From a virus, in IMG/VR virus record IMGVR_UViG_3300042469_000158, positions 1-62,709 of that record: a stretch of DNA of 62,709 bases. One strand, 5' to 3'. Both the position numbers and the translations under genes were made by a program. Shown here piece by piece: positions 1-62,709 of the stretch (positions within the stretch are counted from its first letter, which is position 1; the number at the start of each line of letters is the position of its first letter). The notes below the pieces were generated by a model, which had not been told where the DNA came from, did not search any database, and worked only from the letters and a program-made list of their open reading frames with translations.

Positions 1-6
1 GTATTT

Positions 7-132
7 AGCCATCGCAGAAATTCTGGATGAGCTAAATACCCGCAAGTTGCGTACCCTAGCATCCGATGACTTCATGGTGTTCATCAGGGAGATGTGGCCT
101 AACTTTATTCACGGTCGGCATCACGAGAAAAT
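7..132. repeat. Left copy of the 126-bp terminal overlap
   Basis: These 126 bases are identical to the last 126 bases of the window (62584-62709), a fixed offset of 62,577. The terL reading frame stays open across the join. This is what a circular or circularly permuted genome looks like when assembled as a linear contig. The alternative is a true short terminal repeat. Bases 1-6 do not belong to the repeat. Confidence 0.95.
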
Positions 133-1453
133 GGCCAGAGCGTTTGAGCGCGTGGCTCGGGGTGAGTGTAAAAGGCTCATCATCAACATGCCGCCACGGC
201 ATACCAAGTCAGAATTTGCCAGTTACCTGCTACCAGCGTGGTTTTTTGGCAAGTTTCCGGGCAAAAAGATCATCCAGACCAGCCACACTGCTGAGTTAGC
301 GGTGGGTTTTGGCCGAAAAGTACGTAACTTGGTGGACTCTGCTAACTATAAGCGGATATTTCCGGCCCTAGACTTGCAGTCAGACAGCAAAGCGGCGGGT
401 CGTTGGGCGACAAACTTCGGTGGAGAGTACTTCGCTATTGGTATTGGCGGTGCTGTGACCGGTAAGGGTGCGGATATTCTGATTATTGACGACCCGCACT
501 CGGAGCAAGAGGCCGCAATGGCCCAGTCCAACCCAGAAATCTACGATAAGACGTACGAGTGGTACACATCTGGCCCTCGTCAGCGTCTCCAGCCGGGCGG
601 CTCTATCGTCATGGTGATGACGAGGTGGTCTAAACGGGACTTAACGGGTCAAGTGATCAAGGCTGCGGCCCAAAGGTCGGGCGAAGAGTGGGAAGTGATC
701 GAGTTTCCTGCCATTTTGCCCTCGGGTAAACCCTTATGGCCTGAGTTTTGGTCGCTCAAGGAGTTGTCAGCCCTCAAAGAAGAACTTCCTAACGCCAAAT
801 GGCAAGCGCAGTACATGCAGTCCCCCACATCGGACGTGTCTGCCATCGTAAAGCGGGAATGGTGGAAGATTTGGGAGCATGACAGCCCGCCTTCGTGTGA
901 ATTTATCATTCAGTCTTGGGATACGGCGTTCTTAAAGACAGAACGGGCCGATTACTCTGCATGTACGACGTGGGGTGTGTTCTATAAAGACGATGATCTG
1001 GGTGTAAACCGGGCAAATATCATATTGCTCAATGCGTTCAAGAAACGCATGGAGTTTCCAGAACTCAAACAGCGGGCGTTTGAAGAATACAAAGAATGGG
1101 AAGTGGACTCACTGATTGTTGAGGCCAAGGCGGCAGGTTCGCCCCTGATTTTTGAACTGCGGGCGATGGGGATTCCGGTGCAGGAGTTCACACCGAGCAA
1201 AGGTAACGATAAAATTGCGCGGCTAAATGCGGTGGCTGATATGTTTGCATCCGGACACGTTTGGGTGCCTAATACACACTGGGCAGAAGAATTGGTTGAA
1301 GAGGTCGCATCGTTCCCGTCAGGTGAACATGATGACTTGGTGGACTCAATGACTCAGGCATTACTGCGTTACAGGCGCGGTGGCTTTATTCAATTGGCGT
1401 CTGATGAGGAAGATGAACCGAAGTCTTTCCGCAGGAAAGAACCGTACTATTAA
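8..1453 (+). CDS. terL: Terminase large subunit, main part (N-terminus at the other end of the window)
   Basis: The packaging ATPase-nuclease drives DNA into the procapsid. The P-loop-like segment MPPRHTKS is followed by Walker B ILIIDDPHS and the coupling motif VMTRW. A RNase H-type nuclease domain follows, with acidic residues in SWDTAF, in the VEAKAAG region and in GEHDDLVDS. A TTG at 47 could be taken as a start, but the frame is open upstream and continues into 62471-62709 after circularisation. The full protein is then about 519 residues starting MTEVAEKTK. The portal gene follows 9 bases after the stop. The motif set fits Terminase_6-like large subunits. Confidence 0.95.
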   Translation, partial: AIAEILDELNTRKLRTLASDDFMVFIREMWPNFIHGRHHEKMARAFERVARGECKRLIINMPPRHTKSEFASYLLPAWFFGKFPGKKIIQTSHTAELAVGFGRKVRNLVDSANYKRIFPALDLQSDSKAAGRWATNFGGEYFAIGIGGAVTGKGADILIIDDPHSEQEAAMAQSNPEIYDKTYEWYTSGPRQRLQPGGSIVMVMTRWSKRDLTGQVIKAAAQRSGEEWEVIEFPAILPSGKPLWPEFWSLKELSALKEELPNAKWQAQYMQSPTSDVSAIVKREWWKIWEHDSPPSCEFIIQSWDTAFLKTERADYSACTTWGVFYKDDDLGVNRANIILLNAFKKRMEFPELKQRAFEEYKEWEVDSLIVEAKAAGSPLIFELRAMGIPVQEFTPSKGNDKIARLNAVADMFASGHVWVPNTHWAEELVEEVASFPSGEHDDLVDSMTQALLRYRRGGFIQLASDEEDEPKSFRRKEPYY

Positions 1454-1462
1454 GGATGAAAC

Positions 1463-3988
1463 ATGGCTATTGAGAAGTCACTATATGCAGCGCCACAAGG
1501 CTTGGAAGAACTTGCCGCGATGGATCAAGCATCTCCTCAGATTGAGATTGAGATTGAAGACCCAGAGTCCGTAACCATCGGCATGGGTGATATGGAGATT
1601 GAGATCGAGCCGGACAAAGATTCAGAAGATGACTTCAATGCCAACTTGGCTGAGTTCATTGGCGAAGATGTCCTGCAAAGTCTTGCTGAAGAGTTGATCA
1701 GTGACTATGACGAAGATGTAGCCAGTCGCAAAGACTGGATGCAGACTTACGTTGATGGCCTTGAGTTGTTGGGCATGAAGATTGAAGAACGAACAGAGCC
1801 ATGGGAAGGTGCGTGTGGTGTGTTCCACCCCATGTTGTCTGAAGCTCTTGTGAAGTTCCAGTCAGAAACAATGATGGCAACGTTTCCTGCCGCTGGGCCA
1901 GTTAAGACCCAGATCATTGGCAAAGAGACACCTGCTAAGAAAGAGTCTGCACAGCGTGTGGCAGACGACATGAACTACCAACTCACCGACGTGATGAAAG
2001 AATACAGGCCAGAGCATGAGCGCATGTTGTGGGGCTTGGGTCTGTCTGGCAATGCGTTCAAGAAGGTGTACTTTGACCCATCGCTTGATCGCCAAGTGTC
2101 GTTCTTTGTTCCTGCGGAAGACATCGTTGTGCCTTACGGCGCGTCTAACTTAGAGTCTTCTCCACGTATTACTCATGTGATGCGTAAGACCGAGAATGAG
2201 TTGCGTAAGTTGCAAGTGGCTGGGTTCTACATGGACGTGGACTTGGGTACACCTGACAACGTGCTGGATGAAGTTGAGAAGAAGATTGCAGAGAAGATGG
2301 GCTTTAGAGCCACTGCTGATGATCGCTTCAAACTCTTGGAGATGAACGTAGACCTTGACTTAGAAGGCTATGAGCACAAGGACAAGAAGGGTGAGAAGAC
2401 TGGCATTGCACTGCCGTACGTTGTCACTATTGAAAAGGGAACCAGCAACGTGCTGGCCATTCGCCGTAACTGGGAGCCAGATGATGAGACCTACACAAAA
2501 CGACAGCACTTTGTCCATTATGGTTACGTTCCGGGGTTTGGTTTTTACTGCTTTGGCCTCATTCACCTCATTGGGGCTTTTGCTAAGTCAGGCACTTCTC
2601 TTATTCGTCAGCTTGTCGATGCTGGTACTCTAAGTAATCTACCCGGCGGTTTCAAGACTCGTGGCATGCGAGTCAAGGGAGACGACACACCAATCGCCCC
2701 CGGTGAGTGGCGTGATGCAGACGTAGCAAGCGGCACACTGAAAGACAACTTACTGCCCCTGCCGTACAAAGAGCCTAGCCAGACACTGATGGCCTTGCTT
2801 GGTCAGATCGTTGAAGAAGGCAGACGTTTTGCTAACACAGCGGACTTGACGCTCAGTGACATGAGTGCGCAAGCGCCTGTGGGTACTACCTTGGCGATTC
2901 TGGAGAGAACGCTGAAGAACATGAGCGCCATTCAGGCACGTGTTCACTACTCGATGAAGCAAGAGTTGGGTCTCTTGAAGCACATCATCGCTGAGTACAC
3001 ACCAGACGACTACGACTACCAGCCAAGCGAAGGCAGTCGCAAAGCCAAGAAGTCTGACTATGATGATGTGGATGTCATACCTGTCAGCGATCCTAATGCG
3101 TCAACAATGGCGCAAAAGATCGTGCAGTATCAAGCGGTGTTGCAGCTTGCTCAAGGCGCACCGCAGTTGTATAACTTGCCACTCCTGCATCGTCAGATGT
3201 TGGAAGTGTTGGGTATCAAAGATGGTAACAAGCTCGTGCCGATGGACGATGACCAGAAGCCCACTGACCCAGTGTCAGAGAATCAGAATGTGCTCAAGGG
3301 CAAGCCGGTCAAAGCGTTCCTGTCGCAAGATCATCAGGCTCACATTGTTGTGCACATGTCCGCGATGCAAGACCCCAAGATTCAGGCACTCTTGCAACAG
3401 AACCCAATGGCGCAGCAGATGCAGCAAGCCATGATGGCTCACATCAACGAGCACTTGGGCTTTGAGTATCGCAAGCAGATTGAGCAGACTCTTGGTATGC
3501 AGTTGCCCCCACAGACAGATGAGTCTGGTGAAGAAGTTCAGATGTCTCCAGAAGTTGAAGCACGTCTGTCTCCGATGTTGGCGCAAGCCGCACAGCAGTT
3601 GCTCCAGAAGAATCAGCAGGAAGCACAGCAGGCTCAAGCGCAACAACAAGCGCAAGACCCCATCGTGCAAATGCAAATGCAAGAGTTGCAACTCAAGGCG
3701 CAAGAGAACCAGCGCAAAGCTGCTAAAGACCAAGCCGACAACGCCATCAAAGCAGCGCAGTTGCAGGTCGAGCGTGATCGCATCCAGACACAGCAGTCCA
3801 CTGATGACAAACGCATCAAGTTAGACGCAGTGAAGATGGCCGCGCAAATGCAGGAAGACAAACAACGCCACATGATGGACAAGGGTGTTGATATCTTGAA
3901 GCAACTCTCTAACAAGAGCCATGAAGAGCAACTGCGGGCAATGCAGGAGCGCATCCAAATGAGACAAAGACAACCTAAAGGTGAATAA
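1463..3988 (+). CDS. Portal protein
   Basis: This 841-residue protein directly follows terL, the standard portal position. The N-terminus is acidic and carries an IEIEIED run. The middle resembles large podoviral portals (residues about 80-560, including the EPWEGACGVFHP segment and the region ending in SAQAPVGTT). The last 200 residues or so are rich in Gln, Ala and Lys and look like a long helical barrel or coiled coil, as in P22-type portals. It would form the dodecameric DNA channel at the capsid vertex. Its stop abuts the next ATG. The family call comes from position, size and general resemblance, not from an alignment. Confidence 0.85.
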   Translation: MAIEKSLYAAPQGLEELAAMDQASPQIEIEIEDPESVTIGMGDMEIEIEPDKDSEDDFNANLAEFIGEDVLQSLAEELISDYDEDVASRKDWMQTYVDGLELLGMKIEERTEPWEGACGVFHPMLSEALVKFQSETMMATFPAAGPVKTQIIGKETPAKKESAQRVADDMNYQLTDVMKEYRPEHERMLWGLGLSGNAFKKVYFDPSLDRQVSFFVPAEDIVVPYGASNLESSPRITHVMRKTENELRKLQVAGFYMDVDLGTPDNVLDEVEKKIAEKMGFRATADDRFKLLEMNVDLDLEGYEHKDKKGEKTGIALPYVVTIEKGTSNVLAIRRNWEPDDETYTKRQHFVHYGYVPGFGFYCFGLIHLIGAFAKSGTSLIRQLVDAGTLSNLPGGFKTRGMRVKGDDTPIAPGEWRDADVASGTLKDNLLPLPYKEPSQTLMALLGQIVEEGRRFANTADLTLSDMSAQAPVGTTLAILERTLKNMSAIQARVHYSMKQELGLLKHIIAEYTPDDYDYQPSEGSRKAKKSDYDDVDVIPVSDPNASTMAQKIVQYQAVLQLAQGAPQLYNLPLLHRQMLEVLGIKDGNKLVPMDDDQKPTDPVSENQNVLKGKPVKAFLSQDHQAHIVVHMSAMQDPKIQALLQQNPMAQQMQQAMMAHINEHLGFEYRKQIEQTLGMQLPPQTDESGEEVQMSPEVEARLSPMLAQAAQQLLQKNQQEAQQAQAQQQAQDPIVQMQMQELQLKAQENQRKAAKDQADNAIKAAQLQVERDRIQTQQSTDDKRIKLDAVKMAAQMQEDKQRHMMDKGVDILKQLSNKSHEEQLRAMQERIQMRQRQPKGE

Positions 3989-4177
3989 ATGAATGGATTT
4001 GAAGTTCTTATCCAACAAGCGGATGAGAAGATTGATCAACTCAAGGACTTTCTGGCCGAGGGCAAGGCCGAGTCCTTTGAGGATTACAAGAAACTGTGTG
4101 GTGAGGTTCGTGGTCTACTCATCATGCGGGGATACACCCTAGACCTGAAACAACGATTGGAGACTTCGGATGACTAG
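3989..4177 (+). CDS. Small hypothetical protein between portal and co-chaperonin
   Basis: This is a 62-residue, mainly helical, charged protein whose ATG directly follows the portal stop codon. Its end overlaps the next gene by 8 bases, so it is probably translationally coupled to both. No domain is recognised. Its place between the portal and a GroES-like gene suggests a role in head assembly, but that is inference only. Confidence 0.7.
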   Translation: MNGFEVLIQQADEKIDQLKDFLAEGKAESFEDYKKLCGEVRGLLIMRGYTLDLKQRLETSDD

Positions 4178-4598
4178 TTCCATCCTATTGGCTACAGACG
4201 CCAATAACCCACAAGTCGTGGGAACCTATAACTGGCAATCATCAATGGAGGAAAAAGGTAAGCAATTACCAAGGCCATCTGGCTACCGAATTCTTTGTGC
4301 AATTCCAGAGGCAGAGAAAGAGTTTGAGGACAGTGAGATTGGAATTATCAAAGCTGATGAAACCATGCGCAACGAGGAGACCCTCACAACGGTCTTATTT
4401 GTTGTTGATATGGGGCCAGACTGCTATCAAGACCCATCTAAGTTCCCTACTGGGCCGTGGTGTAAACCCGGGGATTTTGTCCTCGTGCGTCCACACTCAG
4501 GTTCTCGCTTGGTCATACATGGCCGTGAGTTCCGCATCATCAATGACGATACTGTCGAGGCCGTCGTAGACGATCCCCGTGGTATCAAACGTAAATAA
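4170..4598 (+). CDS. GroES-like co-chaperonin
   Basis: This 142-residue protein has a Cpn10-like core. GYRILCAIPEAEK is followed by a flexible acidic stretch (IIKADETMRNEETL) at the position of the GroES mobile loop. GPDCYQDPSKFPTGPWCKPGDFVLV then resembles the GroES segment leading to the roof hairpin, and the protein ends with a short beta strand region. Phage co-chaperonins such as T4 gp31 work with host GroEL to fold the capsid protein, and this gene sits between portal and capsid genes. The sequence is more divergent than a host GroES, with an extended N-terminus of about 35 residues. The family call is good; the capsid client is inferred from position. Confidence 0.75.
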   Translation: MTSSILLATDANNPQVVGTYNWQSSMEEKGKQLPRPSGYRILCAIPEAEKEFEDSEIGIIKADETMRNEETLTTVLFVVDMGPDCYQDPSKFPTGPWCKPGDFVLVRPHSGSRLVIHGREFRIINDDTVEAVVDDPRGIKRK

Positions 4599-4610
4599 AA
4601 GGAGCACAAA

Positions 4611-5573
4611 ATGCCTTTAGACGACGACACAGAATTCAAGTTTCCAGACGAAGTTGAAAGTAAGGGTAAACCCGCACAAAACGCGGAACCTGAAATTGAA
4701 ATCGAGATTGAAGACGACGCCCCGGCTGAAGACCGTGGCCGACAGCCTCTACCCAAACCTCTGGTTGAAGAACTAGAGAAGGATGAGCTAGACCAGTACG
4801 ACGACAACGTAAAAACCAAACTCAAGCAAATGCGCAAGGTTTGGCACGACGAACGCCGTGAGAAAGAGTCTGCCCTGCGCGAACAGCAAGAAGCTGTCGG
4901 TTTAGCACAACGCCTGCTTGAAGAGAATAAGCGCATCAAAGGCATTCTTACCAATGGTGAAAAAGAGTACGTCTCTACCATTCAGAGTAATGCTGATATG
5001 GAGTTGAAGATTGCTCAACGTGCTTATAAAGAAGCATATGAGGCAGGTGACTCCGACAAGATGATGGAGGCCAATCAAGCATTGCAGATGGCCAACCTGA
5101 AAGCCATACAGGTAAAAAACTTTCGTATGCCCTCTTTACAAGAGGAAGAATTTCAGGTACAACAGCAACAAGTGCAGTATCAACCTGCACCGAACATACC
5201 TGAACCGGACAATAAAGCAGTAGCGTGGCAAAAGCGCAATAGCTGGTTTGGACAGGATCGGAGTATGACGGCCTTTGCTCTAGGTTTACACGAAGACCTG
5301 AGAGACAATGGTGTAGAGGTTGGTTCTGATGAGTATTACCGCGAATTGGACAATACAATGCGCAAACGGTTTTCAGAGAAATTTGAAAGCCAAGAAGACA
5401 ATAGACAGCAGACCCGGACAAGACCCGGTACTGTAGTCGCCCCGGCAGTTCGTAGCACGGCCCCTCATAAGGTTAAGCTAAAGCAAAGCCAAGTAAACCT
5501 AGCCCGAAAACTGGGTTTAACGCCAGAGCAATATGTGAAGGCACAACTTGAATTGGAGGCCCGTAATGGCTGA
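4611..5573 (+). CDS. Probable scaffolding protein
   Basis: This 320-residue protein lies upstream of the capsid genes. It has an acidic N-terminus with an EIEIEIEDD run and a long predicted helical, coiled-coil middle (about residues 55-170). The C-terminus is basic and ends in a KLKQSQVNLARKLGLTPEQ-type helix. Acidic, helical protein with a basic C-terminal helix, placed before the major capsid gene, is typical of scaffolding proteins, whose C-terminal helix binds the coat protein. A ribosome-binding site AAGGAG precedes ATG 4611. The call rests on position and composition only. Confidence 0.65.
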   Translation: MPLDDDTEFKFPDEVESKGKPAQNAEPEIEIEIEDDAPAEDRGRQPLPKPLVEELEKDELDQYDDNVKTKLKQMRKVWHDERREKESALREQQEAVGLAQRLLEENKRIKGILTNGEKEYVSTIQSNADMELKIAQRAYKEAYEAGDSDKMMEANQALQMANLKAIQVKNFRMPSLQEEEFQVQQQQVQYQPAPNIPEPDNKAVAWQKRNSWFGQDRSMTAFALGLHEDLRDNGVEVGSDEYYRELDNTMRKRFSEKFESQEDNRQQTRTRPGTVVAPAVRSTAPHKVKLKQSQVNLARKLGLTPEQYVKAQLELEARNG

Positions 5574-6024
5574 TATTAAAGACAACAAACTCACACGCGA
5601 GTTGACAACACGTGCGGTACAGGAACGTCCCAAGCAGTGGGCGCAACCTGAACTGTTGCCCGAGCCAGACAAACAGCCCGGATACAACTACCGCTGGATT
5701 CGTGTTTCTACGATGAACAACGCTGACCCACGTAACTTATCGGCCAAACTCCGAGAAGGTTGGGAGCCAGTTCCCGTCGAAGAACAACCCAAATTTAGAC
5801 TGTTAGCCGATCCCAATAGTCGTTTTAAAGACAACATTGAGGTTGGTGGATTATTGCTTTGCAAGACACCTACTGATTTTGTAGACCAGCGAAATGCCCA
5901 TTTCGCCAAAGTCACTCAATCTCAGACAGATGCTGTGGACAATAGTTTCATGCGTCAAAGTGATGCGCGGATGCCGCTCTTCCAAGAGCGTAAGTCCTCG
6001 TCCAGCTTTGGCAAAGGTACTTAA
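5566..6024 (+). CDS. Hypothetical head-region protein
   Basis: The ATG at 5566 is preferred over the upstream one at 5548 because TTGGAGG lies at normal distance before it; the gene overlaps the scaffold stop by 8 bases. The 152-residue product is soluble and polar. It has a conserved-looking YRWIRVS...DPRNLSAKLREGWEPV segment and a flexible Ser-rich C-terminus (SSSSFGKGT). Similar short proteins occur next to capsid genes in environmental podoviruses. No function is assigned; a minor head or assembly factor is possible. Confidence 0.7.
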   Translation: MADIKDNKLTRELTTRAVQERPKQWAQPELLPEPDKQPGYNYRWIRVSTMNNADPRNLSAKLREGWEPVPVEEQPKFRLLADPNSRFKDNIEVGGLLLCKTPTDFVDQRNAHFAKVTQSQTDAVDNSFMRQSDARMPLFQERKSSSSFGKGT

Positions 6025-6042
6025 ATTTTTAAGGAGTCTTAA

Positions 6043-6879
6043 ATGGCTTATCCCGTCGTCTCGGCCCCCTACGGCCTAAAGCCGATCAACCTGATCGGTG
6101 GTCAGGTATTTGCTGGTTCTACCCGCATTTACTCGATCCAGTATGGTTTTGCGTCAAACATCTTTTACGGTGATTTGGTCAATATTGTTCGTGGTTCTAT
6201 TATTAAGAACACTGACACTACTGACTCTACTGGCAACGGTTTGGTTGGTGTGTTCTTGGGTTGTGAGTATGTAAACCCTACAACTAAGCAAACGCAATTT
6301 GCTCAGTATTGGCCCGCTGGTACTACTGCTACTGGTAGAGCTATCGTCTGTGATGATCCTGACACAGTGTTTAAAGTAGTAATGTGTTCCGCTACAACGG
6401 TCATTGCTTCTGCTTCTACTGCTCTGTTAGGTCAAAACTTTGGTTTGATTCAAAATGCAGGTAACGTCAACACAGGTAATTCTGCTGTTGCCGCTCTGTA
6501 TGGCTCATCAAGCACAAGTGTTGATTTTGCTCTACGTGCAGTTGGTTTGGTTGAAGAAACTGCCATTCAAACTAGCGCAACTGGTTCATCTTCTTCTACT
6601 ACCATTACATTGACTGGCTCTGGTTTACCTAGCGCGTTGGTGGTGGGTACAGAAGTTGGCTACCTTGCTGCTAATGGTCAGTACATTCAATCTGGCTCGT
6701 ACGTATCTGCGGCTGCGGCTGCTGGTGCAACAACAGTGACCATCAATTCTGCGATTGCAGTTCCCGGCGGTATTACGGCTATTCCATCCGCTTCTACTAT
6801 TCTTTTCACCCAGTATCCAGAAATGCTTGTCAAATTAAACTTTGGCACACATTCTTATTACACTGGCACAGCCGTCTAA
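6043..6879 (+). CDS. Probable virion structural protein upstream of the capsid gene
   Basis: This 278-residue protein is rich in Ser, Thr, Gly and Ala, mostly beta-strand in character, with no signal peptide. It starts MAYPVVSAPYGLKPINLIGG and is preceded by AAGGAG. It ends 11 bases before the major capsid gene, and high expression is expected from the strong ribosome-binding site. A head decoration, cement or stabilising protein fits the position and composition. I see no catalytic motif. The family is not recognised with certainty. Confidence 0.7.
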   Translation: MAYPVVSAPYGLKPINLIGGQVFAGSTRIYSIQYGFASNIFYGDLVNIVRGSIIKNTDTTDSTGNGLVGVFLGCEYVNPTTKQTQFAQYWPAGTTATGRAIVCDDPDTVFKVVMCSATTVIASASTALLGQNFGLIQNAGNVNTGNSAVAALYGSSSTSVDFALRAVGLVEETAIQTSATGSSSSTTITLTGSGLPSALVVGTEVGYLAANGQYIQSGSYVSAAAAAGATTVTINSAIAVPGGITAIPSASTILFTQYPEMLVKLNFGTHSYYTGTAV

Positions 6880-6890
6880 GGAGCTAAATC

Positions 6891-7799
6891 ATGGCTATTT
6901 CACGCGCACAACTACTTAAAGAACTTCTCCCCGGCCTGAACGCTTTGTTTGGTTTGGAGTACGCAAAATATGGTGAAGAGCATAAAGAAATTTATGAAAC
7001 TGAAACCTCTGAGCGTTCTTTTGAAGAAGAGACAAAACTGTCTGGTTTCTCTGCTGCCCCCGTTAAAAACGAGGGTTCTGCCATTGCTTATGACAATGCG
7101 CAGGAAGCATGGACTGCCCGATACAACCACGAAACCATCGCTTTGGGCTTCAGCTTGACTGAAGAGGCTATCGAAGATAACTTGTATGACTCACTGTCTG
7201 CTCGTTACACGAAGGCTTTGGCCCGCGCTATGGCTTACACCAAGCAAGTTAAAGCTGCCGCTGTTTTGAATAACGGCTTTAGCAATGCTTACGCTGGTGG
7301 TGACGGTGTTGCATTGTTCAGTGCATCACACCCCTTGGTGTCTGGTGGTACTAACAGCAACATTCCATCTACCCCTGCTGACTTGAACGAAACATCGTTG
7401 GAAAACGCTGTTATTCAGATCAGCTTGTGGACAGACGAGCGTGGCTTGTTGATCGCTGCTAAACCTAGCAAGCTGGTGGTTCCACCTGCACTCCAGTTCA
7501 CGGCAACTCGCTTGCTTGAGACTGAATTGCGCGTGTCTACTGCTGACAACGATATCAACGCATTGAAGAACAATGGCTCTATCCCCGGTGGATATACCAT
7601 TAACCATTTCTTGACTGATACCAATGCTTGGTTCTTGTGCACAGACGTGCCTAACGGTATGAAGCACTTTGTGCGTTCACCTTTGGCTCAGTCAATGGAC
7701 GGCGACTTCGATACAGGTAACGTTCGTTACAAGTCTCGTGAGCGTTACAGCTTCGGCTGGTCTGACCCATTGGGCATGTTCGGTTCTGCCGGTGCTTAA
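6891..7799 (+). CDS. Major capsid protein
   Basis: This 302-residue protein resembles the Mu gpT-like branch of HK97-fold capsid proteins. The segments GFSLTEEAIEDNLYDSL, ALARAMAYTKQVKAAAVLNN and GVALFSASHPL are typical of it, as is the C-terminal SRERYSFGWSDPLGMFGS. It has a good ribosome-binding site (AAGGAG at 6879-6884) and is followed immediately by an intrinsic terminator, fitting a highly expressed late gene. No cleaved prodomain is obvious, which fits the presence of a separate scaffold gene. Confidence 0.88.
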   Translation: MAISRAQLLKELLPGLNALFGLEYAKYGEEHKEIYETETSERSFEEETKLSGFSAAPVKNEGSAIAYDNAQEAWTARYNHETIALGFSLTEEAIEDNLYDSLSARYTKALARAMAYTKQVKAAAVLNNGFSNAYAGGDGVALFSASHPLVSGGTNSNIPSTPADLNETSLENAVIQISLWTDERGLLIAAKPSKLVVPPALQFTATRLLETELRVSTADNDINALKNNGSIPGGYTINHFLTDTNAWFLCTDVPNGMKHFVRSPLAQSMDGDFDTGNVRYKSRERYSFGWSDPLGMFGSAGA

Positions 7800-7820
7800 T
7801 ATTTCTTAGGAAATATTTGG

Positions 7821-7850
7821 AGAAGGGGGCTTGTGCCCCCTTTTCTTTTG
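7821..7850 (+). terminator. Intrinsic terminator after the capsid gene
   Basis: An 8-bp stem AAGGGGGC/GCCCCCTT with a TTGT loop is followed by the U-rich tract TTTTCTTTTG. It lies 22 bases after the capsid stop codon. It probably lowers transcription into the downstream tail genes relative to the head genes. Confidence 0.9.
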
Positions 7851-7881
7851 TTGTATATTGCTTTCAACCCGGGGTTATCCG

Positions 7882-7924
7882 GTGCATTAGACAGTCCCGG
7901 CTGACGACATACAGACTAATGCAC
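7882..7924 (+). promoter_or_regulatory. Stem-loop in the leader of the 7949 gene
   Basis: GTGCATTAG (7882-7890) and CTAATGCAC (7916-7924) are perfect 9-base inverted repeats around a 25-base loop. They lie after the capsid terminator and 24 bases before ATG 7949. It could be a leader hairpin, an RNA-processing site or a repressor site. No convincing sigma-70 promoter was found beside it. Confidence 0.5.
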
Positions 7925-7948
7925 TTCACTTGTATGTAAGGACACATC

Positions 7949-8548
7949 ATGGCAACCACCACGTTCTCCGGCCCAGTCGTATCTAACAACGGCTTTGAAA
8001 CGGGCACTTCTGCTTCTCCTCTTGCAGTAACTACAGCAGAAAACATTAACGCTGCATTTGCTACAACATCCGCCGCTACTGGCGATACACGTTTGTCGTA
8101 TAACCGGTTGACTTTTACCTCTACAGGTTCAGGCGAAACATTTCGTGCTTTGACCCGAGTAACGGGTGCTAACGGCGCTACAGGCGGCACAATCAATGGT
8201 GCTCATATCTCTACTTCAATTAACACGGGCGGCACAATTTCTGGTGCGGCTAACGCTATTCGTGCAACCTTGGGAGGCTCCGTAGCTTCTCCCGGCGGTA
8301 CTTTGGCTGTTCTGCAGTTGGACACAGATTACTCTGTTAACGCTTCTTTGCCCGGTACAGCTTCGTTTATTCGTGTAACGGACAGCGGCGCAAACACAGG
8401 GGAGGTTCCTTTGTTGATGAACATTGAAACAGCCCCTGCTGCTACGATTGCGCCTACAGCAACCAGCGTTACTACTGTAGCCAAAGCAATCAAAGTGATG
8501 ATTGGCGGCACTGTGTACTACGTTCCTGCGTACTCGACCTTTGCATAA
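7949..8548 (+). CDS. Hypothetical beta-rich virion protein
   Basis: This 199-residue protein is rich in Thr, Ser, Ala and Gly and lacks Cys and Trp. Alternating beta-strand patterns resemble phage fibre or head-decoration proteins (for example NTGGTISGAANAIRATLGG). It begins a new transcriptional segment after the capsid terminator. The stop codon TAA overlaps the ATG of the next small gene as TAATG, so translation is coupled. No catalytic motif is present; a virion surface role is inferred from composition. Confidence 0.7.
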   Translation: MATTTFSGPVVSNNGFETGTSASPLAVTTAENINAAFATTSAATGDTRLSYNRLTFTSTGSGETFRALTRVTGANGATGGTINGAHISTSINTGGTISGAANAIRATLGGSVASPGGTLAVLQLDTDYSVNASLPGTASFIRVTDSGANTGEVPLLMNIETAPAATIAPTATSVTTVAKAIKVMIGGTVYYVPAYSTFA

Positions 8549-8718
8549 TGCAGATCACCAAGGAATTCTTGGAGTCTGAGATTAGTGAACTTGAGACTGA
8601 AGCACATAAGGCCCAAACCTTTTTGACTCAGGCTCAAGCCACAATCCAAGCGTACAAGATGCTCATAAACAGGCTAGAAGCACCAGAACCGGAGCAACAA
8701 AATGACGATGCAATATGA
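8548..8718 (+). CDS. 56-residue coiled-coil protein
   Basis: This short gene starts in the TAATG overlap with the preceding stop and ends 17 bases inside the next gene. The product begins MQITKEFLESEISELETEA and is a single amphipathic helix with heptad-like leucines and isoleucines (LESEISELETEAHKA...KMLINRLE). Tiny helical proteins of this kind recur among phage tail and fibre genes. Its overlaps on both sides support a real coding gene. Function unknown. Confidence 0.65.
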   Translation: MQITKEFLESEISELETEAHKAQTFLTQAQATIQAYKMLINRLEAPEPEQQNDDAI

Positions 8719-9190
8719 CGTAGAGTCGTATCACAATACCGTTTCGGGCGTAGCCGTGCCTTATCGCACCCGTTTGAAGGGCGTTGTGCTCTCTCCTACA
8801 ACGTCTACTACATACAACATAGCTTTTGCCAATAATGTGGCCCAGTCTGGTACGTATGACATCCCCGGGACTACAGTTTGTACAGTGACTATTGCAGGTC
8901 ATGGTGTTGCTGTGGGTTCACGTGTGTGGCTACAGTTTGCTGATGGTGATGGCGTTAGCAATATATATGTGGTAACAGCAGTAACACAGAATACTTTTAC
9001 GGTGACAACAGGGACGTTAACTACCTCTGGTGATGTGACTGTGTACAACCAAATTTTGGTTGAGATTGATTGCTCAACTGCCACTTCGTTCTATACGTTC
9101 ATTCCGGGCGAAGGTGTTTTGGCTTTAGATGGTATTTATGTGGGATTACCCGCAGCAAGTGTCGTAACCTCAACCATTTTTTATGGATAA
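8702..9190 (+). CDS. Beta-rich virion protein, paralogue A
   Basis: This 162-residue protein starts MTMQYDV and contains a GxxVGSRVWLQF...YVVTAVTQNTFTVTT module. This is the pattern of small beta-sandwich repeats in phage tail and fibre proteins. It is paralogous to the next gene over its full length: same start, the RLKG motif, the TVTIAGHG/TVTITGHG motif, the IPGEG motif and a YG end. It probably arose by tandem duplication. Likely a structural or decoration protein. Confidence 0.75.
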   Translation: MTMQYDVESYHNTVSGVAVPYRTRLKGVVLSPTTSTTYNIAFANNVAQSGTYDIPGTTVCTVTIAGHGVAVGSRVWLQFADGDGVSNIYVVTAVTQNTFTVTTGTLTTSGDVTVYNQILVEIDCSTATSFYTFIPGEGVLALDGIYVGLPAASVVTSTIFYG

Positions 9191-9200
9191 GGGGTAAGCC

Positions 9201-9683
9201 ATGACAATGCAGTATGACGTTAAAGCAATCCATCAAAGTGCTTCGGGCACGGCGGTAAGTTACGCTACACGGTTAAAAGGCATTACTGTAACTTCTGGCA
9301 CATCTTCAATACGTAATATGGCTGTTGCCGATCCTACAGTGAGCAAATCAGGCACATACAGCCAAACAACAACCACAATTACCGTGACCATTACTGGACA
9401 TGGGCTGGTCAACGGTCAACGTGTTTTTTTGGATTTTACAACCGGCACATCAAGAGACGCAGTATTTGCAGTAACGGTAACAAATGCAAACGTGTTTACT
9501 GTAACTTCTACAACCGCTAGTACATCCGGCAACGTGACTATGTACACAACTTTGTTGTTGGAATTGGACACATTCAGCACGGTAGGCTTGCCAATCAGGA
9601 TTCCCGGTGAAGGTATTTATTGTCCCAACGGTGTTTACGTTGGCCTTGGTAATTCTGTAACGGCAACGATTTATTATGGCTAA
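9201..9683 (+). CDS. Beta-rich virion protein, paralogue B
   Basis: This 160-residue product shares MTMQYDV, TRLKGI, TGHGLVNGQRVFLDF, FTVTST and RIPGEG..CPNGVYVGL with the preceding protein. The two differ most in the N-terminal third, so the copies are old. AAGGGG precedes the ATG, and the end overlaps the following gene by 8 bases. A role as a repeated surface or tail subunit is inferred; no enzyme motif is seen. Confidence 0.75.
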   Translation: MTMQYDVKAIHQSASGTAVSYATRLKGITVTSGTSSIRNMAVADPTVSKSGTYSQTTTTITVTITGHGLVNGQRVFLDFTTGTSRDAVFAVTVTNANVFTVTSTTASTSGNVTMYTTLLLELDTFSTVGLPIRIPGEGIYCPNGVYVGLGNSVTATIYYG

Positions 9684-9921
9684 GTCACCAGCATGGCAGA
9701 GGAAAGAAGGCAAGTCCGAGAAGGGCGGCTTGAACGCCAAAGGCCGAGCTTCTGCGAAAGCGCAAGGCATGAATTTGAAACGTCCCCAGCCAGAAGGCGG
9801 CTCCCGGCGAGACTCTTTCTGTGCGAGGATGAGCGGCATGAAAAAGAAGCTGACTTCGGCCAAGACCGCCAACGATCCGGATTCACGGATCAATAAGAGC
9901 CTACGGGCTTGGAACTGCTGA
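9676..9921 (+). CDS. Small basic protein resembling DUF6321
   Basis: This 81-residue, strongly basic protein contains AWQRKEGKSEKGGLNAKGR, RRDSFCARMSGMKKKLTSAK and DPDSRINKSLRAWNC. These match my memory of the small phage family annotated DUF6321. The last residue is Cys. It starts inside the previous gene (8-base overlap). It is the first of a run of Lys/Arg-rich small proteins; DNA binding inside the capsid is possible but unproven. Confidence 0.75.
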   Translation: MAKSPAWQRKEGKSEKGGLNAKGRASAKAQGMNLKRPQPEGGSRRDSFCARMSGMKKKLTSAKTANDPDSRINKSLRAWNC

Positions 9922-9922
9922 T

Positions 9923-10168
9923 ATGAGCGATGCTATTCAAACTGCCCGTGAACTCGCTACGCATGCGTCTGACATTAAGCATTTGCAAGATGATATGGAC
10001 AGGATGTTGGAGAACATGAAGGCTATGCAGGCAACGCTGTCTGCTATCGACAAAACGTTGTCTGAGGCCCGTGGTGGCTGGAAGGTTTTGATGTTAGTCG
10101 GTGGAGCTAGTAGCGTTGTAGGCGCAGGCTTAGTTCAGCTTGTTAACTGGTATGCCGGGGGCAAGTAA
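9923..10168 (+). CDS. Small membrane protein with N-terminal coiled coil
   Basis: This 81-residue product has an N-terminal helical region with heptads (about residues 8-48, HASDIKHLQDDMDRMLENM). A single hydrophobic segment follows (about residues 54-74, VLMLVGGASSVVGAGLVQLV). The topology resembles small phage membrane proteins annotated as holin accessory or DUF proteins. The genuine 3TM holin lies at 24.9 kb, so this may have another role. Its stop overlaps the next ATG (TAATG). Confidence 0.65.
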   Translation: MSDAIQTARELATHASDIKHLQDDMDRMLENMKAMQATLSAIDKTLSEARGGWKVLMLVGGASSVVGAGLVQLVNWYAGGK

Positions 10169-10563
10169 TGCCAAGCACGAGTAAGAAGCAACACAATTTC
10201 ATGGCGGCGGTGGCCAACAATCCATCGTTTGCTAAGAAAGTAGGCGTCCCACAGTCCGTGGGCAAAGAATTTTCTAACGCGGACAAGAACCGCAAATTTT
10301 CAAAAGGTGGTGATATGAAAGCAGAAATGATGAAAAAAGGTGGCATGCCCATGAAAATGAAAGACGGCAAAAAAGTGCCTATCTTTATGAATAAAGGTGG
10401 CATGGCTGCATCCTCTATGGGCAAAGTTAAAACTGCTGCTCCTAGCAAAGATGGTGTTGCTGTTAAAGGCAAGACCAAAGGTACGCAGATCAAGATGGCT
10501 GGTTCTGGTGTCCCCGGTGGCATCGGTTCCCGTGTAATGAAAAAGGGCGGCAAAACTTGCTGA
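10168..10563 (+). CDS. Lysine-rich small protein 1
   Basis: This 131-residue product starts with SKKQHNFMAAVANNPSFAKKVGVP, an N-terminal motif common in small phage proteins of unknown role. Low-complexity Lys/Gly/Met stretches follow, including KGKTKGTQIKM, and the protein ends KKGGKTC. It is very basic with no hydrophobic core pattern. The ATG overlaps the preceding stop. It may coat or condense DNA in the virion; that is inference from charge. Confidence 0.7.
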   Translation: MPSTSKKQHNFMAAVANNPSFAKKVGVPQSVGKEFSNADKNRKFSKGGDMKAEMMKKGGMPMKMKDGKKVPIFMNKGGMAASSMGKVKTAAPSKDGVAVKGKTKGTQIKMAGSGVPGGIGSRVMKKGGKTC

Positions 10564-10578
10564 TCTAAGGAGTCCCAA

Positions 10579-10842
10579 ATGAGTCCAGCAGAAAAACAAG
10601 CGCGGGAAGAAATGGCTGATCGCAAAATGCAAGACGCCACCGAAAAAGCGTATTCAAAGTCTTTGACTACTACTGAATACTCGCCCGAAAAGAAAGACCC
10701 GCGTGATGCAGTTCGCGGTCAGCGTGGTTATGCTAAAGGTGGTTCTGTTGGCTCGGCTTCTAAGCGGGCTGATGGTATTGCTACCAAGGGTAAAACTCGC
10801 GGTACTATGATCACTATGAAGGGCGGCGGTTACGCCTGTTAA
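10579..10842 (+). CDS. Lysine-rich small protein 2
   Basis: This 87-residue basic protein is preceded by AAGGAG. It carries a charged helical N-terminus (SPAEKQAREEMADRKMQDA) and a Gly/Lys-rich C-terminus. The motif GIATKGKTRGTMITM is close to VKGKTKGTQIKM of the preceding protein, and it also ends in Cys (GGYAC). The shared tail suggests common ancestry or a common partner. Function unknown. Confidence 0.7.
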   Translation: MSPAEKQAREEMADRKMQDATEKAYSKSLTTTEYSPEKKDPRDAVRGQRGYAKGGSVGSASKRADGIATKGKTRGTMITMKGGGYAC

Positions 10843-10845
10843 ATT

Positions 10846-11121
10846 ATGATGGCATCCCGTGGTATGGGCGATATTCGCCCCTCAAAAATGCCCGGCGCTA
10901 AGACAAAAGCGCGGCGGGATGACACTGATTTCACCCAGTTCAAAGAGGGTGGTAAGGTAAACGCCGCTGGTAATTACACGAAACCTAGTCTGCGAAAGCG
11001 GATTGTGTCGCAGGTAAAAGCCGCAGCAACGCAGGGTACTGGCGCAGGTCAGTGGTCAGCACGTAAAGCTCAGTTAGTTGCCAAGAAGTACAAGGCGGCT
11101 GGCGGGGGTTACCGAGATTGA
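10846..11121 (+). CDS. Lysine-rich small protein 3
   Basis: This 91-residue basic protein starts MMASRGMGDIRPSKMPG four bases after the previous gene. The C-terminal half (YTKPSLRKRIVSQVKAAATQ through SARKAQLVAKKYKAAGGGY) is a pattern I associate with small phage proteins encoded beside structural genes. It ends in a TTGA overlap with the next gene. No function is assigned. Confidence 0.7.
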   Translation: MMASRGMGDIRPSKMPGAKTKARRDDTDFTQFKEGGKVNAAGNYTKPSLRKRIVSQVKAAATQGTGAGQWSARKAQLVAKKYKAAGGGYRD

Positions 11122-11351
11122 AAGCGCCTCAAAAATCCCTAAAGGATTGGGGCGACCAGAAATGGAGAACCAAAAGTGGAAAACCGTCTAGTAAAACGGG
11201 TGAGCGATATCTTCCAGAAGCTGCGATTAAATCTCTCAGCCCTGCGGAATACGCTGCGACTACCAAAGCCAAAAGAGCCGGAAAAAAAGCCGGAAAGCAA
11301 TTCGTAGCCCAACCCAAAACAATTGCAAAGAAAACAGCAGGGTATAGATAA
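11118..11351 (+). CDS. Small basic protein resembling DUF5872
   Basis: This 77-residue protein starts with TTG overlapping the previous stop. It contains KSLKDWGDQKWRTKSGKPS, TGERYLPEAAIKSLSPAEYA and KRAGKKAGKQFVAQPKTIA. From memory this matches a small conserved family (DUF5872) found in phages and some bacteria. It is strongly basic and without Cys. Its stop overlaps the next ATG. The biochemical role is unknown. Confidence 0.72.
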   Translation: MKAPQKSLKDWGDQKWRTKSGKPSSKTGERYLPEAAIKSLSPAEYAATTKAKRAGKKAGKQFVAQPKTIAKKTAGYR

Positions 11352-12283
11352 TGGCTAAGACCACCGGAACCACAGCCTTTGATCTCGACATGAACGACCT
11401 CATTGAAGAGGCGTTTGAGCGTTGTGGTCAAGAACTTCGCACGGGTTACAACTTCCGCACTGCACGTCGGTCGTTAAACCTGCTGACGATTGAGTGGGCA
11501 AACCGTGGTCTGAACTTCTGGACTGTAGAACAGGGCCAGATTCCAATGGTGACGGGTCAGGCTATCTACCCCATGCCTACGGACACAATCAATCTCTTAG
11601 ACATGGTTATACGCCAGAGTAACGCCACATCTAATCAGATCGACATCAACATCAGCGGTATTTCAGAATCGACCTACATGAGTCTGCCAAACAAGTTGGC
11701 ACAAGGTCGCCCAATTCAGGTTTGGTACAACCGCCAGTCTGGTCAAGAAAATAGCACTACGGTTACCCTTAACGGAACCATTTCATCTACAGCCACCACA
11801 ATTACGTTGTCTAATGTGGATGGTTTGACCACTGCTGGGTTTATCAAGATTGATAACGAGACCATCAGTTACCCCAACGTAGACCCTGTAAACAACCAGT
11901 TGTTAAATTGTGCTCGTGGACAGAATGGCACAACCGCTGCGGCGCATACTACTGGTGCAGCTATAACTGTGCAGAACCTACCTGCTATTAACGTGTGGCC
12001 TACACCTAACGCCCCCGGGGATCAGTACATGTTTGTGTACTACCGCATGCGCCGTATTCAGGACGCTGGCTCTGGTGTAACTGTCCAAGATATTCCGTTC
12101 CGTTTTATCCCCTGCATGGTGGCAGGGTTGGCTTATCTGTTGAGTATGAAGCTGCCAGATGTTGATCCAAACCGTGTAATGGGTCTAAAGGCTGAGTATG
12201 AACAGCAGTGGGAATTGGCCCAGTCGGAAGACCGCGATACCTCTCCGTTGAGGTTTGTGCCAAGGAACTTGTTCTATGCCTAA
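11351..12283 (+). CDS. Probable head-tail adaptor
   Basis: This 310-residue protein has an N-terminal helical part (DLDMNDLIEEAFERCGQELRTG) followed by ARRSLNLLTIEWANRGLNFWTVEQG. That is a typical opening of podoviral adaptor or tail-tubular-A-like proteins. An inserted beta domain (about residues 135-215, TTVTLNGTISSTATTITLSNVDG) precedes the C-terminal helical RFIPCMVAGLAYLLSMKLP segment. Such proteins ring the portal exit and connect it to the hub. P22 gp4 and T7 gp11 are functional analogues; exact homology was not tested. Confidence 0.7.
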   Translation: MAKTTGTTAFDLDMNDLIEEAFERCGQELRTGYNFRTARRSLNLLTIEWANRGLNFWTVEQGQIPMVTGQAIYPMPTDTINLLDMVIRQSNATSNQIDINISGISESTYMSLPNKLAQGRPIQVWYNRQSGQENSTTVTLNGTISSTATTITLSNVDGLTTAGFIKIDNETISYPNVDPVNNQLLNCARGQNGTTAAAHTTGAAITVQNLPAINVWPTPNAPGDQYMFVYYRMRRIQDAGSGVTVQDIPFRFIPCMVAGLAYLLSMKLPDVDPNRVMGLKAEYEQQWELAQSEDRDTSPLRFVPRNLFYA

Positions 12284-12704
12284 TCGGTTTGCTTCCGGTA
12301 AGCATGCAATTGCTGAATGCGACCGTTGTGCGCAGAGGTACATGCTCAAGGAACTAAAGACACAGACAGTCAAGACTAAGCCATTTAAGGTCAAGGTTTG
12401 CCCAGCATGTTGGGATCCCGATCAGCCACAGTTGCAACTGGGTATGTACCCAGTCAATGATCCGCAAGCTGTGCGTGAGCCGCGTCCTGATGTGAGCTAC
12501 CAAGTCTCTGGTCAAAGTGGTTTACAGCTTTTGCTAACGGACAGCACGACACAGGATGGATTTGGTTACCCAGAGCAAGGCAGTCGGGTGTTTCAGTGGG
12601 GGTACAACCCTGTTGGTGGCGCAAGAAGTTTTGATACACTTTTAACGCCAAATAACTTGGTGTTAGCGATAGAACTTGGTACAGTTACGGTTACAGTTAC
12701 ATAA
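12276..12704 (+). CDS. Protein with N-terminal zinc ribbon
   Basis: The ATG at 12276 is chosen because AAGGAAC lies upstream; it overlaps the adaptor stop by 8 bases. The 142-residue product has CDRC near residue 14 and CPAC near residue 43, a CxxC-x25-CxxC pattern expected to bind zinc. A Pro-rich linker and a Ser/Thr-rich beta C-terminus follow. Zinc-ribbon proteins between adaptor genes are common in environmental podoviruses. Its place in the virion is not known. Confidence 0.75.
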   Translation: MPNRFASGKHAIAECDRCAQRYMLKELKTQTVKTKPFKVKVCPACWDPDQPQLQLGMYPVNDPQAVREPRPDVSYQVSGQSGLQLLLTDSTTQDGFGYPEQGSRVFQWGYNPVGGARSFDTLLTPNNLVLAIELGTVTVTVT

Positions 12705-12714
12705 GGAGCCTGAA

Positions 12715-12918
12715 ATGGACAAAGCAGATTTGAAACAAGACAAGAAGATGGTGGCTGGAGCCGTGCATAAGCACGAGAAAAAGCTACATCCCGGTCAGCC
12801 TATGACAAAACTTGCCAAAGGCGGCAAGACAAATGCTCAGATGAAAGCTCTGGGTCGCGGTCTGGCCAAAGTGGCTAATCAGAAGAAGTCTTCCTTCACA
12901 TACAAAAAAGGAGCTTGA
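12715..12918 (+). CDS. Small lysine-rich protein
   Basis: The ATG at 12715 follows AAGGAG at 12703-12708. The 67-residue product is highly basic (MDKADLKQDKKMVAGAVHKHEKKLH... through KSSFTYKKGA). It resembles the basic small proteins at 10.2-11.3 kb in composition but not clearly in sequence. It ends one base before the next ATG. A structural DNA-contact role is possible. Confidence 0.7.
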   Translation: MDKADLKQDKKMVAGAVHKHEKKLHPGQPMTKLAKGGKTNAQMKALGRGLAKVANQKKSSFTYKKGA

Positions 12919-12919
12919 T

Positions 12920-13186
12920 ATGGCAACTTTTAGCAAAAAAGTAATGGGTAAAGAAGTTGGCGACGCCAGCGTCTATGCTCCGCCCCACAACATGAGCGGT
13001 GAAGCTGGTGTAGACATCAAGAACAGTGGCTATAACGGTGGTAATCGTTTGACTGCTAATGATGTGAACATGTCTGTTGGTAACATCAGTCGTGACCCAT
13101 ACAAAGAGCCAAAAACAACAGGTATCAAGATTCGCGGTACTGGTGCAGCTACCAAAGGCGTGATGGCGCGAGGCCCAATGGCTTGA
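12920..13186 (+). CDS. Small hypothetical protein
   Basis: This 88-residue product is preceded by AAGGAG. It has a polar, Gly/Asn-rich middle and ends with TTGIKIRGTGAATKGVMARGPMA. That tail echoes the GKTKGTQIKM and GKTRGTMITM tails of the proteins at 10.2-10.8 kb. The shared tail and neighbourhood suggest a set of related accessory virion proteins. No enzyme motif. Confidence 0.68.
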   Translation: MATFSKKVMGKEVGDASVYAPPHNMSGEAGVDIKNSGYNGGNRLTANDVNMSVGNISRDPYKEPKTTGIKIRGTGAATKGVMARGPMA

Positions 13187-13187
13187 T

Positions 13188-13886
13188 ATGAATTACACCG
13201 AACTGTTCAATAACATTCAGTCGTACACGGAAAATAATTTTCCGGACTTCGCCGTTTCTGACGGCGCGATAGAAACGTCTAAAGAGCAGATTGATCGGTT
13301 TATTGAGCAAGCCGAATTGCGCATCTATAACACGGTGCAGTTTCCGTTTTTGCGCAAAAACATGACGGGTAATATTCAGTCAGGTAACAAATATCTTCAA
13401 GCGCCAAATGACTACCTTGCCACATATTCTTTGGCAGTGATTGATTCATCAGGTAACTACGAGTACTTGTTAAACAAAGACGTAAACTTCATTCGCCAGT
13501 CGTACCCTAATCCTACGACAGATACTGGGATTCCAAAGTACTACGCATTGTTTGGCCCAGCGTTATCAGGGGCTACGATTACAACTGAACTGACGTTTAT
13601 TCTTGGCCCAACTCCTAATACTAATTACACCGCAGAGCTTCATTTCTATTACTACCCTGAGTCAATCACGACTGCGGGTACGTCATGGCTTGGTGATAAC
13701 TTTGACACGGTGCTCTTGTATGGTTCACTGGTTGAAGCGTATACCTTTATGAAGGGTGAGCCTGACATGTTGGCGCTGTATGACGGTAAATACAAAGAAG
13801 CTCTTGCACAAGCTAAACGTTTGGGTGATGGTATGGAGCGTCAGGATGCTTATCGTTCTGGTCAATATAGACAGGCGGTGACCTGA
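13188..13886 (+). CDS. Probable head-tail connector (phage adaptor family)
   Basis: This 232-residue protein starts MNYTELFNNIQSYTENN. It has an IDRFIEQAELRIYNTVQFPFLRKN segment and a beta-strand-rich middle (KYLQAPNDYLATYSLAVI). A helical C-terminus follows (DTVLLYGSLVEAYTFMKGEPDMLALYDGKYKEALAQ). This layout is typical of small phage adaptor proteins that extend the portal. It overlaps the next gene by one base. The family call is from pattern recognition. Confidence 0.72.
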   Translation: MNYTELFNNIQSYTENNFPDFAVSDGAIETSKEQIDRFIEQAELRIYNTVQFPFLRKNMTGNIQSGNKYLQAPNDYLATYSLAVIDSSGNYEYLLNKDVNFIRQSYPNPTTDTGIPKYYALFGPALSGATITTELTFILGPTPNTNYTAELHFYYYPESITTAGTSWLGDNFDTVLLYGSLVEAYTFMKGEPDMLALYDGKYKEALAQAKRLGDGMERQDAYRSGQYRQAVT

Positions 13887-14308
13887 TGGCTTTCACAGGT
13901 AACTACTCCTGCAATACGTTGCGCACAGGCTTGATTAACGGTACGTTGAGATTTGCAACAGATACGTTTCGTTTGGCGTTGTATACCAACTCAGCTACAT
14001 TGAATCAACTGACTGCGGCGTATACATCAGATGGCGAGACTTCTGGTGGTAACTATGTGGCTGGTGGTCAAGTAGTCACGGCAACGGTTAATACCGCGCT
14101 TGGTTCAAACAGTAGTACCATTTATGTGTCGTTTTCTAGTCCCGCTTGGACTGGTGCAATCACTGCTCGTGGCGCGTTAATTTACGATGTCACTACTGGC
14201 GCGGCTGTCTGTGTCTTAGATTTTGGAAATAACGTGACATCAACCAGTACGTTTACCGTAACGATGCCTGCTGATACTAGCACGGCTGCACTCATTAGAC
14301 TTGTATAG
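13886..14308 (+). CDS. Beta-rich structural protein, paralogue C
   Basis: This 140-residue product includes TDTFRLALYTNSATLNQLTAAYTSDGE and ends with FTVTMPADTSTAALIRLV. The same framework appears in the gene at 14522: the SFKAALYLTTAT motif, a GGxxV strand, a V.DFG- or HTFG-like strand, and FTLTMPANTTSTALIRL. The two therefore form a diverged pair separated by one small gene. Likely a tail or decoration subunit. Confidence 0.75.
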   Translation: MAFTGNYSCNTLRTGLINGTLRFATDTFRLALYTNSATLNQLTAAYTSDGETSGGNYVAGGQVVTATVNTALGSNSSTIYVSFSSPAWTGAITARGALIYDVTTGAAVCVLDFGNNVTSTSTFTVTMPADTSTAALIRLV

Positions 14309-14316
14309 GAGAAAAT

Positions 14317-14511
14317 ATGGCATTGGTTACAACCACCAAAGGCGAAATGGACGATTCTCTTCTTGAGAAAAAAGAAGGTTCAGTTGATAATGACAACGAG
14401 TACACCACTTGGGTGGAGTATTGGTTAGAGGGCGAACTTGTGCACCGTTCAGCACATGTTCAATTAAAGAAAAATGTAAATTCTGCGGTAGAAGCCGCAT
14501 CTTTTAATTAA
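14317..14511 (+). CDS. Small hypothetical protein between paralogues
   Basis: This 64-residue acidic protein (MALVTTTKGEMDDSLLEKKEGSV...EYTTWVEYWLEGELVHRSAHV) has a ribosome-binding site AGGAG upstream. It includes a beta-hairpin-like WVEYWLEGELVHRS segment. It separates two paralogous structural genes, suggesting that the two-gene unit was duplicated or that this gene was inserted. Function unknown. Confidence 0.7.
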   Translation: MALVTTTKGEMDDSLLEKKEGSVDNDNEYTTWVEYWLEGELVHRSAHVQLKKNVNSAVEAASFN

Positions 14512-14521
14512 GGAGCCTAAT

Positions 14522-14998
14522 ATGGCAAATACTCAAGCGATGACAACCAGCTTTATGGGCGAGTTAATGACTGCCACTCATAATTTTGGGACTGCCCCCG
14601 TTCGTGCAACTGGAGCAACTGATAGCTTCAAAGCCGCTTTGTATTTAACAACTGCAACGGTTAATGCGGCTACCACTGCATATTCAGCAAGCAATGAAGT
14701 GTCTGGTACAGGCTATTCTGCGGGCGGTGTTGCGGTTACATTTGGCACGCCCCCAACAGCAACCAACAGCTCTGCAACAGCGGGCGTGGCATTTGTCACA
14801 CCATCTGCCAGCATCACATACACCACAGTGACTTTGGCTACAGCGTTTGACGCAGTGCTAATTTATAACTCAACACAAAGCAACAAAGCGGTAAGCGTCC
14901 ATACGTTTGGTTCACAGACCATAAGCGCCGGTACGTTTACATTGACTATGCCTGCAAATACGACAAGCACTGCGCTGATTCGTTTGGCGACGACTTAA
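14522..14998 (+). CDS. Beta-rich structural protein, paralogue D
   Basis: This 158-residue product is paralogous to the protein at 13886, most clearly in the ALYLTTATVNAATTAY segment and the C-terminal TFTLTMPANTTSTALIRL. AAGGAG precedes ATG 14522. The N-terminus is longer than that of its partner by about 20 residues. A repeated tail or head surface subunit is the most likely role. Confidence 0.75.
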   Translation: MANTQAMTTSFMGELMTATHNFGTAPVRATGATDSFKAALYLTTATVNAATTAYSASNEVSGTGYSAGGVAVTFGTPPTATNSSATAGVAFVTPSASITYTTVTLATAFDAVLIYNSTQSNKAVSVHTFGSQTISAGTFTLTMPANTTSTALIRLATT

Positions 14999-15016
14999 CT
15001 TATTTGGAGGTAGCGC

Positions 15017-15559
15017 GTGACTACCGCATGGGGCGAAGGTGCATGGGGTGAATATTCTTGGGGCGGTTCTCAATCAGAGATAGCCGGGAATAGCGCCGCC
15101 GGTGCCGTAGGCACCATGATTGCGTCTTCTGAGTTTCCTGTACCAATTACAGGGGTAACGGCTACGGGGGCTGTAGGCACGGTAGCAATGGGTGAGCGCA
15201 CAGTGGCGCTCACAGGCGTGTCCGCTTCTGGCGAAGTGGGAAATGTTGAAGAGACAAACAGCCCCACGGAGGATGGCGTTGTTGCGCAGGGGCAGGTGGG
15301 GTCAGTTAGTTCTGTTAGTACAGTGGCGCTTACTGGCGTGGCGGCATCGGGTGGTGTGGGAACTGTAGATTTTGCTTATGTAGCGTTTTTGTCGGGCGTG
15401 GTGGGAGCAGGGAACGTAGGCACTGTTGGTTCAAGTAGAACGGTGGCAATATCAGGGGTGCAGGCAGGGGGTCAGGTAGGAACACCAAATTACTTTTACT
15501 GGACAACAATAGATGACAACCAGACACCAAACTGGCAAAATGTGGCAATGACTGTGTAA
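15017..15559 (+). CDS. Tandem-repeat virion protein with G-V-x-A-x-G-x-V-G motifs
   Basis: This 180-residue protein starts with GTG after TTGGAGG. An N-terminal WGEGAWGEYSWGG segment is followed by about six copies of a repeat of the form TGVxAxGxVGTV. The C-terminal part (YFYWTTIDDNQTPNWQNV) is non-repetitive. Repeats of this type look like short beta-strand units of a fibrous shaft. The same motif ends the protein at 27491. Probably a tail or fibre component. Confidence 0.75.
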   Translation: MTTAWGEGAWGEYSWGGSQSEIAGNSAAGAVGTMIASSEFPVPITGVTATGAVGTVAMGERTVALTGVSASGEVGNVEETNSPTEDGVVAQGQVGSVSSVSTVALTGVAASGGVGTVDFAYVAFLSGVVGAGNVGTVGSSRTVAISGVQAGGQVGTPNYFYWTTIDDNQTPNWQNVAMTV

Positions 15560-15570
15560 AGGATAATGAT

Positions 15571-16770
15571 ATGGCAGTAACAAATTTTTCCCCCTTGCTT
15601 GGTTTGGCACTGCCTACCACAGGGGATCTATCGGGCACATGGGGCACTACAGTTAATGACTCTATTACAGGGTTAATTGATTCCGCTGTTGCGGGAACTA
15701 CCACTCTTAGTGCTGATGCTGATGTAACACTCTCCACTACAAATGGCGCGGCTAATCAAGCGCGTAACGCGGTCATTCTGTGGACAGCCAGTAATGGCGG
15801 AACTACCCGCAATATTACGGCACCTGCACAATCTAAAGCCTACGTAGTTATCAATGCAGGTACTGGCTCTGTTGTGATTCGGGGTTCCGGCCCTACAACG
15901 GGTGTTACGGTAGTTTCTGGATACAAAGTATTAGTAGCTTGGAACGGTTCTGACTTTGTAAAAGTCGCATCAAGCGTTGTAAACTTAGCTTCAGAGGTGA
16001 CGGGTACATTACCGATTGCTAATGGCGGTACGGGAACTACGTCAACAACTTTTACCAATCTAACTACCAACGTCACGGGCACACTGCCTATTGCCAACGG
16101 AGGTACAGGAACAACCTCAACTACGTTTGCTGACCTGACAACAAACGTTACTGGACTCTTGCCTCTTGCAAATGGCGGCACAGGCACCGCCACCCCGGCT
16201 TTGGTGCAGGGCAGCAATATAACCATCACGGGTTCTTGGCCCAATCAAACCATTGCTGCTGCTGGCGCAGCACAAGTTTATCCCGGCGTGGGTATAGCAA
16301 ACTCTACAGGTTCTGCATGGGGGACTTCGTATACAACCACAGGTACGGGAACGGTTGTTGCTTTGGCAACAAGTCCAACTCTTGTAACTCCTGTACTTGG
16401 TACACCTTCAAGTGGAACATTGTCTTCTTGCACCGTAGACGGCACTAACGCTGTTGGGTATAAAGCTATTCCTCAGTCTGGCTCTGCTAAAACAACAAGC
16501 TACACCCTTGCTACAGGGGATGTTGGTGAGTTTATTGAAGTTGGCGCAAGCGGGTCAATCGTAGTCCCCAACTCAACTTTTGCCGCCGGAGATGCAGTTG
16601 TAATTTTTAACAACACCTCGGGCGCAATTACACTGACCATGTCAATTACCACCGCGTATATTGGCGGCACTGATGCAGATAAAGCAACTATTTCTTTAGC
16701 AACTCGCGGCGTGTGTAATGTGTTGTTTATCAGCGGCACAGTTTGCGTTGTAACAGGAAACGTATCGTGA
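15571..16770 (+). CDS. Tail fibre protein
   Basis: This 399-residue protein starts with NFSPLLGLALPTTGDLSGTWGTTVNDSI, a common phage tail-fibre N-terminus. Two and a half copies of a 25-residue unit (VTGTLPIANGGTGTTSTTF...) lie at about residues 145-215. A C-terminal beta domain ends GDAVVIFNNTSGAITLTMS...CVVTGNVS. NGGTGTTS repeats are typical of trimeric fibre shafts. It should attach to the virion by the N-terminus and contact the host surface. The last 4 bases overlap the next start (GTGA). Confidence 0.85.
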   Translation: MAVTNFSPLLGLALPTTGDLSGTWGTTVNDSITGLIDSAVAGTTTLSADADVTLSTTNGAANQARNAVILWTASNGGTTRNITAPAQSKAYVVINAGTGSVVIRGSGPTTGVTVVSGYKVLVAWNGSDFVKVASSVVNLASEVTGTLPIANGGTGTTSTTFTNLTTNVTGTLPIANGGTGTTSTTFADLTTNVTGLLPLANGGTGTATPALVQGSNITITGSWPNQTIAAAGAAQVYPGVGIANSTGSAWGTSYTTTGTGTVVALATSPTLVTPVLGTPSSGTLSSCTVDGTNAVGYKAIPQSGSAKTTSYTLATGDVGEFIEVGASGSIVVPNSTFAAGDAVVIFNNTSGAITLTMSITTAYIGGTDADKATISLATRGVCNVLFISGTVCVVTGNVS

Positions 16771-18455
16771 GCGGAATAATGCTTGTTTCTGTGGGGAACT
16801 CCTATGGGAGTGCCCCCGTAAATACTGTGGCTCCGGCAGTTACGGGAACAGCTACTGTTGGTTCTACGCTCACAACTACAAATGGCACATGGACAGGCTC
16901 ACCAGCACCAACATTCACATATCAATGGTTTAGAAGTCCTAGCACCTCAATTAGTGGCGCAACTTCGTCAACCTATGTGCTGGTTATAGGTGATCGTGGA
17001 TTTGGTATTTTTTGCCGAGTAACAGCTACTAATTCCGTTGCACCATCCGGGGTTACGGCTGATTCCAATACCACAGCAACAGTGACATCAGTCCCAGACG
17101 CACCTACTATTGGCACGGCAGCTTCCACAGGTGCTACAACTGCAACCGTTGCATTTACTCAGCCAGCAAACAATGGTGGGTCTACAATTACTTCTTACAC
17201 TGCTACAAGTTCGCCCGGCGGTATTACAGGAACTTTGAACCAAGCAGGGTCTGGAACAATTACAGTTACTGGGTTGTCTCCTTCCACTTCCTACACCTTT
17301 ACCGTCACGGCAACCAATGCAGTTGGTACAAGTGCGGCAAGTGCTGCTAGTAATAGCATCACAACGGATGTTGCGCGGCAGTTGTGGGTTTCGGGTAGAA
17401 ACAACTTTGGTCAGTTAGGTCAAGGCGATACCACAGACCTCTCATCCCCCACTCAAGTTGGCTCATTAACCAACTGGTCTGTGACGGATGGTGGAGAGCG
17501 ATTCACACTAGCTGTCAAGACAGATGGTACTCTTTGGTCTTGGGGCCGAGGGCAAACAGGTCAGTTGGGTTTAGGCAACACTACAGACTATTCCAGCCCT
17601 AAACAAGTAGGAGCACTAACTGGTTGGTTAAAAGTTAGTGCCGGGTACGGTTTTTCTCTAGCCACTAAGACAAACGGTACTCTTTGGTCTTGGGGTCAGA
17701 ACAGCGTTGGTCAGTTAGGTCAAAACAACCTTACTTACTTATCCAGCCCCGTGCAAGTTGGCGCATTAACTACTTGGGCTGAAATAGCTGCAGCCCCCGG
17801 CGGCAACTCTTCAATGGGTGTTAGCACCAGCGGAACGCTCTTTACATGGGGTCGGAACTACTTTGGTCAATTAGGCCTAGGTAATACTACAGATCGCTCA
17901 TCTCCTACTCAAGTTGGCGCATTGACTGCTTGGTCAAAAATTAGCATGGGCAGTAATATGAGTGCGGCAATTAAAACAGATGGCACTCTTTGGACTTGGG
18001 GCTATAACGGATTTGGTAAATTAGGTCTAGGGGATGCAAGCATATATCCAGTAAATGCCAACCGATCATCCCCCACTCAAGTTGGAGCTTTAACAAATTG
18101 GAGCGAGATTTCTTGTAATGGTGGTAGTAATATGATAGCCGTTAAGACAGACGGTACTCTTTGGTCTTGGGGGGCAAATAGTTATGGGGCTTTAGGTTTA
18201 GGCAACACTACAAATTATTCTTCTCCAAAACAAGTAGGCGCATTGACTGCTTGGAGTAAGGTCGCAGGCAATAATCACTTCTCAATAGCCCTAAAAACAG
18301 ACGGTACACTTTGGACATGGGGCCGAAACAACTTTGGTCAATTGGGCCAAGGTAATACTACTAATCGTTCAAGTCCCGTACAGGTTGGCGCATTGACTAC
18401 TTGGCTGACTATTTCTGCGGGATACAACTGGTTACTGGTTACTAAATCAACGTAA
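16767..18455 (+). CDS. Ig-like/FN3/RCC1-propeller tail or adhesion protein
   Basis: The GTG at 16767 overlaps the fibre stop (GTGA) with AGGA upstream; a TTG at 16743 is also in frame. The 562-residue product has an Ig-like domain (about residues 10-105), a fibronectin type III domain (about 108-200) and then seven copies of an RCC1-type repeat. Each repeat is close to LWSWGxNxxGQLGxGNTTxxSSPxQVGALTxW...KTDGT. Seven units make one complete seven-bladed propeller. It lies directly after the fibre gene, so receptor binding is likely. Confidence 0.85.
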   Translation: MSGIMLVSVGNSYGSAPVNTVAPAVTGTATVGSTLTTTNGTWTGSPAPTFTYQWFRSPSTSISGATSSTYVLVIGDRGFGIFCRVTATNSVAPSGVTADSNTTATVTSVPDAPTIGTAASTGATTATVAFTQPANNGGSTITSYTATSSPGGITGTLNQAGSGTITVTGLSPSTSYTFTVTATNAVGTSAASAASNSITTDVARQLWVSGRNNFGQLGQGDTTDLSSPTQVGSLTNWSVTDGGERFTLAVKTDGTLWSWGRGQTGQLGLGNTTDYSSPKQVGALTGWLKVSAGYGFSLATKTNGTLWSWGQNSVGQLGQNNLTYLSSPVQVGALTTWAEIAAAPGGNSSMGVSTSGTLFTWGRNYFGQLGLGNTTDRSSPTQVGALTAWSKISMGSNMSAAIKTDGTLWTWGYNGFGKLGLGDASIYPVNANRSSPTQVGALTNWSEISCNGGSNMIAVKTDGTLWSWGANSYGALGLGNTTNYSSPKQVGALTAWSKVAGNNHFSIALKTDGTLWTWGRNNFGQLGQGNTTNRSSPVQVGALTTWLTISAGYNWLLVTKST

Positions 18456-20224
18456 TGAAAAAACAATTAGCATTTCTCTCTGGTATTCCACGCAGCGGCA
18501 GTACGGTGTTGGCGGCTATCCTTAACCAAAACCCAATGACCCACGTTTCAACAACGTCTGGTCTGCTTCATGCGTTGGATGGCTTGGCTAATACATGGCA
18601 TTCTGCTGCTTTACTAAACGATAACGACCCTGAAAAAAATAAGCTGGCTCAAACGATGCGTGGTACGATTGATGCGTTTTATGAGAACGAGACTGCTCCA
18701 ATTATCATTGACAAATCCCGTGGTTGGCCTGCCGCGCAGATTATGTCTGCTATGTCCCAAGTCCTTGGAAAACCGCCTAAGATTATTGCTACGGTACGTT
18801 CAGTTCCTGACTGTGCGGCCAGTTTTTTACGTATTGCAAAGCCTGAAAATCTTGATGAATTCATGCACTCTGGTCAACTAATGAACCATCTCAAGGCCGC
18901 TTATATTTTGCTTCAAAGCGGCTATAGTTCTGCGCCTGAAAACTTTTTATTTGTTGAGTACGAAGATTTATTAGCAGACCCTAAAGCGCAACTGGCGCGT
19001 ATTCATACTTTTCTTGAGTTGCCTGATTTCTCCTACGACTTTGACAACATTGACGGCTCTACGGTAGCTGAAGAAGACGAGCAACTGCACGGTTATGCTG
19101 GCCTGCACGACGTCAAACCAAAGCTAGAAGCCCAACACAAACAAGACCCAAAAGACTTACTCAAATCTTATTACTCAGAGTTTTGTCAGCCTGAGTTCTG
19201 GCTAGATACCCCCCGAACAATGCCCGATATTCAGGCATTAGATTTACAGCTTGCAGCGTCCACAATAGGTGATTTTCAAGAAGGCTGGCGCTTGGCCCAG
19301 CAACTAGAAGCGGAAGAACCCAACAACCATCGCGCAGCCTACAATCGTGGCTGGTACTACCTGCGTCAAGGGCAGATTCAAAAAGGCTACCAATTGATGG
19401 ACAGGGGCCGACTAGCAAATGTGTTTGGTAACTCACGCCCCAGCGTACCTACCCAACAGTGGGACGGCAAGACCAAGGGCATTGTGTTGCTCAATCTTGA
19501 AGGTGGTTTGGGTGATCAGATTCATCAAGTGCGCTACGCCAAGTACATTGCCGCACGAGGATGTAAGGTCATTGTTGCGTGTTCGAAGCAACTAGCATCA
19601 CTGTTTGTTGATGTTGAAGGTGTGTCATCAGTCATTCAGCATGAGGCAGTGTTTGGTATTTATCACGACTTCTGGGTTGCTGGTATGTCGGCTGTAGTTC
19701 CCCTTGGCTTTGAATTGGCGGATCTCTCTGGCGCTCCGTATATAACTAAGCCTGTGACTATCAAAAGCCGCAAGAAGCAAATTGGTTTACGCTGGCAGGG
19801 CAACAGCAAGTTTGAACATGAGCACCACAAGAAGTTCCCCTATGATTTAATGTTTGAGGCTGTAAAGGACGCTGACGCTGAGTTTATTTCCCTACAACGG
19901 GATGAGGGTGTAGATGCTTGCCCAGCTTGGGTAAAACAAGTCCCCTTACAGTCATGGGAAGACACTCGCACTGCCGTGGCAAGTTGTGACTTGGTAATCA
20001 GCTCCTGTACCTCGGTAGGCCACTTAGCAGCCGCTATGGGCATTCAAACGTGGACAATTACACCCATCATGCCTTACTTCTTGTACGCACTTGAAGGCGA
20101 GGACACACCATACTATGATTCAATGAAACTGATTCGCCAAGAAGTGTTTGGGGATTGGCAAGCCCCGTTTAACCGTATCAAAGACCGTTTGGGCCATAAA
20201 CCCGCATTAAGGAGCGTTGCATGA
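18455..20224 (+). CDS. Sulfotransferase-TPR-glycosyltransferase (GT9-like) fusion
   Basis: This is a 589-residue multidomain enzyme. Residues 1-240 resemble a PAPS-dependent sulfotransferase: the 5'-phosphosulfate loop SGIPRSGSTVL at 9-19, and KIIATVRSVPDCAASF as the 3'-phosphate region. Residues about 250-320 are TPR-like (DFQEGWRLAQQLEAEEPNNHRAAYNRGWYY). The C-terminal 260 residues have a GLGDQIHQVRYAKYI start and a CTSVGHLAAAMG motif, as in GT9/heptosyltransferase-like domains. No signal peptide. It begins an accessory cassette that makes activated heptose, so both sulfation and sugar transfer to a surface glycan or fibre are plausible. Confidence 0.78.
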   Translation: MKKQLAFLSGIPRSGSTVLAAILNQNPMTHVSTTSGLLHALDGLANTWHSAALLNDNDPEKNKLAQTMRGTIDAFYENETAPIIIDKSRGWPAAQIMSAMSQVLGKPPKIIATVRSVPDCAASFLRIAKPENLDEFMHSGQLMNHLKAAYILLQSGYSSAPENFLFVEYEDLLADPKAQLARIHTFLELPDFSYDFDNIDGSTVAEEDEQLHGYAGLHDVKPKLEAQHKQDPKDLLKSYYSEFCQPEFWLDTPRTMPDIQALDLQLAASTIGDFQEGWRLAQQLEAEEPNNHRAAYNRGWYYLRQGQIQKGYQLMDRGRLANVFGNSRPSVPTQQWDGKTKGIVLLNLEGGLGDQIHQVRYAKYIAARGCKVIVACSKQLASLFVDVEGVSSVIQHEAVFGIYHDFWVAGMSAVVPLGFELADLSGAPYITKPVTIKSRKKQIGLRWQGNSKFEHEHHKKFPYDLMFEAVKDADAEFISLQRDEGVDACPAWVKQVPLQSWEDTRTAVASCDLVISSCTSVGHLAAAMGIQTWTITPIMPYFLYALEGEDTPYYDSMKLIRQEVFGDWQAPFNRIKDRLGHKPALRSVA

Positions 20225-20613
20225 GTAATAATTTATTTGTTCGAATTCAAAACAATCAAGTTACCGACTGCTGGGATACGCCGCCTCCTGCTGGTCAAGA
20301 TGGTTGGAAATCAGCCGTTGAAGTTCGTCCCGCCATTCAAGCTGGTCGTCAAGGCTATACGGCCCATCGCTTTGATATCAACACTGACCCTGTTCAAATC
20401 ATCTGGGACACATACGAAATCTCTGTTGATGACCGCAAAGCAAACATGAAAGCCAACGCCAACATGAGTTTTCAGATGGAGATGCAACGTCAGGCGCAGA
20501 ATCCTGCAAACTATGATCCCGCTGCTCTTACCGCTGTACAAGCCGCCGTTGCCCCCAAGATTGCCGCTATCGAAGCCGCTACAACTCACGACGAACTGGA
20601 CGCACTATTATGA
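20221..20613 (+). CDS. Hypothetical fibre-region protein
   Basis: This 130-residue product has a beta-strand N-terminus (NLFVRIQNNQVTDCWDTPPPAGQDGWKSAVEV) and a helical C-terminus (ALTAVQAAVAPKIAAIEAATTHDELDALL). This resembles tail-fibre assembly or chaperone-like proteins encoded next to fibres. It overlaps the preceding and following genes by 4 bases each (ATGA). It has no enzymatic motif and is the one apparently structural gene inside the sugar cassette. Confidence 0.68.
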   Translation: MSNNLFVRIQNNQVTDCWDTPPPAGQDGWKSAVEVRPAIQAGRQGYTAHRFDINTDPVQIIWDTYEISVDDRKANMKANANMSFQMEMQRQAQNPANYDPAALTAVQAAVAPKIAAIEAATTHDELDALL

Positions 20614-21395
20614 AAAGAATCTTAGTCATGGGTTTGCCCGGTGCGGGTAAGACTACTTTAGCCCAACAAATCCTTGAGCACTTGCAGAACGAACGCAAGA
20701 CAGTCATGTGGCTAAACGCTGATGATGTTCGCAAGAAATTCAACGACTGGGACTTCTCCCACGAAGGCCGCATTCGTCAGAGCTTGCGGATGCGTGAGCT
20801 TGCTGACAGCTACGATGTGGATTTTGTGATCTGCGACTTTGTTGCCCCCCTTGTGGAGATGCGTAACAACTTTAAAGCTGATTGGACTATCTGGGTGGAC
20901 ACCATTGACCAAGGTCGGTTTGAGGATACTAACAAGGTGTTCATTCCTCCCAAGGAATATGACTTCAGGATCACGGAGCAGAAGTCTGAGAAGTGGGGTG
21001 AGTTTATTGCCGCACACATCTTGGATAACCGCCGCCGCCCTGTGTTTGACTGGCAAAAAGAAACAGTTCAAATGCTTGGCAGATGGCAACCTTGGCATGC
21101 AGGACACCGTAAGCTGTTTGAAAGAGCACTGGCGAAAACTGGTCAGGTTGTAATTCAGATTAGAGATTGTCAGGGCTGGAACGGCTCTAACCCGTTTGCC
21201 GCCAATCAGGTCAAAGAGTTTATTAGCCGCGACTTAGACACTTTGTATCAAGGTCAGTACGAGGTTCAATTGGTTCCTAACATTGTGAACATTACCTACG
21301 GGCGTGATGTTGGATACAAGATTGAGCAGGAATCTTTTGATGATGCTACCCACGCTATCTCGGCAACCAAGATACGCAAAGAGATGGGTGTGTGA
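20610..21395 (+). CDS. APS-kinase-like/nucleotidyltransferase fusion
   Basis: This is a 261-residue two-domain protein. The N-terminal half has a P-loop (GLPGAGKTT, residues 8-16) and LNADDVRKKFNDWDFSHEGR, recalling the CysC segment after its P-loop. This suggests conversion of APS to PAPS. The C-terminal half has HAGH (163-166) within GRWQPWHAGH and ends ISATKIRKEM, the signature of cytidylyl/adenylyltransferases of the HxGH superfamily. Together with the upstream sulfotransferase it could supply PAPS. The nucleotidyltransferase substrate is unknown. An alternative for the N-terminal half is another small-molecule kinase. Confidence 0.7.
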   Translation: MKRILVMGLPGAGKTTLAQQILEHLQNERKTVMWLNADDVRKKFNDWDFSHEGRIRQSLRMRELADSYDVDFVICDFVAPLVEMRNNFKADWTIWVDTIDQGRFEDTNKVFIPPKEYDFRITEQKSEKWGEFIAAHILDNRRRPVFDWQKETVQMLGRWQPWHAGHRKLFERALAKTGQVVIQIRDCQGWNGSNPFAANQVKEFISRDLDTLYQGQYEVQLVPNIVNITYGRDVGYKIEQESFDDATHAISATKIRKEMGV

Positions 21396-21826
21396 TTGTC
21401 TTTACCAACGGGTGCTTTGATGTGCTCCACCGTGGGCACGTTGAGTATTTGGAGAAATCCAAAGCCCTTGGCAAGTGGTTGATTGTTGGTTTAAACTCAG
21501 ATGCGTCTGTACGGGAACTCAAACCCGGCAGACCTATCAATTCCCAAGATGACCGCATGGCTGTCCTTATGGCGCTTAGATGCGTAGATGAAGTTATTAT
21601 TTTTGACGAGCCAACACCGCTTGAGCTAATCCAACGGATTAGTCCGGACATCATTACAAAGGGTGGAGACTACAGCCCTAATCAAGTTGTAGGGGCAAGA
21701 ATTGTCAAACAAACAATTATCATTCCATTCCTAGACGGATATTCATCTACAAGGATTATCAATGAGGCTCAAGGGAATAGTAGACAAAGGCTGGGGTTCG
21801 GAGCTAATCTGGGCGACCAACGATAA
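21392..21826 (+). CDS. rfaE2: D-glycero-beta-D-manno-heptose 1-phosphate adenylyltransferase
   Basis: This 144-residue protein corresponds to the C-terminal domain of HldE. It has FTNGCFDVLHRGHVEYLE with the HRGH nucleotide-binding motif, LNSDASVRELK, RPINSQDDRMAVLMALRCVDEVIIFDEPTPLELI and PDIITKGGDY. It joins heptose-1-phosphate with ATP to give ADP-D,D-heptose. The GTG start overlaps the preceding stop (GTGA). The C-terminus runs on about 20 residues beyond the usual end and overlaps the cupin gene by 65 bases. The related kinase is encoded separately at 22398. Confidence 0.88.
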   Translation: MIVFTNGCFDVLHRGHVEYLEKSKALGKWLIVGLNSDASVRELKPGRPINSQDDRMAVLMALRCVDEVIIFDEPTPLELIQRISPDIITKGGDYSPNQVVGARIVKQTIIIPFLDGYSSTRIINEAQGNSRQRLGFGANLGDQR

Positions 21827-22115
21827 ATACTGCGGGAAGCTGATGACCTTTCGCAAGGGTGCTAAGTTCTCCATGCACTTTCATGCTGAGAAAGACGAGA
21901 CTTGGCTAGTCCAAGGTGGTCTGTTCAAGGTCATCTGGATTGACACCAAAGATGCCAGCCGACATGAAGAAATACTAAACGTAGGCGATACATGGCACAA
22001 CCCGCCATTCATGCCTCACCAGCTAATCTGCCTAGTATCAGGGGCTATTATGGAAGTCTCAACTGCTGATTCTGTAGAAGACAACTATCGTGTGGAGCCG
22101 GGGGATAGCCAGTGA
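21762..22115 (+). CDS. Cupin, sugar-phosphate isomerase-like
   Basis: This 117-residue single-domain cupin has KFSMHFHAEKDETWLVQGG, giving the metal-binding HxH...E pattern. A second motif contains PPFMPHQL. This pattern is typical of mannose-6-phosphate isomerase-like and sugar-epimerase-related cupins. It starts inside rfaE2 without a clear ribosome-binding site, so translational coupling is likely. In the cassette it could isomerise a sugar phosphate or stabilise the product. The substrate cannot be read from the sequence. Confidence 0.78.
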   Translation: MRLKGIVDKGWGSELIWATNDKYCGKLMTFRKGAKFSMHFHAEKDETWLVQGGLFKVIWIDTKDASRHEEILNVGDTWHNPPFMPHQLICLVSGAIMEVSTADSVEDNYRVEPGDSQ

Positions 22116-22420
22116 AGTACATGGTGGACATTGACGGCACGATCTGCAACAGTCCCTCCAGCGACTACACGCAGTCCACCCCGTACATGGATCGCATCGA
22201 GCGCATTAACCGCTTGATGGATGATGGCCATGAAGTCCACTACTGGACAGCCAGAGGCGGCAACAGCGGCAAGAACTGGTCTGACTTCACGGTTGGCCAA
22301 CTGGCAAGCTGGGGCTGCAAGTACACCACGGTGAATTTCAAGAAGCCCGTATACGATATTTGGATAGACGACAAAGCTGTCAACTCGGAGACTTACTTTG
22401 AAAATCATAGCCATCGGTGA
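22112..22420 (+). CDS. HAD-like phosphatase
   Basis: This 102-residue protein starts with VDIDGTIC (HAD motif I, DxDGT). It has HYWTARGGNSG (motif II type) and ends with KPVYDIWIDDKA (motif IV DD). It is shorter than GmhB (about 190 residues) and belongs with the compact phage and capsule-locus HAD proteins. In context it is the best candidate for removing the phosphate at C7 of heptose-1,7-bisphosphate, although its family is usually annotated only as hydrolase. The GTG start overlaps the cupin stop. Confidence 0.8.
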   Translation: MKYMVDIDGTICNSPSSDYTQSTPYMDRIERINRLMDDGHEVHYWTARGGNSGKNWSDFTVGQLASWGCKYTTVNFKKPVYDIWIDDKAVNSETYFENHSHR

Positions 22421-23111
22421 CGGTTGCATCGACGAATACCGCTACGGGGAAATTTGGAGAGTAAATCCGGAGTCGTCTGCGCCCCTGTTGAACTTTGACC
22501 AGAGCGAGGAGAGGATGGGCATGGCATTCAATGTGGCCCAGAACCTGAAAGCGTTTGGCGCTTTGGTTGACCTCTTTGTTCCTGACAGGCTATCCCGCAA
22601 GATCAGGTACATCGACAGGCGCACGGGTGAGCACTTGCTTCGTGTGGATCATGACGTAGAGGCTAAAGAGTTTGACTTTGACTTAGATTACCGTGGCATT
22701 GACGCAATTGTAATCTCTGACTACAACAAGGGTTTCGTAAGTGATAAGACCATTCTGAACTTGCGCCAGCAGTTCAAAGGCCCGATTTACATGGACACCA
22801 AAAAAAAGAACCTTGCGGACTTCCCTGACATCTACATTAAGATCAACGAGCGGGAGCTGTTTGAGTCCACATCCCTACCCGCTGGCGACAGGCTTATCGT
22901 AACTCGCGGCTCCAAGGGGTGCGGTTACATGGACAAGATGTACCCAGCCAAGCCTATTGAGGTGTTAGATGTCTGTGGGGCTGGTGATGTGTTCCTTGCC
23001 GCCATGGTGGTCAAGCACCTAGAGACTGGCGACATGAGCAAGGCCCTGCCATTTGCCAACGAAAAAGCGGCAATATCCTGCCAGAGAATTGGGGCGGTAT
23101 GCGTATCCTGA
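22398..23111 (+). CDS. rfaE1: D-glycero-beta-D-manno-heptose 7-phosphate kinase
   Basis: This 237-residue PfkB-family kinase corresponds to the N-terminal domain of HldE. It has GDGCIDEYRYGEIWRVNPESSAP, GMAFNVAQNL, VISDYNKGF, IKINERELF and the catalytic DVCGAGDVF loop near the C-terminus. It phosphorylates heptose-7-phosphate at C1. It is about 80 residues shorter than the usual domain, mainly in the lid region between residues 55 and 75. The TTG start overlaps the HAD gene by 23 bases. The key Asp of GAGD is intact. Confidence 0.85.
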   Translation: MKIIAIGDGCIDEYRYGEIWRVNPESSAPLLNFDQSEERMGMAFNVAQNLKAFGALVDLFVPDRLSRKIRYIDRRTGEHLLRVDHDVEAKEFDFDLDYRGIDAIVISDYNKGFVSDKTILNLRQQFKGPIYMDTKKKNLADFPDIYIKINERELFESTSLPAGDRLIVTRGSKGCGYMDKMYPAKPIEVLDVCGAGDVFLAAMVVKHLETGDMSKALPFANEKAAISCQRIGAVCVS

Positions 23112-23854
23112 TTACTGGGCACAAGGGCTTCATTGGCCAGAACATGGTCAAGGCCCTGTCAGAGCACGACCTCAACCTGTGTGAGTGGGGCGACCAGTAT
23201 TCCCTCTATGGAATAGATAGGGTCATCCACCTTGGGGCTATATCGGATACTCGTTGTCAGGATTGGCCTGCTCTACGCAAGCAGAACGTGGGCTTCTCAA
23301 TTATCCTGATTGAGCAGTGCCAGAAGTACGGCATCCCCATCCAGATCGCCTCCTCGGCTTCGGTCTATGGCCCGGAAAACACCACTTTCAACGAGGATGA
23401 CCCGGTAGCGCCAGCCAATCTGTACGCCGAGTCCAAGGCACTGGTGGAGCAATACTTTCGGGAGATGACGCCAACCTCGCCTGTGCAAATATTCAGGTAC
23501 TTTAACGTGTACGGCCCTCATGAGGATCACAAAGGCGATCAAGCCTCACCGTTTCACAAGTTTCGGGAGCAGGCCAAGGCCGGAACAATCAAAATTTTTG
23601 AGGGTAGTGCCGGGTTTAAACGTGACTTTATCCATGTAGATTGGGTTATTGACGTTCACAAAAAGTTTTTTAAAGTAAGTGAGTCAGGCATTTGGAATGT
23701 TGGAACTGGAAAAACTTTGTCCTTTTTGGACGTTGCACACTTGGCAGCAAATGAATTTTCAGCGAAAATAGAAACTATTCCAATGCCCATTTTGGGCGGG
23801 TATCAAATGTATACGTGTGCTGACATGACCAAACTAAACAGGATACTAAAGTGA
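23099..23854 (+). CDS. hldD: ADP-L-glycero-D-manno-heptose 6-epimerase
   Basis: This 251-residue short-chain dehydrogenase/epimerase has the NAD(P)-binding GHKGFIG at residues 7-13, catalytic SSASVYG and YAESK. HldD-specific segments are present: RYFNVYGPHEDHKG, FEGSAGFKRDFIHVD and YQMYTCADMTKL. It converts ADP-D,D-heptose to ADP-L,D-heptose, the donor for LPS core. It is shorter than the usual 310 residues by the C-terminal tail and internal loops. The ATG overlaps the kinase gene by 13 bases. It closes the sugar cassette. Confidence 0.9.
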   Translation: MRILITGHKGFIGQNMVKALSEHDLNLCEWGDQYSLYGIDRVIHLGAISDTRCQDWPALRKQNVGFSIILIEQCQKYGIPIQIASSASVYGPENTTFNEDDPVAPANLYAESKALVEQYFREMTPTSPVQIFRYFNVYGPHEDHKGDQASPFHKFREQAKAGTIKIFEGSAGFKRDFIHVDWVIDVHKKFFKVSESGIWNVGTGKTLSFLDVAHLAANEFSAKIETIPMPILGGYQMYTCADMTKLNRILK

Positions 23855-23943
23855 GGGACTGGGTCGAAGCATTTATTGCGGCGGCCCTTATAGCCGCCTT
23901 TATTGTGTGGAACACGTTTACCATTATTTGGATATGGAGTTGA
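23851..23943 (+). CDS. 30-residue membrane peptide
   Basis: A GTG start overlaps the hldD stop (GTGA). The frame runs 30 codons to a TGA one base before the next ATG. The peptide MRDWVEAFIAAALIAAFIVW... is a single hydrophobic helix ending TIIWIWS. Position between the sugar cassette and lysis genes suggests a small lysis or membrane regulator. Its perfect fit between two genes is the main argument that it is real. Confidence 0.55.
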   Translation: MRDWVEAFIAAALIAAFIVWNTFTIIWIWS

Positions 23944-23944
23944 T

Positions 23945-24400
23945 ATGGTTGATCTTGCCAAAGCCATTGGGGCTGTTGCCGCAAGTGTTGCTGCACTAGG
24001 TGGCAGTTACACACTTGCCGACAAGTTTGGCTTGCTTGACCGGGCCATCATCGAATGGACTCCAGAGCATTTTAAAATTGTGGCCGAGGCGGGTAAACCC
24101 ATCAACGTGACGGTTGCACGGATTAAAAAACGGGACGACTGCTCTGTTGAGAGCTTCACGCCAAGCATCCGTGATGCGGCAGGTATGGTGCATGAGGCAA
24201 CCACTACGGCAAGCAAGTTCAGTGGGCCAGCAGGGCCAGAAATTGACACGTTCACATATCAACTCACGATGGTGAGAAAAGAAAAGATTGCCCCCGGCAA
24301 GGCCACTTTGCTGGCGACCATCAAATACAAATGCCCTGAAGGTGAGCGTGTTGTGCAGTATCCCCGCCATCCCAACCTTAGTTTTGACTTGAAGGGATAA
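23945..24400 (+). CDS. Membrane-anchored hypothetical lysis-region protein
   Basis: The ATG at 23945 is preferred over an earlier in-frame ATG at 23903 that would overlap the membrane peptide. The 151-residue product has an N-terminal hydrophobic stretch (AKAIGAVAASVAALGGSYTLA) followed by a soluble beta-rich domain. It has two Cys residues and a Lys/Pro-rich end. It may be exported, an Ig-like periplasmic domain on an anchor. It precedes the endolysin by 4 bases. A spanin role is possible but no clear motif supports it. Confidence 0.65.
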   Translation: MVDLAKAIGAVAASVAALGGSYTLADKFGLLDRAIIEWTPEHFKIVAEAGKPINVTVARIKKRDDCSVESFTPSIRDAAGMVHEATTTASKFSGPAGPEIDTFTYQLTMVRKEKIAPGKATLLATIKYKCPEGERVVQYPRHPNLSFDLKG

Positions 24401-24404
24401 AGAA

Positions 24405-24920
24405 ATGGCCCAGTTTGAACCCGCCTTTGAGCTAATGATGCAAGACGAGGGCGGCTACGTCCTTCATGAAGTACCCGGCGACACGGGTGGTATGACTTAT
24501 GCAGGTATTGCCCGTAACAAGAATCCTCAGTGGCCCGGTTGGGCGTTAGTGGACAAGAAAGAGTTAGGTGGCTCCCTGACGCCTATGGTGCGTGAGTTTT
24601 ACCGTACAGAGTTTTGGGACAAGATGCGCGGTAACGAGATTTCAAACCAAGACGTGGCCAACACCATCTTCAATTTTGGCGTGAACGCTGGTATGGGCAT
24701 GGCTGTGAAGCTGGCGCAACTCGTGGTAGGTGCTACCCCCGATGGTGGCATCGGCGCTAAGACTGTAGAAAAGCTCAACCAGATTACTGACGGTCAGCGG
24801 TTTAAAGAGTCCTACGCCTTGGCAAAGATTGCCCGCTACGTTGAGATTTGCAACAAGAACCCCGTGCAAGTTAAGTTCCTCAAGGGCTGGCTAAACCGCA
24901 CACTGAAAGGTTTGAAATGA
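24405..24920 (+). CDS. Endolysin, GH108-type lysozyme
   Basis: This 171-residue muramidase has EGGYVLHEVPGDTGGMTYAGIARN at residues 15-38, where Glu15 of the EGGY motif is the expected catalytic acid. FEPAFELMMQDEGGY is the typical GH108 opening. The C-terminal half (VGATPDGGIGAKTVEKLNQ) matches the associated peptidoglycan-binding fold. It has no signal peptide, so release needs the holin at 24917. It overlaps that gene by 4 bases. Confidence 0.9.
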   Translation: MAQFEPAFELMMQDEGGYVLHEVPGDTGGMTYAGIARNKNPQWPGWALVDKKELGGSLTPMVREFYRTEFWDKMRGNEISNQDVANTIFNFGVNAGMGMAVKLAQLVVGATPDGGIGAKTVEKLNQITDGQRFKESYALAKIARYVEICNKNPVQVKFLKGWLNRTLKGLK

Positions 24921-25354
24921 GCTTGCTTGCCGTTGGATCAATTATTGAAGCTGTAGGTAAGGTTGCGGGCGACCTAATTACCACTGACAAAGAAAAGATG
25001 GAAATGGAGATTGAGCAACGTAAGCTCGATCTTGAAGAGAAGCGCATAGACCAAGCTACAGACCTAGCCCAGATCGAGGTCAACAAAATTGAAGCCTCGT
25101 CCAGTAGCGTGTTTGTCAGTGGCTGGCGTCCCGCCATCGGTTGGATAGGCGTAGCGGCTATGGGCTATCAGTTTCTACTCTACCCGCTGTTTCAGTGGTG
25201 CTGGAAATACTTGCAGGCTATGGGTTGGGTTCCTGTTGGTATGGATCCACCGCCAGTGCTAGACGCAGACCAGCTTTGGGTGATATTATCAGGCATCTTG
25301 GGCATTGCCGGTATGCGTTCTTTTGAGAAGACCAAAGGCGTTGCCAGTAAATAA
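24917..25354 (+). CDS. Holin, 3TM family
   Basis: This 145-residue protein has an amphipathic charged helix (about residues 25-60, KEKMEMEIEQRKLDLEEKRID) followed by SGWRPAIGWIGVAAMGYQFLLYPLF. A last hydrophobic segment is LWVILSGILGIAGMRSFEK. The GWRPxIGW motif and topology match the Holin_3TMs family. It permeabilises the inner membrane to release the endolysin. Start overlaps the endolysin stop (ATGA). Confidence 0.88.
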   Translation: MSLLAVGSIIEAVGKVAGDLITTDKEKMEMEIEQRKLDLEEKRIDQATDLAQIEVNKIEASSSSVFVSGWRPAIGWIGVAAMGYQFLLYPLFQWCWKYLQAMGWVPVGMDPPPVLDADQLWVILSGILGIAGMRSFEKTKGVASK

Positions 25355-25363
25355 AGGTAGCCC

Positions 25364-27487
25364 ATGCCATTACAAAAATTCCTGTTTAAACCGGGCGTCA
25401 ACCGGGAGAACACACGCTATACCACCGAAGGCGGCTGGTACGAGGGCGACAAGATTCGTTTTCGCCAAGGCAATCCTGAGAAGATTGGTGGATGGACTCC
25501 GTTTGCTGGTAGTATCTTTGAAGGTGTTTGCCGTTCTCTGTGGAACTGGATTACGCTTACGGGTGAAAGTTTAGTGGGTGTTGGCACTAATTTATATTTT
25601 TATATTCTCAAAGGTAGTGACTATTATGATGTCACCCCAATCCGTAAGACCGTTACATTAACCAATCCTTTTACTGCAACTGCTGGTTCAAGGGTCATAG
25701 CGGTTTTTGAAGTAAACCATGGATGTGTAGATAGCGATACAGTAATCTATAGCGGTGGAGGGATTGTTGGTTTAGGTGGCAACATCACTGCCTCAGTACT
25801 AACAGGCACTTTTCAAATTACGTTTATTGATGACAACAATTACACAATTACGGTATCTGCTACCGCTAACGCTACAGACGTTGCTGGTTCTCCCGGTGGC
25901 GGTACGGTTGTAACGCAATACGAGGTTAATACTGGCCCTGCATATCAAGTGCCTTTAGTTGGTTGGGGTGCTGGCCCTTGGGGTGCGGGTACATGGGGTA
26001 ATGGTCAAACTACTTCTTCGGCTCTTCAATTGTGGAGTCAGCAAAACTTTGGTGAAGATTTAATCTATGGCCCTCGCGGTCAAGGCATTTACTACTGGAG
26101 CGCAAACGTAGGTTACGAACCAATTCAAATAACAATTAGTATTGCAGCCCCGGGTCAGATCACACTGCCTGTTGGGTTTTCATTTCCTGATGGCACAACA
26201 ATTTCGTTTACATCTACAGGCGCTTTGCCTACCGGCCTGACTGTTGGGCAAGTGTATTTTGTTGTGAATTCCACAGGTGGCACATTTAATGTGTCTACAA
26301 CAATTGCGGGTACACCAATTACTACTTCTGGTGGTCAATCTGGCATCCAACGTATTTCCCAGCGCGGTATTGACTTGGCTGATGCAGGTGACGATGACAC
26401 TCCTATCTATCAAAACTATCTTCTTGTATCTGATGCCAGCCGTTTTGTGGTTATATTTGGTACAAACGATTATGGTAGTAGCGTCCTAAACCCAATGTTA
26501 ATTCGTTGGTCTGATTCAGATGACCCATACACATGGACTCCACAGGCTACAAATCAAGCAGGTAGTTTGCAACTATCCCACGGCTCCGAAATTGTTACCG
26601 CTGTGCAGTCTCGTCAAGAGATTGTGGTGTTTACAGATTCTTCGCTATATTCATTTCAATACGTGGGGCCACCCTTTGTGTGGACAGCACAACTTATTGC
26701 AGACAACGTATCGATCATTGGCCCTAACGCCGCTGTGATTGCATCGGGTGCAGTGTATTGGATGGGTATTGATAAGTTTTATAAATACGATGGCCGTGTA
26801 CAAACTTTGAATTGCGACTTACGCCGTTATGTTTTTAGTGACTTTAATACGCTCCAGACTCAACAAGTTTACGCTGGTACAAACGAAGGCTTTAATGAAA
26901 TCTGGTGGTTTTATTGTTCCGCAGACAGCCTACAGAATGACCGCTATGTGGTGTACAACTACATAGAAAACGTTTGGTACTACGGCAATTTGGGGCGCAC
27001 AGCTTGGTTGGATTCGGGTCTGCTACCTTTGCCTGTAGCCGCTACTTACAACTATGAATTGGTGCAGCACGAAGATGGTGTAGATGCTTACGATCTTGGC
27101 AATATTACGCCTATTGCGGCTTATATTTCTTCGTCAGAATTTGACATTGGTGATGGCCATAACTTTGGTTATGTGTGGCGAGTGGTGCCTGACTTAACTT
27201 TTACAGGTTCAACTTCTATAGCAGGTACATCAGGCTCGGGCATACCGACTCCTGCGGTGACTATGACTTTATATCCTTTGCAGAGTTCTGGTTCCGGCAC
27301 TGGCACTGCGGCTAATGGTACTGTCACAAAAGGCTCTACCTACAATATTACTGAAGAGTACACGGGGATTATCTACACACGTGCCCGTGGTCGTCAGATG
27401 ATTTTTAAAATTGCCTCTACTCAGATTGGGACAACATGGCAACTAGGTGCGCCTAGATTAGACATTAAAGCGGACGGTAGGAGATAA
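25364..27487 (+). CDS. Tail hub / packaged-DNA stabilisation protein (P22 gp10-like)
   Basis: This 707-residue protein opens MPLQKFLFKPGVNRENTRYTTEGGWYEGDKIRFRQGNPEKIGGW, characteristic of podoviral hub proteins. It is all-beta and lacks catalytic motifs. The C-terminal half has DRYVVYNYIENVWYYGNLGRTAW, also common in this family. In P22, gp10 closes the portal and carries the tail needle. It follows the lysis genes and precedes the internal virion proteins. Confidence 0.8.
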   Translation: MPLQKFLFKPGVNRENTRYTTEGGWYEGDKIRFRQGNPEKIGGWTPFAGSIFEGVCRSLWNWITLTGESLVGVGTNLYFYILKGSDYYDVTPIRKTVTLTNPFTATAGSRVIAVFEVNHGCVDSDTVIYSGGGIVGLGGNITASVLTGTFQITFIDDNNYTITVSATANATDVAGSPGGGTVVTQYEVNTGPAYQVPLVGWGAGPWGAGTWGNGQTTSSALQLWSQQNFGEDLIYGPRGQGIYYWSANVGYEPIQITISIAAPGQITLPVGFSFPDGTTISFTSTGALPTGLTVGQVYFVVNSTGGTFNVSTTIAGTPITTSGGQSGIQRISQRGIDLADAGDDDTPIYQNYLLVSDASRFVVIFGTNDYGSSVLNPMLIRWSDSDDPYTWTPQATNQAGSLQLSHGSEIVTAVQSRQEIVVFTDSSLYSFQYVGPPFVWTAQLIADNVSIIGPNAAVIASGAVYWMGIDKFYKYDGRVQTLNCDLRRYVFSDFNTLQTQQVYAGTNEGFNEIWWFYCSADSLQNDRYVVYNYIENVWYYGNLGRTAWLDSGLLPLPVAATYNYELVQHEDGVDAYDLGNITPIAAYISSSEFDIGDGHNFGYVWRVVPDLTFTGSTSIAGTSGSGIPTPAVTMTLYPLQSSGSGTGTAANGTVTKGSTYNITEEYTGIIYTRARGRQMIFKIASTQIGTTWQLGAPRLDIKADGRR

Positions 27488-27490
27488 CCT

Positions 27491-27883
27491 ATGTCCATGC
27501 TTCAGAACCGCGCTTCTCCAAATATTCCGCAAGCCCCTGCGCAGTATGATGTTTCGTACATGAATGCTTTGAGTAATGTAATTCGGTTATTTTTTAATAA
27601 CATTAACACGGTACAACAACTTAATTTAGCAAGTTTGAATCTTGACTTACGTACATTACCCACGGACGCTGATCTACCTAATCTTCGTATTGGTGACGTA
27701 TACCGAGATACTCAAGATGGCGTACAGGCTACCAGTCAAATGCTCCGTATTAAAGTGCCAGTTGAGTTGACGGGTGTGCAAGGCACGGGGGCAGTGGGTA
27801 GTGTTGGAGCCGTTGGGGGCACAATCACTAAAAATTTAACTGGTATTTCTGGGTCTGGGGCAGTTGGCACAGTGACCCCTTAG
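27491..27883 (+). CDS. Hub-associated protein with C-terminal repeat motifs
   Basis: In this 130-residue product the first 85 residues are helical and polar and include LNLDLRTLPTDADLPNLRIGDVYRDTQDGV. The end is two copies of a GVxGTGAVGSV / GISGSGAVGTV repeat, like those in the protein at 15017. The opening MSMLQNRASPNIPQAPAQYDVSYMNALSNVIRLFFNN is a widespread environmental-phage motif. Likely a tail-tip or fibre accessory. Confidence 0.7.
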   Translation: MSMLQNRASPNIPQAPAQYDVSYMNALSNVIRLFFNNINTVQQLNLASLNLDLRTLPTDADLPNLRIGDVYRDTQDGVQATSQMLRIKVPVELTGVQGTGAVGSVGAVGGTITKNLTGISGSGAVGTVTP

Positions 27884-27917
27884 TACTAGAATATGACAAA
27901 ACATAGAGGAGCCTATC

Positions 27918-28967
27918 ATGGGTACTGGAGTTGGTGAAGCAATGCTGCTTGGCGCGGCAATGGGTGGTGGCTCTGCCGCTTTGACTGGTGGCGATCCTCT
28001 TAAAGGTGCTCTCCTCGGAGGCTTGACCGGCGGTGCTGGTGCAGGTATTGGCGGTGCTTTGGGCGGTGCGGCGGGCGGGGCTGAAGCCGCCGCTTTAGGT
28101 TCTGCGGGTACTGAAATGGCTACGAATGCGGCAATGTCTAACGCTTTGCCGGTATCAAATATGTTAGCTAATCCAGTTGCTACTACAGGATTTACGCCAA
28201 TTCCGGCAAGTCAAAGTTTTGCGCAAGCAAGCCAGTTGGCAAACACTACCTCGGGTGTTAATGCGGCAATGAATCAGGCGCTTCCGCTTACGGGAAATTT
28301 AAGTAGCGCAGGTATCTCTAGCCTACCCGCCGCTTCTACTTCTCCGTTTTTACCTACCGCACCTTCAGTGGTTCCCCCTCCACCCGCTCCAACCTTTGGT
28401 GAGGGTATGGCTAAGTTTGCCAGTGACCCAATGGCTTCGTTACAAGCCAACAAGTTTACTGCCGCCGCTTCTGGTCTAGCCGGTGCTATGGGTGGAAGAG
28501 AAGACCCTTATTCTCCTGAAGAATATAACGGCCCTCTAAAACGTTTTCGTCTTAGTTCGGACTATCGTGGCGTTACTCCTTACGCAGAGGGTGGCATTAC
28601 TGATCTAACCGCAGGTGGTTATGACCGTATGGTTGGTGAGCAACCTATGTATTCTTCTAATATGGCCGCTGGTGGTATCTCTAATCTAGGTAGTTACTCT
28701 GATTACGCACGTGGTGGCCGCATGCTCAAAGGCCCCGGTGATGGCATGTCTGACAGCATCCCTGCAAGCATTGGAGGTAAGCGCCCCGCTCGTTTAGCCA
28801 CTGAAGAGTTTGTAGTCCCCGCTGATGTGGTCTCTCACCTTGGTAACGGCTCCTCTGACGCAGGTGCTAAACAACTCTATGCCATGATGGACAAAGTGCG
28901 TACTGCACGTACTGGTCGTAAGTCTCAGGGTCGTGAGATTAACCCCCGCAAGTACATGCCCGCATAA
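27918..28967 (+). CDS. Putative internal virion protein (Gly/Ala-rich)
   Basis: In this 349-residue protein the N-terminal 70 residues are a Gly/Ala-rich hydrophobic stretch (GEAMLLGAAMGGGSAALTGGDPLKGALLGGLTGGAGAG), like glycine-zipper regions of ejection proteins. The C-terminal 130 residues are ordered, with PEEYNGPLKRFRLSSDYRG and ATEEFVVPADVVSHLGNGSSDAG. Its place in front of the other internal proteins suggests it is packaged and ejected with DNA. No enzyme motif is seen. Confidence 0.7.
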   Translation: MGTGVGEAMLLGAAMGGGSAALTGGDPLKGALLGGLTGGAGAGIGGALGGAAGGAEAAALGSAGTEMATNAAMSNALPVSNMLANPVATTGFTPIPASQSFAQASQLANTTSGVNAAMNQALPLTGNLSSAGISSLPAASTSPFLPTAPSVVPPPPAPTFGEGMAKFASDPMASLQANKFTAAASGLAGAMGGREDPYSPEEYNGPLKRFRLSSDYRGVTPYAEGGITDLTAGGYDRMVGEQPMYSSNMAAGGISNLGSYSDYARGGRMLKGPGDGMSDSIPASIGGKRPARLATEEFVVPADVVSHLGNGSSDAGAKQLYAMMDKVRTARTGRKSQGREINPRKYMPA

Positions 28968-28976
28968 GGAAATGCC

Positions 28977-30269
28977 ATGATCATTCCAAACAAATTTAAT
29001 GGCTTCTATGGTGGTGTTCGCCGTTGCTTTGGCGGCGGTGGAGGTGGTGGCGGCGGTGATGGCGGCGGTGATGGCGGTGGCCCCGGTGGTGATGCTGGTG
29101 GCCCTAATGATGTTTATATTCCCCCCACAAATACTGGCAACGTTGTAAACACTGGTAATACTGTAAACACTGGCAATACAGCGGTTTCTACAGCTACCAC
29201 TACCCCTCCATACGCTAATATGGCTGTCAATACTCAACAAGGGTATAACACTCTGGCCGGTATGAAAGGTATTCCTTGGGAGAAATCTGGCACTGCCTAT
29301 AACGAGTTGTTAAACCAAGGGTTTACCAGTAACCAGATTAGAGACTCTGCAAGCCAAATGTATGGCAAACCGTCTGACTCTAACTGGAGTGGGATGGTGC
29401 AGAACGCTGGTATGACTTCACCTACTGGCAGACCCATGGCGGGTTCTGATCAATTTTTTCAGCCCATCTACAACACGTCATACCAAAACTACGCTCGGCC
29501 TGCTACGCAGTTTGATACAAGCACATATGGCACACAGCCCGTGCAATCGCCAGCTTTTAACTCCGGCATGTCTCGTAGGAATATCAATAACACAATTGGT
29601 AATTACTTTCAACAAAATCCAAACTCAAATATAAGTAATACTTTAGATTTCATGCGAAATAGTGGTATTAACCGCACGGATATTCAATCATTTGGTGGTT
29701 ATAACAACTACGGCCCTCAGATGTCTATGCCGCAGACACAACAGCCATTTAACCCATATACCAATAGTTCTGTGTACGGTGGTGGTTTTAGTAATACTAT
29801 GAGTAATATTGGTAATTTGTTGAGGCAAACACCAACCCAAATGCAAAGTCCATTTAGCTTTCAACAGCCAAGCTACCAACCACAAATGCAAATGCAGACT
29901 CCGTTTAGCTTTCAACAGCCTAGCTATCAACCTAGCTATCAACAGCAGTACAACCCGTACCAAATGCAGTCGCCATTTAGCTATCAGCAACAGCCTTCTT
30001 ATGGAGGTATGGGCAGAAACAATTTCATCCCCGACGCTCCGCTGCCTGAAGGCATGATGGGCACGATGGGCGGTACTGGGTACGACCCGATGACAGGCAG
30101 AATGGATTTGGGTACTGCTGGCGGGAGTGGCCAATATACTCCCGCGCCTCCTCGTTCATCTGGCCCAAGTCAAGCTATTGTTGGTCGGTCTTCTCAAATG
30201 CGTGGCACCCCCAACGTGATGCGCCGTGCTGAAGGCGGCATTACGTCTTTGATGGATGATGTCGAATGA
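28977..30269 (+). CDS. Low-complexity virion protein
   Basis: This 430-residue protein has a poly-Gly/Asp run near residues 20-45 and NTGN repeats. A Gln/Pro/Tyr/Phe-rich tract (about residues 275-350) has repeated SPFSFQQPSYQP units. A short ordered segment (GYNTLAGMKGIPWEKSGTAYNELLNQGFT) lies between them. The last residues overlap the next gene (ATGA). Such prion-like composition is unusual in a phage internal protein and may be disordered for passage through the portal. Confidence 0.7.
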   Translation: MIIPNKFNGFYGGVRRCFGGGGGGGGGDGGGDGGGPGGDAGGPNDVYIPPTNTGNVVNTGNTVNTGNTAVSTATTTPPYANMAVNTQQGYNTLAGMKGIPWEKSGTAYNELLNQGFTSNQIRDSASQMYGKPSDSNWSGMVQNAGMTSPTGRPMAGSDQFFQPIYNTSYQNYARPATQFDTSTYGTQPVQSPAFNSGMSRRNINNTIGNYFQQNPNSNISNTLDFMRNSGINRTDIQSFGGYNNYGPQMSMPQTQQPFNPYTNSSVYGGGFSNTMSNIGNLLRQTPTQMQSPFSFQQPSYQPQMQMQTPFSFQQPSYQPSYQQQYNPYQMQSPFSYQQQPSYGGMGRNNFIPDAPLPEGMMGTMGGTGYDPMTGRMDLGTAGGSGQYTPAPPRSSGPSQAIVGRSSQMRGTPNVMRRAEGGITSLMDDVE

Positions 30270-30697
30270 ACCTAACAATCCGTTCTGTAGATGTAAGCTA
30301 TATCCACCAAATATGGCCTACGGTAAAACCGTACATTGAAGACGCATTAAACAAAGGTCATGATTTTCCTGACTGGGCGTATTGTTACAACATCGACCAC
30401 GTACAACAATATGTAACTTCTGGGCAGTGGCTTCTGTTAGTTGCTATTGACGAAGAGAAACAAATCCATGGTGCTTGCACTGTGTCCTTTATAAACTACC
30501 CGCTTCATAGGGTAGCGTTTGTTACTTGCATTGGCGGTAAATTGATTTCTAACCAAGCTACTTTTGAGCAATTAAAAGAGTTGCTTAAATCGCATGGGGC
30601 AACGAAAATACAAGGTAGTGGCCGTGAAGCCATTGTGCGCTTGTGGAAACGTTACAACTTTGAACCGCGCAACACCTTAGTCGAGGTACTAATATGA
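30266..30697 (+). CDS. GNAT-like protein among internal virion genes
   Basis: This 143-residue protein has the layout of a GNAT acetyltransferase fold: an initial beta strand NLTIRSVDVSYIHQIWP, central WLLLVAIDEEKQIHGACTVSFI, and a C-terminal GSGREAIVRLWKRYNFEPRNTLVEVLI. T7 gp13, also an internal core protein, is likewise described as acetyltransferase-like. The acetyl-CoA loop Q/RxxGxG/A is not evident, so activity may be lost. It overlaps both neighbours (ATGA). Confidence 0.72.
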   Translation: MNLTIRSVDVSYIHQIWPTVKPYIEDALNKGHDFPDWAYCYNIDHVQQYVTSGQWLLLVAIDEEKQIHGACTVSFINYPLHRVAFVTCIGGKLISNQATFEQLKELLKSHGATKIQGSGREAIVRLWKRYNFEPRNTLVEVLI

Positions 30698-32910
30698 GCT
30701 ATTCCCGCCGAGAACTTTATGCCATGGGTGAACCCCTTGGTGAATCTGTAACCCGCAAAGAAGGTGGCCGCATCATTTATGGTGGCGGTGGTGGCGGTGG
30801 CCCTACTCAAACAACCGTAACCCAATCTAATGTGCCTGACTGGTTGCGCCCTCAAGTTGAAAACGTGCTCATGGGCGCGGGTAAAAATTTATTTCAAACT
30901 AGGCAAGTAACTGATCCAACAACAGGCGCGGTATCAGATGAAATTACAGGCACCCGTCCATTCACACCTTACAGTACCGACCCCTCTAAATACGTAGCGG
31001 GCTTTAGCCCCTTGCAACAGCAGGTTCAGTACAACGCGGCTAATTTGATGGTGCCCGGTCAGTTTAATCAGGCCACAGGTTACGCTAACGCCGCAGCCCA
31101 AGGTGGTTTAGGTACTGCACAACAAGCCGCAGGTTACGGCAATGCAGGATTCCAGTCTGGTCAGATGGGTCAGGCTTTGGGTATGCAAGCGGCTCAACAG
31201 GCCGCACAACGTGCCGCTATGGGTGAACAAGCGGCTTACGGCTATGGCAATATGGGTGTTCAAGCAGGTTTGCAAGGTCAGCAATCTGGTTTGATGGGTC
31301 AACAAATTGGTACACAAGGTGGCCAATACTATGGCGGTATGGGTGCAGGTTACGGTCAACAAGCCGCTGGTTTATCTAATCAGGCGCTAGGTTATGGTCA
31401 AGCCGGATATGGTTCTGGTCAAATTGGTCAACAACTTGCTCTTGATGCCGCACAACGCTATGGTGCAATGGGCGCAGGTTATGGAGAACAAGGCGCTCAA
31501 CTTGGTATGACTGGTGGTCAATTTTATGGCAACCAAGGTTCAGGTTATGGCGCATCTGCCGCCGCATTAGCTCCTCAAGCGCAAATGTATGGACAGTCTG
31601 CCGCTGACATTGGTCGCATGGGTCTTCGCGCAGAGTCGTTAGGGCAAGATATTACAGGGCAAGCACGTAATTATGCGGCCCAACAAGCCGCCGCAGGGCA
31701 AGATTACGCTCGTCAAATGACAAGCCCATATGCCATTCAGCAGTACATGAACCCATATCAGTCTGCTGTGACTGATGTTCAAATACAAGGTGCGCAACGC
31801 CAAGCTGATATTGCCGCTCAAGGCCGTAAAGCCGCCGCCGCTCGTGCAGGTGCGTTTGGTGGTTCACGCCAAGCTATTGAGAATGCCGAAGCTAACCGTG
31901 CTTTGGCTTCACAGATGGACGCCATTCGCGCCCAAGGCCAGCAAACCGCTTACGACAAAGCCATTCAGGCTATGCAGTATGGCTCTAATCTTGGTCTTCA
32001 AGGTTTGGGCGGTGCGCAATCTGGTCTGGGTACTGCCTTGCAAGGTGGTCAGCTTGGTCTATCTGGTATTGGTCAGGCTATGGCCGGTCAACAAGCAGGT
32101 CTTGCAGGTCTTGGTCAGGCGGGGTCTTTGTACGGTCAAGGTATGCAAGGCTCTGGGCTTGGCTTACAGGCTCTTCAGCAACAACTGGCGGGTACTGCGC
32201 AAGGTATGCAGGGTGCCGGTATGGGACTCCAAGCCGCACAGACTGGACTTCAAGGTACAGCCCAAGGTATGCAGGGTGCACAAGCCGGTTTGGCAGGTGT
32301 TGGTGCCGCAAATCAAGCGTTCCAAACTGGCATTCAAGGTGCGGGTATGGGCTTGCAAGGTGTGGATCGTCAACTGGCTGGTACAGCCCAAGGTATGCAG
32401 GGTGCTCAAGCCGCTATGCAAGGCGCAGGTGTTGGTTTGGCTGGTGTAGACCGTGCTTTGGCTTCTGGTCAACTTGCTCTGTCAGGCGCAGATCGCGGTC
32501 TAGCAGGTACTGCGCAAGGTATGCAGGGTGCTCAAGTGGGCCTCCAAGGTGTCACAGGACAACAAGCTGGTTATGGGTTAGCCAATCAGGCTGCCGGGCA
32601 GCTTGGTCAACTTGGCACACAGCAACTTGCTGCACAGACAGGCATTCTTGGTTTGCAGAATCAGATCGGTGGACAGCAACAAAGTCAGCAACAGCAGATC
32701 ATCAACCAAGCGATCCAAAACTACGCGCAAGCGCAAGAAGCGCCTATGACTGCGTTCAATCAATACAACGCTTTGTTGCGTGGTTACGCCGTTCCCGGCC
32801 AGACTACAACTCAATATCAAGCACAGCCTACATTGGGTAATCAATTAGCAGGTTTTGGTACAGCCGGTGTTAGTGCTTTGGCATTGAACAACGCTTTGAC
32901 TCCACGATAA
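30694..32910 (+). CDS. Repeat-rich internal virion protein
   Basis: In this 738-residue protein the middle consists of Gly/Gln/Ala-rich tandem units. From about 31100 to 31560 they are YG-rich (GYGNAGFQSGQMGQAL). From about 32000 to 32570 they are of the form GLQGxxxxLAGTAQGMQGAQ. The first 130 residues (QTTVTQSNVPDWLRPQVENVLMGAGKNLF...PFTPYSTDPSKYVAGFSPLQQQ) are the ordered part found in many environmental podoviral proteins. Probably ejected with DNA. Confidence 0.75.
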   Translation: MSYSRRELYAMGEPLGESVTRKEGGRIIYGGGGGGGPTQTTVTQSNVPDWLRPQVENVLMGAGKNLFQTRQVTDPTTGAVSDEITGTRPFTPYSTDPSKYVAGFSPLQQQVQYNAANLMVPGQFNQATGYANAAAQGGLGTAQQAAGYGNAGFQSGQMGQALGMQAAQQAAQRAAMGEQAAYGYGNMGVQAGLQGQQSGLMGQQIGTQGGQYYGGMGAGYGQQAAGLSNQALGYGQAGYGSGQIGQQLALDAAQRYGAMGAGYGEQGAQLGMTGGQFYGNQGSGYGASAAALAPQAQMYGQSAADIGRMGLRAESLGQDITGQARNYAAQQAAAGQDYARQMTSPYAIQQYMNPYQSAVTDVQIQGAQRQADIAAQGRKAAAARAGAFGGSRQAIENAEANRALASQMDAIRAQGQQTAYDKAIQAMQYGSNLGLQGLGGAQSGLGTALQGGQLGLSGIGQAMAGQQAGLAGLGQAGSLYGQGMQGSGLGLQALQQQLAGTAQGMQGAGMGLQAAQTGLQGTAQGMQGAQAGLAGVGAANQAFQTGIQGAGMGLQGVDRQLAGTAQGMQGAQAAMQGAGVGLAGVDRALASGQLALSGADRGLAGTAQGMQGAQVGLQGVTGQQAGYGLANQAAGQLGQLGTQQLAAQTGILGLQNQIGGQQQSQQQQIINQAIQNYAQAQEAPMTAFNQYNALLRGYAVPGQTTTQYQAQPTLGNQLAGFGTAGVSALALNNALTPR

Positions 32911-32919
32911 GGTTAAATT

Positions 32920-34881
32920 ATGAGCCTCAATAGCCTACAAGATGATATGTCACGCCGCGCCGCTTCTATGGCGGCAATGGCTAAACGTGCAAACCGCCCA
33001 GACGAAATTCAAGCTATACAGAGAAGTCTTATTGCGGGTGTTCAAAGCGGTTCAATTAAATCGTATGTGGGAATCCCCCTCATTCAAGAACTTACCAAAA
33101 AGTTGTCAGAAGTTAAAGCCAAGATGGCGCAAAACATTGCCGGTGCTGGCATGCAACAACCACAACAAGGTGGTGCTCCGATTGCTCAACAGGTGATGGC
33201 ACAAGCCGCTCAAGCAGATCAGTCTCAGGGTGTTGAAGCCCTACCATCTAACTTGCCGCAGTCCTATGCCGGTGGTGGCATTATTGCGTTTGAAGATGGT
33301 GGTAAGGTCGAGCGTTATCAGAACACTGGGTTCACAGGTATGGGCAATATAAGTACGCCTTACTCTGCAACAAACCCAAATGCGGCAATGGGCGAGTTCT
33401 TAAAGAAGTTGAACATATCCCCCGCTCAATTCGCTAATGCAAGTCCTGAAGCTCAAAAGAACATTTTGGATATGTTCAGAAGTGCAAGTGAAGCTCCAAA
33501 ACCAATGGCAACTCCAACGGCGGCTCCTACGGCTCCCACAACATCTGGGCCTTATCGTGCAGGTCAAGCAGTGGGGCAAGCAATGCGCGGCAGTACAACA
33601 GGGGCAGGTAACTTTTTGTCTCGTGGACTTATGGGCACAATCGGTGGCCCTGCCACAGGAGGTATTTTTGCGGCTTTAACTCCAAGCCCTCTTGGAGATG
33701 ACCAAGCAGTATTAGCCGCTTTACGTGGTGAAGGTTATCGGGATCAGCCCTATGATGTAGTGAATGCGCGTAGGATATTAGAAGCCGCAGGGATGGATCC
33801 TAATAAGGCTCCTATTAAACCCGTTACTCAAGCTGTAGCCCCACCCCCTACACCTGCGGCTCAAGCGCAACCTCCCGCCGCTCCTGTGGCTCCCGTTGCC
33901 CCCGCAATCCCCGGTGCTGGTAATTTCAAAATGCCTACGTTGCCCACAATGAAAGAGGCCGCCGCTCCCGTATTAACCAACCTTGATGCACTTACCAAAA
34001 AGTTACCAGAAGACGCAAAAAGGGACGCAAAGACCGCTGTTGAGCTTACGCAGACAAAGTTGGAAGAAATGGACAGGCCCGGTTTTGAAGCCCGTGAAGA
34101 ACGTCTTGGTAAACGGGAAGCTGGCCTTGAAAGAGAAAATGCAATTAGTCGCGCTTTGACCGGTATTAAAACGGGTCTACGTATTGCCGGTAGTAAAGAG
34201 CGTACCCTTGCAGGTGCTTTGGGTAACGAAGGCAGTCAGGGTATTGAAGACCTTATTCGTGGCGAAGCCGCAAATCGTGCCGCTAAAGATAAGTTAGAAG
34301 ATTATCGTGATAACCTTGAGCAACAGAAGGTTGCCGCCAAAAAAGGTAACTATCAAGCCGCTCAAGCGGCTGGAGAACGCGCCGCTGATAACTTGTATAA
34401 ATATACAAACCTAAATTTAACCGCTGCTTCTGCCGGTAACAATCAAGCCTTACAACGTCAGCAAATTGAACAACAAGGCAATTTCCAAAAAGCTAGTTTG
34501 GCGCAGTCGGGTATATTAGGATTGAGTGAGTTAGGGCTTAGAAAAGATCAACTTAATCAAAGTGCAGCAACCGCTAACGCGCAGTTGCAGCTTGGTCGTG
34601 AAAGGCTTGGTATCCTTAAAGATCAAATTGCGGCGGGGGATAAACGTGCGGCGGCAACTCTTGCTACAGCGGAACAAAAAGCCTATACCGCTTTCCAAAC
34701 TAGCCCACAATTCCAACAAGCGCAGGCACAAGCCAAAAAAATGGCTCCAATTGAAGCTCAACGGTTTATGCAACAAGAATGGATGAAATACAGCGCGAAT
34801 GCAATGCCTTCATTGCTTGCTGGTCAAGGCGGTGGTGCTAGTATTCCTTCGTTTAACGACTTGTACAAAGCAACGGAATAA
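32920..34881 (+). CDS. Internal virion protein (helical)
   Basis: This 653-residue protein starts MSLNSLQDDMSRRAASMAAMAKRANRPDEI. It has a Pro/Ala-rich centre (about residues 190-340), followed by a long helical Gln/Ala/Lys-rich C-terminus (about 380-640) with EREKLxxAG-type heptads. It lacks enzyme motifs. The layout between a repeat-rich protein and the giant 1976-residue protein matches the internal-core block of podoviruses. Confidence 0.72.
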   Translation: MSLNSLQDDMSRRAASMAAMAKRANRPDEIQAIQRSLIAGVQSGSIKSYVGIPLIQELTKKLSEVKAKMAQNIAGAGMQQPQQGGAPIAQQVMAQAAQADQSQGVEALPSNLPQSYAGGGIIAFEDGGKVERYQNTGFTGMGNISTPYSATNPNAAMGEFLKKLNISPAQFANASPEAQKNILDMFRSASEAPKPMATPTAAPTAPTTSGPYRAGQAVGQAMRGSTTGAGNFLSRGLMGTIGGPATGGIFAALTPSPLGDDQAVLAALRGEGYRDQPYDVVNARRILEAAGMDPNKAPIKPVTQAVAPPPTPAAQAQPPAAPVAPVAPAIPGAGNFKMPTLPTMKEAAAPVLTNLDALTKKLPEDAKRDAKTAVELTQTKLEEMDRPGFEAREERLGKREAGLERENAISRALTGIKTGLRIAGSKERTLAGALGNEGSQGIEDLIRGEAANRAAKDKLEDYRDNLEQQKVAAKKGNYQAAQAAGERAADNLYKYTNLNLTAASAGNNQALQRQQIEQQGNFQKASLAQSGILGLSELGLRKDQLNQSAATANAQLQLGRERLGILKDQIAAGDKRAAATLATAEQKAYTAFQTSPQFQQAQAQAKKMAPIEAQRFMQQEWMKYSANAMPSLLAGQGGGASIPSFNDLYKATE

Positions 34882-34884
34882 CCC

Positions 34885-37800
34885 ATGATCATTACCCTGC
34901 CTAAGATTGGCCCCGTACGGTTTGATGACAATATCTCTACCGAGGAATTAAATAAGCAGGTTGGTCTTCTTGCCAAGCAATACGACTTTAAGATTCCAAA
35001 GCGAGATGTAGGGATTGGCACCCTCTTGAAAGAGGGCTTCATGCGTGGCATGGGGGAAACAGGTATCGCTTTGGGGGACACGCTCCCCGCTATGGGTGCA
35101 TCTGCGCTTGGCTTTGATGAGTACGCACAGCGTCAGATGGCTGAAGCCGATGCCTCACGCCAAGCGTTACAAGCCAAGTACCCTACGCAGTTCAAGTCAT
35201 ACACTGAAGTTGAAAGCCCGTATGAGGGTGCACAGTTTATTGCTGAAACTTTAGGCGAACTTGGCCCTACTGCACTGACTGCAATGATTCCCGGTATAGG
35301 CGCTGGGGCAGTGGGTAGTAGGATTGCCGCTCGTGGTGCTATGGGTGCCGCTTTGGAAGCTGGCCCACTATCTATAGCTGGCCGTGCCGCCGCAGAGACT
35401 GCCGCCAAAAAGGCTGGTGAAGTAGCAGGTAAACGCGCAATGTATGGTGGTGTGTACCTCGGCTCATTTGCACAGAATGCACCCGAAGTATTTGAAAGCA
35501 TCTATCAAGAAACTGACAAAATGGAGCCGGGTATTGCCGCGCTTGCTGGTGGCCTGTCTTCTGTCTTGGACGCTATTGTCCCCGGCAAATTGTTAGGTGA
35601 ACTTGGTGGTTACGGCAAGATGAAGGTCATCGAGAAGATGGCCAAAGAATCTGGTGCCGCACCAAAGGTGTGGAAGTACATTGGCAAAGAAGCCGCTAAG
35701 ACCGCAGGTACTGAAGGTTTGACTGAGGCAGCGCAAGAGTCTATCAATGCCGCCGCAGAACAAGTTGCAGGTAGCACTAAAGATATGTTCGGCCCTGAAA
35801 ACATTCAGCGGTTCAAAGAATCGTTTGTCAAAGGTGCAATCGGTGGTGGTGTGTTTGGCACTGTCAGTGGTACAAGCCAAGGCTTAACTGCCCGCAAAGA
35901 ATTTAAAAATACCAAAGAAGCTGAAGAAGCACTCAAAGCGCAAATGGATGCCGAGGCTAAAGCCGGTACTCTTACGCCAGAGAAGCAAGCTGAGTACGAC
36001 ATTGCACTTGAGAACGCACGTAAGCAACGTGAGTCTGAACTTGGTGAAACGTTTGCAGGTCTATCTGACTTCAATCAACGTGAAGAGAATCTCAAGGCTC
36101 TTCAAGCCCGCATGGATCAGATGCGTCCTAACTCTGAGGCATACACTGACCTGCAAGAGCAGATTAGAGTGGCGCAAGAAGAAACTGAAAAAGCCCGAAA
36201 AGCACAAGAAGAGATTGATGCGGCTCGGGTTGCAGGTTCGGCATTTGCTGATGCCGCTGAAACTAAGTCAGGATTACTTACTTCTAAAACTCGCGTTACA
36301 CAGCCGGTTACTGAAGAGACTTTGGCACTGCTTAACATTCCGGCACGTACCAATCTTGGGCAATCACTTTTAGGGTTGGACTTGAGCACCGTGCGGGGGG
36401 CTAAACAGTTTGTAAATATTACAGAAGACCCCGCTACGGTTGGGTCAGTGAACATAGATGAAGACGCATATCTTGGTCTTCGTTCTGAGATTGATAGTGT
36501 TCTTGCAAAGGCAAAACCCAAAGGAGCACCCGATGCTACAAGACCTGACGCCGCCCCAAGTGGAGGAAGCCCTAGCGTGGTTAGCGAACCCGCTAGTATT
36601 AAAACTGCCACAACCGATGAAACAACTGTCGGAGGTGGAGATGTTCTTACTAAGCCGGATGTTGGAGACGCTACTGGACGAGAAGGACAACAGCCCACTG
36701 CATTAACTGAAGCGCCTAATACAGTAGATACAACTGCAAAAATTACCCCCGCTAATCAGGCTATCAATACTGCGCCACAAGTTACACCACAAGTTACACC
36801 ACAAGGAACCACAACTGATGGCACTACGACCACTCAAACCCAGCAAACAGAAGCGCAAAGACAAGCGGCAACAACTGCCCCACGAGGCATCTTAGCCCGT
36901 CCTGATTTATCTTCAGAACTGCCCACTATCCAACAGAAGTTGGGGGTGGCAAAGGCTAAGTTAAATGAGGTCGCTAAAGATGCCCGTGCATATTTTGGTA
37001 AGGTAAACCCTGAACTTGCACTCGATGCAATTGCCAACGACTTGGTGTATCAGCCACAGCCCTACCGTAACTCAAAGATGAAAGCCTTTGAGAAGAGTCC
37101 ACAAGGCCCAGAGCCTATGTTTGGTGAAAAGGCCGAAGCCGCATTCTTCCAAGGTCAAGGCGGTATCCACGCCAAGAATGCCGAGGCATGGGCACGTGCT
37201 AACTTGTCTCCCGAGTCTGTTGCATTCTTAGATCAGAAGATTGCCCAATACACAAAAGAAGCCGAGAGTTCTAGCAAGACACGTGTAAAACAGCAAAAAC
37301 AACAAGACATTCGCAAAGCCACTAAAGAGCAAATCAAAAAAGAAAACCAAGCTCCCAAACGTGCGTCAATGCAAAAGATCATTGATGATGTGTACTTTGG
37401 TGACTTAGATGATAACGCTGACACCGACATCAGCGGTTTGCTTGCTGATGCAGACCTTGCACAATTACAAACGCAGGCTCACCCGGTGGTGCTCCAACAG
37501 CTTGCCAACAATAACTTGACAGGTGCTTTACAGGCGCTGGCGGACAGCGGTTCATCTAAGACAGCAGAACTTTTTGCAGAGTCTTTGTCCAAACAAGTTG
37601 GTAACGTCAACCTAGTATATGGCGCTGAGAAGTCCATGTACGACCCAAAGACCAACACAGTGTATCTGCGTGATGGTGCTACTGAGTATGAGATTCTGCA
37701 TGAGTCTTCACATGCCACCATGTCCCACACTTTGGACAACCCATCGCACCCTGTCACCCGTCAGGTCACAACCCTCTTCAATCAAATGAAGAAAGGCACT

Positions 37801-40800
37801 GAAGGAACTTATGGTGCGCAAGATATACAAGAGTTCGCTGCGGAAGCGTGGAGTAATGATGCGTTTCGCAACCGCTTAAAAGAATTCAAGCCCACAGGTG
37901 AAAAACTCACTGGTTGGGAGCGTTTGGTTAATTCTGTACGTCAGTTGCTCCGCTTGCCCCCTAAAACCGAAACTGCGTTGGATGCGATTGACCGCATGCT
38001 GAATGACATCATCAGCCCACCCCCTGCCGAGCGCATGGGTGAAACTATGTATGCGCAATCCCTGCATAACCCTAACGTTGTGCAAGAGATGTTCACAAAG
38101 ATGGGCGACACCATCCGCAAGCAACCTCTTATGAACAAAGAAGGTGCTGTTGGGTTTTGGAAGGGTGCGGAGAAGATTGGCACGGTTGGCCGTCAGTTGA
38201 TGTACAAGGCGTTGAACTTGTCTGCCTTGGGTGAAATCTCTAAAAACTATTTGGGTGAGACGGGTGCCCGTTTTGCCAATACGGTAGAAGAGATGGCGGG
38301 TTATCAAGAGAAACTGCTTGAAGCCATGTCCCCCCTGCACAAGCGGTTGACTGAATTTAGGCAAACTCCTGAGTATCAGGCGTGGTCTACTTTGGTTCAT
38401 GACGCTACTACTGTTGATGTGCGCCCCTATAAAGAAGCTAAAAAACTTTATGACGGCAGTCCTGAGAAGGAAGCCGAGTATAAAAAACTTCATGCACGGT
38501 TTGAGAAACTTACATCAAATGGCCAGAAGTTATACCGCGATCTATTTGCCACCTACAAAGCTCTTGACACAGAGTTCTTAAAGTCGCTGGAGCGCAACAT
38601 CGAGGCTACGGTGGGTGATAAAGCCAAGTCTGCATCTGCTTACCAAAAGATTTTGCAAGAACTCGCTAGTGTACGTATTGACCACTATGCGCCTTTGTTC
38701 CGCGAAGGTCAGTTCTGGTTGCAGTACAACGTTGGTAATGATGTCAAGAAACAAGCCTTTGAGACTGAGGCTGACCGTGACTTTGCGCGTAAGCAATTAG
38801 AAGCCAGTGGTGCCACAAAGTTTGATGCCTACTCACGTGCTGATCAAATAACGGCCAAGAACGTGCCATCCGGTACTATGCTTGCCGACATCATGAAAAT
38901 CATGAAGGACAGTGGTGCCGGGGAAGATGCTATCAATGACTTGATACAACTTGTTGTTAAGGCTATGCCCGAAGCCAGCATTTTGAAGAGCCGTCAAAAG
39001 CGTACTGGTATTGGTGGTTACATCGACAATGCCGCTTATGTGTTTGACCATGTAAGTAGTAACACTGCACGTCAGTTGGCCCGCATGCAGTATGGCCCTG
39101 AATTGCAACGTCTTATAAAAGACATGACTGAAACGGCTAACCAAGCCCGTGGTGATGCTAATACATTTGGTATTGAACTTATTAACGAGTTTGAAGGTCG
39201 CCGTAAGTTTGCAATGAATCCTACTGTGGCGGGTTGGGCACAGTTTGCAAGCTCTTCTGCGTTCTACTACAACCTTGCCGGTAACGTATCCTCTGCATTG
39301 GTCAACACTTTGCAGACACCGCTGATTGTCTTCCCGCAACTGGGTGGCGAGTATGGGTTTAAGAATGCAGGGGAGGCATTGAAAAACGCCATGAAACTCT
39401 ACACGAGTAGTGGCCTCACAAAGAATGTTACTGAGTTGACTGGCGATGTCAGCAGTCAGAAGGCCATGACCTCTATTGAGAACTGGGTCAACAAAGGTAA
39501 GTACACCCAATACAAAGGTCTTATTGAGGCAATGAAAGACCGTGGCATGCTGGCTACATCCACTGCACGTGACGCACTACGTTCTGAGAACGATAATTCA
39601 TCGGGTTATGGCAGCACAAACAAACTAGCACGTGTCACTACGTTGGTAGGCTCTTTCATGTTTCACCATGCCGAGCGCATGAACCGTGAGATTACAGCCG
39701 TTGCCGCTTTTGATTTGGAAATGGCCAAGCTCAAGAACTCTAAGTTGAGCGATGCTGAGAAGCAAGCCAAGGCAATCGACAAGGCTATGGCACTTGTGGA
39801 ATACACACACGGTGCGGGCAGTACGCTGTCTGGCCCCAGCCTTGGTCAGAGTGACGTAGGAAAAGTTTTGATGGTGTTTAAGCGTTTTGCGTTCAGCATG
39901 TACTACATGTTGTTCGATACCATGAGACGCTCACTCCCTACCAAAGGTGCAACAGGCGAACAGCTTGAAGCAATCAAAGCCGCACGTAAACAACTTGCAG
40001 GTGTATACGGCATGTCCGCGCTCTTTGCAGGTGTGAAAGGTATGCCTCTGTATTGGATTGCAGAAACCGCTTACAACATGTTTCAAGAAGACGATGACGA
40101 TGACTTTGATACGGTCATGCGTGGGTTCCTTGGTGACTTCTTTTTTAAAGGGCCGGTCAACTATCTTACCAATCTGAGTATTGCGGATCGTGTGGGTTGG
40201 ACTGACTTGTTGTGGCGCGAACAAAAGGGTAGCAAGGCTGACGCAAGTGCCTTGTCCCAATTCATGGAAACGCTTTTGGGTGCGCCCTACTCTATTGCTG
40301 ACAGTATCTTGCGTGGTAAAGACCTGATTGCTGAAGGCCAGTATGAGCGTGGTATTGAAGCTATGTTGCCTATTGGTATCCGCAACATCTTGAAGGGTGG
40401 TCGTTATGCAATCGAAGGCGCTAACACTCTGCGTGGTGATGCGGTTGGAGATGTGAACGGATACAACGCCGCTATGCAAGTGCTTGGCTTTGCCCCTGCT
40501 GACTTGATGAAGCAGTACGAAGAAAATGCGTACATGACCGAGAAGGGTAAGGCCATCAAATCCATCGAGAAGAACGCACTGAAGAAGTACTATGCGGCTA
40601 TGCGTGAGGGTGATATCGACGGCATGATGGATGCACGTGAGAAGTTGTTTGAGCTTGGTGCTAAGTACCCTGACCTAAAGATCAGTGAAGAGACAATCAC
40701 TCAGTCGGTGAAGGCACGTGAGCGTATCTCAAACGAAATGTACCAAGGTGTAACGCTCGACCGTAAACTGGCTCCCTACTTGAAGCAAGCCGCCGCAGAA

Positions 40801-40815
40801 GCATACGGTGATTAA
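34885..40815 (+). CDS. Giant internal virion protein with putative metallopeptidase motif
   Basis: This 1976-residue protein is the last + strand gene. Residues about 90-330 hold hydrophobic Gly/Ala-rich helices (LTAMIPGIGAGAVG) that may insert in membranes during ejection. Residues about 550-680 are low-complexity Thr/Pro/Gln. Around residue 939 lies HESSH, followed by EFAAEAW about 45 residues later, matching a zinc peptidase HExxH plus downstream glutamate. The C-terminal 900 residues are helical. T7 gp16 is a functional analogue. Similar multi-domain proteins have been called polyvalent. Confidence 0.75.
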   Translation: MIITLPKIGPVRFDDNISTEELNKQVGLLAKQYDFKIPKRDVGIGTLLKEGFMRGMGETGIALGDTLPAMGASALGFDEYAQRQMAEADASRQALQAKYPTQFKSYTEVESPYEGAQFIAETLGELGPTALTAMIPGIGAGAVGSRIAARGAMGAALEAGPLSIAGRAAAETAAKKAGEVAGKRAMYGGVYLGSFAQNAPEVFESIYQETDKMEPGIAALAGGLSSVLDAIVPGKLLGELGGYGKMKVIEKMAKESGAAPKVWKYIGKEAAKTAGTEGLTEAAQESINAAAEQVAGSTKDMFGPENIQRFKESFVKGAIGGGVFGTVSGTSQGLTARKEFKNTKEAEEALKAQMDAEAKAGTLTPEKQAEYDIALENARKQRESELGETFAGLSDFNQREENLKALQARMDQMRPNSEAYTDLQEQIRVAQEETEKARKAQEEIDAARVAGSAFADAAETKSGLLTSKTRVTQPVTEETLALLNIPARTNLGQSLLGLDLSTVRGAKQFVNITEDPATVGSVNIDEDAYLGLRSEIDSVLAKAKPKGAPDATRPDAAPSGGSPSVVSEPASIKTATTDETTVGGGDVLTKPDVGDATGREGQQPTALTEAPNTVDTTAKITPANQAINTAPQVTPQVTPQGTTTDGTTTTQTQQTEAQRQAATTAPRGILARPDLSSELPTIQQKLGVAKAKLNEVAKDARAYFGKVNPELALDAIANDLVYQPQPYRNSKMKAFEKSPQGPEPMFGEKAEAAFFQGQGGIHAKNAEAWARANLSPESVAFLDQKIAQYTKEAESSSKTRVKQQKQQDIRKATKEQIKKENQAPKRASMQKIIDDVYFGDLDDNADTDISGLLADADLAQLQTQAHPVVLQQLANNNLTGALQALADSGSSKTAELFAESLSKQVGNVNLVYGAEKSMYDPKTNTVYLRDGATEYEILHESSHATMSHTLDNPSHPVTRQVTTLFNQMKKGTEGTYGAQDIQEFAAEAWSNDAFRNRLKEFKPTGEKLTGWERLVNSVRQLLRLPPKTETALDAIDRMLNDIISPPPAERMGETMYAQSLHNPNVVQEMFTKMGDTIRKQPLMNKEGAVGFWKGAEKIGTVGRQLMYKALNLSALGEISKNYLGETGARFANTVEEMAGYQEKLLEAMSPLHKRLTEFRQTPEYQAWSTLVHDATTVDVRPYKEAKKLYDGSPEKEAEYKKLHARFEKLTSNGQKLYRDLFATYKALDTEFLKSLERNIEATVGDKAKSASAYQKILQELASVRIDHYAPLFREGQFWLQYNVGNDVKKQAFETEADRDFARKQLEASGATKFDAYSRADQITAKNVPSGTMLADIMKIMKDSGAGEDAINDLIQLVVKAMPEASILKSRQKRTGIGGYIDNAAYVFDHVSSNTARQLARMQYGPELQRLIKDMTETANQARGDANTFGIELINEFEGRRKFAMNPTVAGWAQFASSSAFYYNLAGNVSSALVNTLQTPLIVFPQLGGEYGFKNAGEALKNAMKLYTSSGLTKNVTELTGDVSSQKAMTSIENWVNKGKYTQYKGLIEAMKDRGMLATSTARDALRSENDNSSGYGSTNKLARVTTLVGSFMFHHAERMNREITAVAAFDLEMAKLKNSKLSDAEKQAKAIDKAMALVEYTHGAGSTLSGPSLGQSDVGKVLMVFKRFAFSMYYMLFDTMRRSLPTKGATGEQLEAIKAARKQLAGVYGMSALFAGVKGMPLYWIAETAYNMFQEDDDDDFDTVMRGFLGDFFFKGPVNYLTNLSIADRVGWTDLLWREQKGSKADASALSQFMETLLGAPYSIADSILRGKDLIAEGQYERGIEAMLPIGIRNILKGGRYAIEGANTLRGDAVGDVNGYNAAMQVLGFAPADLMKQYEENAYMTEKGKAIKSIEKNALKKYYAAMREGDIDGMMDAREKLFELGAKYPDLKISEETITQSVKARERISNEMYQGVTLDRKLAPYLKQAAAEAYGD

Positions 40816-40842
40816 AAAAAGACCCCGACCGAAGTCGGGGTT
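40814..40842 (-). terminator. Intrinsic terminator between convergent arms
   Basis: On the minus strand a CCCCGAC-TTCG-GTCGGGG hairpin with a stable UUCG loop is followed by TCTTTTTTT. This gives a strong terminator for the minus-strand early genes. It lies between the last + gene (stop at 40815) and the last - gene (stop at 40902). The plus strand has no U-tract after the hairpin, so + transcription is not clearly stopped here. Confidence 0.9.
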
Positions 40843-40901
40843 CAAGGAGATAGCAACCAAGGAGAGAGTGACAAGTTGCTAGGGCGAACTCTAGCACATT
40901 G

Positions 40902-41105
40902 TTAAGTGATTCGCCAGAATCTCACTCCTTGGGTGCCTCTTTCCAAAACAAAACGGAATTTAACTTTCATGCCGCGCTCTTTGGCAGAGGCGGCAACTTG
41001 GGTGGCAACATCTTGCCGGTCTAGGCACGGGATGTAGAAGGAGCTACCAACTACAAACTTATGCCATTCTATAGCAACTGGTACAGTATCAGCCGTTATC
41101 GTCAT
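40902..41105 (-). CDS. Small hypothetical protein at the end of the right arm
   Basis: This 67-residue product (MTITADTVPVAIEWHKFVVGSSFYIPCLDRQDVATQVAASAKERGMKVKFRFVLERGTQGVRFWRIT) reads as an alpha/beta domain. It overlaps the end of the primase-helicase gene by 17 bases and lies before the arm terminator. The order of strands and the VRFWRI end recall short phage proteins of unknown role. No domain recognised. Confidence 0.65.
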   Translation of the reverse strand: MTITADTVPVAIEWHKFVVGSSFYIPCLDRQDVATQVAASAKERGMKVKFRFVLERGTQGVRFWRIT

Positions 41106-43932
41106 GGGTAATAGTTTCTACTTCCGGATCAAGGTCAGTAGCAACAGCGCAGTCAATCATAAGTGCAAACACCGAGGGTGTAGTCATATCAGAACCTTTG
41201 GACATGCTCTTCTTAATAATACCTTTGATGATCTTGGCCTTCTGTAGATCAGCGCACACCATCTTATAGGATATTTGGTTCTCGCTACACCACTCACGCA
41301 GTGCCTTAGTGGAGATAAACAACAGTTTGGTATCCGGCTCGTAGCGGGTCATCAACTCCCCACGGGGTTCCCGTATTGGTGATTCAAACAAACCCGACCG
41401 CTTATCAACCGTGCTCTTCACGATCAACATGTTGTTGTTCTTCTCGTTCAAGAACATACCGATGCGGCTCAGTGGTGTCATGCTGTCAGCGCGGACTTCA
41501 ATGCGCATACTGCTTAGAGTTTCCACTGCCCATTTGTAGACTGCGGATACATCAATATCATGCAAGCCTAACTTCTTAGCAATGATGCCGGATGTCAGAG
41601 CACATGCCGCTGTCGCAGACCAAAAGCGTTCACGTTGTGTAAACCCTGCGGCCTTATCAAACTTGCGTTGAATCGCATTCAATAGACGTTGAACTTCCGG
41701 TAGGTTGGCAATCACATAACGTATAAAGATTTCTCCGGCTACACCGTAGTTCTCGTACATGGGGTTGAACATCAAGTCAGACTCGGCCTTACTCAGGGTG
41801 TCGTTCTTGGCAACTGCAAACTCCAGTACCCGCATCAGTTCGCCCTCCGGAAAGTCTTTGAGGTTATACAACTGATCGTACAAACTCTTGTTGCCTGATG
41901 TAATCGCAATCGAATTCCAGCGCAGTGAATTACTACGTTCAGCATTAGACTGTGACTGCATACGGTTGCGACCCCGACCGTGCGTAATAGCGTACGCCAT
42001 TGCACTGACTTCCTCGTCACCCATGTTGGTCAACTCATCAATGGTAGGGGGTATATTGCCAAGCACTGCGATACGGTGCATACGTGCCAAGTACTTATCC
42101 TCTTGGTTCATCAACGGTTCAATGGGTCTGCCCCAAATGCTGTTGACCGCAAGCTGAATCGTTGTCTTACCTACACCGGAGCCATTGTTTGTCAGGTGAA
42201 TGATGGAGCCATTAAGTTTTGTGAACTTAAACAACGCTGAACCAAACCCTGCAAAAAGTGTAAACGCACGTACTTCATTTCCGGGAGTTGCGTAGATGTT
42301 GGCAACTTTCTTCCACTCGGCAACTGTACCTTTCTTGGTGTAGTAGCTTGCAATCTCCGCAGTGGCATTAGATGACGGGCTGTAGTTCACGCCCGATGCC
42401 GTGACCTCACGATTACCAATAACAAACTTGGTATCGTCTTCATGCCAACCAAACTGTTGACGTGCCTTTTCTGCTTCTGTTAGGTGCTGAAGTTCTTGCA
42501 CCCACTTGGTGATGTAGCCCATAAGTAAATCCAATCTTTTGTTGTATGCAGTGACACCTTGGTATGCCAAGACTTCCCGCAACTTGTCCTTAGATAAAAC
42601 GCTTGATAGTGGCGCGGAGAATTCACGGATTCCGTCCTTGGGCATGTGTAGGCGCATCCACAAAGATTCTCCTGTGTCAGGATCAGTCAATCGCTTCACG
42701 ACATAGAAGTCGTACTCGTAGATCAACTCGTCCTTTTCATCTTCACCCTTCTCGTCTTTACCCCAACCCCGCTTGTACACACCGCCGTTCTTGCCACGAA
42801 AGTATGGGTATGGGTAGTCAGGTATTTCAACCGTGACTTCCTCTTCCAGTATGGCGTTGCGCATGACAACGATGTTGTCTTCTGCCTTGGCTTCGGCAAT
42901 GCGTGAACCAATCTGAATCGGTGAAGTAATCTTGCCCTTGTGTGGGCAGTCGTTGCAGGGTGCAGAGTTAATGCTTGAGAACGTAGCGCACTTGTATGGT
43001 TTCTCCAGTAGTGCGTGTGCCTTGTTGAACGTCTCTTGCGGGTCGTACTCAGGGTGCTGATTGCTGATCTTGTGGATCGCTTTCTCACCGTCTTCGCAGT
43101 TAATGGCGATAGACAGACCCGCTCTCCATAGCGGCTCCTCAACGGTCTCTTGCTCTTTATAGATACGCAGTAGTTGTGCGCATCCCTCACCCTCGACACT
43201 CTTGCGCATGATAGTCCCAAAACGGGACACACTGTTACCCATCAATGCGCGGGTCGTTGCATCTATTGGTCGGCGTGGTGGTGCGTCAGAACCAAACAAA
43301 CCTTTCGGTTCATCGTCTTCCTCTTCTACACCTATCAACGTCTTGAACCGTGTGAACTCTACCGGCTGCGACTCGACCATTACAGATACAGGCTTTGGCG
43401 GGTTGTCCTTGAAGTTCAACGTCTCGGGTATACGCAGTATTCGTGCGGCATCCGCTGTGACCGCAGGGTCAGCAAGCAGATTGTATGAGGCACAGAATTT
43501 CTTCAGTGCTTCGGCTGTTGGTTTCCAATCGTTGTAACCGATGGTCTCCTTCAGCGTCCAGTAAACGTGTATGCCACGTCCTGAGTTAACGATAGTGGGT
43601 CGAGGTAACCCTGTTGCTTTAACAAATATTCTGAGTGCATCCAATGCGGATGCTTGCGTGTCGTATGGTTTGTTTTCACCGCAATCTAGGTCAAGCCAAA
43701 AAGCCTTAAACCATTTTGCGTTCTTTGCTGTGCGACCTTCATCTTCCAAAAGATATTTAGCGCATCCAAAGTATGCGTCAAACCCCTGCGAGATAAGTCC
43801 ATCTACGACTCCATCAATCTCATCAATCGTTTCTACAAAAGTCTGCCTCGGCGCACCCTTCTTCAATCCAACCACACAGTACAAACCTTCAGAGGCAAGT
43901 ACAGATGTGAGAAAGGGGTTCCGTGTTGTCAT
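41089..43932 (-). CDS. Primase-helicase (AEP-like primase + DUF927-like helicase)
   Basis: In this 947-residue protein the N-terminal 250 residues show AEP primase motifs: FWLDLDCGENKPYD (metal Asp residues), NSGRGIHVYW (sxH motif) and ADAARILRIPETLNF. A Cys cluster (CATFSS...CNDCPHKG) follows near residue 330. The C-terminal half has NNGSGVGKTTIQLAV, a Walker A of the DUF927 helicase type, and IDELTNMGDEE as Walker B. It should prime and unwind DNA for the phage polymerase. Its gene is the longest of the right arm. Confidence 0.85.
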   Translation of the reverse strand: MTTRNPFLTSVLASEGLYCVVGLKKGAPRQTFVETIDEIDGVVDGLISQGFDAYFGCAKYLLEDEGRTAKNAKWFKAFWLDLDCGENKPYDTQASALDALRIFVKATGLPRPTIVNSGRGIHVYWTLKETIGYNDWKPTAEALKKFCASYNLLADPAVTADAARILRIPETLNFKDNPPKPVSVMVESQPVEFTRFKTLIGVEEEDDEPKGLFGSDAPPRRPIDATTRALMGNSVSRFGTIMRKSVEGEGCAQLLRIYKEQETVEEPLWRAGLSIAINCEDGEKAIHKISNQHPEYDPQETFNKAHALLEKPYKCATFSSINSAPCNDCPHKGKITSPIQIGSRIAEAKAEDNIVVMRNAILEEEVTVEIPDYPYPYFRGKNGGVYKRGWGKDEKGEDEKDELIYEYDFYVVKRLTDPDTGESLWMRLHMPKDGIREFSAPLSSVLSKDKLREVLAYQGVTAYNKRLDLLMGYITKWVQELQHLTEAEKARQQFGWHEDDTKFVIGNREVTASGVNYSPSSNATAEIASYYTKKGTVAEWKKVANIYATPGNEVRAFTLFAGFGSALFKFTKLNGSIIHLTNNGSGVGKTTIQLAVNSIWGRPIEPLMNQEDKYLARMHRIAVLGNIPPTIDELTNMGDEEVSAMAYAITHGRGRNRMQSQSNAERSNSLRWNSIAITSGNKSLYDQLYNLKDFPEGELMRVLEFAVAKNDTLSKAESDLMFNPMYENYGVAGEIFIRYVIANLPEVQRLLNAIQRKFDKAAGFTQRERFWSATAACALTSGIIAKKLGLHDIDVSAVYKWAVETLSSMRIEVRADSMTPLSRIGMFLNEKNNNMLIVKSTVDKRSGLFESPIREPRGELMTRYEPDTKLLFISTKALREWCSENQISYKMVCADLQKAKIIKGIIKKSMSKGSDMTTPSVFALMIDCAVATDLDPEVETITHDDNG

Positions 43933-43964
43933 TGTTTTCTCTTTTACAGACAGATAAGCCTTCC

Positions 43965-43983
43965 GGTCTACTGGCGATAGACC
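43965..43983. promoter_or_regulatory. Hairpin upstream of the primase-helicase gene
   Basis: GGTCTA and TAGACC form a 6-bp stem with a 7-base loop in the 63-base gap between the HTH gene and the primase-helicase start. It is not followed by a U-tract. It could mark an mRNA processing site or be incidental. Confidence 0.3.
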
Positions 43984-43995
43984 ATGGGCGCGGGA

Positions 43996-44244
43996 TCAAG
44001 TTACGGCGTTGGCCGTTAGGCGGTCAAGCAGTTCCCATAATACTTTGCGTTTGCTCGGGTGTGGCAGTGCTTTCCCCAAGAACCACATGTAAATGGCCTG
44101 ACGTGATACGTCTAAGTGTTCGGCTACATCCTGTACTGGAATGTCACGTTGTATGCAAATACGTCCAAGTTGCACACCCACATGAAATGGGTCTGCCTTA
44201 TTGTTCGCATCAACAAATTTACGGGAATAGCCTCTGTTGTTCAT
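43996..44244 (-). CDS. HTH transcription regulator-like protein
   Basis: This 82-residue product contains VGVQLGRICIQRDIPVQDVAEHLDVSRQAIYMWFLGK, an XRE-type helix-turn-helix with the second helix VSRQAIYMW. A short helical tail follows (KRKVLWELLDRLTANAVT). It could bind phage operators, including the palindromes near 57-61 kb, but no evidence links them. It overlaps the preceding gene by 26 bases. Confidence 0.75.
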   Translation of the reverse strand: MNNRGYSRKFVDANNKADPFHVGVQLGRICIQRDIPVQDVAEHLDVSRQAIYMWFLGKALPHPSKRKVLWELLDRLTANAVT

Positions 44245-44581
44245 AGTTGTTAAATAGTGGTGTGTGGTCTAACTTGGCACGTTTTGTTTCTCGGTATTCC
44301 CAAAGCCCCGCAAGGTTTGGAAATCTCTTATCAAATAATCGTGCAAGGTACGGACTGTAGTTATTGTTAATCTTCCACTGTCCACTAGCTTCAGTGATTG
44401 CAGAGTGATGTCGCAAGTAGTGCACGATGGTACGTGCAGAGTAATGTTTAAAACCAGTTTTTCTGATCTTAAATGTTTGGTCACAAAACGCTTCCCATAC
44501 ATGCAAGTTGTCAGGTAACCACTTCATAAACTCTTTGCTAAACAACTCTTCGTGTTCTGCCGCAAGTTCTAGTATGTCCAT
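44219..44581 (-). CDS. Conserved hypothetical protein
   Basis: This 120-residue mixed-fold protein has FMKWLPDNLHVWEAFCDQTFKIRKTGFKHYSARTIVHYLRHHSAIT and INNNYSPYLARLFDKRFPNLAGLWEYR. I recognise this pattern from phage genes near recombination or replication modules, always unnamed. The LRHHSAI segment could be a winged helix. It lies upstream of the HTH gene, overlapping it by 26 bases. Confidence 0.7.
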   Translation of the reverse strand: MDILELAAEHEELFSKEFMKWLPDNLHVWEAFCDQTFKIRKTGFKHYSARTIVHYLRHHSAITEASGQWKINNNYSPYLARLFDKRFPNLAGLWEYRETKRAKLDHTPLFNNYEQQRLFP

Positions 44582-44663
44582 GATGCTCTCCTTTGAGGTG
44601 GGGGTACTAACTGCTCGTCTGCAAGCTCAAAAAGCCTTTGCACAGCGTTCCCCCCGAAACCAA

Positions 44664-45557
44664 TTACTCTTCAGCCCAATCGTCCAAGATGTCAGCCACA
44701 TCTTTTGGTGCGGCTTTCTTAGCGCGTTTGGTTGGCTCTGCTGTTTCTTCAACAGCTTCAGCCTGTACCTTGGTTTCCGCTTTGGGAGCTTCGACTGCGG
44801 CGGGACGTGTGAATTCCGCTTTAGTAGCCCCATCCATCTGCGCGGCAGTTGCGGCGATAGCAAGTTTGGCTTCGGTAGACTGACCCTTGTCTTGGGTCAT
44901 TGCCAATTCTTCTTCGTTCAAAGGACGCACTGCCTTGAACGTCAGGCGTGGTGTTGCGCTTGCAGTATCAAAACGCATCTCGGTAACGACTGCGGTTACT
45001 GGCAAACCATGACTGCCCAAGAACTTTGCGTATGACTGCAAAGGCATCTTGCCATTCTCAGCCGCACCAAAGATTGATTGCGCAGGGAGAGTCAGTTGAT
45101 AAATGTCTCCACGAATATCGTTCTCCAAGAGGACGGCAAGGCGTTGACTAAATCGGCATGCGCGGGAATCACCTTGGCCGGAGCCTTTGATGTTTTGTTG
45201 GCATGAAGCACACTTGCTTGCTTGTGGTTGCTCAGACTTGATGTCGGGTGTGACACCATCGTTTGACCAACATGTGGGTGCCATGGCTTGGCCTTCTTGA
45301 TAAGTTCCTGCATAAAATGTTCTCGATACGTTGGCGTTAGCCGCCGCAATAATAATGTTCATTGCACGGTCTTCGTTCTGTGCAATTTCTTTGCCATCGA
45401 CCATCATGCGGAACACGTTGCCGCGAATGGAGATACGCTTACCGCCGCCGTTACCACTGCCACCCATCAAGGCTTTTGTGGTTGCATCTAATTGTAGGTT
45501 CTTCAGGTGGGCAGGTAGTGTGTTGCCGCCTTTAGAAAAAAGTGTCATTTCGCTCAT
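44664..45557 (-). CDS. SSB-like protein
   Basis: This 297-residue protein has RISIRGNVFRMMVDGKEIAQ, DIYQLTLPAQSIFGAAENGKMPLQSYAKFLGSHG and TAVVTEMRFDTASATPRLTFKAVRPL, compatible with OB strands. CASCQ and a later Cys suggest a metal site around residues 114-130. The C-terminal 70 residues are Ala/Lys/Glu-rich and end DILDDWAEE, an acidic tip like that of single-strand binding proteins, which recruits partners. It sits between replication genes. Confidence 0.7.
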   Translation of the reverse strand: MSEMTLFSKGGNTLPAHLKNLQLDATTKALMGGSGNGGGKRISIRGNVFRMMVDGKEIAQNEDRAMNIIIAAANANVSRTFYAGTYQEGQAMAPTCWSNDGVTPDIKSEQPQASKCASCQQNIKGSGQGDSRACRFSQRLAVLLENDIRGDIYQLTLPAQSIFGAAENGKMPLQSYAKFLGSHGLPVTAVVTEMRFDTASATPRLTFKAVRPLNEEELAMTQDKGQSTEAKLAIAATAAQMDGATKAEFTRPAAVEAPKAETKVQAEAVEETAEPTKRAKKAAPKDVADILDDWAEE

Positions 45558-45745
45558 TTGGTTTCTCCAGTTGTTACAGGTTTGGTTTGCATTAAGGCAT
45601 CAAGATCGGCGCGATTGAAACGCACTTTGTTGCCTACTCTAAAATGGGGGATGTCCCCCGCCTTGACCATGTTGTAGATTGTCTGACGTGACATCCGCAA
45701 CATCTTTGCCACTTCGGGCACGGTCAATGATTGTTCAAGTTCCAC
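45554..45745 (-). CDS. Excisionase-like/MerR-type HTH protein
   Basis: This 63-residue protein (MELEQSLTVPEVAKMLRMSRQTIYNMVKAGDIPHFRVGNKVRFNRADLDALMQ...) is the typical small helix-turn-helix with wing (HTH_17). It resembles Xis-type and MerR-type DNA-binding domains. It overlaps the upstream gene by 11 bases and the SSB-like gene by 4. No integrase gene was seen, so a transcription or replication-initiation role is more likely than excision. Confidence 0.85.
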   Translation of the reverse strand: MELEQSLTVPEVAKMLRMSRQTIYNMVKAGDIPHFRVGNKVRFNRADLDALMQTKPVTTGETK

Positions 45746-46142
45746 TTGTGGTTCTCCTTATAGTTACGCTGTACTTGCTGTCAGTGTTCAAACCCATGGG
45801 CATAAGCTCGGGGTTCTCTTCCAACAGTTGTTTCATGGTTGTCTGACTGATACGGCGTTCAAGCAGTTCGGGCATCTTCTTCTCCAAGATGAACTTGTGC
45901 ATTGATTCCCAGTCACTTGTCCAGTAGCGTGTCTTCACCGTACGCATTACCGTACCGTGAGTGCTACCAAGACGATCAACACCGATCTCCTTGCAGATGT
46001 CCAATAGCTTGGTCTCCACAACTTCCATCTGTGTCTTTACCGTGCTGTCAGCTTCTTCGTATGAACGTAAAAGTTCGGCACGTTTGTCGCGCATCTTGAT
46101 GTAGACGGCGACGAGTTTATCAACCGATATTGTCTCGGTCAT
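45735..46142 (-). CDS. Conserved hypothetical protein
   Basis: In this 135-residue product an N-terminal coiled coil (VDKLVAVYIKMRDKRAELLRSYEEADSTVKTQMEVVETKLLDI) is followed by a small alpha/beta domain with TVKTRYWTSDWESMHKFILEKKMPELLERRISQTTMKQLLEE. The first gene after a promoter with a consensus -35 box at 46192-46197. The layout recalls small phage recombination mediators such as Gp157-like proteins, but I cannot confirm this. Confidence 0.72.
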   Translation of the reverse strand: MTETISVDKLVAVYIKMRDKRAELLRSYEEADSTVKTQMEVVETKLLDICKEIGVDRLGSTHGTVMRTVKTRYWTSDWESMHKFILEKKMPELLERRISQTTMKQLLEENPELMPMGLNTDSKYSVTIRRTTSGT

Positions 46143-46170
46143 AGCTCTCTCCTTTTTGTTTTGTGTATGG

Positions 46171-46197
46171 ATAATAACATAAACTTTACATTGTCAA
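46171..46197 (-). promoter_or_regulatory. Sigma-70-type promoter for 45735 and downstream genes
   Basis: On the minus strand TTGACA (46192-46197) and TATTAT (46171-46176) are separated by 15 bases, slightly short of the best spacing. The -35 is a perfect match and the -10 differs at one base. It lies between the SNF2 helicase stop and the ATG at 46142, with AGGAGA just before that ATG. Confidence 0.65.
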
Positions 46198-46204
46198 GAA
46201 TATT

Positions 46205-47755
46205 TCATCTAAGTATTTCCCCGTATAAGTCGATCATGCGATTGTGAATGTCTACCTTGTTTTCTAGCATCTTGTACATCCGGCGTTCTACCCCACTGCC
46301 TTGCAAGTGCACCACCACTGAGGGATTCTTTTGCCCCGCTCGGTGAACACGCGCATTGGCTTGGAGGTAGGTTTCGACTGACATCACTGGACTCCAGTAG
46401 ACGATGGTGTTGGCGGCATGCAGAGTTACCCCGTGCGAGGCCGCTTGTGGTTGGATGACCAGTACTTGTAGGTCATCCTTTGTTTGGAAACGCTCAAAGA
46501 TTTCTGATCGTTTCCCCACCGACACACCGCCATGAATGACGGCTGTCGGGTACCCGTGCTTACGTAGGTCATCTGCAACCACCTCGATGGCGTGTCTGTA
46601 TGGCACAAACACTAACACCTTGTGGCTAGACTCTTCGATCACTTCACGTAGCACTGCAAGTCTGTTGCTTGCATCAAAGTGGATTACTTCTCCTGTATCT
46701 GAATACACCGCGCCACCAGATAATTGTAGGAGTTTGTTTAAATTCGCAGCGGCGTTGACTGTAGTGATCTCCTCACCAGCCGCTTGTACGATAAGACGCT
46801 TGCGTAGCAACTCGTAGTATTTCTCCTGTTGGGCAGTAAGAGGTACGTCTCGCGTTACGTAAGTCATCTCAGGTAAGTCCAAGCATTGCTCTTTGGTAAA
46901 ACGTATTGCGGGTTGTAGTGCCTTATGAACAACTTGCTCTGACTCTAACTTGGGCACCCACTTGAACTGCGTGATCTTGTGCATGACCTGATCGCGGAAC
47001 CCCCCGTAGAAACGTGGGATACCCTCGGGGTTTACTAGCTTGGCAATGCCGTAGGCATCCAGTGGCGACTGTGATGCGGGTGTACCCGTCAGCATCCACA
47101 GCCATGTGTGTGGCTTCAGCAGATTGTTTAACACCTTCCAACGTTTTGTAGAGGGATTTTTATAGGCGTTAGCCTCGTCAATCACGATGAGGTCAAAGCC
47201 GCCCTTGATGATGTCAGTGGCAACAATCTCTACCCCGTCATAGTTGATGATGACGTACTCAGCATCCCCTGCGATGATCTCCCTGCGCTTCTCGGGCTTG
47301 CCATAGGCAGTGTCCACCTTGCGGTGCATAGCAAACTTAAACAAGTCATTACGCCATGCCGACTCCATGATGGACAGTGGGCAGATCACCAGTACCCGCT
47401 TGATGATGCGCTTTGATAGTAGGTAGTCCGATGCCCAAATGACTGAGCCAGTCTTACCCGTACCCTGTTCGTTAAAACAGAACGAGCGCCTGTGCATCGT
47501 CAAGAAAGACGCTGTAACTTTTTGGTGTGCGAAAGGTTTATACAGCCCGGGCCAGTTGTATGAAGCGTTGATGGGCGAGGGAACATCTTTGATCTTGAGG
47601 TTCTTCAAAACGATGGACTCTTCCAAATCCCAATTCACCAAGACTTCTGCTATCTCCCCGTCATCTGACAAAACTTTGCTCTTTGGAATCACCGTAGTAA
47701 TTCTGTCGGGATTACGTACCTTCAGCAGTAACGCACGGTTATCTATGATCTGCAC
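46205..47755 (-). CDS. SNF2-type helicase
   Basis: This 516-residue SF2 helicase has Walker A NEQGTGKTGSVIWA at about residues 93-106, motif II VIDEANAYKNPSTKRW, motif III MLTGTPASQSP and motif VI QANARVHRAGQKNP. The two RecA-like domains are complete and no extra domain is attached. SNF2 proteins in phages often pair with VRR-NUC nucleases, one of which is encoded at 53.7 kb. Remodelling or repair of DNA is likely. Confidence 0.9.
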   Translation of the reverse strand: MQIIDNRALLLKVRNPDRITTVIPKSKVLSDDGEIAEVLVNWDLEESIVLKNLKIKDVPSPINASYNWPGLYKPFAHQKVTASFLTMHRRSFCFNEQGTGKTGSVIWASDYLLSKRIIKRVLVICPLSIMESAWRNDLFKFAMHRKVDTAYGKPEKRREIIAGDAEYVIINYDGVEIVATDIIKGGFDLIVIDEANAYKNPSTKRWKVLNNLLKPHTWLWMLTGTPASQSPLDAYGIAKLVNPEGIPRFYGGFRDQVMHKITQFKWVPKLESEQVVHKALQPAIRFTKEQCLDLPEMTYVTRDVPLTAQQEKYYELLRKRLIVQAAGEEITTVNAAANLNKLLQLSGGAVYSDTGEVIHFDASNRLAVLREVIEESSHKVLVFVPYRHAIEVVADDLRKHGYPTAVIHGGVSVGKRSEIFERFQTKDDLQVLVIQPQAASHGVTLHAANTIVYWSPVMSVETYLQANARVHRAGQKNPSVVVHLQGSGVERRMYKMLENKVDIHNRMIDLYGEILR

Positions 47756-47918
47756 TCTTCTTCTCCTTTATTTTCTTACGCAACTCTAATAATTCTTCTA
47801 GCATGCGCTCCATATCTTTTGACGCTTGCAAGTGAAACGGGCTTATGGGTTTGCAACTCGCCATCGAACGCATCATGCCAATCGTCAATCTCATCTCTCG
47901 CTCTGAAATTTTTCTCAT
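47739..47918 (-). CDS. Small helical protein
   Basis: The ATG at 47918 follows GGAGAGA at proper spacing; an upstream ATG at 47948 is in frame but has no ribosome-binding site. The 59-residue product (MRKISEREMRLTIGMMRSMASCKPISPFHLQASKDMERMLEELLELRKKIKEKK...) is helical with a basic tail. It overlaps the helicase start by 17 bases. Function unknown. Confidence 0.65.
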   Translation of the reverse strand: MRKISEREMRLTIGMMRSMASCKPISPFHLQASKDMERMLEELLELRKKIKEKKSADHR

Positions 47919-47948
47919 CTTCTCTCCAATGACTAACGTCCTGAACAC

Positions 47949-48141
47949 GGTGTGTGTCAGGTTCTTTTTATAAGTTCGGGGCTTCCACCCGACCCCACTT
48001 CGCTTTAACGTCTGCGTGTCCTAGACGGTCAACTCGCTGTCGAAAGTTTTAAAACATCGTTGACTGATACGGTTATACGGGTCAATCTCATAACCCCCGT
48101 CTGCTACTACTCGTACCTTACCTCGCAGACTATTCGAGAAA
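47949..48141 (-). other. Gap with no independent gene
   Basis: These 193 bases hold no gene with a normal start. A minus-strand frame continuing to 48021 is open and protein-like (VRVVADGGYEIDPYNRI...) and would be reached by a -1 shift at the end of the HNH-like gene. A CCTGA/TCAGG inverted pair lies at about 47939-47960. No tRNA cloverleaf or promoter was found. Confidence 0.4.
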
Positions 48142-48462
48142 CTATTTTTTCTTGCGCTCTCTTGTGCTTGTCTCAGACACCACCTTGTGGTTCGACCCGC
48201 GCTTGAATGATCTGTTGGCCGATGCGCTCTCAATACGCACACCGTTCTTGTTACTGCCACCCTTGGACAGGGCTTTTGTGTGGGCAACATCTTTGCCTTC
48301 ACGTATGTCAGCCTTGCCGTTACCGTTGGCATCTTTGCCTTCTTTGTCTAGCTTACGCCGTGCACGTTGTCGCTCCATTCGCGCTTCGTGTGCACCCGCT
48401 CGTTGCTTCTCTAAATCGTATTCGCGCTTGACGTTACGGTCAGCGGGGTTCTTATAGGGCAT
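48142..48462 (-). CDS. HNH-like small protein, possible -1 frameshift extension
   Basis: The ATG at 48462 follows GGAAGGAATT and overlaps the upstream stop region (TGACATG). The 106-residue product is very basic and contains KDVAHTKALSKGGSNKNGVRIESASANRSFKRG. This resembles the HNH-like pattern DH...LSKGGSN...N...ANRSF, with the first Asp-His changed to Ala-His. It ends AAG AAA AAA TAG; a -1 shift on the A6 run would add 41 residues to 48021. Nuclease activity is uncertain. Confidence 0.7.
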   Translation of the reverse strand: MPYKNPADRNVKREYDLEKQRAGAHEARMERQRARRKLDKEGKDANGNGKADIREGKDVAHTKALSKGGSNKNGVRIESASANRSFKRGSNHKVVSETSTRERKKK

Positions 48463-48463
48463 G

Positions 48464-49147
48464 TCAATTCCTTCCGTTATGGCTACATTCTGATACAGGA
48501 CACCATGCTTTGCAAGTGAAGTTTTTCTTGGGATTGAAGACTCCAGTCTCGTATGCTGTTTCACGTGAAACAAGCACATCATCTAGCTTGGTGAAGATGT
48601 CAAACTTGTTGTGGATAGGGAAATCCACGGGTATAAAGTCCTTGCAGACTACGAACAATAACCCCGCACGAACAAACTCAATCTCAGGGTAATGCACAAA
48701 CACACATGCCGCCATCAGTGCCAGTTGTTTTGGGTCTGCGTAACGACTGCTCTTGCCCGTCTTGTAGTCAATGACTCGGGCTTCTTTCTTCTTACTGTCG
48801 ATGATCAGTAGGTCGGCTATACCTCTATACCAAACATCTTTGTCAAAGAAGCCACAAGGTGCGAACTTACCGTCCACCTTCTTGATGCCCATCTTCAACT
48901 CACAAATCTTTTCACCGTCAATCTTCATCAGCTTCTCTAGCAGAGGCTCCATGTATTTAAACTGCTCGGGGATCGGTGTGCCATCCCGCACGTACTCTTC
49001 GGCGGCGGTGTGTACCGCAGTGCCGTATAGCATCGCTTCACTCTCAGGCTCTTTGATATCTTTCACCACACGCATGTGGTAATACTTCTTTGGGCACTGA
49101 TCAAACAACGTGATGCTTGAGTAACTCCATGCGGGTGCTTTTTTCAT
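48464..49147 (-). CDS. Cas4/RecB-like PD-(D/E)XK nuclease
   Basis: This 227-residue protein has WSYSSITLFDQCPKKYYHM, GTAVHTAAEEYV, YRGIADLLIID, the catalytic VIDYKTGKS and DPKQLALMAA. A C-terminal CKAWCPVSEC together with Cys18 gives four cysteines placed as in Cas4/AddB-type 4Fe-4S clusters. It is expected to be an exonuclease in recombination or degradation of host DNA. The gene contains an exact parS sequence at 48557-48572. Confidence 0.88.
   Translation of the reverse strand: MKKAPAWSYSSITLFDQCPKKYYHMRVVKDIKEPESEAMLYGTAVHTAAEEYVRDGTPIPEQFKYMEPLLEKLMKIDGEKICELKMGIKKVDGKFAPCGFFDKDVWYRGIADLLIIDSKKKEARVIDYKTGKSSRYADPKQLALMAACVFVHYPEIEFVRAGLLFVVCKDFIPVDFPIHNKFDIFTKLDDVLVSRETAYETGVFNPKKNFTCKAWCPVSECSHNGRN
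48557..48572. promoter_or_regulatory. Exact match to the bacterial parS site
   Basis: TGTTTCACGTGAAACA is identical to the published parS consensus (TGTTNCACGTGAAACA) bound by chromosomal ParB. It is palindromic over all 16 bases. It lies inside the nuclease gene and encodes the residues VSRET. No ParA or ParB gene was seen in the window. Confidence 0.85.
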
Positions 49148-49332
49148 ACTTTACCTCTATCTCTAACAACTTCTGAGCATCTGCACTCGCATTGGTTATC
49201 CCCAATGACTGCAAGAATCGCCTCATGCTCATGTTGTGCTACTAGCTTGGCAAAGTCATCTAATTCAACACAAATATCAAATGACTCCATGCCCGCTTCT
49301 TTTGCCATACGAACAATATCTTCTCTAGTCAT
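49144..49332 (-). CDS. Conserved hypothetical phage protein
   Basis: The ATG at 49332 (MTREDIVRMAKEAGM) is chosen because it fits a common phage family start and overlaps the upstream stop by 8 bases. The 62-residue product continues ELDDFAKLVAQHEHEAILAVIGDNQ and ends with a Cys pair (CECRC). It overlaps the nuclease gene by 4 bases (ATGA). Function unknown. Confidence 0.75.
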   Translation of the reverse strand: MTREDIVRMAKEAGMESFDICVELDDFAKLVAQHEHEAILAVIGDNQCECRCSEVVRDRGKV

Positions 49333-49567
49333 ACTCACCATCCCATTCATCTTGAGGCCACACCAGTACAGGGGTATCAATACCTAAGTAACCGCCTTCG
49401 ATATTAAACTCAATAAACTCACGGGCTTCCTCGGCATCCATACCATCGCGCATCAGAATCTCCCTGATCTTTTCAGCGTCATATACCAACACACCAACAC
49501 GTTGTTGGTCGCGCCATATAAGCGCAGGGCCAATGATTGCATCATCGTAGTGGTCGTACTTAATCAT
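49325..49567 (-). CDS. Hypothetical protein
   Basis: This 80-residue acidic product has DDAIIGPALIWRDQQRVGVLVYDAEKIREILMRDGMDAEEAREFIEFNIEGGYLG. It resembles a small conserved phage protein found in early operons. It overlaps its neighbours at both ends, ATGA at the upstream end. No catalytic motif. Confidence 0.72.
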   Translation of the reverse strand: MIKYDHYDDAIIGPALIWRDQQRVGVLVYDAEKIREILMRDGMDAEEAREFIEFNIEGGYLGIDTPVLVWPQDEWDGEYD

Positions 49568-49734
49568 TTCTTCATCCCTCTCACAAAAACAGCAAACGAT
49601 GCGGTGGTGTCACCGAACGGCATCTTCTCAAACTCTTTGGCAACTTCTTCTAGTGTGTCGTTGCGTGTGTTGTTTAGTTGTTCCAGTGTGTCAAGCAACA
49701 CTTTACGTACTGCTTGGTAATCTTCTTCGTTCAT
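49564..49734 (-). CDS. 56-residue hypothetical protein
   Basis: The start is MNEEDYQAVRKVLLDTLEQLN, followed by NTRNDTLEEVAKEFEKMPFGDTTASFAVFVRGMKK. AGGAGAAGAA precedes the ATG, which overlaps the upstream stop (ATGA); the stop overlaps the next ATG in the same way. It is a short helical protein with no known domain. The overlaps on both sides support it. Confidence 0.7.
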   Translation of the reverse strand: MNEEDYQAVRKVLLDTLEQLNNTRNDTLEEVAKEFEKMPFGDTTASFAVFVRGMKK

Positions 49735-49871
49735 TTCTTCTCCTTTAAACAGCTACATGTAAATCCACTTGCGTCATAGCCAAGGCCATGACAATACGGG
49801 CAATGCTCATCCGTGACCGCAGGGGACACAGGAGCAAACAGCCGCTTGATATATTCAATAAACTCTCTCAT
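49731..49871 (-). CDS. 46-residue zinc-ribbon-like protein
   Basis: The ATG at 49871 overlaps the sigma gene stop (ATGA) and follows AAGGAGA. The product MREFIEYIKRLFAPVSP... carries CPYCHGLGYDASGFTCSC, a CxxC plus CxC pair able to bind zinc, and ends KEKK. It may be a small adaptor of the transcription or replication machinery. No named family. Confidence 0.7.
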   Translation of the reverse strand: MREFIEYIKRLFAPVSPAVTDEHCPYCHGLGYDASGFTCSCLKEKK

Positions 49872-50665
49872 TTTATCTTCTCCTTTTCTGCGTACATTTC
49901 CCAAACTTTGTCTGCGTTGTAACCCCAAATATATGTCACTACGTTCCGCAACTCTTGATACATCTCAGGGTTTTCTGTCTTCAAATGTTCTATCCAATCA
50001 GTGTCGGACACCATTGGTTTTATGTCTTCCCACTTCTCACGTAATCTGAGGTCTTCTTTGTACATCTCTTCAAGCTCTTGCTCACGTTGTTTTTCTTTTA
50101 GCTTTTGATCAACCTTTGCTTGTGCCCGTGCCATATCTCTTTGATGTGCGGCGTTACGTTCTTTTGCCCACTGCACTTGTGCCGCTTGCGCTTCTAATTC
50201 TTTACCCGCTCTCTTGTCTGACAACAGACGTTGCCCAAGCACCTCTCGCAATTTATTGGAACGTACTGGATGTTTTAAATCACGTACTGCTTTCATTTCA
50301 ATCTGCCTAATGCGCTCACGTGTTACATCAAACCTAGTGCCAATTTCTTCTAGTGTGTAGTCGTGTGTCAGGCCGATCCCATACCGTAAACACACTACCT
50401 TCTTGGCTCTTGGGGTCAACGTATCCAAAACCGCTTCTACACGCTCAACCAATTCTTTCTTGAACAACTCTTCTTCGGGGTCATGACACTCACGATGCTC
50501 ATACGGTGGGCATGGAATTTCGGGCAACATCCAATCTTCTTTGTACCCGTGGTAGTAATACGCTTTATGCAACTCAGCACTTGCACCCACAAGAGTACCG
50601 TAGGGTATGGTGTGCCCTTTAACTATTGCGCCGTGTGCGCGTGGTTTTCTTTTAACAGTCTCCAT
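49868..50665 (-). CDS. Sigma-70 region-4 protein
   Basis: In this 265-residue protein residues about 80-140 match sigma region 4: LTPRAKKVVCLRYGIGLTHDYTLEEIGTRFDVTRERIRQIEMKAVRDLKHPVRSNKLREVLG, very like RpoD region 4.2. Regions 1-3 are missing. The N-terminal 75 residues and the C-terminal 120 (Lys/Glu/Gln-rich, ending EMYAEKEKIK) are unlike RpoD. It could bind -35 elements and redirect host RNA polymerase. It overlaps the DNA polymerase gene by 14 bases. Confidence 0.85.
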   Translation of the reverse strand: METVKRKPRAHGAIVKGHTIPYGTLVGASAELHKAYYYHGYKEDWMLPEIPCPPYEHRECHDPEEELFKKELVERVEAVLDTLTPRAKKVVCLRYGIGLTHDYTLEEIGTRFDVTRERIRQIEMKAVRDLKHPVRSNKLREVLGQRLLSDKRAGKELEAQAAQVQWAKERNAAHQRDMARAQAKVDQKLKEKQREQELEEMYKEDLRLREKWEDIKPMVSDTDWIEHLKTENPEMYQELRNVVTYIWGYNADKVWEMYAEKEKIK

Positions 50666-52472
50666 AACTCTCTCCTATCCCTGCCTCGCAGTTCAATGGG
50701 ATGCCCTCTGCCCATGACGGTACAAATCGCATGCACTCCATCACATACGCCATAGCTTCCTGTGCTTCTTCTTTTGGTGCCACACACGCCACAGCATCAT
50801 GAACAGTGAGTACCACACGATACTTCCTGCTGATCTTGATTAGCTGTTCGCCAATGATGCAACGTGCCAAGCCCTGACAAATGTTCTCTGTCAACTTGCC
50901 GCCGTATAGCTTCACCGCGCCTTTGCGTGAATCATAAATATACTGGTCTTTTCCGTCTTTGTCTCGTACTTTTCGTAAATTTGGGTATCTTTGATACAAC
51001 CCGTTGGGCATCAGGATTCCCTCTGCACTTATGCTGATACACCCGTTACCCCACGTAGCGGTACGCTTCTTACTCATAGCATCAATCGCCGTGGAACCGG
51101 ACTTCCATAGGGTGGGGATACTAGGATAGGTACCACGGTAGGTAGAGATAATCCTTGCAGACTCCTCTGCACTGACCGACACGCCGAAAGTCTTGAGTTG
51201 CGTTTGGAACTTCGCACTGCCCATGCCATAACCCGCTCCAAGAATGGTGGTTTTGCCAACAAATCTTTCAGACGGGGTGACCTCTTCTCTTTCCTTGCGG
51301 TAGATAGCCGATGCCATGATCTTGTATACGTCCTCGCCATTTCTAAATGCCTCCACTAAATCATCTTGCTGTGCGAACCATGCAAGTACCCGCGCCTCGA
51401 TCTGCGCAGAATCGCAGTCAATGATCACGTGACCCTCGGGTGCAAGGATGGCCTTCTTGAGCTTTCCTGCGTTATCACCACGCGAGGGAAAGTTTTGGAA
51501 ATTGATCTTGTCTGAACCACCCCACCGTCCGGTGTGTGCGGCGTAGTAAGAGAGGGGAACAGGTATCTTTCCCCTTCCCGCAATCCCGATGAGACGCTCG
51601 GTACGTGTCTCTTCCAACGTAGTCTTGTTACCCAATCGTGCGGCAACAAGTGTCTGTACGCGCTCATCAGGGTGCTCGGCCAAAGCCTTAAACCCTTCAT
51701 CAGACTTAGCCAACGCCAACGCTTCCTTACCCGTAGTCAGACTAATCTTCATGGGCGGCTCAACGCCTAACCCACGCAAGACTTCGGCAAACTTTTGGTT
51801 GGACATCAGGTCTTCGATGTTCGCGCCACATTCATCGAGCAGCTTGCGCTTGCGTTCTTTCACATCTACAAGATGTTGCTGTAAGAGTGACTCATCTAGG
51901 CGGAGCTGTGGCTCTGTGAACATCCGGATCGTCAGGTCTATCAACTTCAACTCAACCTTCTGAAACATAGGTAGCAGGGTCAGGAACAAGTCGTAGGTCA
52001 GGTCAACGTCATTTCTACAGTACGCCCCATACTCTGCAAGCTGTTGCTCTGTGAAGTCACGCCGCCGCAGGTTAACGGCCTGTAGAACCTCTTCACCCTT
52101 CACACCTAGTTGATAGTGCAGTGCCAACTTCTTGAGACTGTTGCCTACCTCGATGCCGTTGATAGCACGTGCCATGCTCAAGGTATCCGCAATAGCTTTT
52201 GGCCTGATATCAAAGTGCCAGTTCAATATCGCCATGTCGAACATCGCATTGTGTGCAACCACCATGCTGTTGTCCCAATCGAATTGGTGTAACCAAAGGT
52301 CGATCTCATCCAACGAATCACTGCACCACTGTGTAGGCTCATCGTTAACCTTGACCGCCACCCCGATCACCTCGAACCGTGGGTCACGTACATACTCTTC
52401 AGTCGTTTGGGTTTTGAACCCCAAGTCCTTAGTGGTGTAGTACGTCTCAAAGTCTAGTGTTATGAGATTCAT
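50652..52472 (-). CDS. Family A DNA polymerase with proofreading domain
   Basis: In this 606-residue protein the N-terminal DnaQ-type exonuclease has DFETYY, HNAMFD and YCRNDVDLT, so proofreading is intact. Polymerase motif A (DCDSAQIEARVL) is at about residue 350 and motif B (RFVGKTTILGAGYGMG) at about 410. Motif C is VHDAV at about 556, where many family A enzymes have VHDE. It is short (no 5' nuclease), as usual for phage enzymes. It replicates the phage genome together with the primase-helicase. Confidence 0.92.
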   Translation of the reverse strand: MNLITLDFETYYTTKDLGFKTQTTEEYVRDPRFEVIGVAVKVNDEPTQWCSDSLDEIDLWLHQFDWDNSMVVAHNAMFDMAILNWHFDIRPKAIADTLSMARAINGIEVGNSLKKLALHYQLGVKGEEVLQAVNLRRRDFTEQQLAEYGAYCRNDVDLTYDLFLTLLPMFQKVELKLIDLTIRMFTEPQLRLDESLLQQHLVDVKERKRKLLDECGANIEDLMSNQKFAEVLRGLGVEPPMKISLTTGKEALALAKSDEGFKALAEHPDERVQTLVAARLGNKTTLEETRTERLIGIAGRGKIPVPLSYYAAHTGRWGGSDKINFQNFPSRGDNAGKLKKAILAPEGHVIIDCDSAQIEARVLAWFAQQDDLVEAFRNGEDVYKIMASAIYRKEREEVTPSERFVGKTTILGAGYGMGSAKFQTQLKTFGVSVSAEESARIISTYRGTYPSIPTLWKSGSTAIDAMSKKRTATWGNGCISISAEGILMPNGLYQRYPNLRKVRDKDGKDQYIYDSRKGAVKLYGGKLTENICQGLARCIIGEQLIKISRKYRVVLTVHDAVACVAPKEEAQEAMAYVMECMRFVPSWAEGIPLNCEAGIGESYGDC

Positions 52473-52642
52473 TCGTCTCTCGCTTTGAGCATTGCTTCTG
52501 CTATTTCATACGCTTTTTGTGCCGCTTCATGTGGGTACAAGTCGTAGTCCCCACTTAAAAAACTTTGCATAGCCTTTGCCGCAAAATAATCACGCAAGGT
52601 CATGCCACTTGAAATCTCTGATGGAAATGCCGGTCTGCTCAT
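52469..52642 (-). CDS. 57-residue conserved hypothetical protein
   Basis: The product begins MSRPAFPSEISSGMTLRDYF and continues AAKAMQSFLSGDYDLYPHEAAQKAYEIAEAMLKARDE. I recognise MTLRDYFAAKAMQ...AYxIAxAMLKARE as a very common small phage family. The ATG follows GGAGAACG and the stop overlaps the polymerase ATG (ATGA). Function unknown. Confidence 0.78.
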   Translation of the reverse strand: MSRPAFPSEISSGMTLRDYFAAKAMQSFLSGDYDLYPHEAAQKAYEIAEAMLKARDE

Positions 52643-52652
52643 ATCGTTCTCC

Positions 52653-52928
52653 TTAAAAGTTCAATCCAAAAAATGCTTTCAAGTACGGCTCAAAGTCAGC
52701 CGTCTTAAAGATACCCATCTCACCTGTTGGTCGATACCCCATACCAATTTCTTCACCACCATCCAGTGGCCACAGCAGATAGTCACCTATCACCATGGCA
52801 TGTCTTGGCACGTCATCTATCTTGTAGTGACCACGAAATTGCCCGTCTTCAAATACTTCCCCGAACATACGGGGTGCATGGCCAGTCGCCTCTTCCAACT
52901 TGTGCAGTGCTTCTTTAACCTTGCTCAT
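52653..52928 (-). CDS. Hypothetical protein
   Basis: This 91-residue product starts MSKVKEALHKLEEATGHAPRMFGEVFEDGQFRGHYKIDDV. It has a beta-hairpin-rich centre (GEEIGMGYRPTGEMGIFK) and ends FGLNF. It overlaps the upstream gene by 4 bases. No domain recognised; it looks soluble and globular. Confidence 0.68.
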   Translation of the reverse strand: MSKVKEALHKLEEATGHAPRMFGEVFEDGQFRGHYKIDDVPRHAMVIGDYLLWPLDGGEEIGMGYRPTGEMGIFKTADFEPYLKAFFGLNF

Positions 52929-53509
52929 CGCACACCTCCAAAGATTTGATTGAGTTGCGTGTAGATAAACTTGGCCTCTTCTAACTGCATAGAGTAAGCG
53001 CCGAGTGATGTAGAGATAGTGATGTGCAAAGTTGTTGCACCAACAGCCAGTGGGCGGGTCACTACGCGCTCTGTACGTTCTGCGGGTACTAATCCTGTGA
53101 TGCCCTTGTCTTCTTTAACCTTGGCTACCTTGGCTTTCTTCTTTGTATATGCCTTGACCTTCTCACGCTTGGGCATGTTCGCACGTACTGCTACTGGCAC
53201 TGCTGTGTAGGAAAATGTTGTCCTGCCCTTCTCACCATCAGGGGCTACCTCAATGCGATTCACAAAGTTCTTGTCATAAAAACCTTTGAGGATTGCAGGC
53301 ACATACGTTACGGGTACGGTTGGCATTTCCTTGGCAATGTATGCACGTAACGCTTTACCCGTTATCCCGGGGTTCTTTGAAATCATATCCAACAACGTGT
53401 TGGACAGTTGTTTGTTTCTGCTGTCTGTTTCCACGATAAGTTCCTTTACTTCAGTTTGTTTCCACTCTTGAAATGCTTGCTTGATCTTCTCTTCCATCAA
53501 GGTGTTCAT
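52925..53509 (-). CDS. Winged-helix-like protein
   Basis: This 194-residue product contains LLDMISKNPGITGKALRAYIAKEMPTVPVTYVPAILKGFYDKNFVNRIEVAPDGEKGRTTFSYTAVP, compatible with a winged-helix DNA-binding domain at about residues 38-105. A Lys/Arg-rich linker (KREKVKAYTKKKAKVAKVK) and a small C-terminal domain follow. Possible regulator of the early genes; DNA targets are unknown. It overlaps its neighbours by 4 bases. Confidence 0.68.
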   Translation of the reverse strand: MNTLMEEKIKQAFQEWKQTEVKELIVETDSRNKQLSNTLLDMISKNPGITGKALRAYIAKEMPTVPVTYVPAILKGFYDKNFVNRIEVAPDGEKGRTTFSYTAVPVAVRANMPKREKVKAYTKKKAKVAKVKEDKGITGLVPAERTERVVTRPLAVGATTLHITISTSLGAYSMQLEEAKFIYTQLNQIFGGVR

Positions 53510-53691
53510 TTGGTTTCTCCTTTTGATTTTTCAAAATTCCTTGCCTCAAGTATTTGGTCTATCAATTTATGTGCATCTGTAATGTCTTGTACTAACGCAT
53601 CGCACCAAGAGCCATCGTCTATGTACCCATCCGCAGACTCAGCAAGACGTTTCAATGCAATCAATAATCTGTTCTCATCTATGCTCATCAT
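53506..53691 (-). CDS. Hypothetical helical protein
   Basis: This 61-residue product (MMSIDENRLLIALKRLAESADGYIDDGSWCDALVQDITDAHKLIDQILEARNFEK...) is helical and acidic. It overlaps the VRR-NUC stop (ATGA) and the next gene in the same way. Nothing identifies its role. Confidence 0.65.
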   Translation of the reverse strand: MMSIDENRLLIALKRLAESADGYIDDGSWCDALVQDITDAHKLIDQILEARNFEKSKGETK

Positions 53692-53987
53692 CTCTCTCCC
53701 ATATCTATTTCAATCATTAACTTATCAACATCCGGTATGTTGTCCTCATTGACCACGATAGCCGCGCCACCCTGTGCAATGATCTGAGCAATGTTCTTCT
53801 CTTGAAGCGCAGTTGTTTTACCTTTCCCTGCTTTACATTCAATCGCAAAGAACTTGCCCTTGTAGCACCCAACTATGTCGGGTACGCCCGATGCACCGTA
53901 ACCTCCGGTGACGGGGTAGAAGTAGTACGCACCAAACGTTTTGAGTATGGCAACCACTTTAGTTTTGACTTTCTTTTCCGGTGTCAT
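53688..53987 (-). CDS. VRR-NUC nuclease
   Basis: This 99-residue protein has GASGVPDIVGCYKGKFFAIECKAGKGKTTALQ, the VRR-NUC signature with Asp of PD and the ExK pair (ECK). Single-domain VRR-NUC proteins are common in phage early regions and frequently accompany SNF2 helicases. It may process branched DNA. It overlaps the upstream gene by 29 bases. Confidence 0.9.
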   Translation of the reverse strand: MTPEKKVKTKVVAILKTFGAYYFYPVTGGYGASGVPDIVGCYKGKFFAIECKAGKGKTTALQEKNIAQIIAQGGAAIVVNEDNIPDVDKLMIEIDMGER

Positions 53988-54159
53988 TCTTCTCTCCTTT
54001 CAATAACATCTCGTAGTGTTTAATGGGTAGTCTTGCTTTGGCCTTCAAGTGTTTGCGTAACCAATCAGCACCTCCCATGTCTTGGAACATCAACCAATCT
54101 AAATCTGACATACGTACTTGGCGTCCTATCAGTGGCATTGGCGGTTTAGGTCTTGGCAT
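53959..54159 (-). CDS. Small hypothetical protein
   Basis: This 66-residue product (MPRPKPPMPLIGRQVRMSDLDWLMFQDMGGADWLRKHLKAKARLPIKHYEMLL...) carries a LxWLMFQDMGGADWLRKHLKA helix. The pattern resembles short phage proteins with an RHH- or SHOCT-like helix. It overlaps the upstream gene by one base (TAATG) and the VRR-NUC gene by 29. Function unknown. Confidence 0.65.
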   Translation of the reverse strand: MPRPKPPMPLIGRQVRMSDLDWLMFQDMGGADWLRKHLKAKARLPIKHYEMLLKGEKNDTGKESQN

Positions 54160-54434
54160 TATTTTTCCTTATGTGGTGTGGTGTACAAAGCAATCGGCTT
54201 GTAAGTACTAGGCGGTTTCTTCCATCTAAAGTACTTGTGCCCCACTGCGTTCTCACAAAGATACCCAACGGGTTCAGGTATGGTTATTGAAATTACACCT
54301 GCTAAGTTTGGTGTAGGTTGCTCCAAATACTTTGCGTAAACATGATCAGCAACAAGGGCGGCAAAGTGTTCTATGTCACCATGCAGGGTTAGCCCGTTGT
54401 CTTCAATCAGTTTAAAAATTTCGTCGCTCGTCAT
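54159..54434 (-). CDS. Hypothetical protein with phage DUF-like end
   Basis: In this 91-residue product an N-terminal helical region (DEIFKLIEDNGLTLHGDIEHFAALVADHVYAKYL) is followed by VGYLCENAVGHKYFRWKKPPSTYKPIALYTTPHKEK. The end PxxYxPxALYT is very frequent in small phage early proteins. Its function has not been defined. Confidence 0.7.
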   Translation of the reverse strand: MTSDEIFKLIEDNGLTLHGDIEHFAALVADHVYAKYLEQPTPNLAGVISITIPEPVGYLCENAVGHKYFRWKKPPSTYKPIALYTTPHKEK

Positions 54435-54437
54435 ACT

Positions 54438-54644
54438 TCAACCCTCCCACTTGTTAATGATGTCAGCAATACCGCCCTCTTGTACTTTACGTAAGTTGCT
54501 ACGCTCTTTGAGCATAGCACTGGCTTGCTCGTGTGCAACACTTGCAATCTCTTCGGGCTTGGTTGACTTGGGTGCTTTGTTCAGCATCGCCATCATCGCA
54601 AACCCCGCATACAAGTCGTATAAATTACTCTCATGATCGTTCAT
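54438..54644 (-). CDS. Small hypothetical protein
   Basis: This 68-residue product starts MNDHESNLYDLYAGFAMMAMLNKAPKSTKPEEIASVAHEQASAMLKERSNLRK. The pattern LYDxYAGFAMxA...VAxxAxxxADAMLxER is familiar from small phage proteins (function unknown). Its ATG overlaps the upstream stop (ATGA). Confidence 0.72.
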   Translation of the reverse strand: MNDHESNLYDLYAGFAMMAMLNKAPKSTKPEEIASVAHEQASAMLKERSNLRKVQEGGIADIINKWEG

Positions 54645-54847
54645 CGTCCACTCCCAATGGTCAGCGCCAGCGTTGTGAACAACACAACTAAAAAGATTAT
54701 GTACAGTGTCATTGACATGTGATCTGGGCCTCGTATCCCTAGCAATGCCCGTTGAATTTCTTCCTCGTCATGGTTAAGTTGGTGCATAGGTTTTTTGTAC
54801 ATGCAACCAATCTCAATCCCTGTACTTGTTCTGTATACATCTTTCAT
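54641..54847 (-). CDS. Small membrane protein
   Basis: The ATG at 54847 overlaps the upstream stop (ATGA); an in-frame ATG at 54967 lies far inside that gene and is rejected. The 68-residue product has a soluble N-terminus with EEEIQRALLGIRGPDH and one C-terminal hydrophobic helix (MTLYIIFLVVLFTTLALTIG). A tail-anchored early membrane protein. Confidence 0.65.
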   Translation of the reverse strand: MKDVYRTSTGIEIGCMYKKPMHQLNHDEEEIQRALLGIRGPDHMSMTLYIIFLVVLFTTLALTIGSGR

Positions 54848-55209
54848 CTCATCTCTCCTTCTCTGTTTAATATGTAGTACAAGGTATCGGATACTTTGAA
54901 TCCCAACTCCGGTACTAAGTCGTTTGTCTCTGCGATTCGTAGCATGGATATTGACTCCATGATCCACGGCTCTACATCTTCTTGTGACATGTCTAAACGT
55001 TTCATTCCTCCCTTGCTCGGTAACGTGAAGTCATACAAGTTAACTGTCCCATTGTCATTCACTTCCACACGAATGACATCGTTTGTTTTAAGCTCTCCCT
55101 TTTGCATCATCCATGTCCATTCACGTAGGTTGCACTGTGCCTCGAACTTAATTTTTACCTCTGCCAATGCCATCTCTACACGCAATTTCATTAGGTCATC
55201 TTGACTCAT
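54844..55209 (-). CDS. Hypothetical protein with shared C-terminal motif
   Basis: The ATG at 55209 overlaps the upstream stop (ATGA). The 121-residue product is mixed alpha/beta. The last 38 residues (DVEPWIMESISMLRIAETNDLVPELGFKVSDTLYYIL) align by eye with the end of the upstream protein (DVPEFVRNKLAVLQIAKNGDAIADVGMRVSDITYWVF). This suggests a duplicated short domain. Function unknown. Confidence 0.7.
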   Translation of the reverse strand: MSQDDLMKLRVEMALAEVKIKFEAQCNLREWTWMMQKGELKTNDVIRVEVNDNGTVNLYDFTLPSKGGMKRLDMSQEDVEPWIMESISMLRIAETNDLVPELGFKVSDTLYYILNREGEMR

Positions 55210-56102
55210 GCGAACACCCAATAAGTAATGTCTGATACACGCATGCCAACATCCGCAATAGCGTCACCGTTCTTTGCGATCTGCAACACGGCTAACTTAT
55301 TACGAACGAACTCAGGCACATCATCCATGCTAGTGCACTCTGTGACTTGCGTCTCATCGGTGAACTTGTAAGACAAACTATTAGGCTTGACCCACACAAA
55401 GCATGCACGGGGTTTGTAGTCCTGCATACGTCTAAGCTCTGCACCTTCTTGGGCTATCAAGTCTACAGCAATTTTAAATGACGGTGTACTTGGTACATAC
55501 CCCGATGCAATCATGTGAGCAACTTCTTGTGCTATGTCGTTACGTTGGATGCTCAGTCTCTCATGTAACCTCTCACGTGCGGGTGAGCGTAAGTGCTCGA
55601 TACCTCGGTGCAGTGGGTCACGGCATCTGTCCAAGATGTCATCGTATGTAAGCGGCTTGAGATAAGTCATCGCAACCTTCAGTGCCTTCTTAATATCTTT
55701 GGACTGACGAATGTTGTAGCCATCACTGTGGCAAGCATACTTCTCATTCTCAATCTTCTTTGACTCTACACAGTACTGCACCTCGGCATCACCCATGATG
55801 TGTAGCTTGCCTGACCTGAAGTCAGTCGCATCAGGGAACGTGATACCCAATGTGTTGTATACGGGTACGGCAATAGACTCACCATCATCGTTACGCTTCC
55901 AAATAGTTTTGGTGTTATCGTCAATGCACGGCACGATGTTGTAGCGTTTGTCTTTGAATGCTTTGAAGAACGCCACCATTTCTTTGCGCACTGGTATGTC
56001 ACCGATCCAGTGCTCGTGGCCAAGCTCACGTGCCTTCTCTGCGTTACGTTGGAAACGATCAAAGTCAATGTTACCAACAAAGTTTTCGCGTGTAGTTTTC
56101 AT
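55206..56102 (-). CDS. Hypothetical protein downstream of the MoxR-VWA genes
   Basis: This 298-residue soluble protein has KKALKVAMTYLKPLTYDDILDRCRDPLHRGIEHLRSPARERLHERLSIQRND as a central helical, charged segment. It ends with the VSD(I/T)xYxxF/L motif shared with the next gene. Its leader repeats 18 bases of the MoxR gene leader, which groups it with that operon. No known domain is recognised. Confidence 0.72.
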   Translation of the reverse strand: MKTTRENFVGNIDFDRFQRNAEKARELGHEHWIGDIPVRKEMVAFFKAFKDKRYNIVPCIDDNTKTIWKRNDDGESIAVPVYNTLGITFPDATDFRSGKLHIMGDAEVQYCVESKKIENEKYACHSDGYNIRQSKDIKKALKVAMTYLKPLTYDDILDRCRDPLHRGIEHLRSPARERLHERLSIQRNDIAQEVAHMIASGYVPSTPSFKIAVDLIAQEGAELRRMQDYKPRACFVWVKPNSLSYKFTDETQVTECTSMDDVPEFVRNKLAVLQIAKNGDAIADVGMRVSDITYWVFA

Positions 56103-56139
56103 GATTTACTTTCAGTTAGGTTAGGAGGGGGAGGGAACA

Positions 56140-56157
56140 GGTCTCTATAGAGAGACC
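56140..56157. promoter_or_regulatory. Hairpin in the leader of the 55206 gene
   Basis: GGTCTCT (56140-56146) and AGAGACC (56151-56157) are perfect 7-base inverted repeats with a 4-base loop. It occupies the gap between the VWA gene stop and the next ATG, the place taken in the other three gaps by the TTCCCAC palindrome. There is no U-tract, so termination is unlikely. Confidence 0.55.
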
Positions 56158-56163
56158 CATACG

Positions 56164-57348
56164 TCAGTCGAGATGGATGGTCGTGCCCATGGGGGGTACA
56201 ACTTTGTTACCACCTACGATAGTCCACAGCACGGGGGCAGTCCATGTACCCCAATCACCGTAGATGTAACCGTCAGTCAAGACGATCACACACTCAGGAC
56301 GAATCTGATTGTCCTTGAGATACTTGGACACACACGCCACGTCAGTGCCACCACCACCGGCGGGCTTGGTCGATGATGTGAGCTTATCAAGTTGTTCCTG
56401 TGTGTACACTTCATGAGCTGCGACGTCGCTGTCCCAATACAATAGGTCAACCTTCTCGGGCTTGGTGTTGATGCAGATACCCTGCACCTCAGACAAGAAC
56501 TTGGACAACTCAGCAGTGCCAATCGAACCGGACGTATCAATGGCGATCACGATGCGGCCAACGTTCTCAGTGATAGTCGAGGGCATGTACATGTCGTGTT
56601 GCAACCATCTACGGCTAACACGTTGCCACGTAGAGATGTCCTTGCCTACAGCAGTGGATGAAACAAAGTCACGTAACTGTTCACGCCAGTCAACCTTTGG
56701 CTCCATGAGCGCACCCAACTCACGTGACTTGTTACCACCCAACTTACCCGCCATCAGTTGACCCTGACGAATAGCTTGGTTGATGTCCTTGCCGATCTGC
56801 TCGATCTCTTCTTGTGACATAGCATCACCCGATTCCCAATCGTGATCGTCAAAGCCCTCACCTTCACCACCACCAGATCCACCATCGTTACCCTCTTCCC
56901 GCAACATGTTGTACACAGTCTGCGAGTCCATACCCTCGTACTTGCGGTCAAGCAACCCACCCTTGGGCAGTGTGACAAACCCACCAGTACGCTTACGGAT
57001 ATCATCAATGATGATGTTGATCACGTAGTCGCATGCCATGTTAGCAGTGCGGCCATCTTCCTTGTAGAGATGTTGCCACAAGAACATGTGTTGGAATACC
57101 TTGTGTAGATTCTCGTGCATGATGAGGCCACGCAAGTCAGAGTCGCTCATGTCCTTGATGAACTTGCTACCGTACTTGCAGTCGATGCCGTTGGTACAGG
57201 CAGTGGGTACATCGTCACGCACCTCGTACTTACCGACCATGATGACAGACGCATACTCCATCGTGTCAGGGTGACCCATAAGCTCTACGTGGCAACGTTG
57301 GATACGTTGCATGGGTGTCAACGTGTTGAGTTGTGTTAAGAATGACAT
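56164..57348 (-). CDS. VWA protein with HExxH metallopeptidase-like motif (DUF2201-like)
   Basis: This 394-residue protein has H78-E-N-L-H82 followed by H89/H93-like residues and CDYVIN (Asp107), fitting the putative metallopeptidase N-terminal domain of DUF2201. The C-terminal 150 residues are a VWA-like domain with the MIDAS motif IDTSGSIG near residue 270 and GGGGTDV later. It follows a MoxR-type ATPase gene, the usual partner. Its leader has the palindrome 57364-57378 and AAGGAG before ATG. Confidence 0.85.
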   Translation of the reverse strand: MSFLTQLNTLTPMQRIQRCHVELMGHPDTMEYASVIMVGKYEVRDDVPTACTNGIDCKYGSKFIKDMSDSDLRGLIMHENLHKVFQHMFLWQHLYKEDGRTANMACDYVINIIIDDIRKRTGGFVTLPKGGLLDRKYEGMDSQTVYNMLREEGNDGGSGGGEGEGFDDHDWESGDAMSQEEIEQIGKDINQAIRQGQLMAGKLGGNKSRELGALMEPKVDWREQLRDFVSSTAVGKDISTWQRVSRRWLQHDMYMPSTITENVGRIVIAIDTSGSIGTAELSKFLSEVQGICINTKPEKVDLLYWDSDVAAHEVYTQEQLDKLTSSTKPAGGGGTDVACVSKYLKDNQIRPECVIVLTDGYIYGDWGTWTAPVLWTIVGGNKVVPPMGTTIHLD

Positions 57349-57363
57349 AGGTATCTCCTTGAT

Positions 57364-57378
57364 TTCCCACAGTGGGAA
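57364..57378. promoter_or_regulatory. TTCCCAC palindrome, copy 1
   Basis: TTCCCACAGTGGGAA is a perfect 7+7 inverted repeat around one base. It starts directly after the MoxR stop codon and lies 15 bases upstream of the VWA start. One of at least seven perfect copies between 57.3 and 61.5 kb. Confidence 0.9.
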
Positions 57379-58455
57379 TTATTGTTTAGCGAACATGAAG
57401 TTGTTGGCAGATGCCCACAACGCGAACTCGGTGTTACGTGCGGCAACCAAACGCTTGGGGCACTTCTCTGACATAACGCTACGGGCAAACAAACCCTGCG
57501 CTTCTTTGGGGATGCGGTTCAAGAACTTCATCCATGCAACGATGTTGCTGTTCTCAATACGATGCACAGCCTTGGCTACCAACATACATGTAGCGGCGGC
57601 AGACGTAGGCACAGTCGCAGTCTCGGGTGACTTGATCAACTCATCCCACGGTGTAAGTTGTGAGTCCATCTTGTCCATCGTCAAGATGTTGTGCATAGCC
57701 GCTTCACCCACGGTACCAGCCAGTGCGTGACACATCACAGCATCACCCAAGATACGAGTGTGCTCATACACATAGGCGGCACGCTCCATAGAACGGTGTG
57801 TCACAACAGCACCACGCACAGTACGGGGATCACTGATGTAAACATTCTGCTCGGGCTTCTCGTAGTCCTCAAACGATGCAAACATCTCAGGGTACTCGGC
57901 CACGGTGCCGATGATGACAGGGTTGATGCCCATGGGAATCGCATAGTCCTCGATCCATGTCGGTGCGTCAGACTTCTTGACACGTACACGGGTCACCCTA
58001 TTGAGAGCATGTGGCGGCACGTTGTCACCTAGTCCCTCGACAGACAAGTTAGTTGTACCAAACACAACACCGTCTAGCACATTCACACCCAGTGACCGCT
58101 CGTTCATCAGACGCAAGCATGCGTTCATCACACCACCACGTGCCTTGCCGATCTCATCGAGCATCATCACAACCTTGCGGCCTTTGAAGTGGAACCCGAA
58201 CTCTTCGTTGGGTATGAATGAACATACTTCTACACCGTCAATGTCACGTATCTTGGGAATAAGGAAGTCACCAACATCTTTGGTAGTGATGTCCACGTAG
58301 CAAAAGAACGCGTCCTTGAATTGAGGGTAGGACTTGAGCATCTTGAGGATGGCAGACTTGCCGATGCCCATCTCGCCCTGCACTAGGACAGTTTGTTTGT
58401 CGCCCACGGCGGCGATAAGGTCAGCACATTGTTTGAGAGTGATTGAGTTGTACAT
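57379..58455 (-). CDS. MoxR-type AAA+ ATPase
   Basis: This 358-residue protein has Walker A GEMGIGKSAIL (residues 27-37), Walker B VVMMLDEIGKA (about 95-105), sensor 1 VVFGTTNLS and the arginine-finger region PPHALNRVTRVRV. The C-terminal lid contains DPRTVRGAVVTHRSMERAAYV. MoxR ATPases act as chaperones with VWA partners, one of which is encoded next. The leader carries palindrome copy 2. Start codon at 58455. Confidence 0.88.
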   Translation of the reverse strand: MYNSITLKQCADLIAAVGDKQTVLVQGEMGIGKSAILKMLKSYPQFKDAFFCYVDITTKDVGDFLIPKIRDIDGVEVCSFIPNEEFGFHFKGRKVVMMLDEIGKARGGVMNACLRLMNERSLGVNVLDGVVFGTTNLSVEGLGDNVPPHALNRVTRVRVKKSDAPTWIEDYAIPMGINPVIIGTVAEYPEMFASFEDYEKPEQNVYISDPRTVRGAVVTHRSMERAAYVYEHTRILGDAVMCHALAGTVGEAAMHNILTMDKMDSQLTPWDELIKSPETATVPTSAAATCMLVAKAVHRIENSNIVAWMKFLNRIPKEAQGLFARSVMSEKCPKRLVAARNTEFALWASANNFMFAKQ

Positions 58456-58490
58456 GATTTACTTTCAGTTGGTTAAGGGTTGGTTGTATT

Positions 58491-58505
58491 TTCCCACTGT
58501 GGGAA
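58491..58505. promoter_or_regulatory. TTCCCAC palindrome, copy 2
   Basis: TTCCCACTGTGGGAA lies directly after the stop codon of the DUF3150-like gene and 35 bases upstream of the MoxR start. It has the same spacing pattern as copy 1 with respect to gene ends. Confidence 0.9.
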
Positions 58506-59396
58506 TTAGATGTCGAACTTCGACAAGATTGAATCGACCTTGCGCTTGGTCTGTTCACGCAGTGAGTCGCTGTCACGTAGTGCGTCAGCATCTACACCAC
58601 GCATAGCATCTTCGAGTTGCTTGCGCATCTCATCCATACGTGAGTCGTTGGTGATGTTGAATGATTTCAACAGGCCACAAATCTCGATGGCATTCTCGAC
58701 AAGAGAGTCACGGAAAATCTTACGCTTGCCGTCCTCACTGTCTTCAAGTCGCTCTGACATGCGGGTCAGGCAGTCATGCAGTCGCTCCCATGCCTCGGTC
58801 ATTGCACCAGTAACACGTTGCTGTAAGACAGATTCATACTGAGCTTGCAGTTGCTTGAGTCCATCCTCACCGATGTCTACACGAAAGTCACCCGCTTGTG
58901 GCAGTGGGATCATGCTGTACCGGAACCCGAACTTGGCCTCGATGGTCTCACGTGTGGGGTAGTCCTCACGGTTGAACAGATCACCAAGTTGGAAAGCGGC
59001 GGCCGCTACCAGTGTGTCGTAGTCACTGAGAAAGTTGTTGACAGCAGAACTGAACTGGCCTTCGTAGTCAGTGAGCCGATCCTTGAACTCCATGAAGTAC
59101 GCCATGTTCAAGATGCGGTCACCGTTGTCACCCCATGGTTGCGTCACACTGTACATCCATCCACGTATGGCATTGGCGATCTTGGTGATCTCGGTCAGCT
59201 TGCTTGACCCCGCCAACAAGTTCTTGTGGTAGTTACCCGCACGAGTCTTCGTGCTGTTTTGTTGGTCTACCTCTTCACTGACCCGCTTGTCCAGTTTGCG
59301 GCCAGTCCATACAGACAAGGACAGGTTGACGATCAGTGCCGATGATGAGAGTTTGGACACACTGAAGTTGCCCAAGTCGATTGCAAAATTACTCAT
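58506..59396 (-). CDS. DUF3150-like protein
   Basis: In this 296-residue product segments LSSSALIVNLSLSVWTGRKLDKRVSEEVDQQN, DTLVAAAAFQLGDLFNREDYPTRETIEAKFGFRYSMIPLPQAGDFRVDI and a helical C-terminus agree with my memory of the DUF3150 family. That family is often encoded beside MoxR and VWA genes. The C-terminal half is helical (about residues 180-290) and ends KRKVDSILSKFDI. Possible partner or substrate adaptor of the MoxR-VWA pair. Confidence 0.8.
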   Translation of the reverse strand: MSNFAIDLGNFSVSKLSSSALIVNLSLSVWTGRKLDKRVSEEVDQQNSTKTRAGNYHKNLLAGSSKLTEITKIANAIRGWMYSVTQPWGDNGDRILNMAYFMEFKDRLTDYEGQFSSAVNNFLSDYDTLVAAAAFQLGDLFNREDYPTRETIEAKFGFRYSMIPLPQAGDFRVDIGEDGLKQLQAQYESVLQQRVTGAMTEAWERLHDCLTRMSERLEDSEDGKRKIFRDSLVENAIEICGLLKSFNITNDSRMDEMRKQLEDAMRGVDADALRDSDSLREQTKRKVDSILSKFDI

Positions 59397-59423
59397 GATG
59401 ATTACCTTTCAGTTGTTGATGTT

Positions 59424-59438
59424 TTCCCACAGTGGGAA
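59424..59438. promoter_or_regulatory. TTCCCAC palindrome, copy 3
   Basis: TTCCCACAGTGGGAA lies 27 bases upstream of the DUF3150-like start and about 37 bases downstream of the -10 box at 59476. It is therefore in the transcribed leader. Confidence 0.9.
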
Positions 59439-59475
59439 GTTACATCTGCTTACACATTTAACTAACACAGACTTA

Positions 59476-59504
59476 ACTATAACAGGTTGACAGGTGAGTG
59501 TCAA
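59476..59504 (-). promoter_or_regulatory. Sigma-70-type promoter of the DUF3150-MoxR-VWA genes
   Basis: TTGACA (59499-59504, minus strand) and TATAGT (59476-59481) are separated by exactly 17 bases, one mismatch from consensus overall. It reads into the DUF3150-like gene with a leader of about 70 bases that includes palindrome copy 3. Confidence 0.82.
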
Positions 59505-59515
59505 ATAGTGGCCGA

Positions 59516-59605
59516 TCAATCCGGTCTCCAGTACAAGAGATCAAGTAGCAGTACGATGACGCAGAGTAAGAACACTACCCGCTCAAACTTTTCTCCACGT
59601 GTCAT
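59516..59605 (-). CDS. 29-residue membrane peptide
   Basis: The ATG overlaps the stop of the upstream gene (ATGA). The product MTRGEKFERVVFLLCVIVLLLDLLYWRPD is a single hydrophobic helix with a charged N-terminus. The stop lies 12 bases before the next promoter's -35 box. The exact stop/start overlap supports it; function unknown. Confidence 0.6.
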   Translation of the reverse strand: MTRGEKFERVVFLLCVIVLLLDLLYWRPD

Positions 59606-59958
59606 AACTGCACCTCACGCCATGTCAACGGTGTGATCATGCCAACTACGCCATTGTTCTTGACCTTGATCATGTCGTCCACGTGTAGCATGGTCGTGGC
59701 AGTATGTGGGTGACTTTGCGTCCTGTGCTTGGATGTCGTCACGCTGTACTTACTGCCATTCTCAAACCACATGTCGGTCTTGACCTCGTAGATAAACAGT
59801 GGCCAGTGGCGGTCGTATGAATAGACCACGTAACGTGCATCGTTGGTGTCGGTGTTCTCGTCACGCAACCACTCAGACCAAATGTTGTTGGCCTTGAACT
59901 CTTTCAGGTTCTTGATGTAGTCGCGGGTTTCACGGTTACTTACTCTTGCTTTCGTCAT
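59602..59958 (-). CDS. First gene of the right-arm operon, hypothetical
   Basis: This 118-residue soluble alpha/beta protein includes TRDYIKNLKEFKANNIWSEWLRDENTDTNDARYVVYSYDRHWPLFIYEVKTDMWFENGSKYSVTTSKHRTQSHPHT. The KYSVTTSKHRTQSHP pattern suggests a conserved phage early protein. It is the first gene after the promoter at 60043-60071 and has AAAGGAATCATC before ATG. Function unknown. Confidence 0.72.
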   Translation of the reverse strand: MTKARVSNRETRDYIKNLKEFKANNIWSEWLRDENTDTNDARYVVYSYDRHWPLFIYEVKTDMWFENGSKYSVTTSKHRTQSHPHTATTMLHVDDMIKVKNNGVVGMITPLTWREVQL

Positions 59959-59983
59959 GATGATTCCTTTGGTTAATCGGGTT

Positions 59984-59998
59984 TTCCCACCGTGGGAA
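59984..59998. promoter_or_regulatory. TTCCCAC palindrome, copy 4
   Basis: TTCCCACCGTGGGAA (extended by one T/A pair to 59983-59999) lies 25 bases upstream of ATG 59958 and about 45 bases downstream of the -10 box at 60043. Confidence 0.9.
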
Positions 59999-60042
59999 AT
60001 TGCCCTACTTCGTTACAACATGTTTTCACGTGTTGAGCCTCT

Positions 60043-60071
60043 ACTTTAACACAAAGAGTCTCCGTTGTCAA
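60043..60071 (-). promoter_or_regulatory. Sigma-70-type promoter of the right arm
   Basis: TTGACA (60066-60071, minus strand) and TAAAGT (60043-60048) are 17 bases apart. It lies at the right edge of the early operon and would start transcription toward 59.9 kb. Confidence 0.72.
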
Positions 60072-60105
60072 GCTGTTACTATGTGTTGTGATGTGGTTAT
60101 GGGAA

Positions 60106-60149
60106 GCGTTTTATTCAATTAAGCAACAAAGTTCTGTGAGCACAGAATA
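60106..60149. repeat. 44-bp inverted repeat, left arm
   Basis: Its reverse complement matches 60389-60432 at 39 of 44 positions. The arm begins GCGTTTTATTCAATTAAGCA and includes a nested TTCTGTG/CACAGAA hairpin at 60131-60146. Three of the five mismatches lie in the loop of that nested hairpin. Confidence 0.85.
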
Positions 60150-60388
60150 AAGCAAAGCCAGTACTGGTGCGGGTTGCGGGGCGGTTTTGGGGTAATGTTC
60201 TAATATTCTGCTGTTTTGAGAGATAAGAGAGAAACATGAGAAAGAGCGTGAGAGATCACGTGAAAGAAAGAAAAAAAGGGAATTTGGTTAGTTTTTGAAA
60301 TTGTCTCTTCATATATATATTTTTAGAGAATAATAGAATAATAGGGGGAAAACCCACTGCAAGTGCTTGATTTGATTGAGGTTTATAT

Positions 60389-60432
60389 TATTCTGTTGCC
60401 ACAGAACTTTCTTGCATAATTGAATAAAACGC
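60389..60432. repeat. 44-bp inverted repeat, right arm
   Basis: The partner of 60106-60149, separated by 239 bases. It carries a nested TTCTGT/ACAGAA pair with a different 4-base loop (TGCC). Preserved stems with changed loop bases suggest selection on structure. Confidence 0.85.
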
Positions 60433-60461
60433 TATGCAGTACTGCCTTGTACCATCTTTAC

Positions 60462-60480
60462 TTTTCCCACAGTGGGAAAA
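60462..60480. promoter_or_regulatory. TTCCCAC palindrome, copy 5 (19 bp)
   Basis: A perfect 19-bp palindrome, TTTTCCCACAGTGGGAAAA, in the origin candidate block. A degenerate copy with one mismatch and a 2-base centre follows at 60483-60498 (TTCCAACCAGTGGGAA). Confidence 0.9.
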
Positions 60481-60521
60481 CGTTCCAACCAGTGGGAAGA
60501 GGCATAGCGCAGTATGCGTGA

Positions 60522-60550
60522 TTACGGCCCGCATCTAGGGAACAGTTATC
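60522..60550. repeat. 29-bp direct repeat, copy 1
   Basis: Matches 60676-60704 at 27 of 29 positions, starting TTACGGCCCGC and ending GGGAACAGTTATC. Each copy is followed within about 15 bases by a perfect palindrome. Confidence 0.85.
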
Positions 60551-60564
60551 GGTATAAGTTGTTA

Positions 60565-60587
60565 CTATTTCCCACTGTGGGAAATAG
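60565..60587. promoter_or_regulatory. TTCCCAC palindrome, copy 6 (23 bp)
   Basis: The longest copy: the core TTCCCACTGTGGGAA (60569-60583) extends on both sides by CTAT/ATAG to a perfect 23-bp palindrome. It lies 14 bases after direct repeat copy 1. Confidence 0.9.
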
Positions 60588-60675
60588 GATAGAAAACACA
60601 CAGCCAACAAGTTGTGGTGTGATTGAAAAATAAAACACGTGGCAACTTCTTTGTAGGATGATTAGATTGCGCGTC

Positions 60676-60704
60676 TTACGGCCCGCGTCGAGGGAACAGT
60701 TATC
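60676..60704. repeat. 29-bp direct repeat, copy 2
   Basis: Second copy of the repeat at 60522-60550, 154 bases away, with two substitutions. It is followed by the GCTCTTGCAC palindrome at 60708. Confidence 0.85.
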
Positions 60705-60707
60705 AAA

Positions 60708-60727
60708 GCTCTTGCACGTGCAAGAGC
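60708..60727. promoter_or_regulatory. 20-bp perfect palindrome
   Basis: GCTCTTGCACGTGCAAGAGC is self-complementary over all 20 bases with a CACGTG centre. It differs from the TTCCCAC family but takes the same place after a direct repeat copy, suggesting a second DNA-binding protein or a cruciform. Confidence 0.85.
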
Positions 60728-60768
60728 ATGAGGGTAATGGGAAAGTATTCATTGGGAAATTTTGGGCG

Positions 60769-60807
60769 AAAAAAACCCCCAACCTTTCGGTCAGGGGTTT
60801 TGGGGGT
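60769..60807 (-). terminator. Intrinsic terminator of the 60813 gene
   Basis: On the minus strand CCCCCAA...TTGGGGG, with an inner AACC/GGTT extension, is followed by TTTTTTT. It lies 6 bases after the stop codon of the 60813-61337 gene, so that gene is a separate transcription unit. Confidence 0.85.
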
Positions 60808-60812
60808 GAGAG

Positions 60813-61337
60813 TTATTTCAACTCTATGCCGGATGCTTCGAGGTAAGATTTCACACCTTCGATCAGGGTCTCGATTTCATCATTGTGGAATGATGCTTCT
60901 AGGTCATTGATAAACCCTTCGAATTCGGCATCACGAAAGGCCGTTGCCAGTTTATCGGCAAACTCTTTTTTGCCCTTTGCGCTACCCTTTGCACCGGCGG
61001 CGGCTTTGCGTCCACCGGCCTTTGTGCCGCCCCAGTCTTTGACTGGCTTACCGGTTTTCACGGCTTCCCTAAAAAGGCTCAAATAGTTTTGAGCCGTCTT
61101 TTTAGCCCAACCGCCGGTTGTCAGGGTGTCAACGAACGCCGTAGCACTGGAGCATCCGGTGCCGTCTTTGCTGTAGCGGCCAATGACAACCTTGTCTTTG
61201 TGCATTACCACAATGACCTTGTTAACGTTTTCACGTAAGGCACTGGCCTTGTCATCATGCTTTTTAGCTTCAATCAGATCAGAAGCGGCGGAAGCGGCCA
61301 TGGCCGTATAAGAGATTTTTGTCATATAGACTTTCAT
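60813..61337 (-). CDS. Hypothetical protein in its own transcription unit
   Basis: This 174-residue product has an N-terminal alpha/beta part with KVIVVMHKDKVVIGRYSKDG and WAKKTAQNYLSLFREAV (possible HTH-like helices). A Lys/Gly/Ala-rich linker (KAGGRKAAAGAKGSAKGKK) and an acidic helical C-terminus follow. A later ATG at 61325 has a better upstream AAAG than the one at 61337. It lies between the two repeat-rich blocks, so a regulator of them is conceivable. Confidence 0.72.
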   Translation of the reverse strand: MKVYMTKISYTAMAASAASDLIEAKKHDDKASALRENVNKVIVVMHKDKVVIGRYSKDGTGCSSATAFVDTLTTGGWAKKTAQNYLSLFREAVKTGKPVKDWGGTKAGGRKAAAGAKGSAKGKKEFADKLATAFRDAEFEGFINDLEASFHNDEIETLIEGVKSYLEASGIELK

Positions 61338-61455
61338 CAGTGCAAGTTAATAAGAGTATGTATCGAGTGCACCTTCTCGATCCATGAATGTATTACACCA
61401 CAAAACGCTATAGCTTGCACGGGATAGGTCTAAGTTTACAGGGCGGGGCATTGAT

Positions 61456-61472
61456 TTTCCCACTGTGGGAAA
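61456..61472. promoter_or_regulatory. TTCCCAC palindrome, copy 7
   Basis: TTTCCCACTGTGGGAAA, perfect over 17 bases, about 120 bases upstream of the 61337 start codon and 385 bases upstream of terS. It is the only copy between the two arms on the terS side. Confidence 0.9.
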
Positions 61473-61603
61473 TTGGGAGGGGGCACCCCCTAGATCAGGC
61501 CGGTCAGTCTGGGCCAGTGTATACACTGTGTTTTACTCAAAAGATCACAGCCGCCAATCTAAACCGTGCAAAGAAACGATACACTGGCCACCAAATTTTC
61601 AGT

Positions 61604-61622
61604 TACAACACCACAACATCTT
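61604..61622. repeat. 19-bp direct repeat, copy 1
   Basis: TACAACACCACAACATCTT occurs here and again at 61683-61701, 79 bases apart and identical. It lies in the terS upstream region and could be a binding site for an activator of late transcription or for terminase. Confidence 0.8.
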
Positions 61623-61682
61623 ATAGAGTGTCCGGCATTTACCGGTATAGTTTTCAAACCCGGGCCAAGTTACGCCCGTTAA

Positions 61683-61701
61683 TACAACACCACAACATCT
61701 T
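61683..61701. repeat. 19-bp direct repeat, copy 2
   Basis: Second exact copy of the 61604-61622 sequence. The 79-base spacing is between seven and eight helical turns, so the copies need not face the same side of the DNA. Confidence 0.8.
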
Positions 61702-61857
61702 GTAAGGTACCCCCTACGCATTTTTTACTCTGCATTTTTTAGTGTCCTTTTTAGAAACACCCCCCGTCATCTTTTTTAATTACAAACCCCACCCCCCTAT
61801 ATTATTTTTTCAAAAGCGTGTACACTCCGCACAAATTGGAGCCACAAACCGCTACCC

Positions 61858-62478
61858 ATGATTCTTGTTACACCAGAACTAGATGTCCCCCTGCCTTTCT
61901 CGCTAACTACCGAGGAGGCCAAAGACTTGCATGCACGAGCGCAAGCTGCATTCAACACCGTCGAGTTTTTGACGGCTAACGGGATGCAAGTACCCGCTAT
62001 CACTACCGCAGATAAGAAAGAAGCTCACGCTCAGTTCTTTGAGTCTCCAACTGCGGGCAAAGAACTTAATTCTGCTGCCGCCATTTTGCTCAAGTCCATG
62101 TTGGATGAGTACGATGTTGAGGTCGTGCGTAATGCGGCGCAGGTTAGAAACTATGTGAAGATGCGCCTGCTGATGCTGACAGGTTCTGACAAAGAGTCCA
62201 CCCAGTTAAAGGCGTTAGAACTTCTTGGTAAGATGAGTGATGTAGGTGCGTTTGTGGAACGCATGGAGATCAACGTTACGCACCGAACAACTGAAGAGTT
62301 GCAGGCTGAACTGGCAACCAAGCTGTCTTCTTATATGGATGGCATCATTGATGTAGAAGCCAAGCAACTGCAACCGACAGAAGAGAAGTATTTGAACGGC
62401 GCACCTGCGGTGCAGGTGATTGATCTGGATGAAGAACTTGGTATGACCGGCAAAGAGTTGGACGAGACCGATGACTGA
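61858..62478 (+). CDS. Probable terminase small subunit
   Basis: This 206-residue protein is encoded directly upstream of terL with an 8-base overlap. The N-terminal 90 residues are helical (TTEEAKDLHARAQAAFNTVEFLTANG). The middle NAAQVRNYVKMRLLMLTGSDKESTQLKALELLGKMSDVGAFVER resembles small-terminase oligomerisation regions. The C-terminus is acidic and ends in DETDD. It would recognise packaging sites near its own gene. The call rests mostly on gene order. Confidence 0.75.
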   Translation: MILVTPELDVPLPFSLTTEEAKDLHARAQAAFNTVEFLTANGMQVPAITTADKKEAHAQFFESPTAGKELNSAAAILLKSMLDEYDVEVVRNAAQVRNYVKMRLLMLTGSDKESTQLKALELLGKMSDVGAFVERMEINVTHRTTEELQAELATKLSSYMDGIIDVEAKQLQPTEEKYLNGAPAVQVIDLDEELGMTGKELDETDD

Positions 62479-62709
62479 AGTTGCCGAAAAGACGAAACTT
62501 GAATTGGTGCTGGAGAAACTCCAGACCCTGCCGTATGGCCAGCAGCAGATGCTGCTCAAAAAGTTCCCCAAAGACGAGCAAGAAGCCATCGCAGAAATTC
62601 TGGATGAGCTAAATACCCGCAAGTTGCGTACCCTAGCATCCGATGACTTCATGGTGTTCATCAGGGAGATGTGGCCTAACTTTATTCACGGTCGGCATCA
62701 CGAGAAAAT
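62471..62709 (+). CDS. terL: Terminase large subunit, N-terminal part
   Basis: The ATG at 62471 overlaps the terS stop. The first 51 codons (starting MTEVAEKTKLELVLEKL) lead in frame into the sequence that recurs at position 47. This segment supplies the true N-terminus of the protein at 8-1453. It is cut only by the end of the window. Confidence 0.92.
   Translation, partial: MTEVAEKTKLELVLEKLQTLPYGQQQMLLKKFPKDEQEAIAEILDELNTRKLRTLASDDFMVFIREMWPNFIHGRHHEK
62584..62709. repeat. Right copy of the 126-bp terminal overlap
   Basis: Identical to 7-132. The base before it (62583) differs from base 6, which marks the end of the overlap. Removing one copy and bases 1-6 gives a 62,577-bp circle. Confidence 0.95.

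Follow-up and report, generated by a model that had tools for sequence, protein, structure and literature searches.

A probable ADP-heptose cassette in a phage genome, with a cupin as candidate isomerase and a predicted sulfotransferase–heptosyltransferase fusion

We analysed the 62,709-base IMG/VR virus record IMGVR_UViG_3300042469_000158 over its full length (the window). Its terminase is 54–58% identical to those of phage DSL-LC04, phage 023Pt_psg01 and pelagiphages HTVC023P/HTVC027P, and a phage search at the DNA level returned zero matches. The genes from 16743 to 23854 all lie on the + strand with overlaps between most neighbours, and every ORF named in the initial annotation is present where it was placed, with overlapping stops and starts. 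Absent from that annotation were the cupin gene, the 130-aa conserved ORF and the nucleotidyltransferase half of the 20610 product, which are included in the following list.

16743–18455, + strand: fn3 and RCC1 beta-propeller repeat protein, a probable fibre and candidate acceptor (Pfam WD40_RLD/RCC1, fn3)
18455–20224, + strand: sulfotransferase–TPR–glycosyltransferase (GT) fusion (Pfam Sulfotransfer_3, AlphaFold model, PDB fold matches)
20221–20613, + strand: 130-aa conserved ORF downstream of the fibre and fusion genes (no family match in profile searches)
20610–21395, + strand: APS-kinase-like P-loop kinase (residues ~1–145) and HxGH nucleotidyltransferase (~150–261) (PF01583, PF01467)
21392–21826, + strand: predicted heptose-1-phosphate adenylyltransferase, HldE2 (TIGR02199, motifs)
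21762–22115, + strand: cupin, proposed sedoheptulose-7-phosphate isomerase replacing GmhA (invariant residues, test of the isomerase slot, kinase fusions, fold)
22112–22420, + strand: small capless HAD phosphatase, EcbF/BcbF-like, proposed heptose-1,7-bisphosphate 7-phosphatase (profiles, motifs)
22398–23111, + strand: shortened PfkB heptose-7-phosphate kinase of the HldE1 type, 237 aa (TIGR02198, alignment)
23099–23854, + strand: shortened HldD-like ADP-heptose 6-epimerase, 251 aa (TIGR02197, PDB 1eq2, motifs)

Relatives of the kinase gene are found on 37 viral contigs (69–82% identity where the match exceeds a fragment), and the gene order recurs on every such contig that extends far enough, indicating that the cassette is more than a chance assembly. 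The 130-aa protein is also kept in relatives, with 53–74% identity.

The initial annotation assigned the adenylyltransferase, kinase and epimerase to heptose families, and the profile searches and alignments bear this out. Specifically, HldE2 (21392) matches rfaE_dom_II at 2.8e-50, scores 169.9 bits against TIGR02199, narrowly under the curated cut-off of 181.5, and contains the HxGH site (NGCFDVLHRGH at 6). Its FLDGYSST segment fits the (F/L)xxGxSTT motif of heptose-1-phosphate adenylyltransferases (PMC11461863), except that SST replaces STT, and the promiscuity arginine is missing. The kinase (22398) matches rfaE_dom_I, TIGR02198, at 4.7e-31 (108 bits against a cut-off of 345); at 237 rather than 315 aa it is missing one block of about 40 residues and has smaller gaps, with the invariant heptose-kinase columns kept in the alignment and the motifs GAGD at 194, INERE (NxxE) at 149 and SDYNKG (SDYxKG) at 107. 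Kinases of similar length occur in cyanophages, so the shortening is common to the family and not decay in this phage. The epimerase (23099) matches the ADP-glyceromanno-heptose 6-epimerase model TIGR02197 at 8.1e-58 (196 bits against a cut-off of 274.6) and PDB 1eq2 at 2.1e-41; it is without part of the NAD-binding half and keeps, when aligned to 1eq2, TGHKGFIG (TGxxGFIG), SSASVYG, YAESK (YxxxK) and EDHKG (second lysine in HKG). All three proteins fall under their NCBIfam curated cut-offs because they are short or divergent, and heptose models are the best profile matches of the kinase and the epimerase. Assignment to non-heptose families or loss of active-site residues, which the initial annotation had named as evidence against its reading, was found for none of them. 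Judged from their sequences, 21392, 22398 and 23099 encode heptose-family proteins with intact catalytic motifs, and the locus very probably encodes an ADP-heptose pathway.

The 22112 product is a HAD phosphatase, as first annotated, with DIDGT (DxDGT) at 6, WTARG (TARG) at 45 and IDDKA (DD) near the C terminus. Its type is EcbF/BcbF, not GmhB: the GmhB-type HAD-IIIA model NF006506 has no match in the window, and the protein matches an EcbF/BcbF-like profile instead. Among the 21 records of the window's group, several of which are fragments, this HAD occurs in only five, the window included, and GmhB in none; in phages without the HAD, a host enzyme would supply C7 dephosphorylation. The label 'phosphoheptose isomerase', carried by PHROG 1238 and cyanophage RefSeq entries, is misleading, and the protein is a HAD phosphatase.

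GmhA had not been seen at the locus, and the SIS domain PF13580 is indeed absent from the window, from its 37 relatives (many of them fragments) and from five whole cyanophage genomes. In contrast to the missing GmhA, the cupin is encoded in every relative whose sequence extends that far, and its residues H39, H41, E46, H86 and E98-x-S-T are invariant across 41 sequences. IMG/VR contains at least 593 cupin loci. We compared viral loci selected on the cupin, on GmhA or on the kinase. The cupin-selected sample comprises 77 loci, two of them repeating contigs already seen; HldE1 is present in 69, HldE2 in 66, HldD in 63 (the 14 loci in which it was undetected include some on short contigs), GmhB-like genes in 22 and the small HAD in 8, and tblastn and HMM searches of these loci detected GmhA in 0 of 77. 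When loci were selected on GmhA, 20 of 80 carried both HldE1 and HldE2, and the cupin occurs in none of those 20; two further loci outside them (L206 and L238) have both cupin and GmhA, about 5 kb apart. The kinase-selected sample is neutral to isomerase type, and its 43 loci with HldE1 and HldE2 divide into 28 with the cupin only, 7 with GmhA only, 8 with neither (several on short contigs) and 0 with both. The chance of zero overlap is 2e-4, assuming independent loci and ignoring relatedness.

The kinase tree contains three switches between cupin and GmhA, at least two of which are forced by supported branches, so the alternation is not an effect of a single lineage, although independent switches are few. 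One locus (L249) encodes a short kinase, which shares 53% identity with one of the query kinases, the HAD and HldE2, then a 70-aa ORF and a full-length GmhA; this order shows a swap within the same cassette type, with GmhA in the place of the cupin. In addition, one MAG contig (L061) has a cupin module together with a second module in which a GHMP heptose kinase is accompanied by a separate GmhA-like SIS protein.

The cupin is also encoded in cells. A Parcubacterium (L065) has the gene order GT9 heptosyltransferase, cupin, HldE1, HldE2/GmhB fusion and HldD, and no SIS_2 (PF13580) protein was found in its possibly incomplete genome. Some Patescibacteria frames of 477–570 aa, considered as GMP-PMI fusions, were rejected as such and proved to be cupin–heptose kinase fusions. 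In three of them the cupin precedes a full heptose-7-phosphate kinase (G355, G242 and G220; TIGR02198, 316–351 bits), while the fourth (G272) has the reverse order, kinase then cupin (340 bits). An HldE2 match adjoins the fusion in three of the four Patescibacteria, and three of the four genomes yielded no SIS_2 protein; G355 has a weak SIS match (4.5e-12). PMC11573728 mentions isomerase/kinase/nucleotidyltransferase proteins, to which these fusions are comparable. Elsewhere, the cupin is paired with GmhB (L049). Solitary cupins lie among housekeeping genes in Patescibacteria (L056, L057, L060), and cupin homologues are also found in phage-like contigs without heptose genes, so the link between cupin and heptose is not universal. 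Read from the sequences, the locus samples, the kinase tree and the kinase fusions put the cupin in the position of the isomerase within heptose cassettes.

The sequence and fold of the cupin bear on its chemistry. Against PF01050 (type II phosphomannose isomerase) it scores 20.5 bits, missing the cut-off of 23.6. Outside its own family, profile searches with the cupin reach Patescibacteria proteins resembling type II phosphomannose isomerase; the solved structures they find include D-lyxose and L-ribose isomerases and also generic bicupins. The structural model (pLDDT 95) gives similar E-values for D-lyxose isomerase, quercetinase and oxalate decarboxylase; cupins of the latter two kinds head the PDB matches, and sugar isomerases follow closely. 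D-lyxose isomerase has been solved with D-mannose, and D-lyxose and L-ribose isomerases act on manno-type sugars. Like these isomerases and type II phosphomannose isomerase, the window cupin has the metal-site pattern, K-x-E and an E-x-S-T-like tail, and aldose–ketose isomerisation of manno-type sugars is common to them and to its proposed function; unlike them, it forms its own family, falls under the PF01050 cut-off and sits with heptose genes. Phosphomannose isomerase interconverts a ketose phosphate and a manno aldose phosphate, and GmhA does the same with one carbon more, so the assignment of the cupin needs only a longer substrate.

Alternatively, GmhA could simply be missing, with the host supplying heptose-7-phosphate and the cupin acting as a mannose-6-phosphate isomerase, an epimerase or a dioxygenase. 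The functional breadth of the cupin fold, the presence of quercetinase and oxalate decarboxylase among the best structural matches, the homologues away from heptose genes and the name 'cysteine dioxygenase' given in PHROGs and RefSeq would fit such a role, but the alternation with GmhA, with no locus containing both in the neutral kinase-selected sample, and the fusion to heptose-7-phosphate kinase in both orders make it unlikely, and profile searches recognised no GDP-mannose pathway gene in the cassette. A cysteine dioxygenase proper was rejected, there being no match to such a family in Pfam or NCBIfam. The type II phosphomannose isomerase of S-SCSM1 (PMC9602691) was also considered as the same protein; S-SCSM1 is not among the matches to the window cupin, so its isomerase is probably a different protein. 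We favour the cupin as a sedoheptulose-7-phosphate isomerase acting in place of GmhA, an assignment that we regard as very probable. With the GmhA step very probably covered by the cupin, the host need not supply heptose-7-phosphate, and the earlier proposal that it does is probably wrong, given the alternation and the kinase fusions.

We infer each enzymatic step, and with it the substrate of the cupin, from these family assignments. The cupin (21762) would convert host sedoheptulose-7-phosphate to D-glycero-D-manno-heptose-7-phosphate, to which the short PfkB kinase (22398) would add a phosphate at C1. The small HAD (22112) would then remove the C7 phosphate, HldE2 (21392) would attach the adenylyl group and HldD (23099) would carry out the epimerisation. 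The GT9/TibC-like half of the fusion protein (18455) would consume the resulting ADP-heptose, and the sulfotransferase half would draw on PAPS, to whose supply the 20610 kinase may contribute.

The fusion protein consists of a sulfotransferase (residues ~1–250), a TPR segment (~260–320) and a putative GT-B/GT9-like heptosyltransferase domain (~335–580). The initial annotation had described GT9-like and sulfotransferase domains. The sulfotransferase is confirmed by Pfam, the N terminus matching Sulfotransfer_3 (PF13469) at 4.4e-15 (57 bits against a cut-off of 27), and has the PAPS-binding loops PRSGST at 12 and VRSVPDCAAS at 114. The GT9-like half has no match in Pfam or NCBIfam and is recognised by its fold alone, through WaaF, WaaC and TibC. 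The AlphaFold model (mean pLDDT 77.7) matches TPST at 7.7e-7, WaaF at 4.8e-5, TibC at 8.9e-5 and WaaC at 2.2e-4; human and tick tyrosylprotein sulfotransferases are among the matches of one part, and OGT/SPY appear alongside the heptosyltransferases for the other. TibC and other bacterial autotransporter heptosyltransferases have the GT-B heptosyltransferase fold predicted for the GT half, and TibC-type enzymes use ADP-heptose on proteins (PMC4358343). Unlike TibC, the window GT is fused to TPR and sulfotransferase domains, and the likeness is one of fold.

The heptose route had been described as coupled to sulfation, which holds in the window's subgroup but not for the heptose module generally: 95 of 106 other cupin–heptose loci, some of them short, have no sulfotransferase, APS-kinase-like or GT partner, and no Sulfotransfer_3 protein is encoded in five complete cyanophages with cassette genes. 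Five other cupin–heptose loci (L130, L146, L149, L150 and L168) have the GT half but not the sulfotransferase, and a further one (L134) encodes sulfotransferase, GT and kinase separately, as three genes, indicating that sulfation is an addition in the window's group. Marine virus AG-345-O18 has a sulfotransferase together with the five genes.

The genomic surroundings of the fusion bear on its acceptor. Genes for RCC1 proteins border the fusion gene in most relatives, and in nearly all of those that extend far enough the fusion lies among such genes. Synechococcus phage BUCT-ZZ01 encodes a GT homologue beside tail-fibre and BNR-repeat genes; both neighbourhoods weakly favour a fibre target. 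The pathway and transferase could instead remodel host LPS or another surface glycan, blocking superinfection or changing the receptor in the course of infection, rather than modify the phage's own fibres. WaaF and WaaC are among the fold matches, and in cyanophages and pelagiphages, clusters with glycosyltransferases of the LPS type contain or adjoin the heptose genes (PMC7029224, PMC7824862). Against this reading, the window cassette has a single recognised glycosyltransferase, whose gene is situated among the fibre genes and overlaps the RCC1 gene; its sulfotransferase half bears most resemblance to protein (tyrosine) sulfotransferases, and its GT half also resembles the protein heptosyltransferase TibC. 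The modelled fold matches do not separate LPS from protein heptosyltransferases. Remodelling of the host surface has, in our estimate, somewhat less than an even chance; as the acceptor we infer the adjacent RCC1 fibre proteins rather than LPS, in a nearly balanced choice that leans slightly towards the fibre.

The APS-kinase-like gene at 20610, noted earlier, passes the cut-off of APS_kinase PF01583 with its N terminus (5.8e-11, 43.1 bits against 21.1); its identity as an APS kinase is putative, since it misses the equivalog model TIGR00455 (31.9 bits, cut-off 138.7). The second half scores 22.6 bits against the 21 bits of PF01467, an HxGH nucleotidyltransferase family. APS kinases carry a DGD motif, where 20610 reads NAD, and several relatives have a kinase-only version of 143–147 aa in place of the two-domain protein. 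The protein might make PAPS for the sulfotransferase, as an APS kinase joined to an ATP-sulfurylase-like half, an idea compatible with the proposed pathway whether true or false. Consistent with such a role are the Pfam match and the company the kinase keeps outside the window's group: of four heptose loci encoding this sulfotransferase, three encode the kinase as well (one, L108, being a window relative again), none of the heptose loci with enough flank has the kinase without the sulfotransferase, and the two form an overlapping gene pair in L033. However, the nucleotidyltransferase half scores with NMN adenylyltransferases and not ATP sulfurylase, which does not support a mini PAPS synthase, and the NAD substitution, the kinase-only versions and a Clavibacter phage 33 homologue without any Sulfotransfer_3 gene leave the PAPS role possible but rather doubtful.

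The near-complete heptose route had been called new, which is too strong: the five genes are present in P-SSM2 and other cyanophages, and a 2024 study reported heptose enzymes from viruses. Prochlorococcus phage P-SSM2 (PSSM2_309–313, T4-GC 304–308), S-CAM1, S-SM2 and Sf-CH8 share HldE2, the short PfkB kinase, the small HAD and the cupin with the window, and the first three also share the epimerase. Like the window, these cyanophages are without GmhA in their whole genomes; they differ in being T4-like cyanomyoviruses with 35–46% identity and no Sulfotransfer_3 protein, and their HAD is annotated as phosphoheptose isomerase and their cupin as cysteine dioxygenase. Compared with the bacterial ADP-L,D-heptose pathway (GmhA–HldE–GmhB–HldD), the kinase, adenylyltransferase and epimerase are homologous, while the window has a cupin in the proposed place of the SIS-fold GmhA, an EcbF/BcbF-like phosphatase and a shortened kinase and epimerase. 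A jumbo-phage review describes cupin isomerases, PfkB kinases, HIGH nucleotidyltransferases and epimerases in cyanophage surface-sugar clusters and does not name heptose (PMC7824862), and rfaE has been noted in pelagimyophages (PMC7029224). According to two commentaries (PMC11573728, PMC11461863), Tang et al. (Science 2024) found viral heptose enzymes by homology to known types, showed them to be active in vitro and reported a viral phosphatase to be absent; in their accounts of that work, neither commentary mentions a cupin isomerase. Like the viruses so described, the window encodes putative ADP-heptose synthesis; in contrast to the absence relayed there, GmhB-like or small HAD genes do occur among the 77 cupin loci, as counted above. 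A full-text search of openly readable papers for a cupin in connection with heptose and GmhA returned none tying the cupin to the heptose isomerase step. The module as such is not new; the new elements are the assignment of the isomerase step to the cupin, the fusion enzyme and the relabelling of 'phosphoheptose isomerase' as a HAD phosphatase.

Taken as a whole, the stretch is likely a phage-borne ADP-heptose factory with its own transferase, in which the cupin would serve as the isomerase. More tentatively, and with somewhat less than even likelihood for the two parts jointly, the cupin would be a second, non-homologous sedoheptulose-7-phosphate isomerase that is widespread in phages and also occurs in Patescibacteria, and the fusion would heptosylate and sulfate the phage's own fibres; if so, most viral and some cellular heptose pathways would be scored incomplete. 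If the cupin is the isomerase, an apparent gap in hundreds of viral heptose cassettes and in some Patescibacteria would be closed, and searches that rely on GmhA would overlook most such cassettes. Since the likely user enzyme is a single gene beside the fibres, the question of why phages make heptose would also become directly testable.

The label 'phosphoheptose isomerase' is given by RefSeq/PHROGs to PHROG 1238 and to the small HAD proteins of two loci compared with the heptose cassette of the window:

L039:6655-6999, small HAD (PSSM2_311 of Prochlorococcus phage P-SSM2)
L041:5676-5999, small HAD

These two proteins and those of PHROG 1238 match small HAD phosphatases, and none of them matched isomerase models. 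The cupin adjoining such a HAD is labelled 'cysteine dioxygenase' or 'putative nucleotidyltransferase'. In three Patescibacteria loci (L056, L057 and L060), heptose-type cupins stand alone next to genes of apparent housekeeping function, and their surroundings contain no heptose genes.

In some relatives, an additional small ORF (YHVRFNTKHNGSDLVWRIFENG...) separates the kinase from HldE2, and several carry, ahead of the APS-kinase-like gene, a methyltransferase-like gene that the window lacks:

L003:6943-7275, L009:1340-1672 and L027:6651-6983, small ORF
L027:5415-5981, L008:6260-6841 and L030:3323-3889, methyltransferase-like gene

Phages of Stenotrophomonas, Xanthomonas and Clavibacter carry homologues, at 38-41% identity, of the kinase/nucleotidyltransferase at 20610-21395 of the window; any Sulfotransfer_3 gene is absent from the single genome examined among these phages. 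Elsewhere in the window lies a large ORF:

34885-40815, 1976-aa ORF, C-terminal part similar to a DarB-like antirestriction PHROG (7.6e-76)

Two heptose modules share one contig (L061:7461-12346), one comprising PfkB, HldE2 and the cupin, and the other a GHMP heptose kinase, a GmhA-like protein and a HAD-nucleotidyltransferase. Each module has its own predicted isomerase, that role being putative for the cupin.
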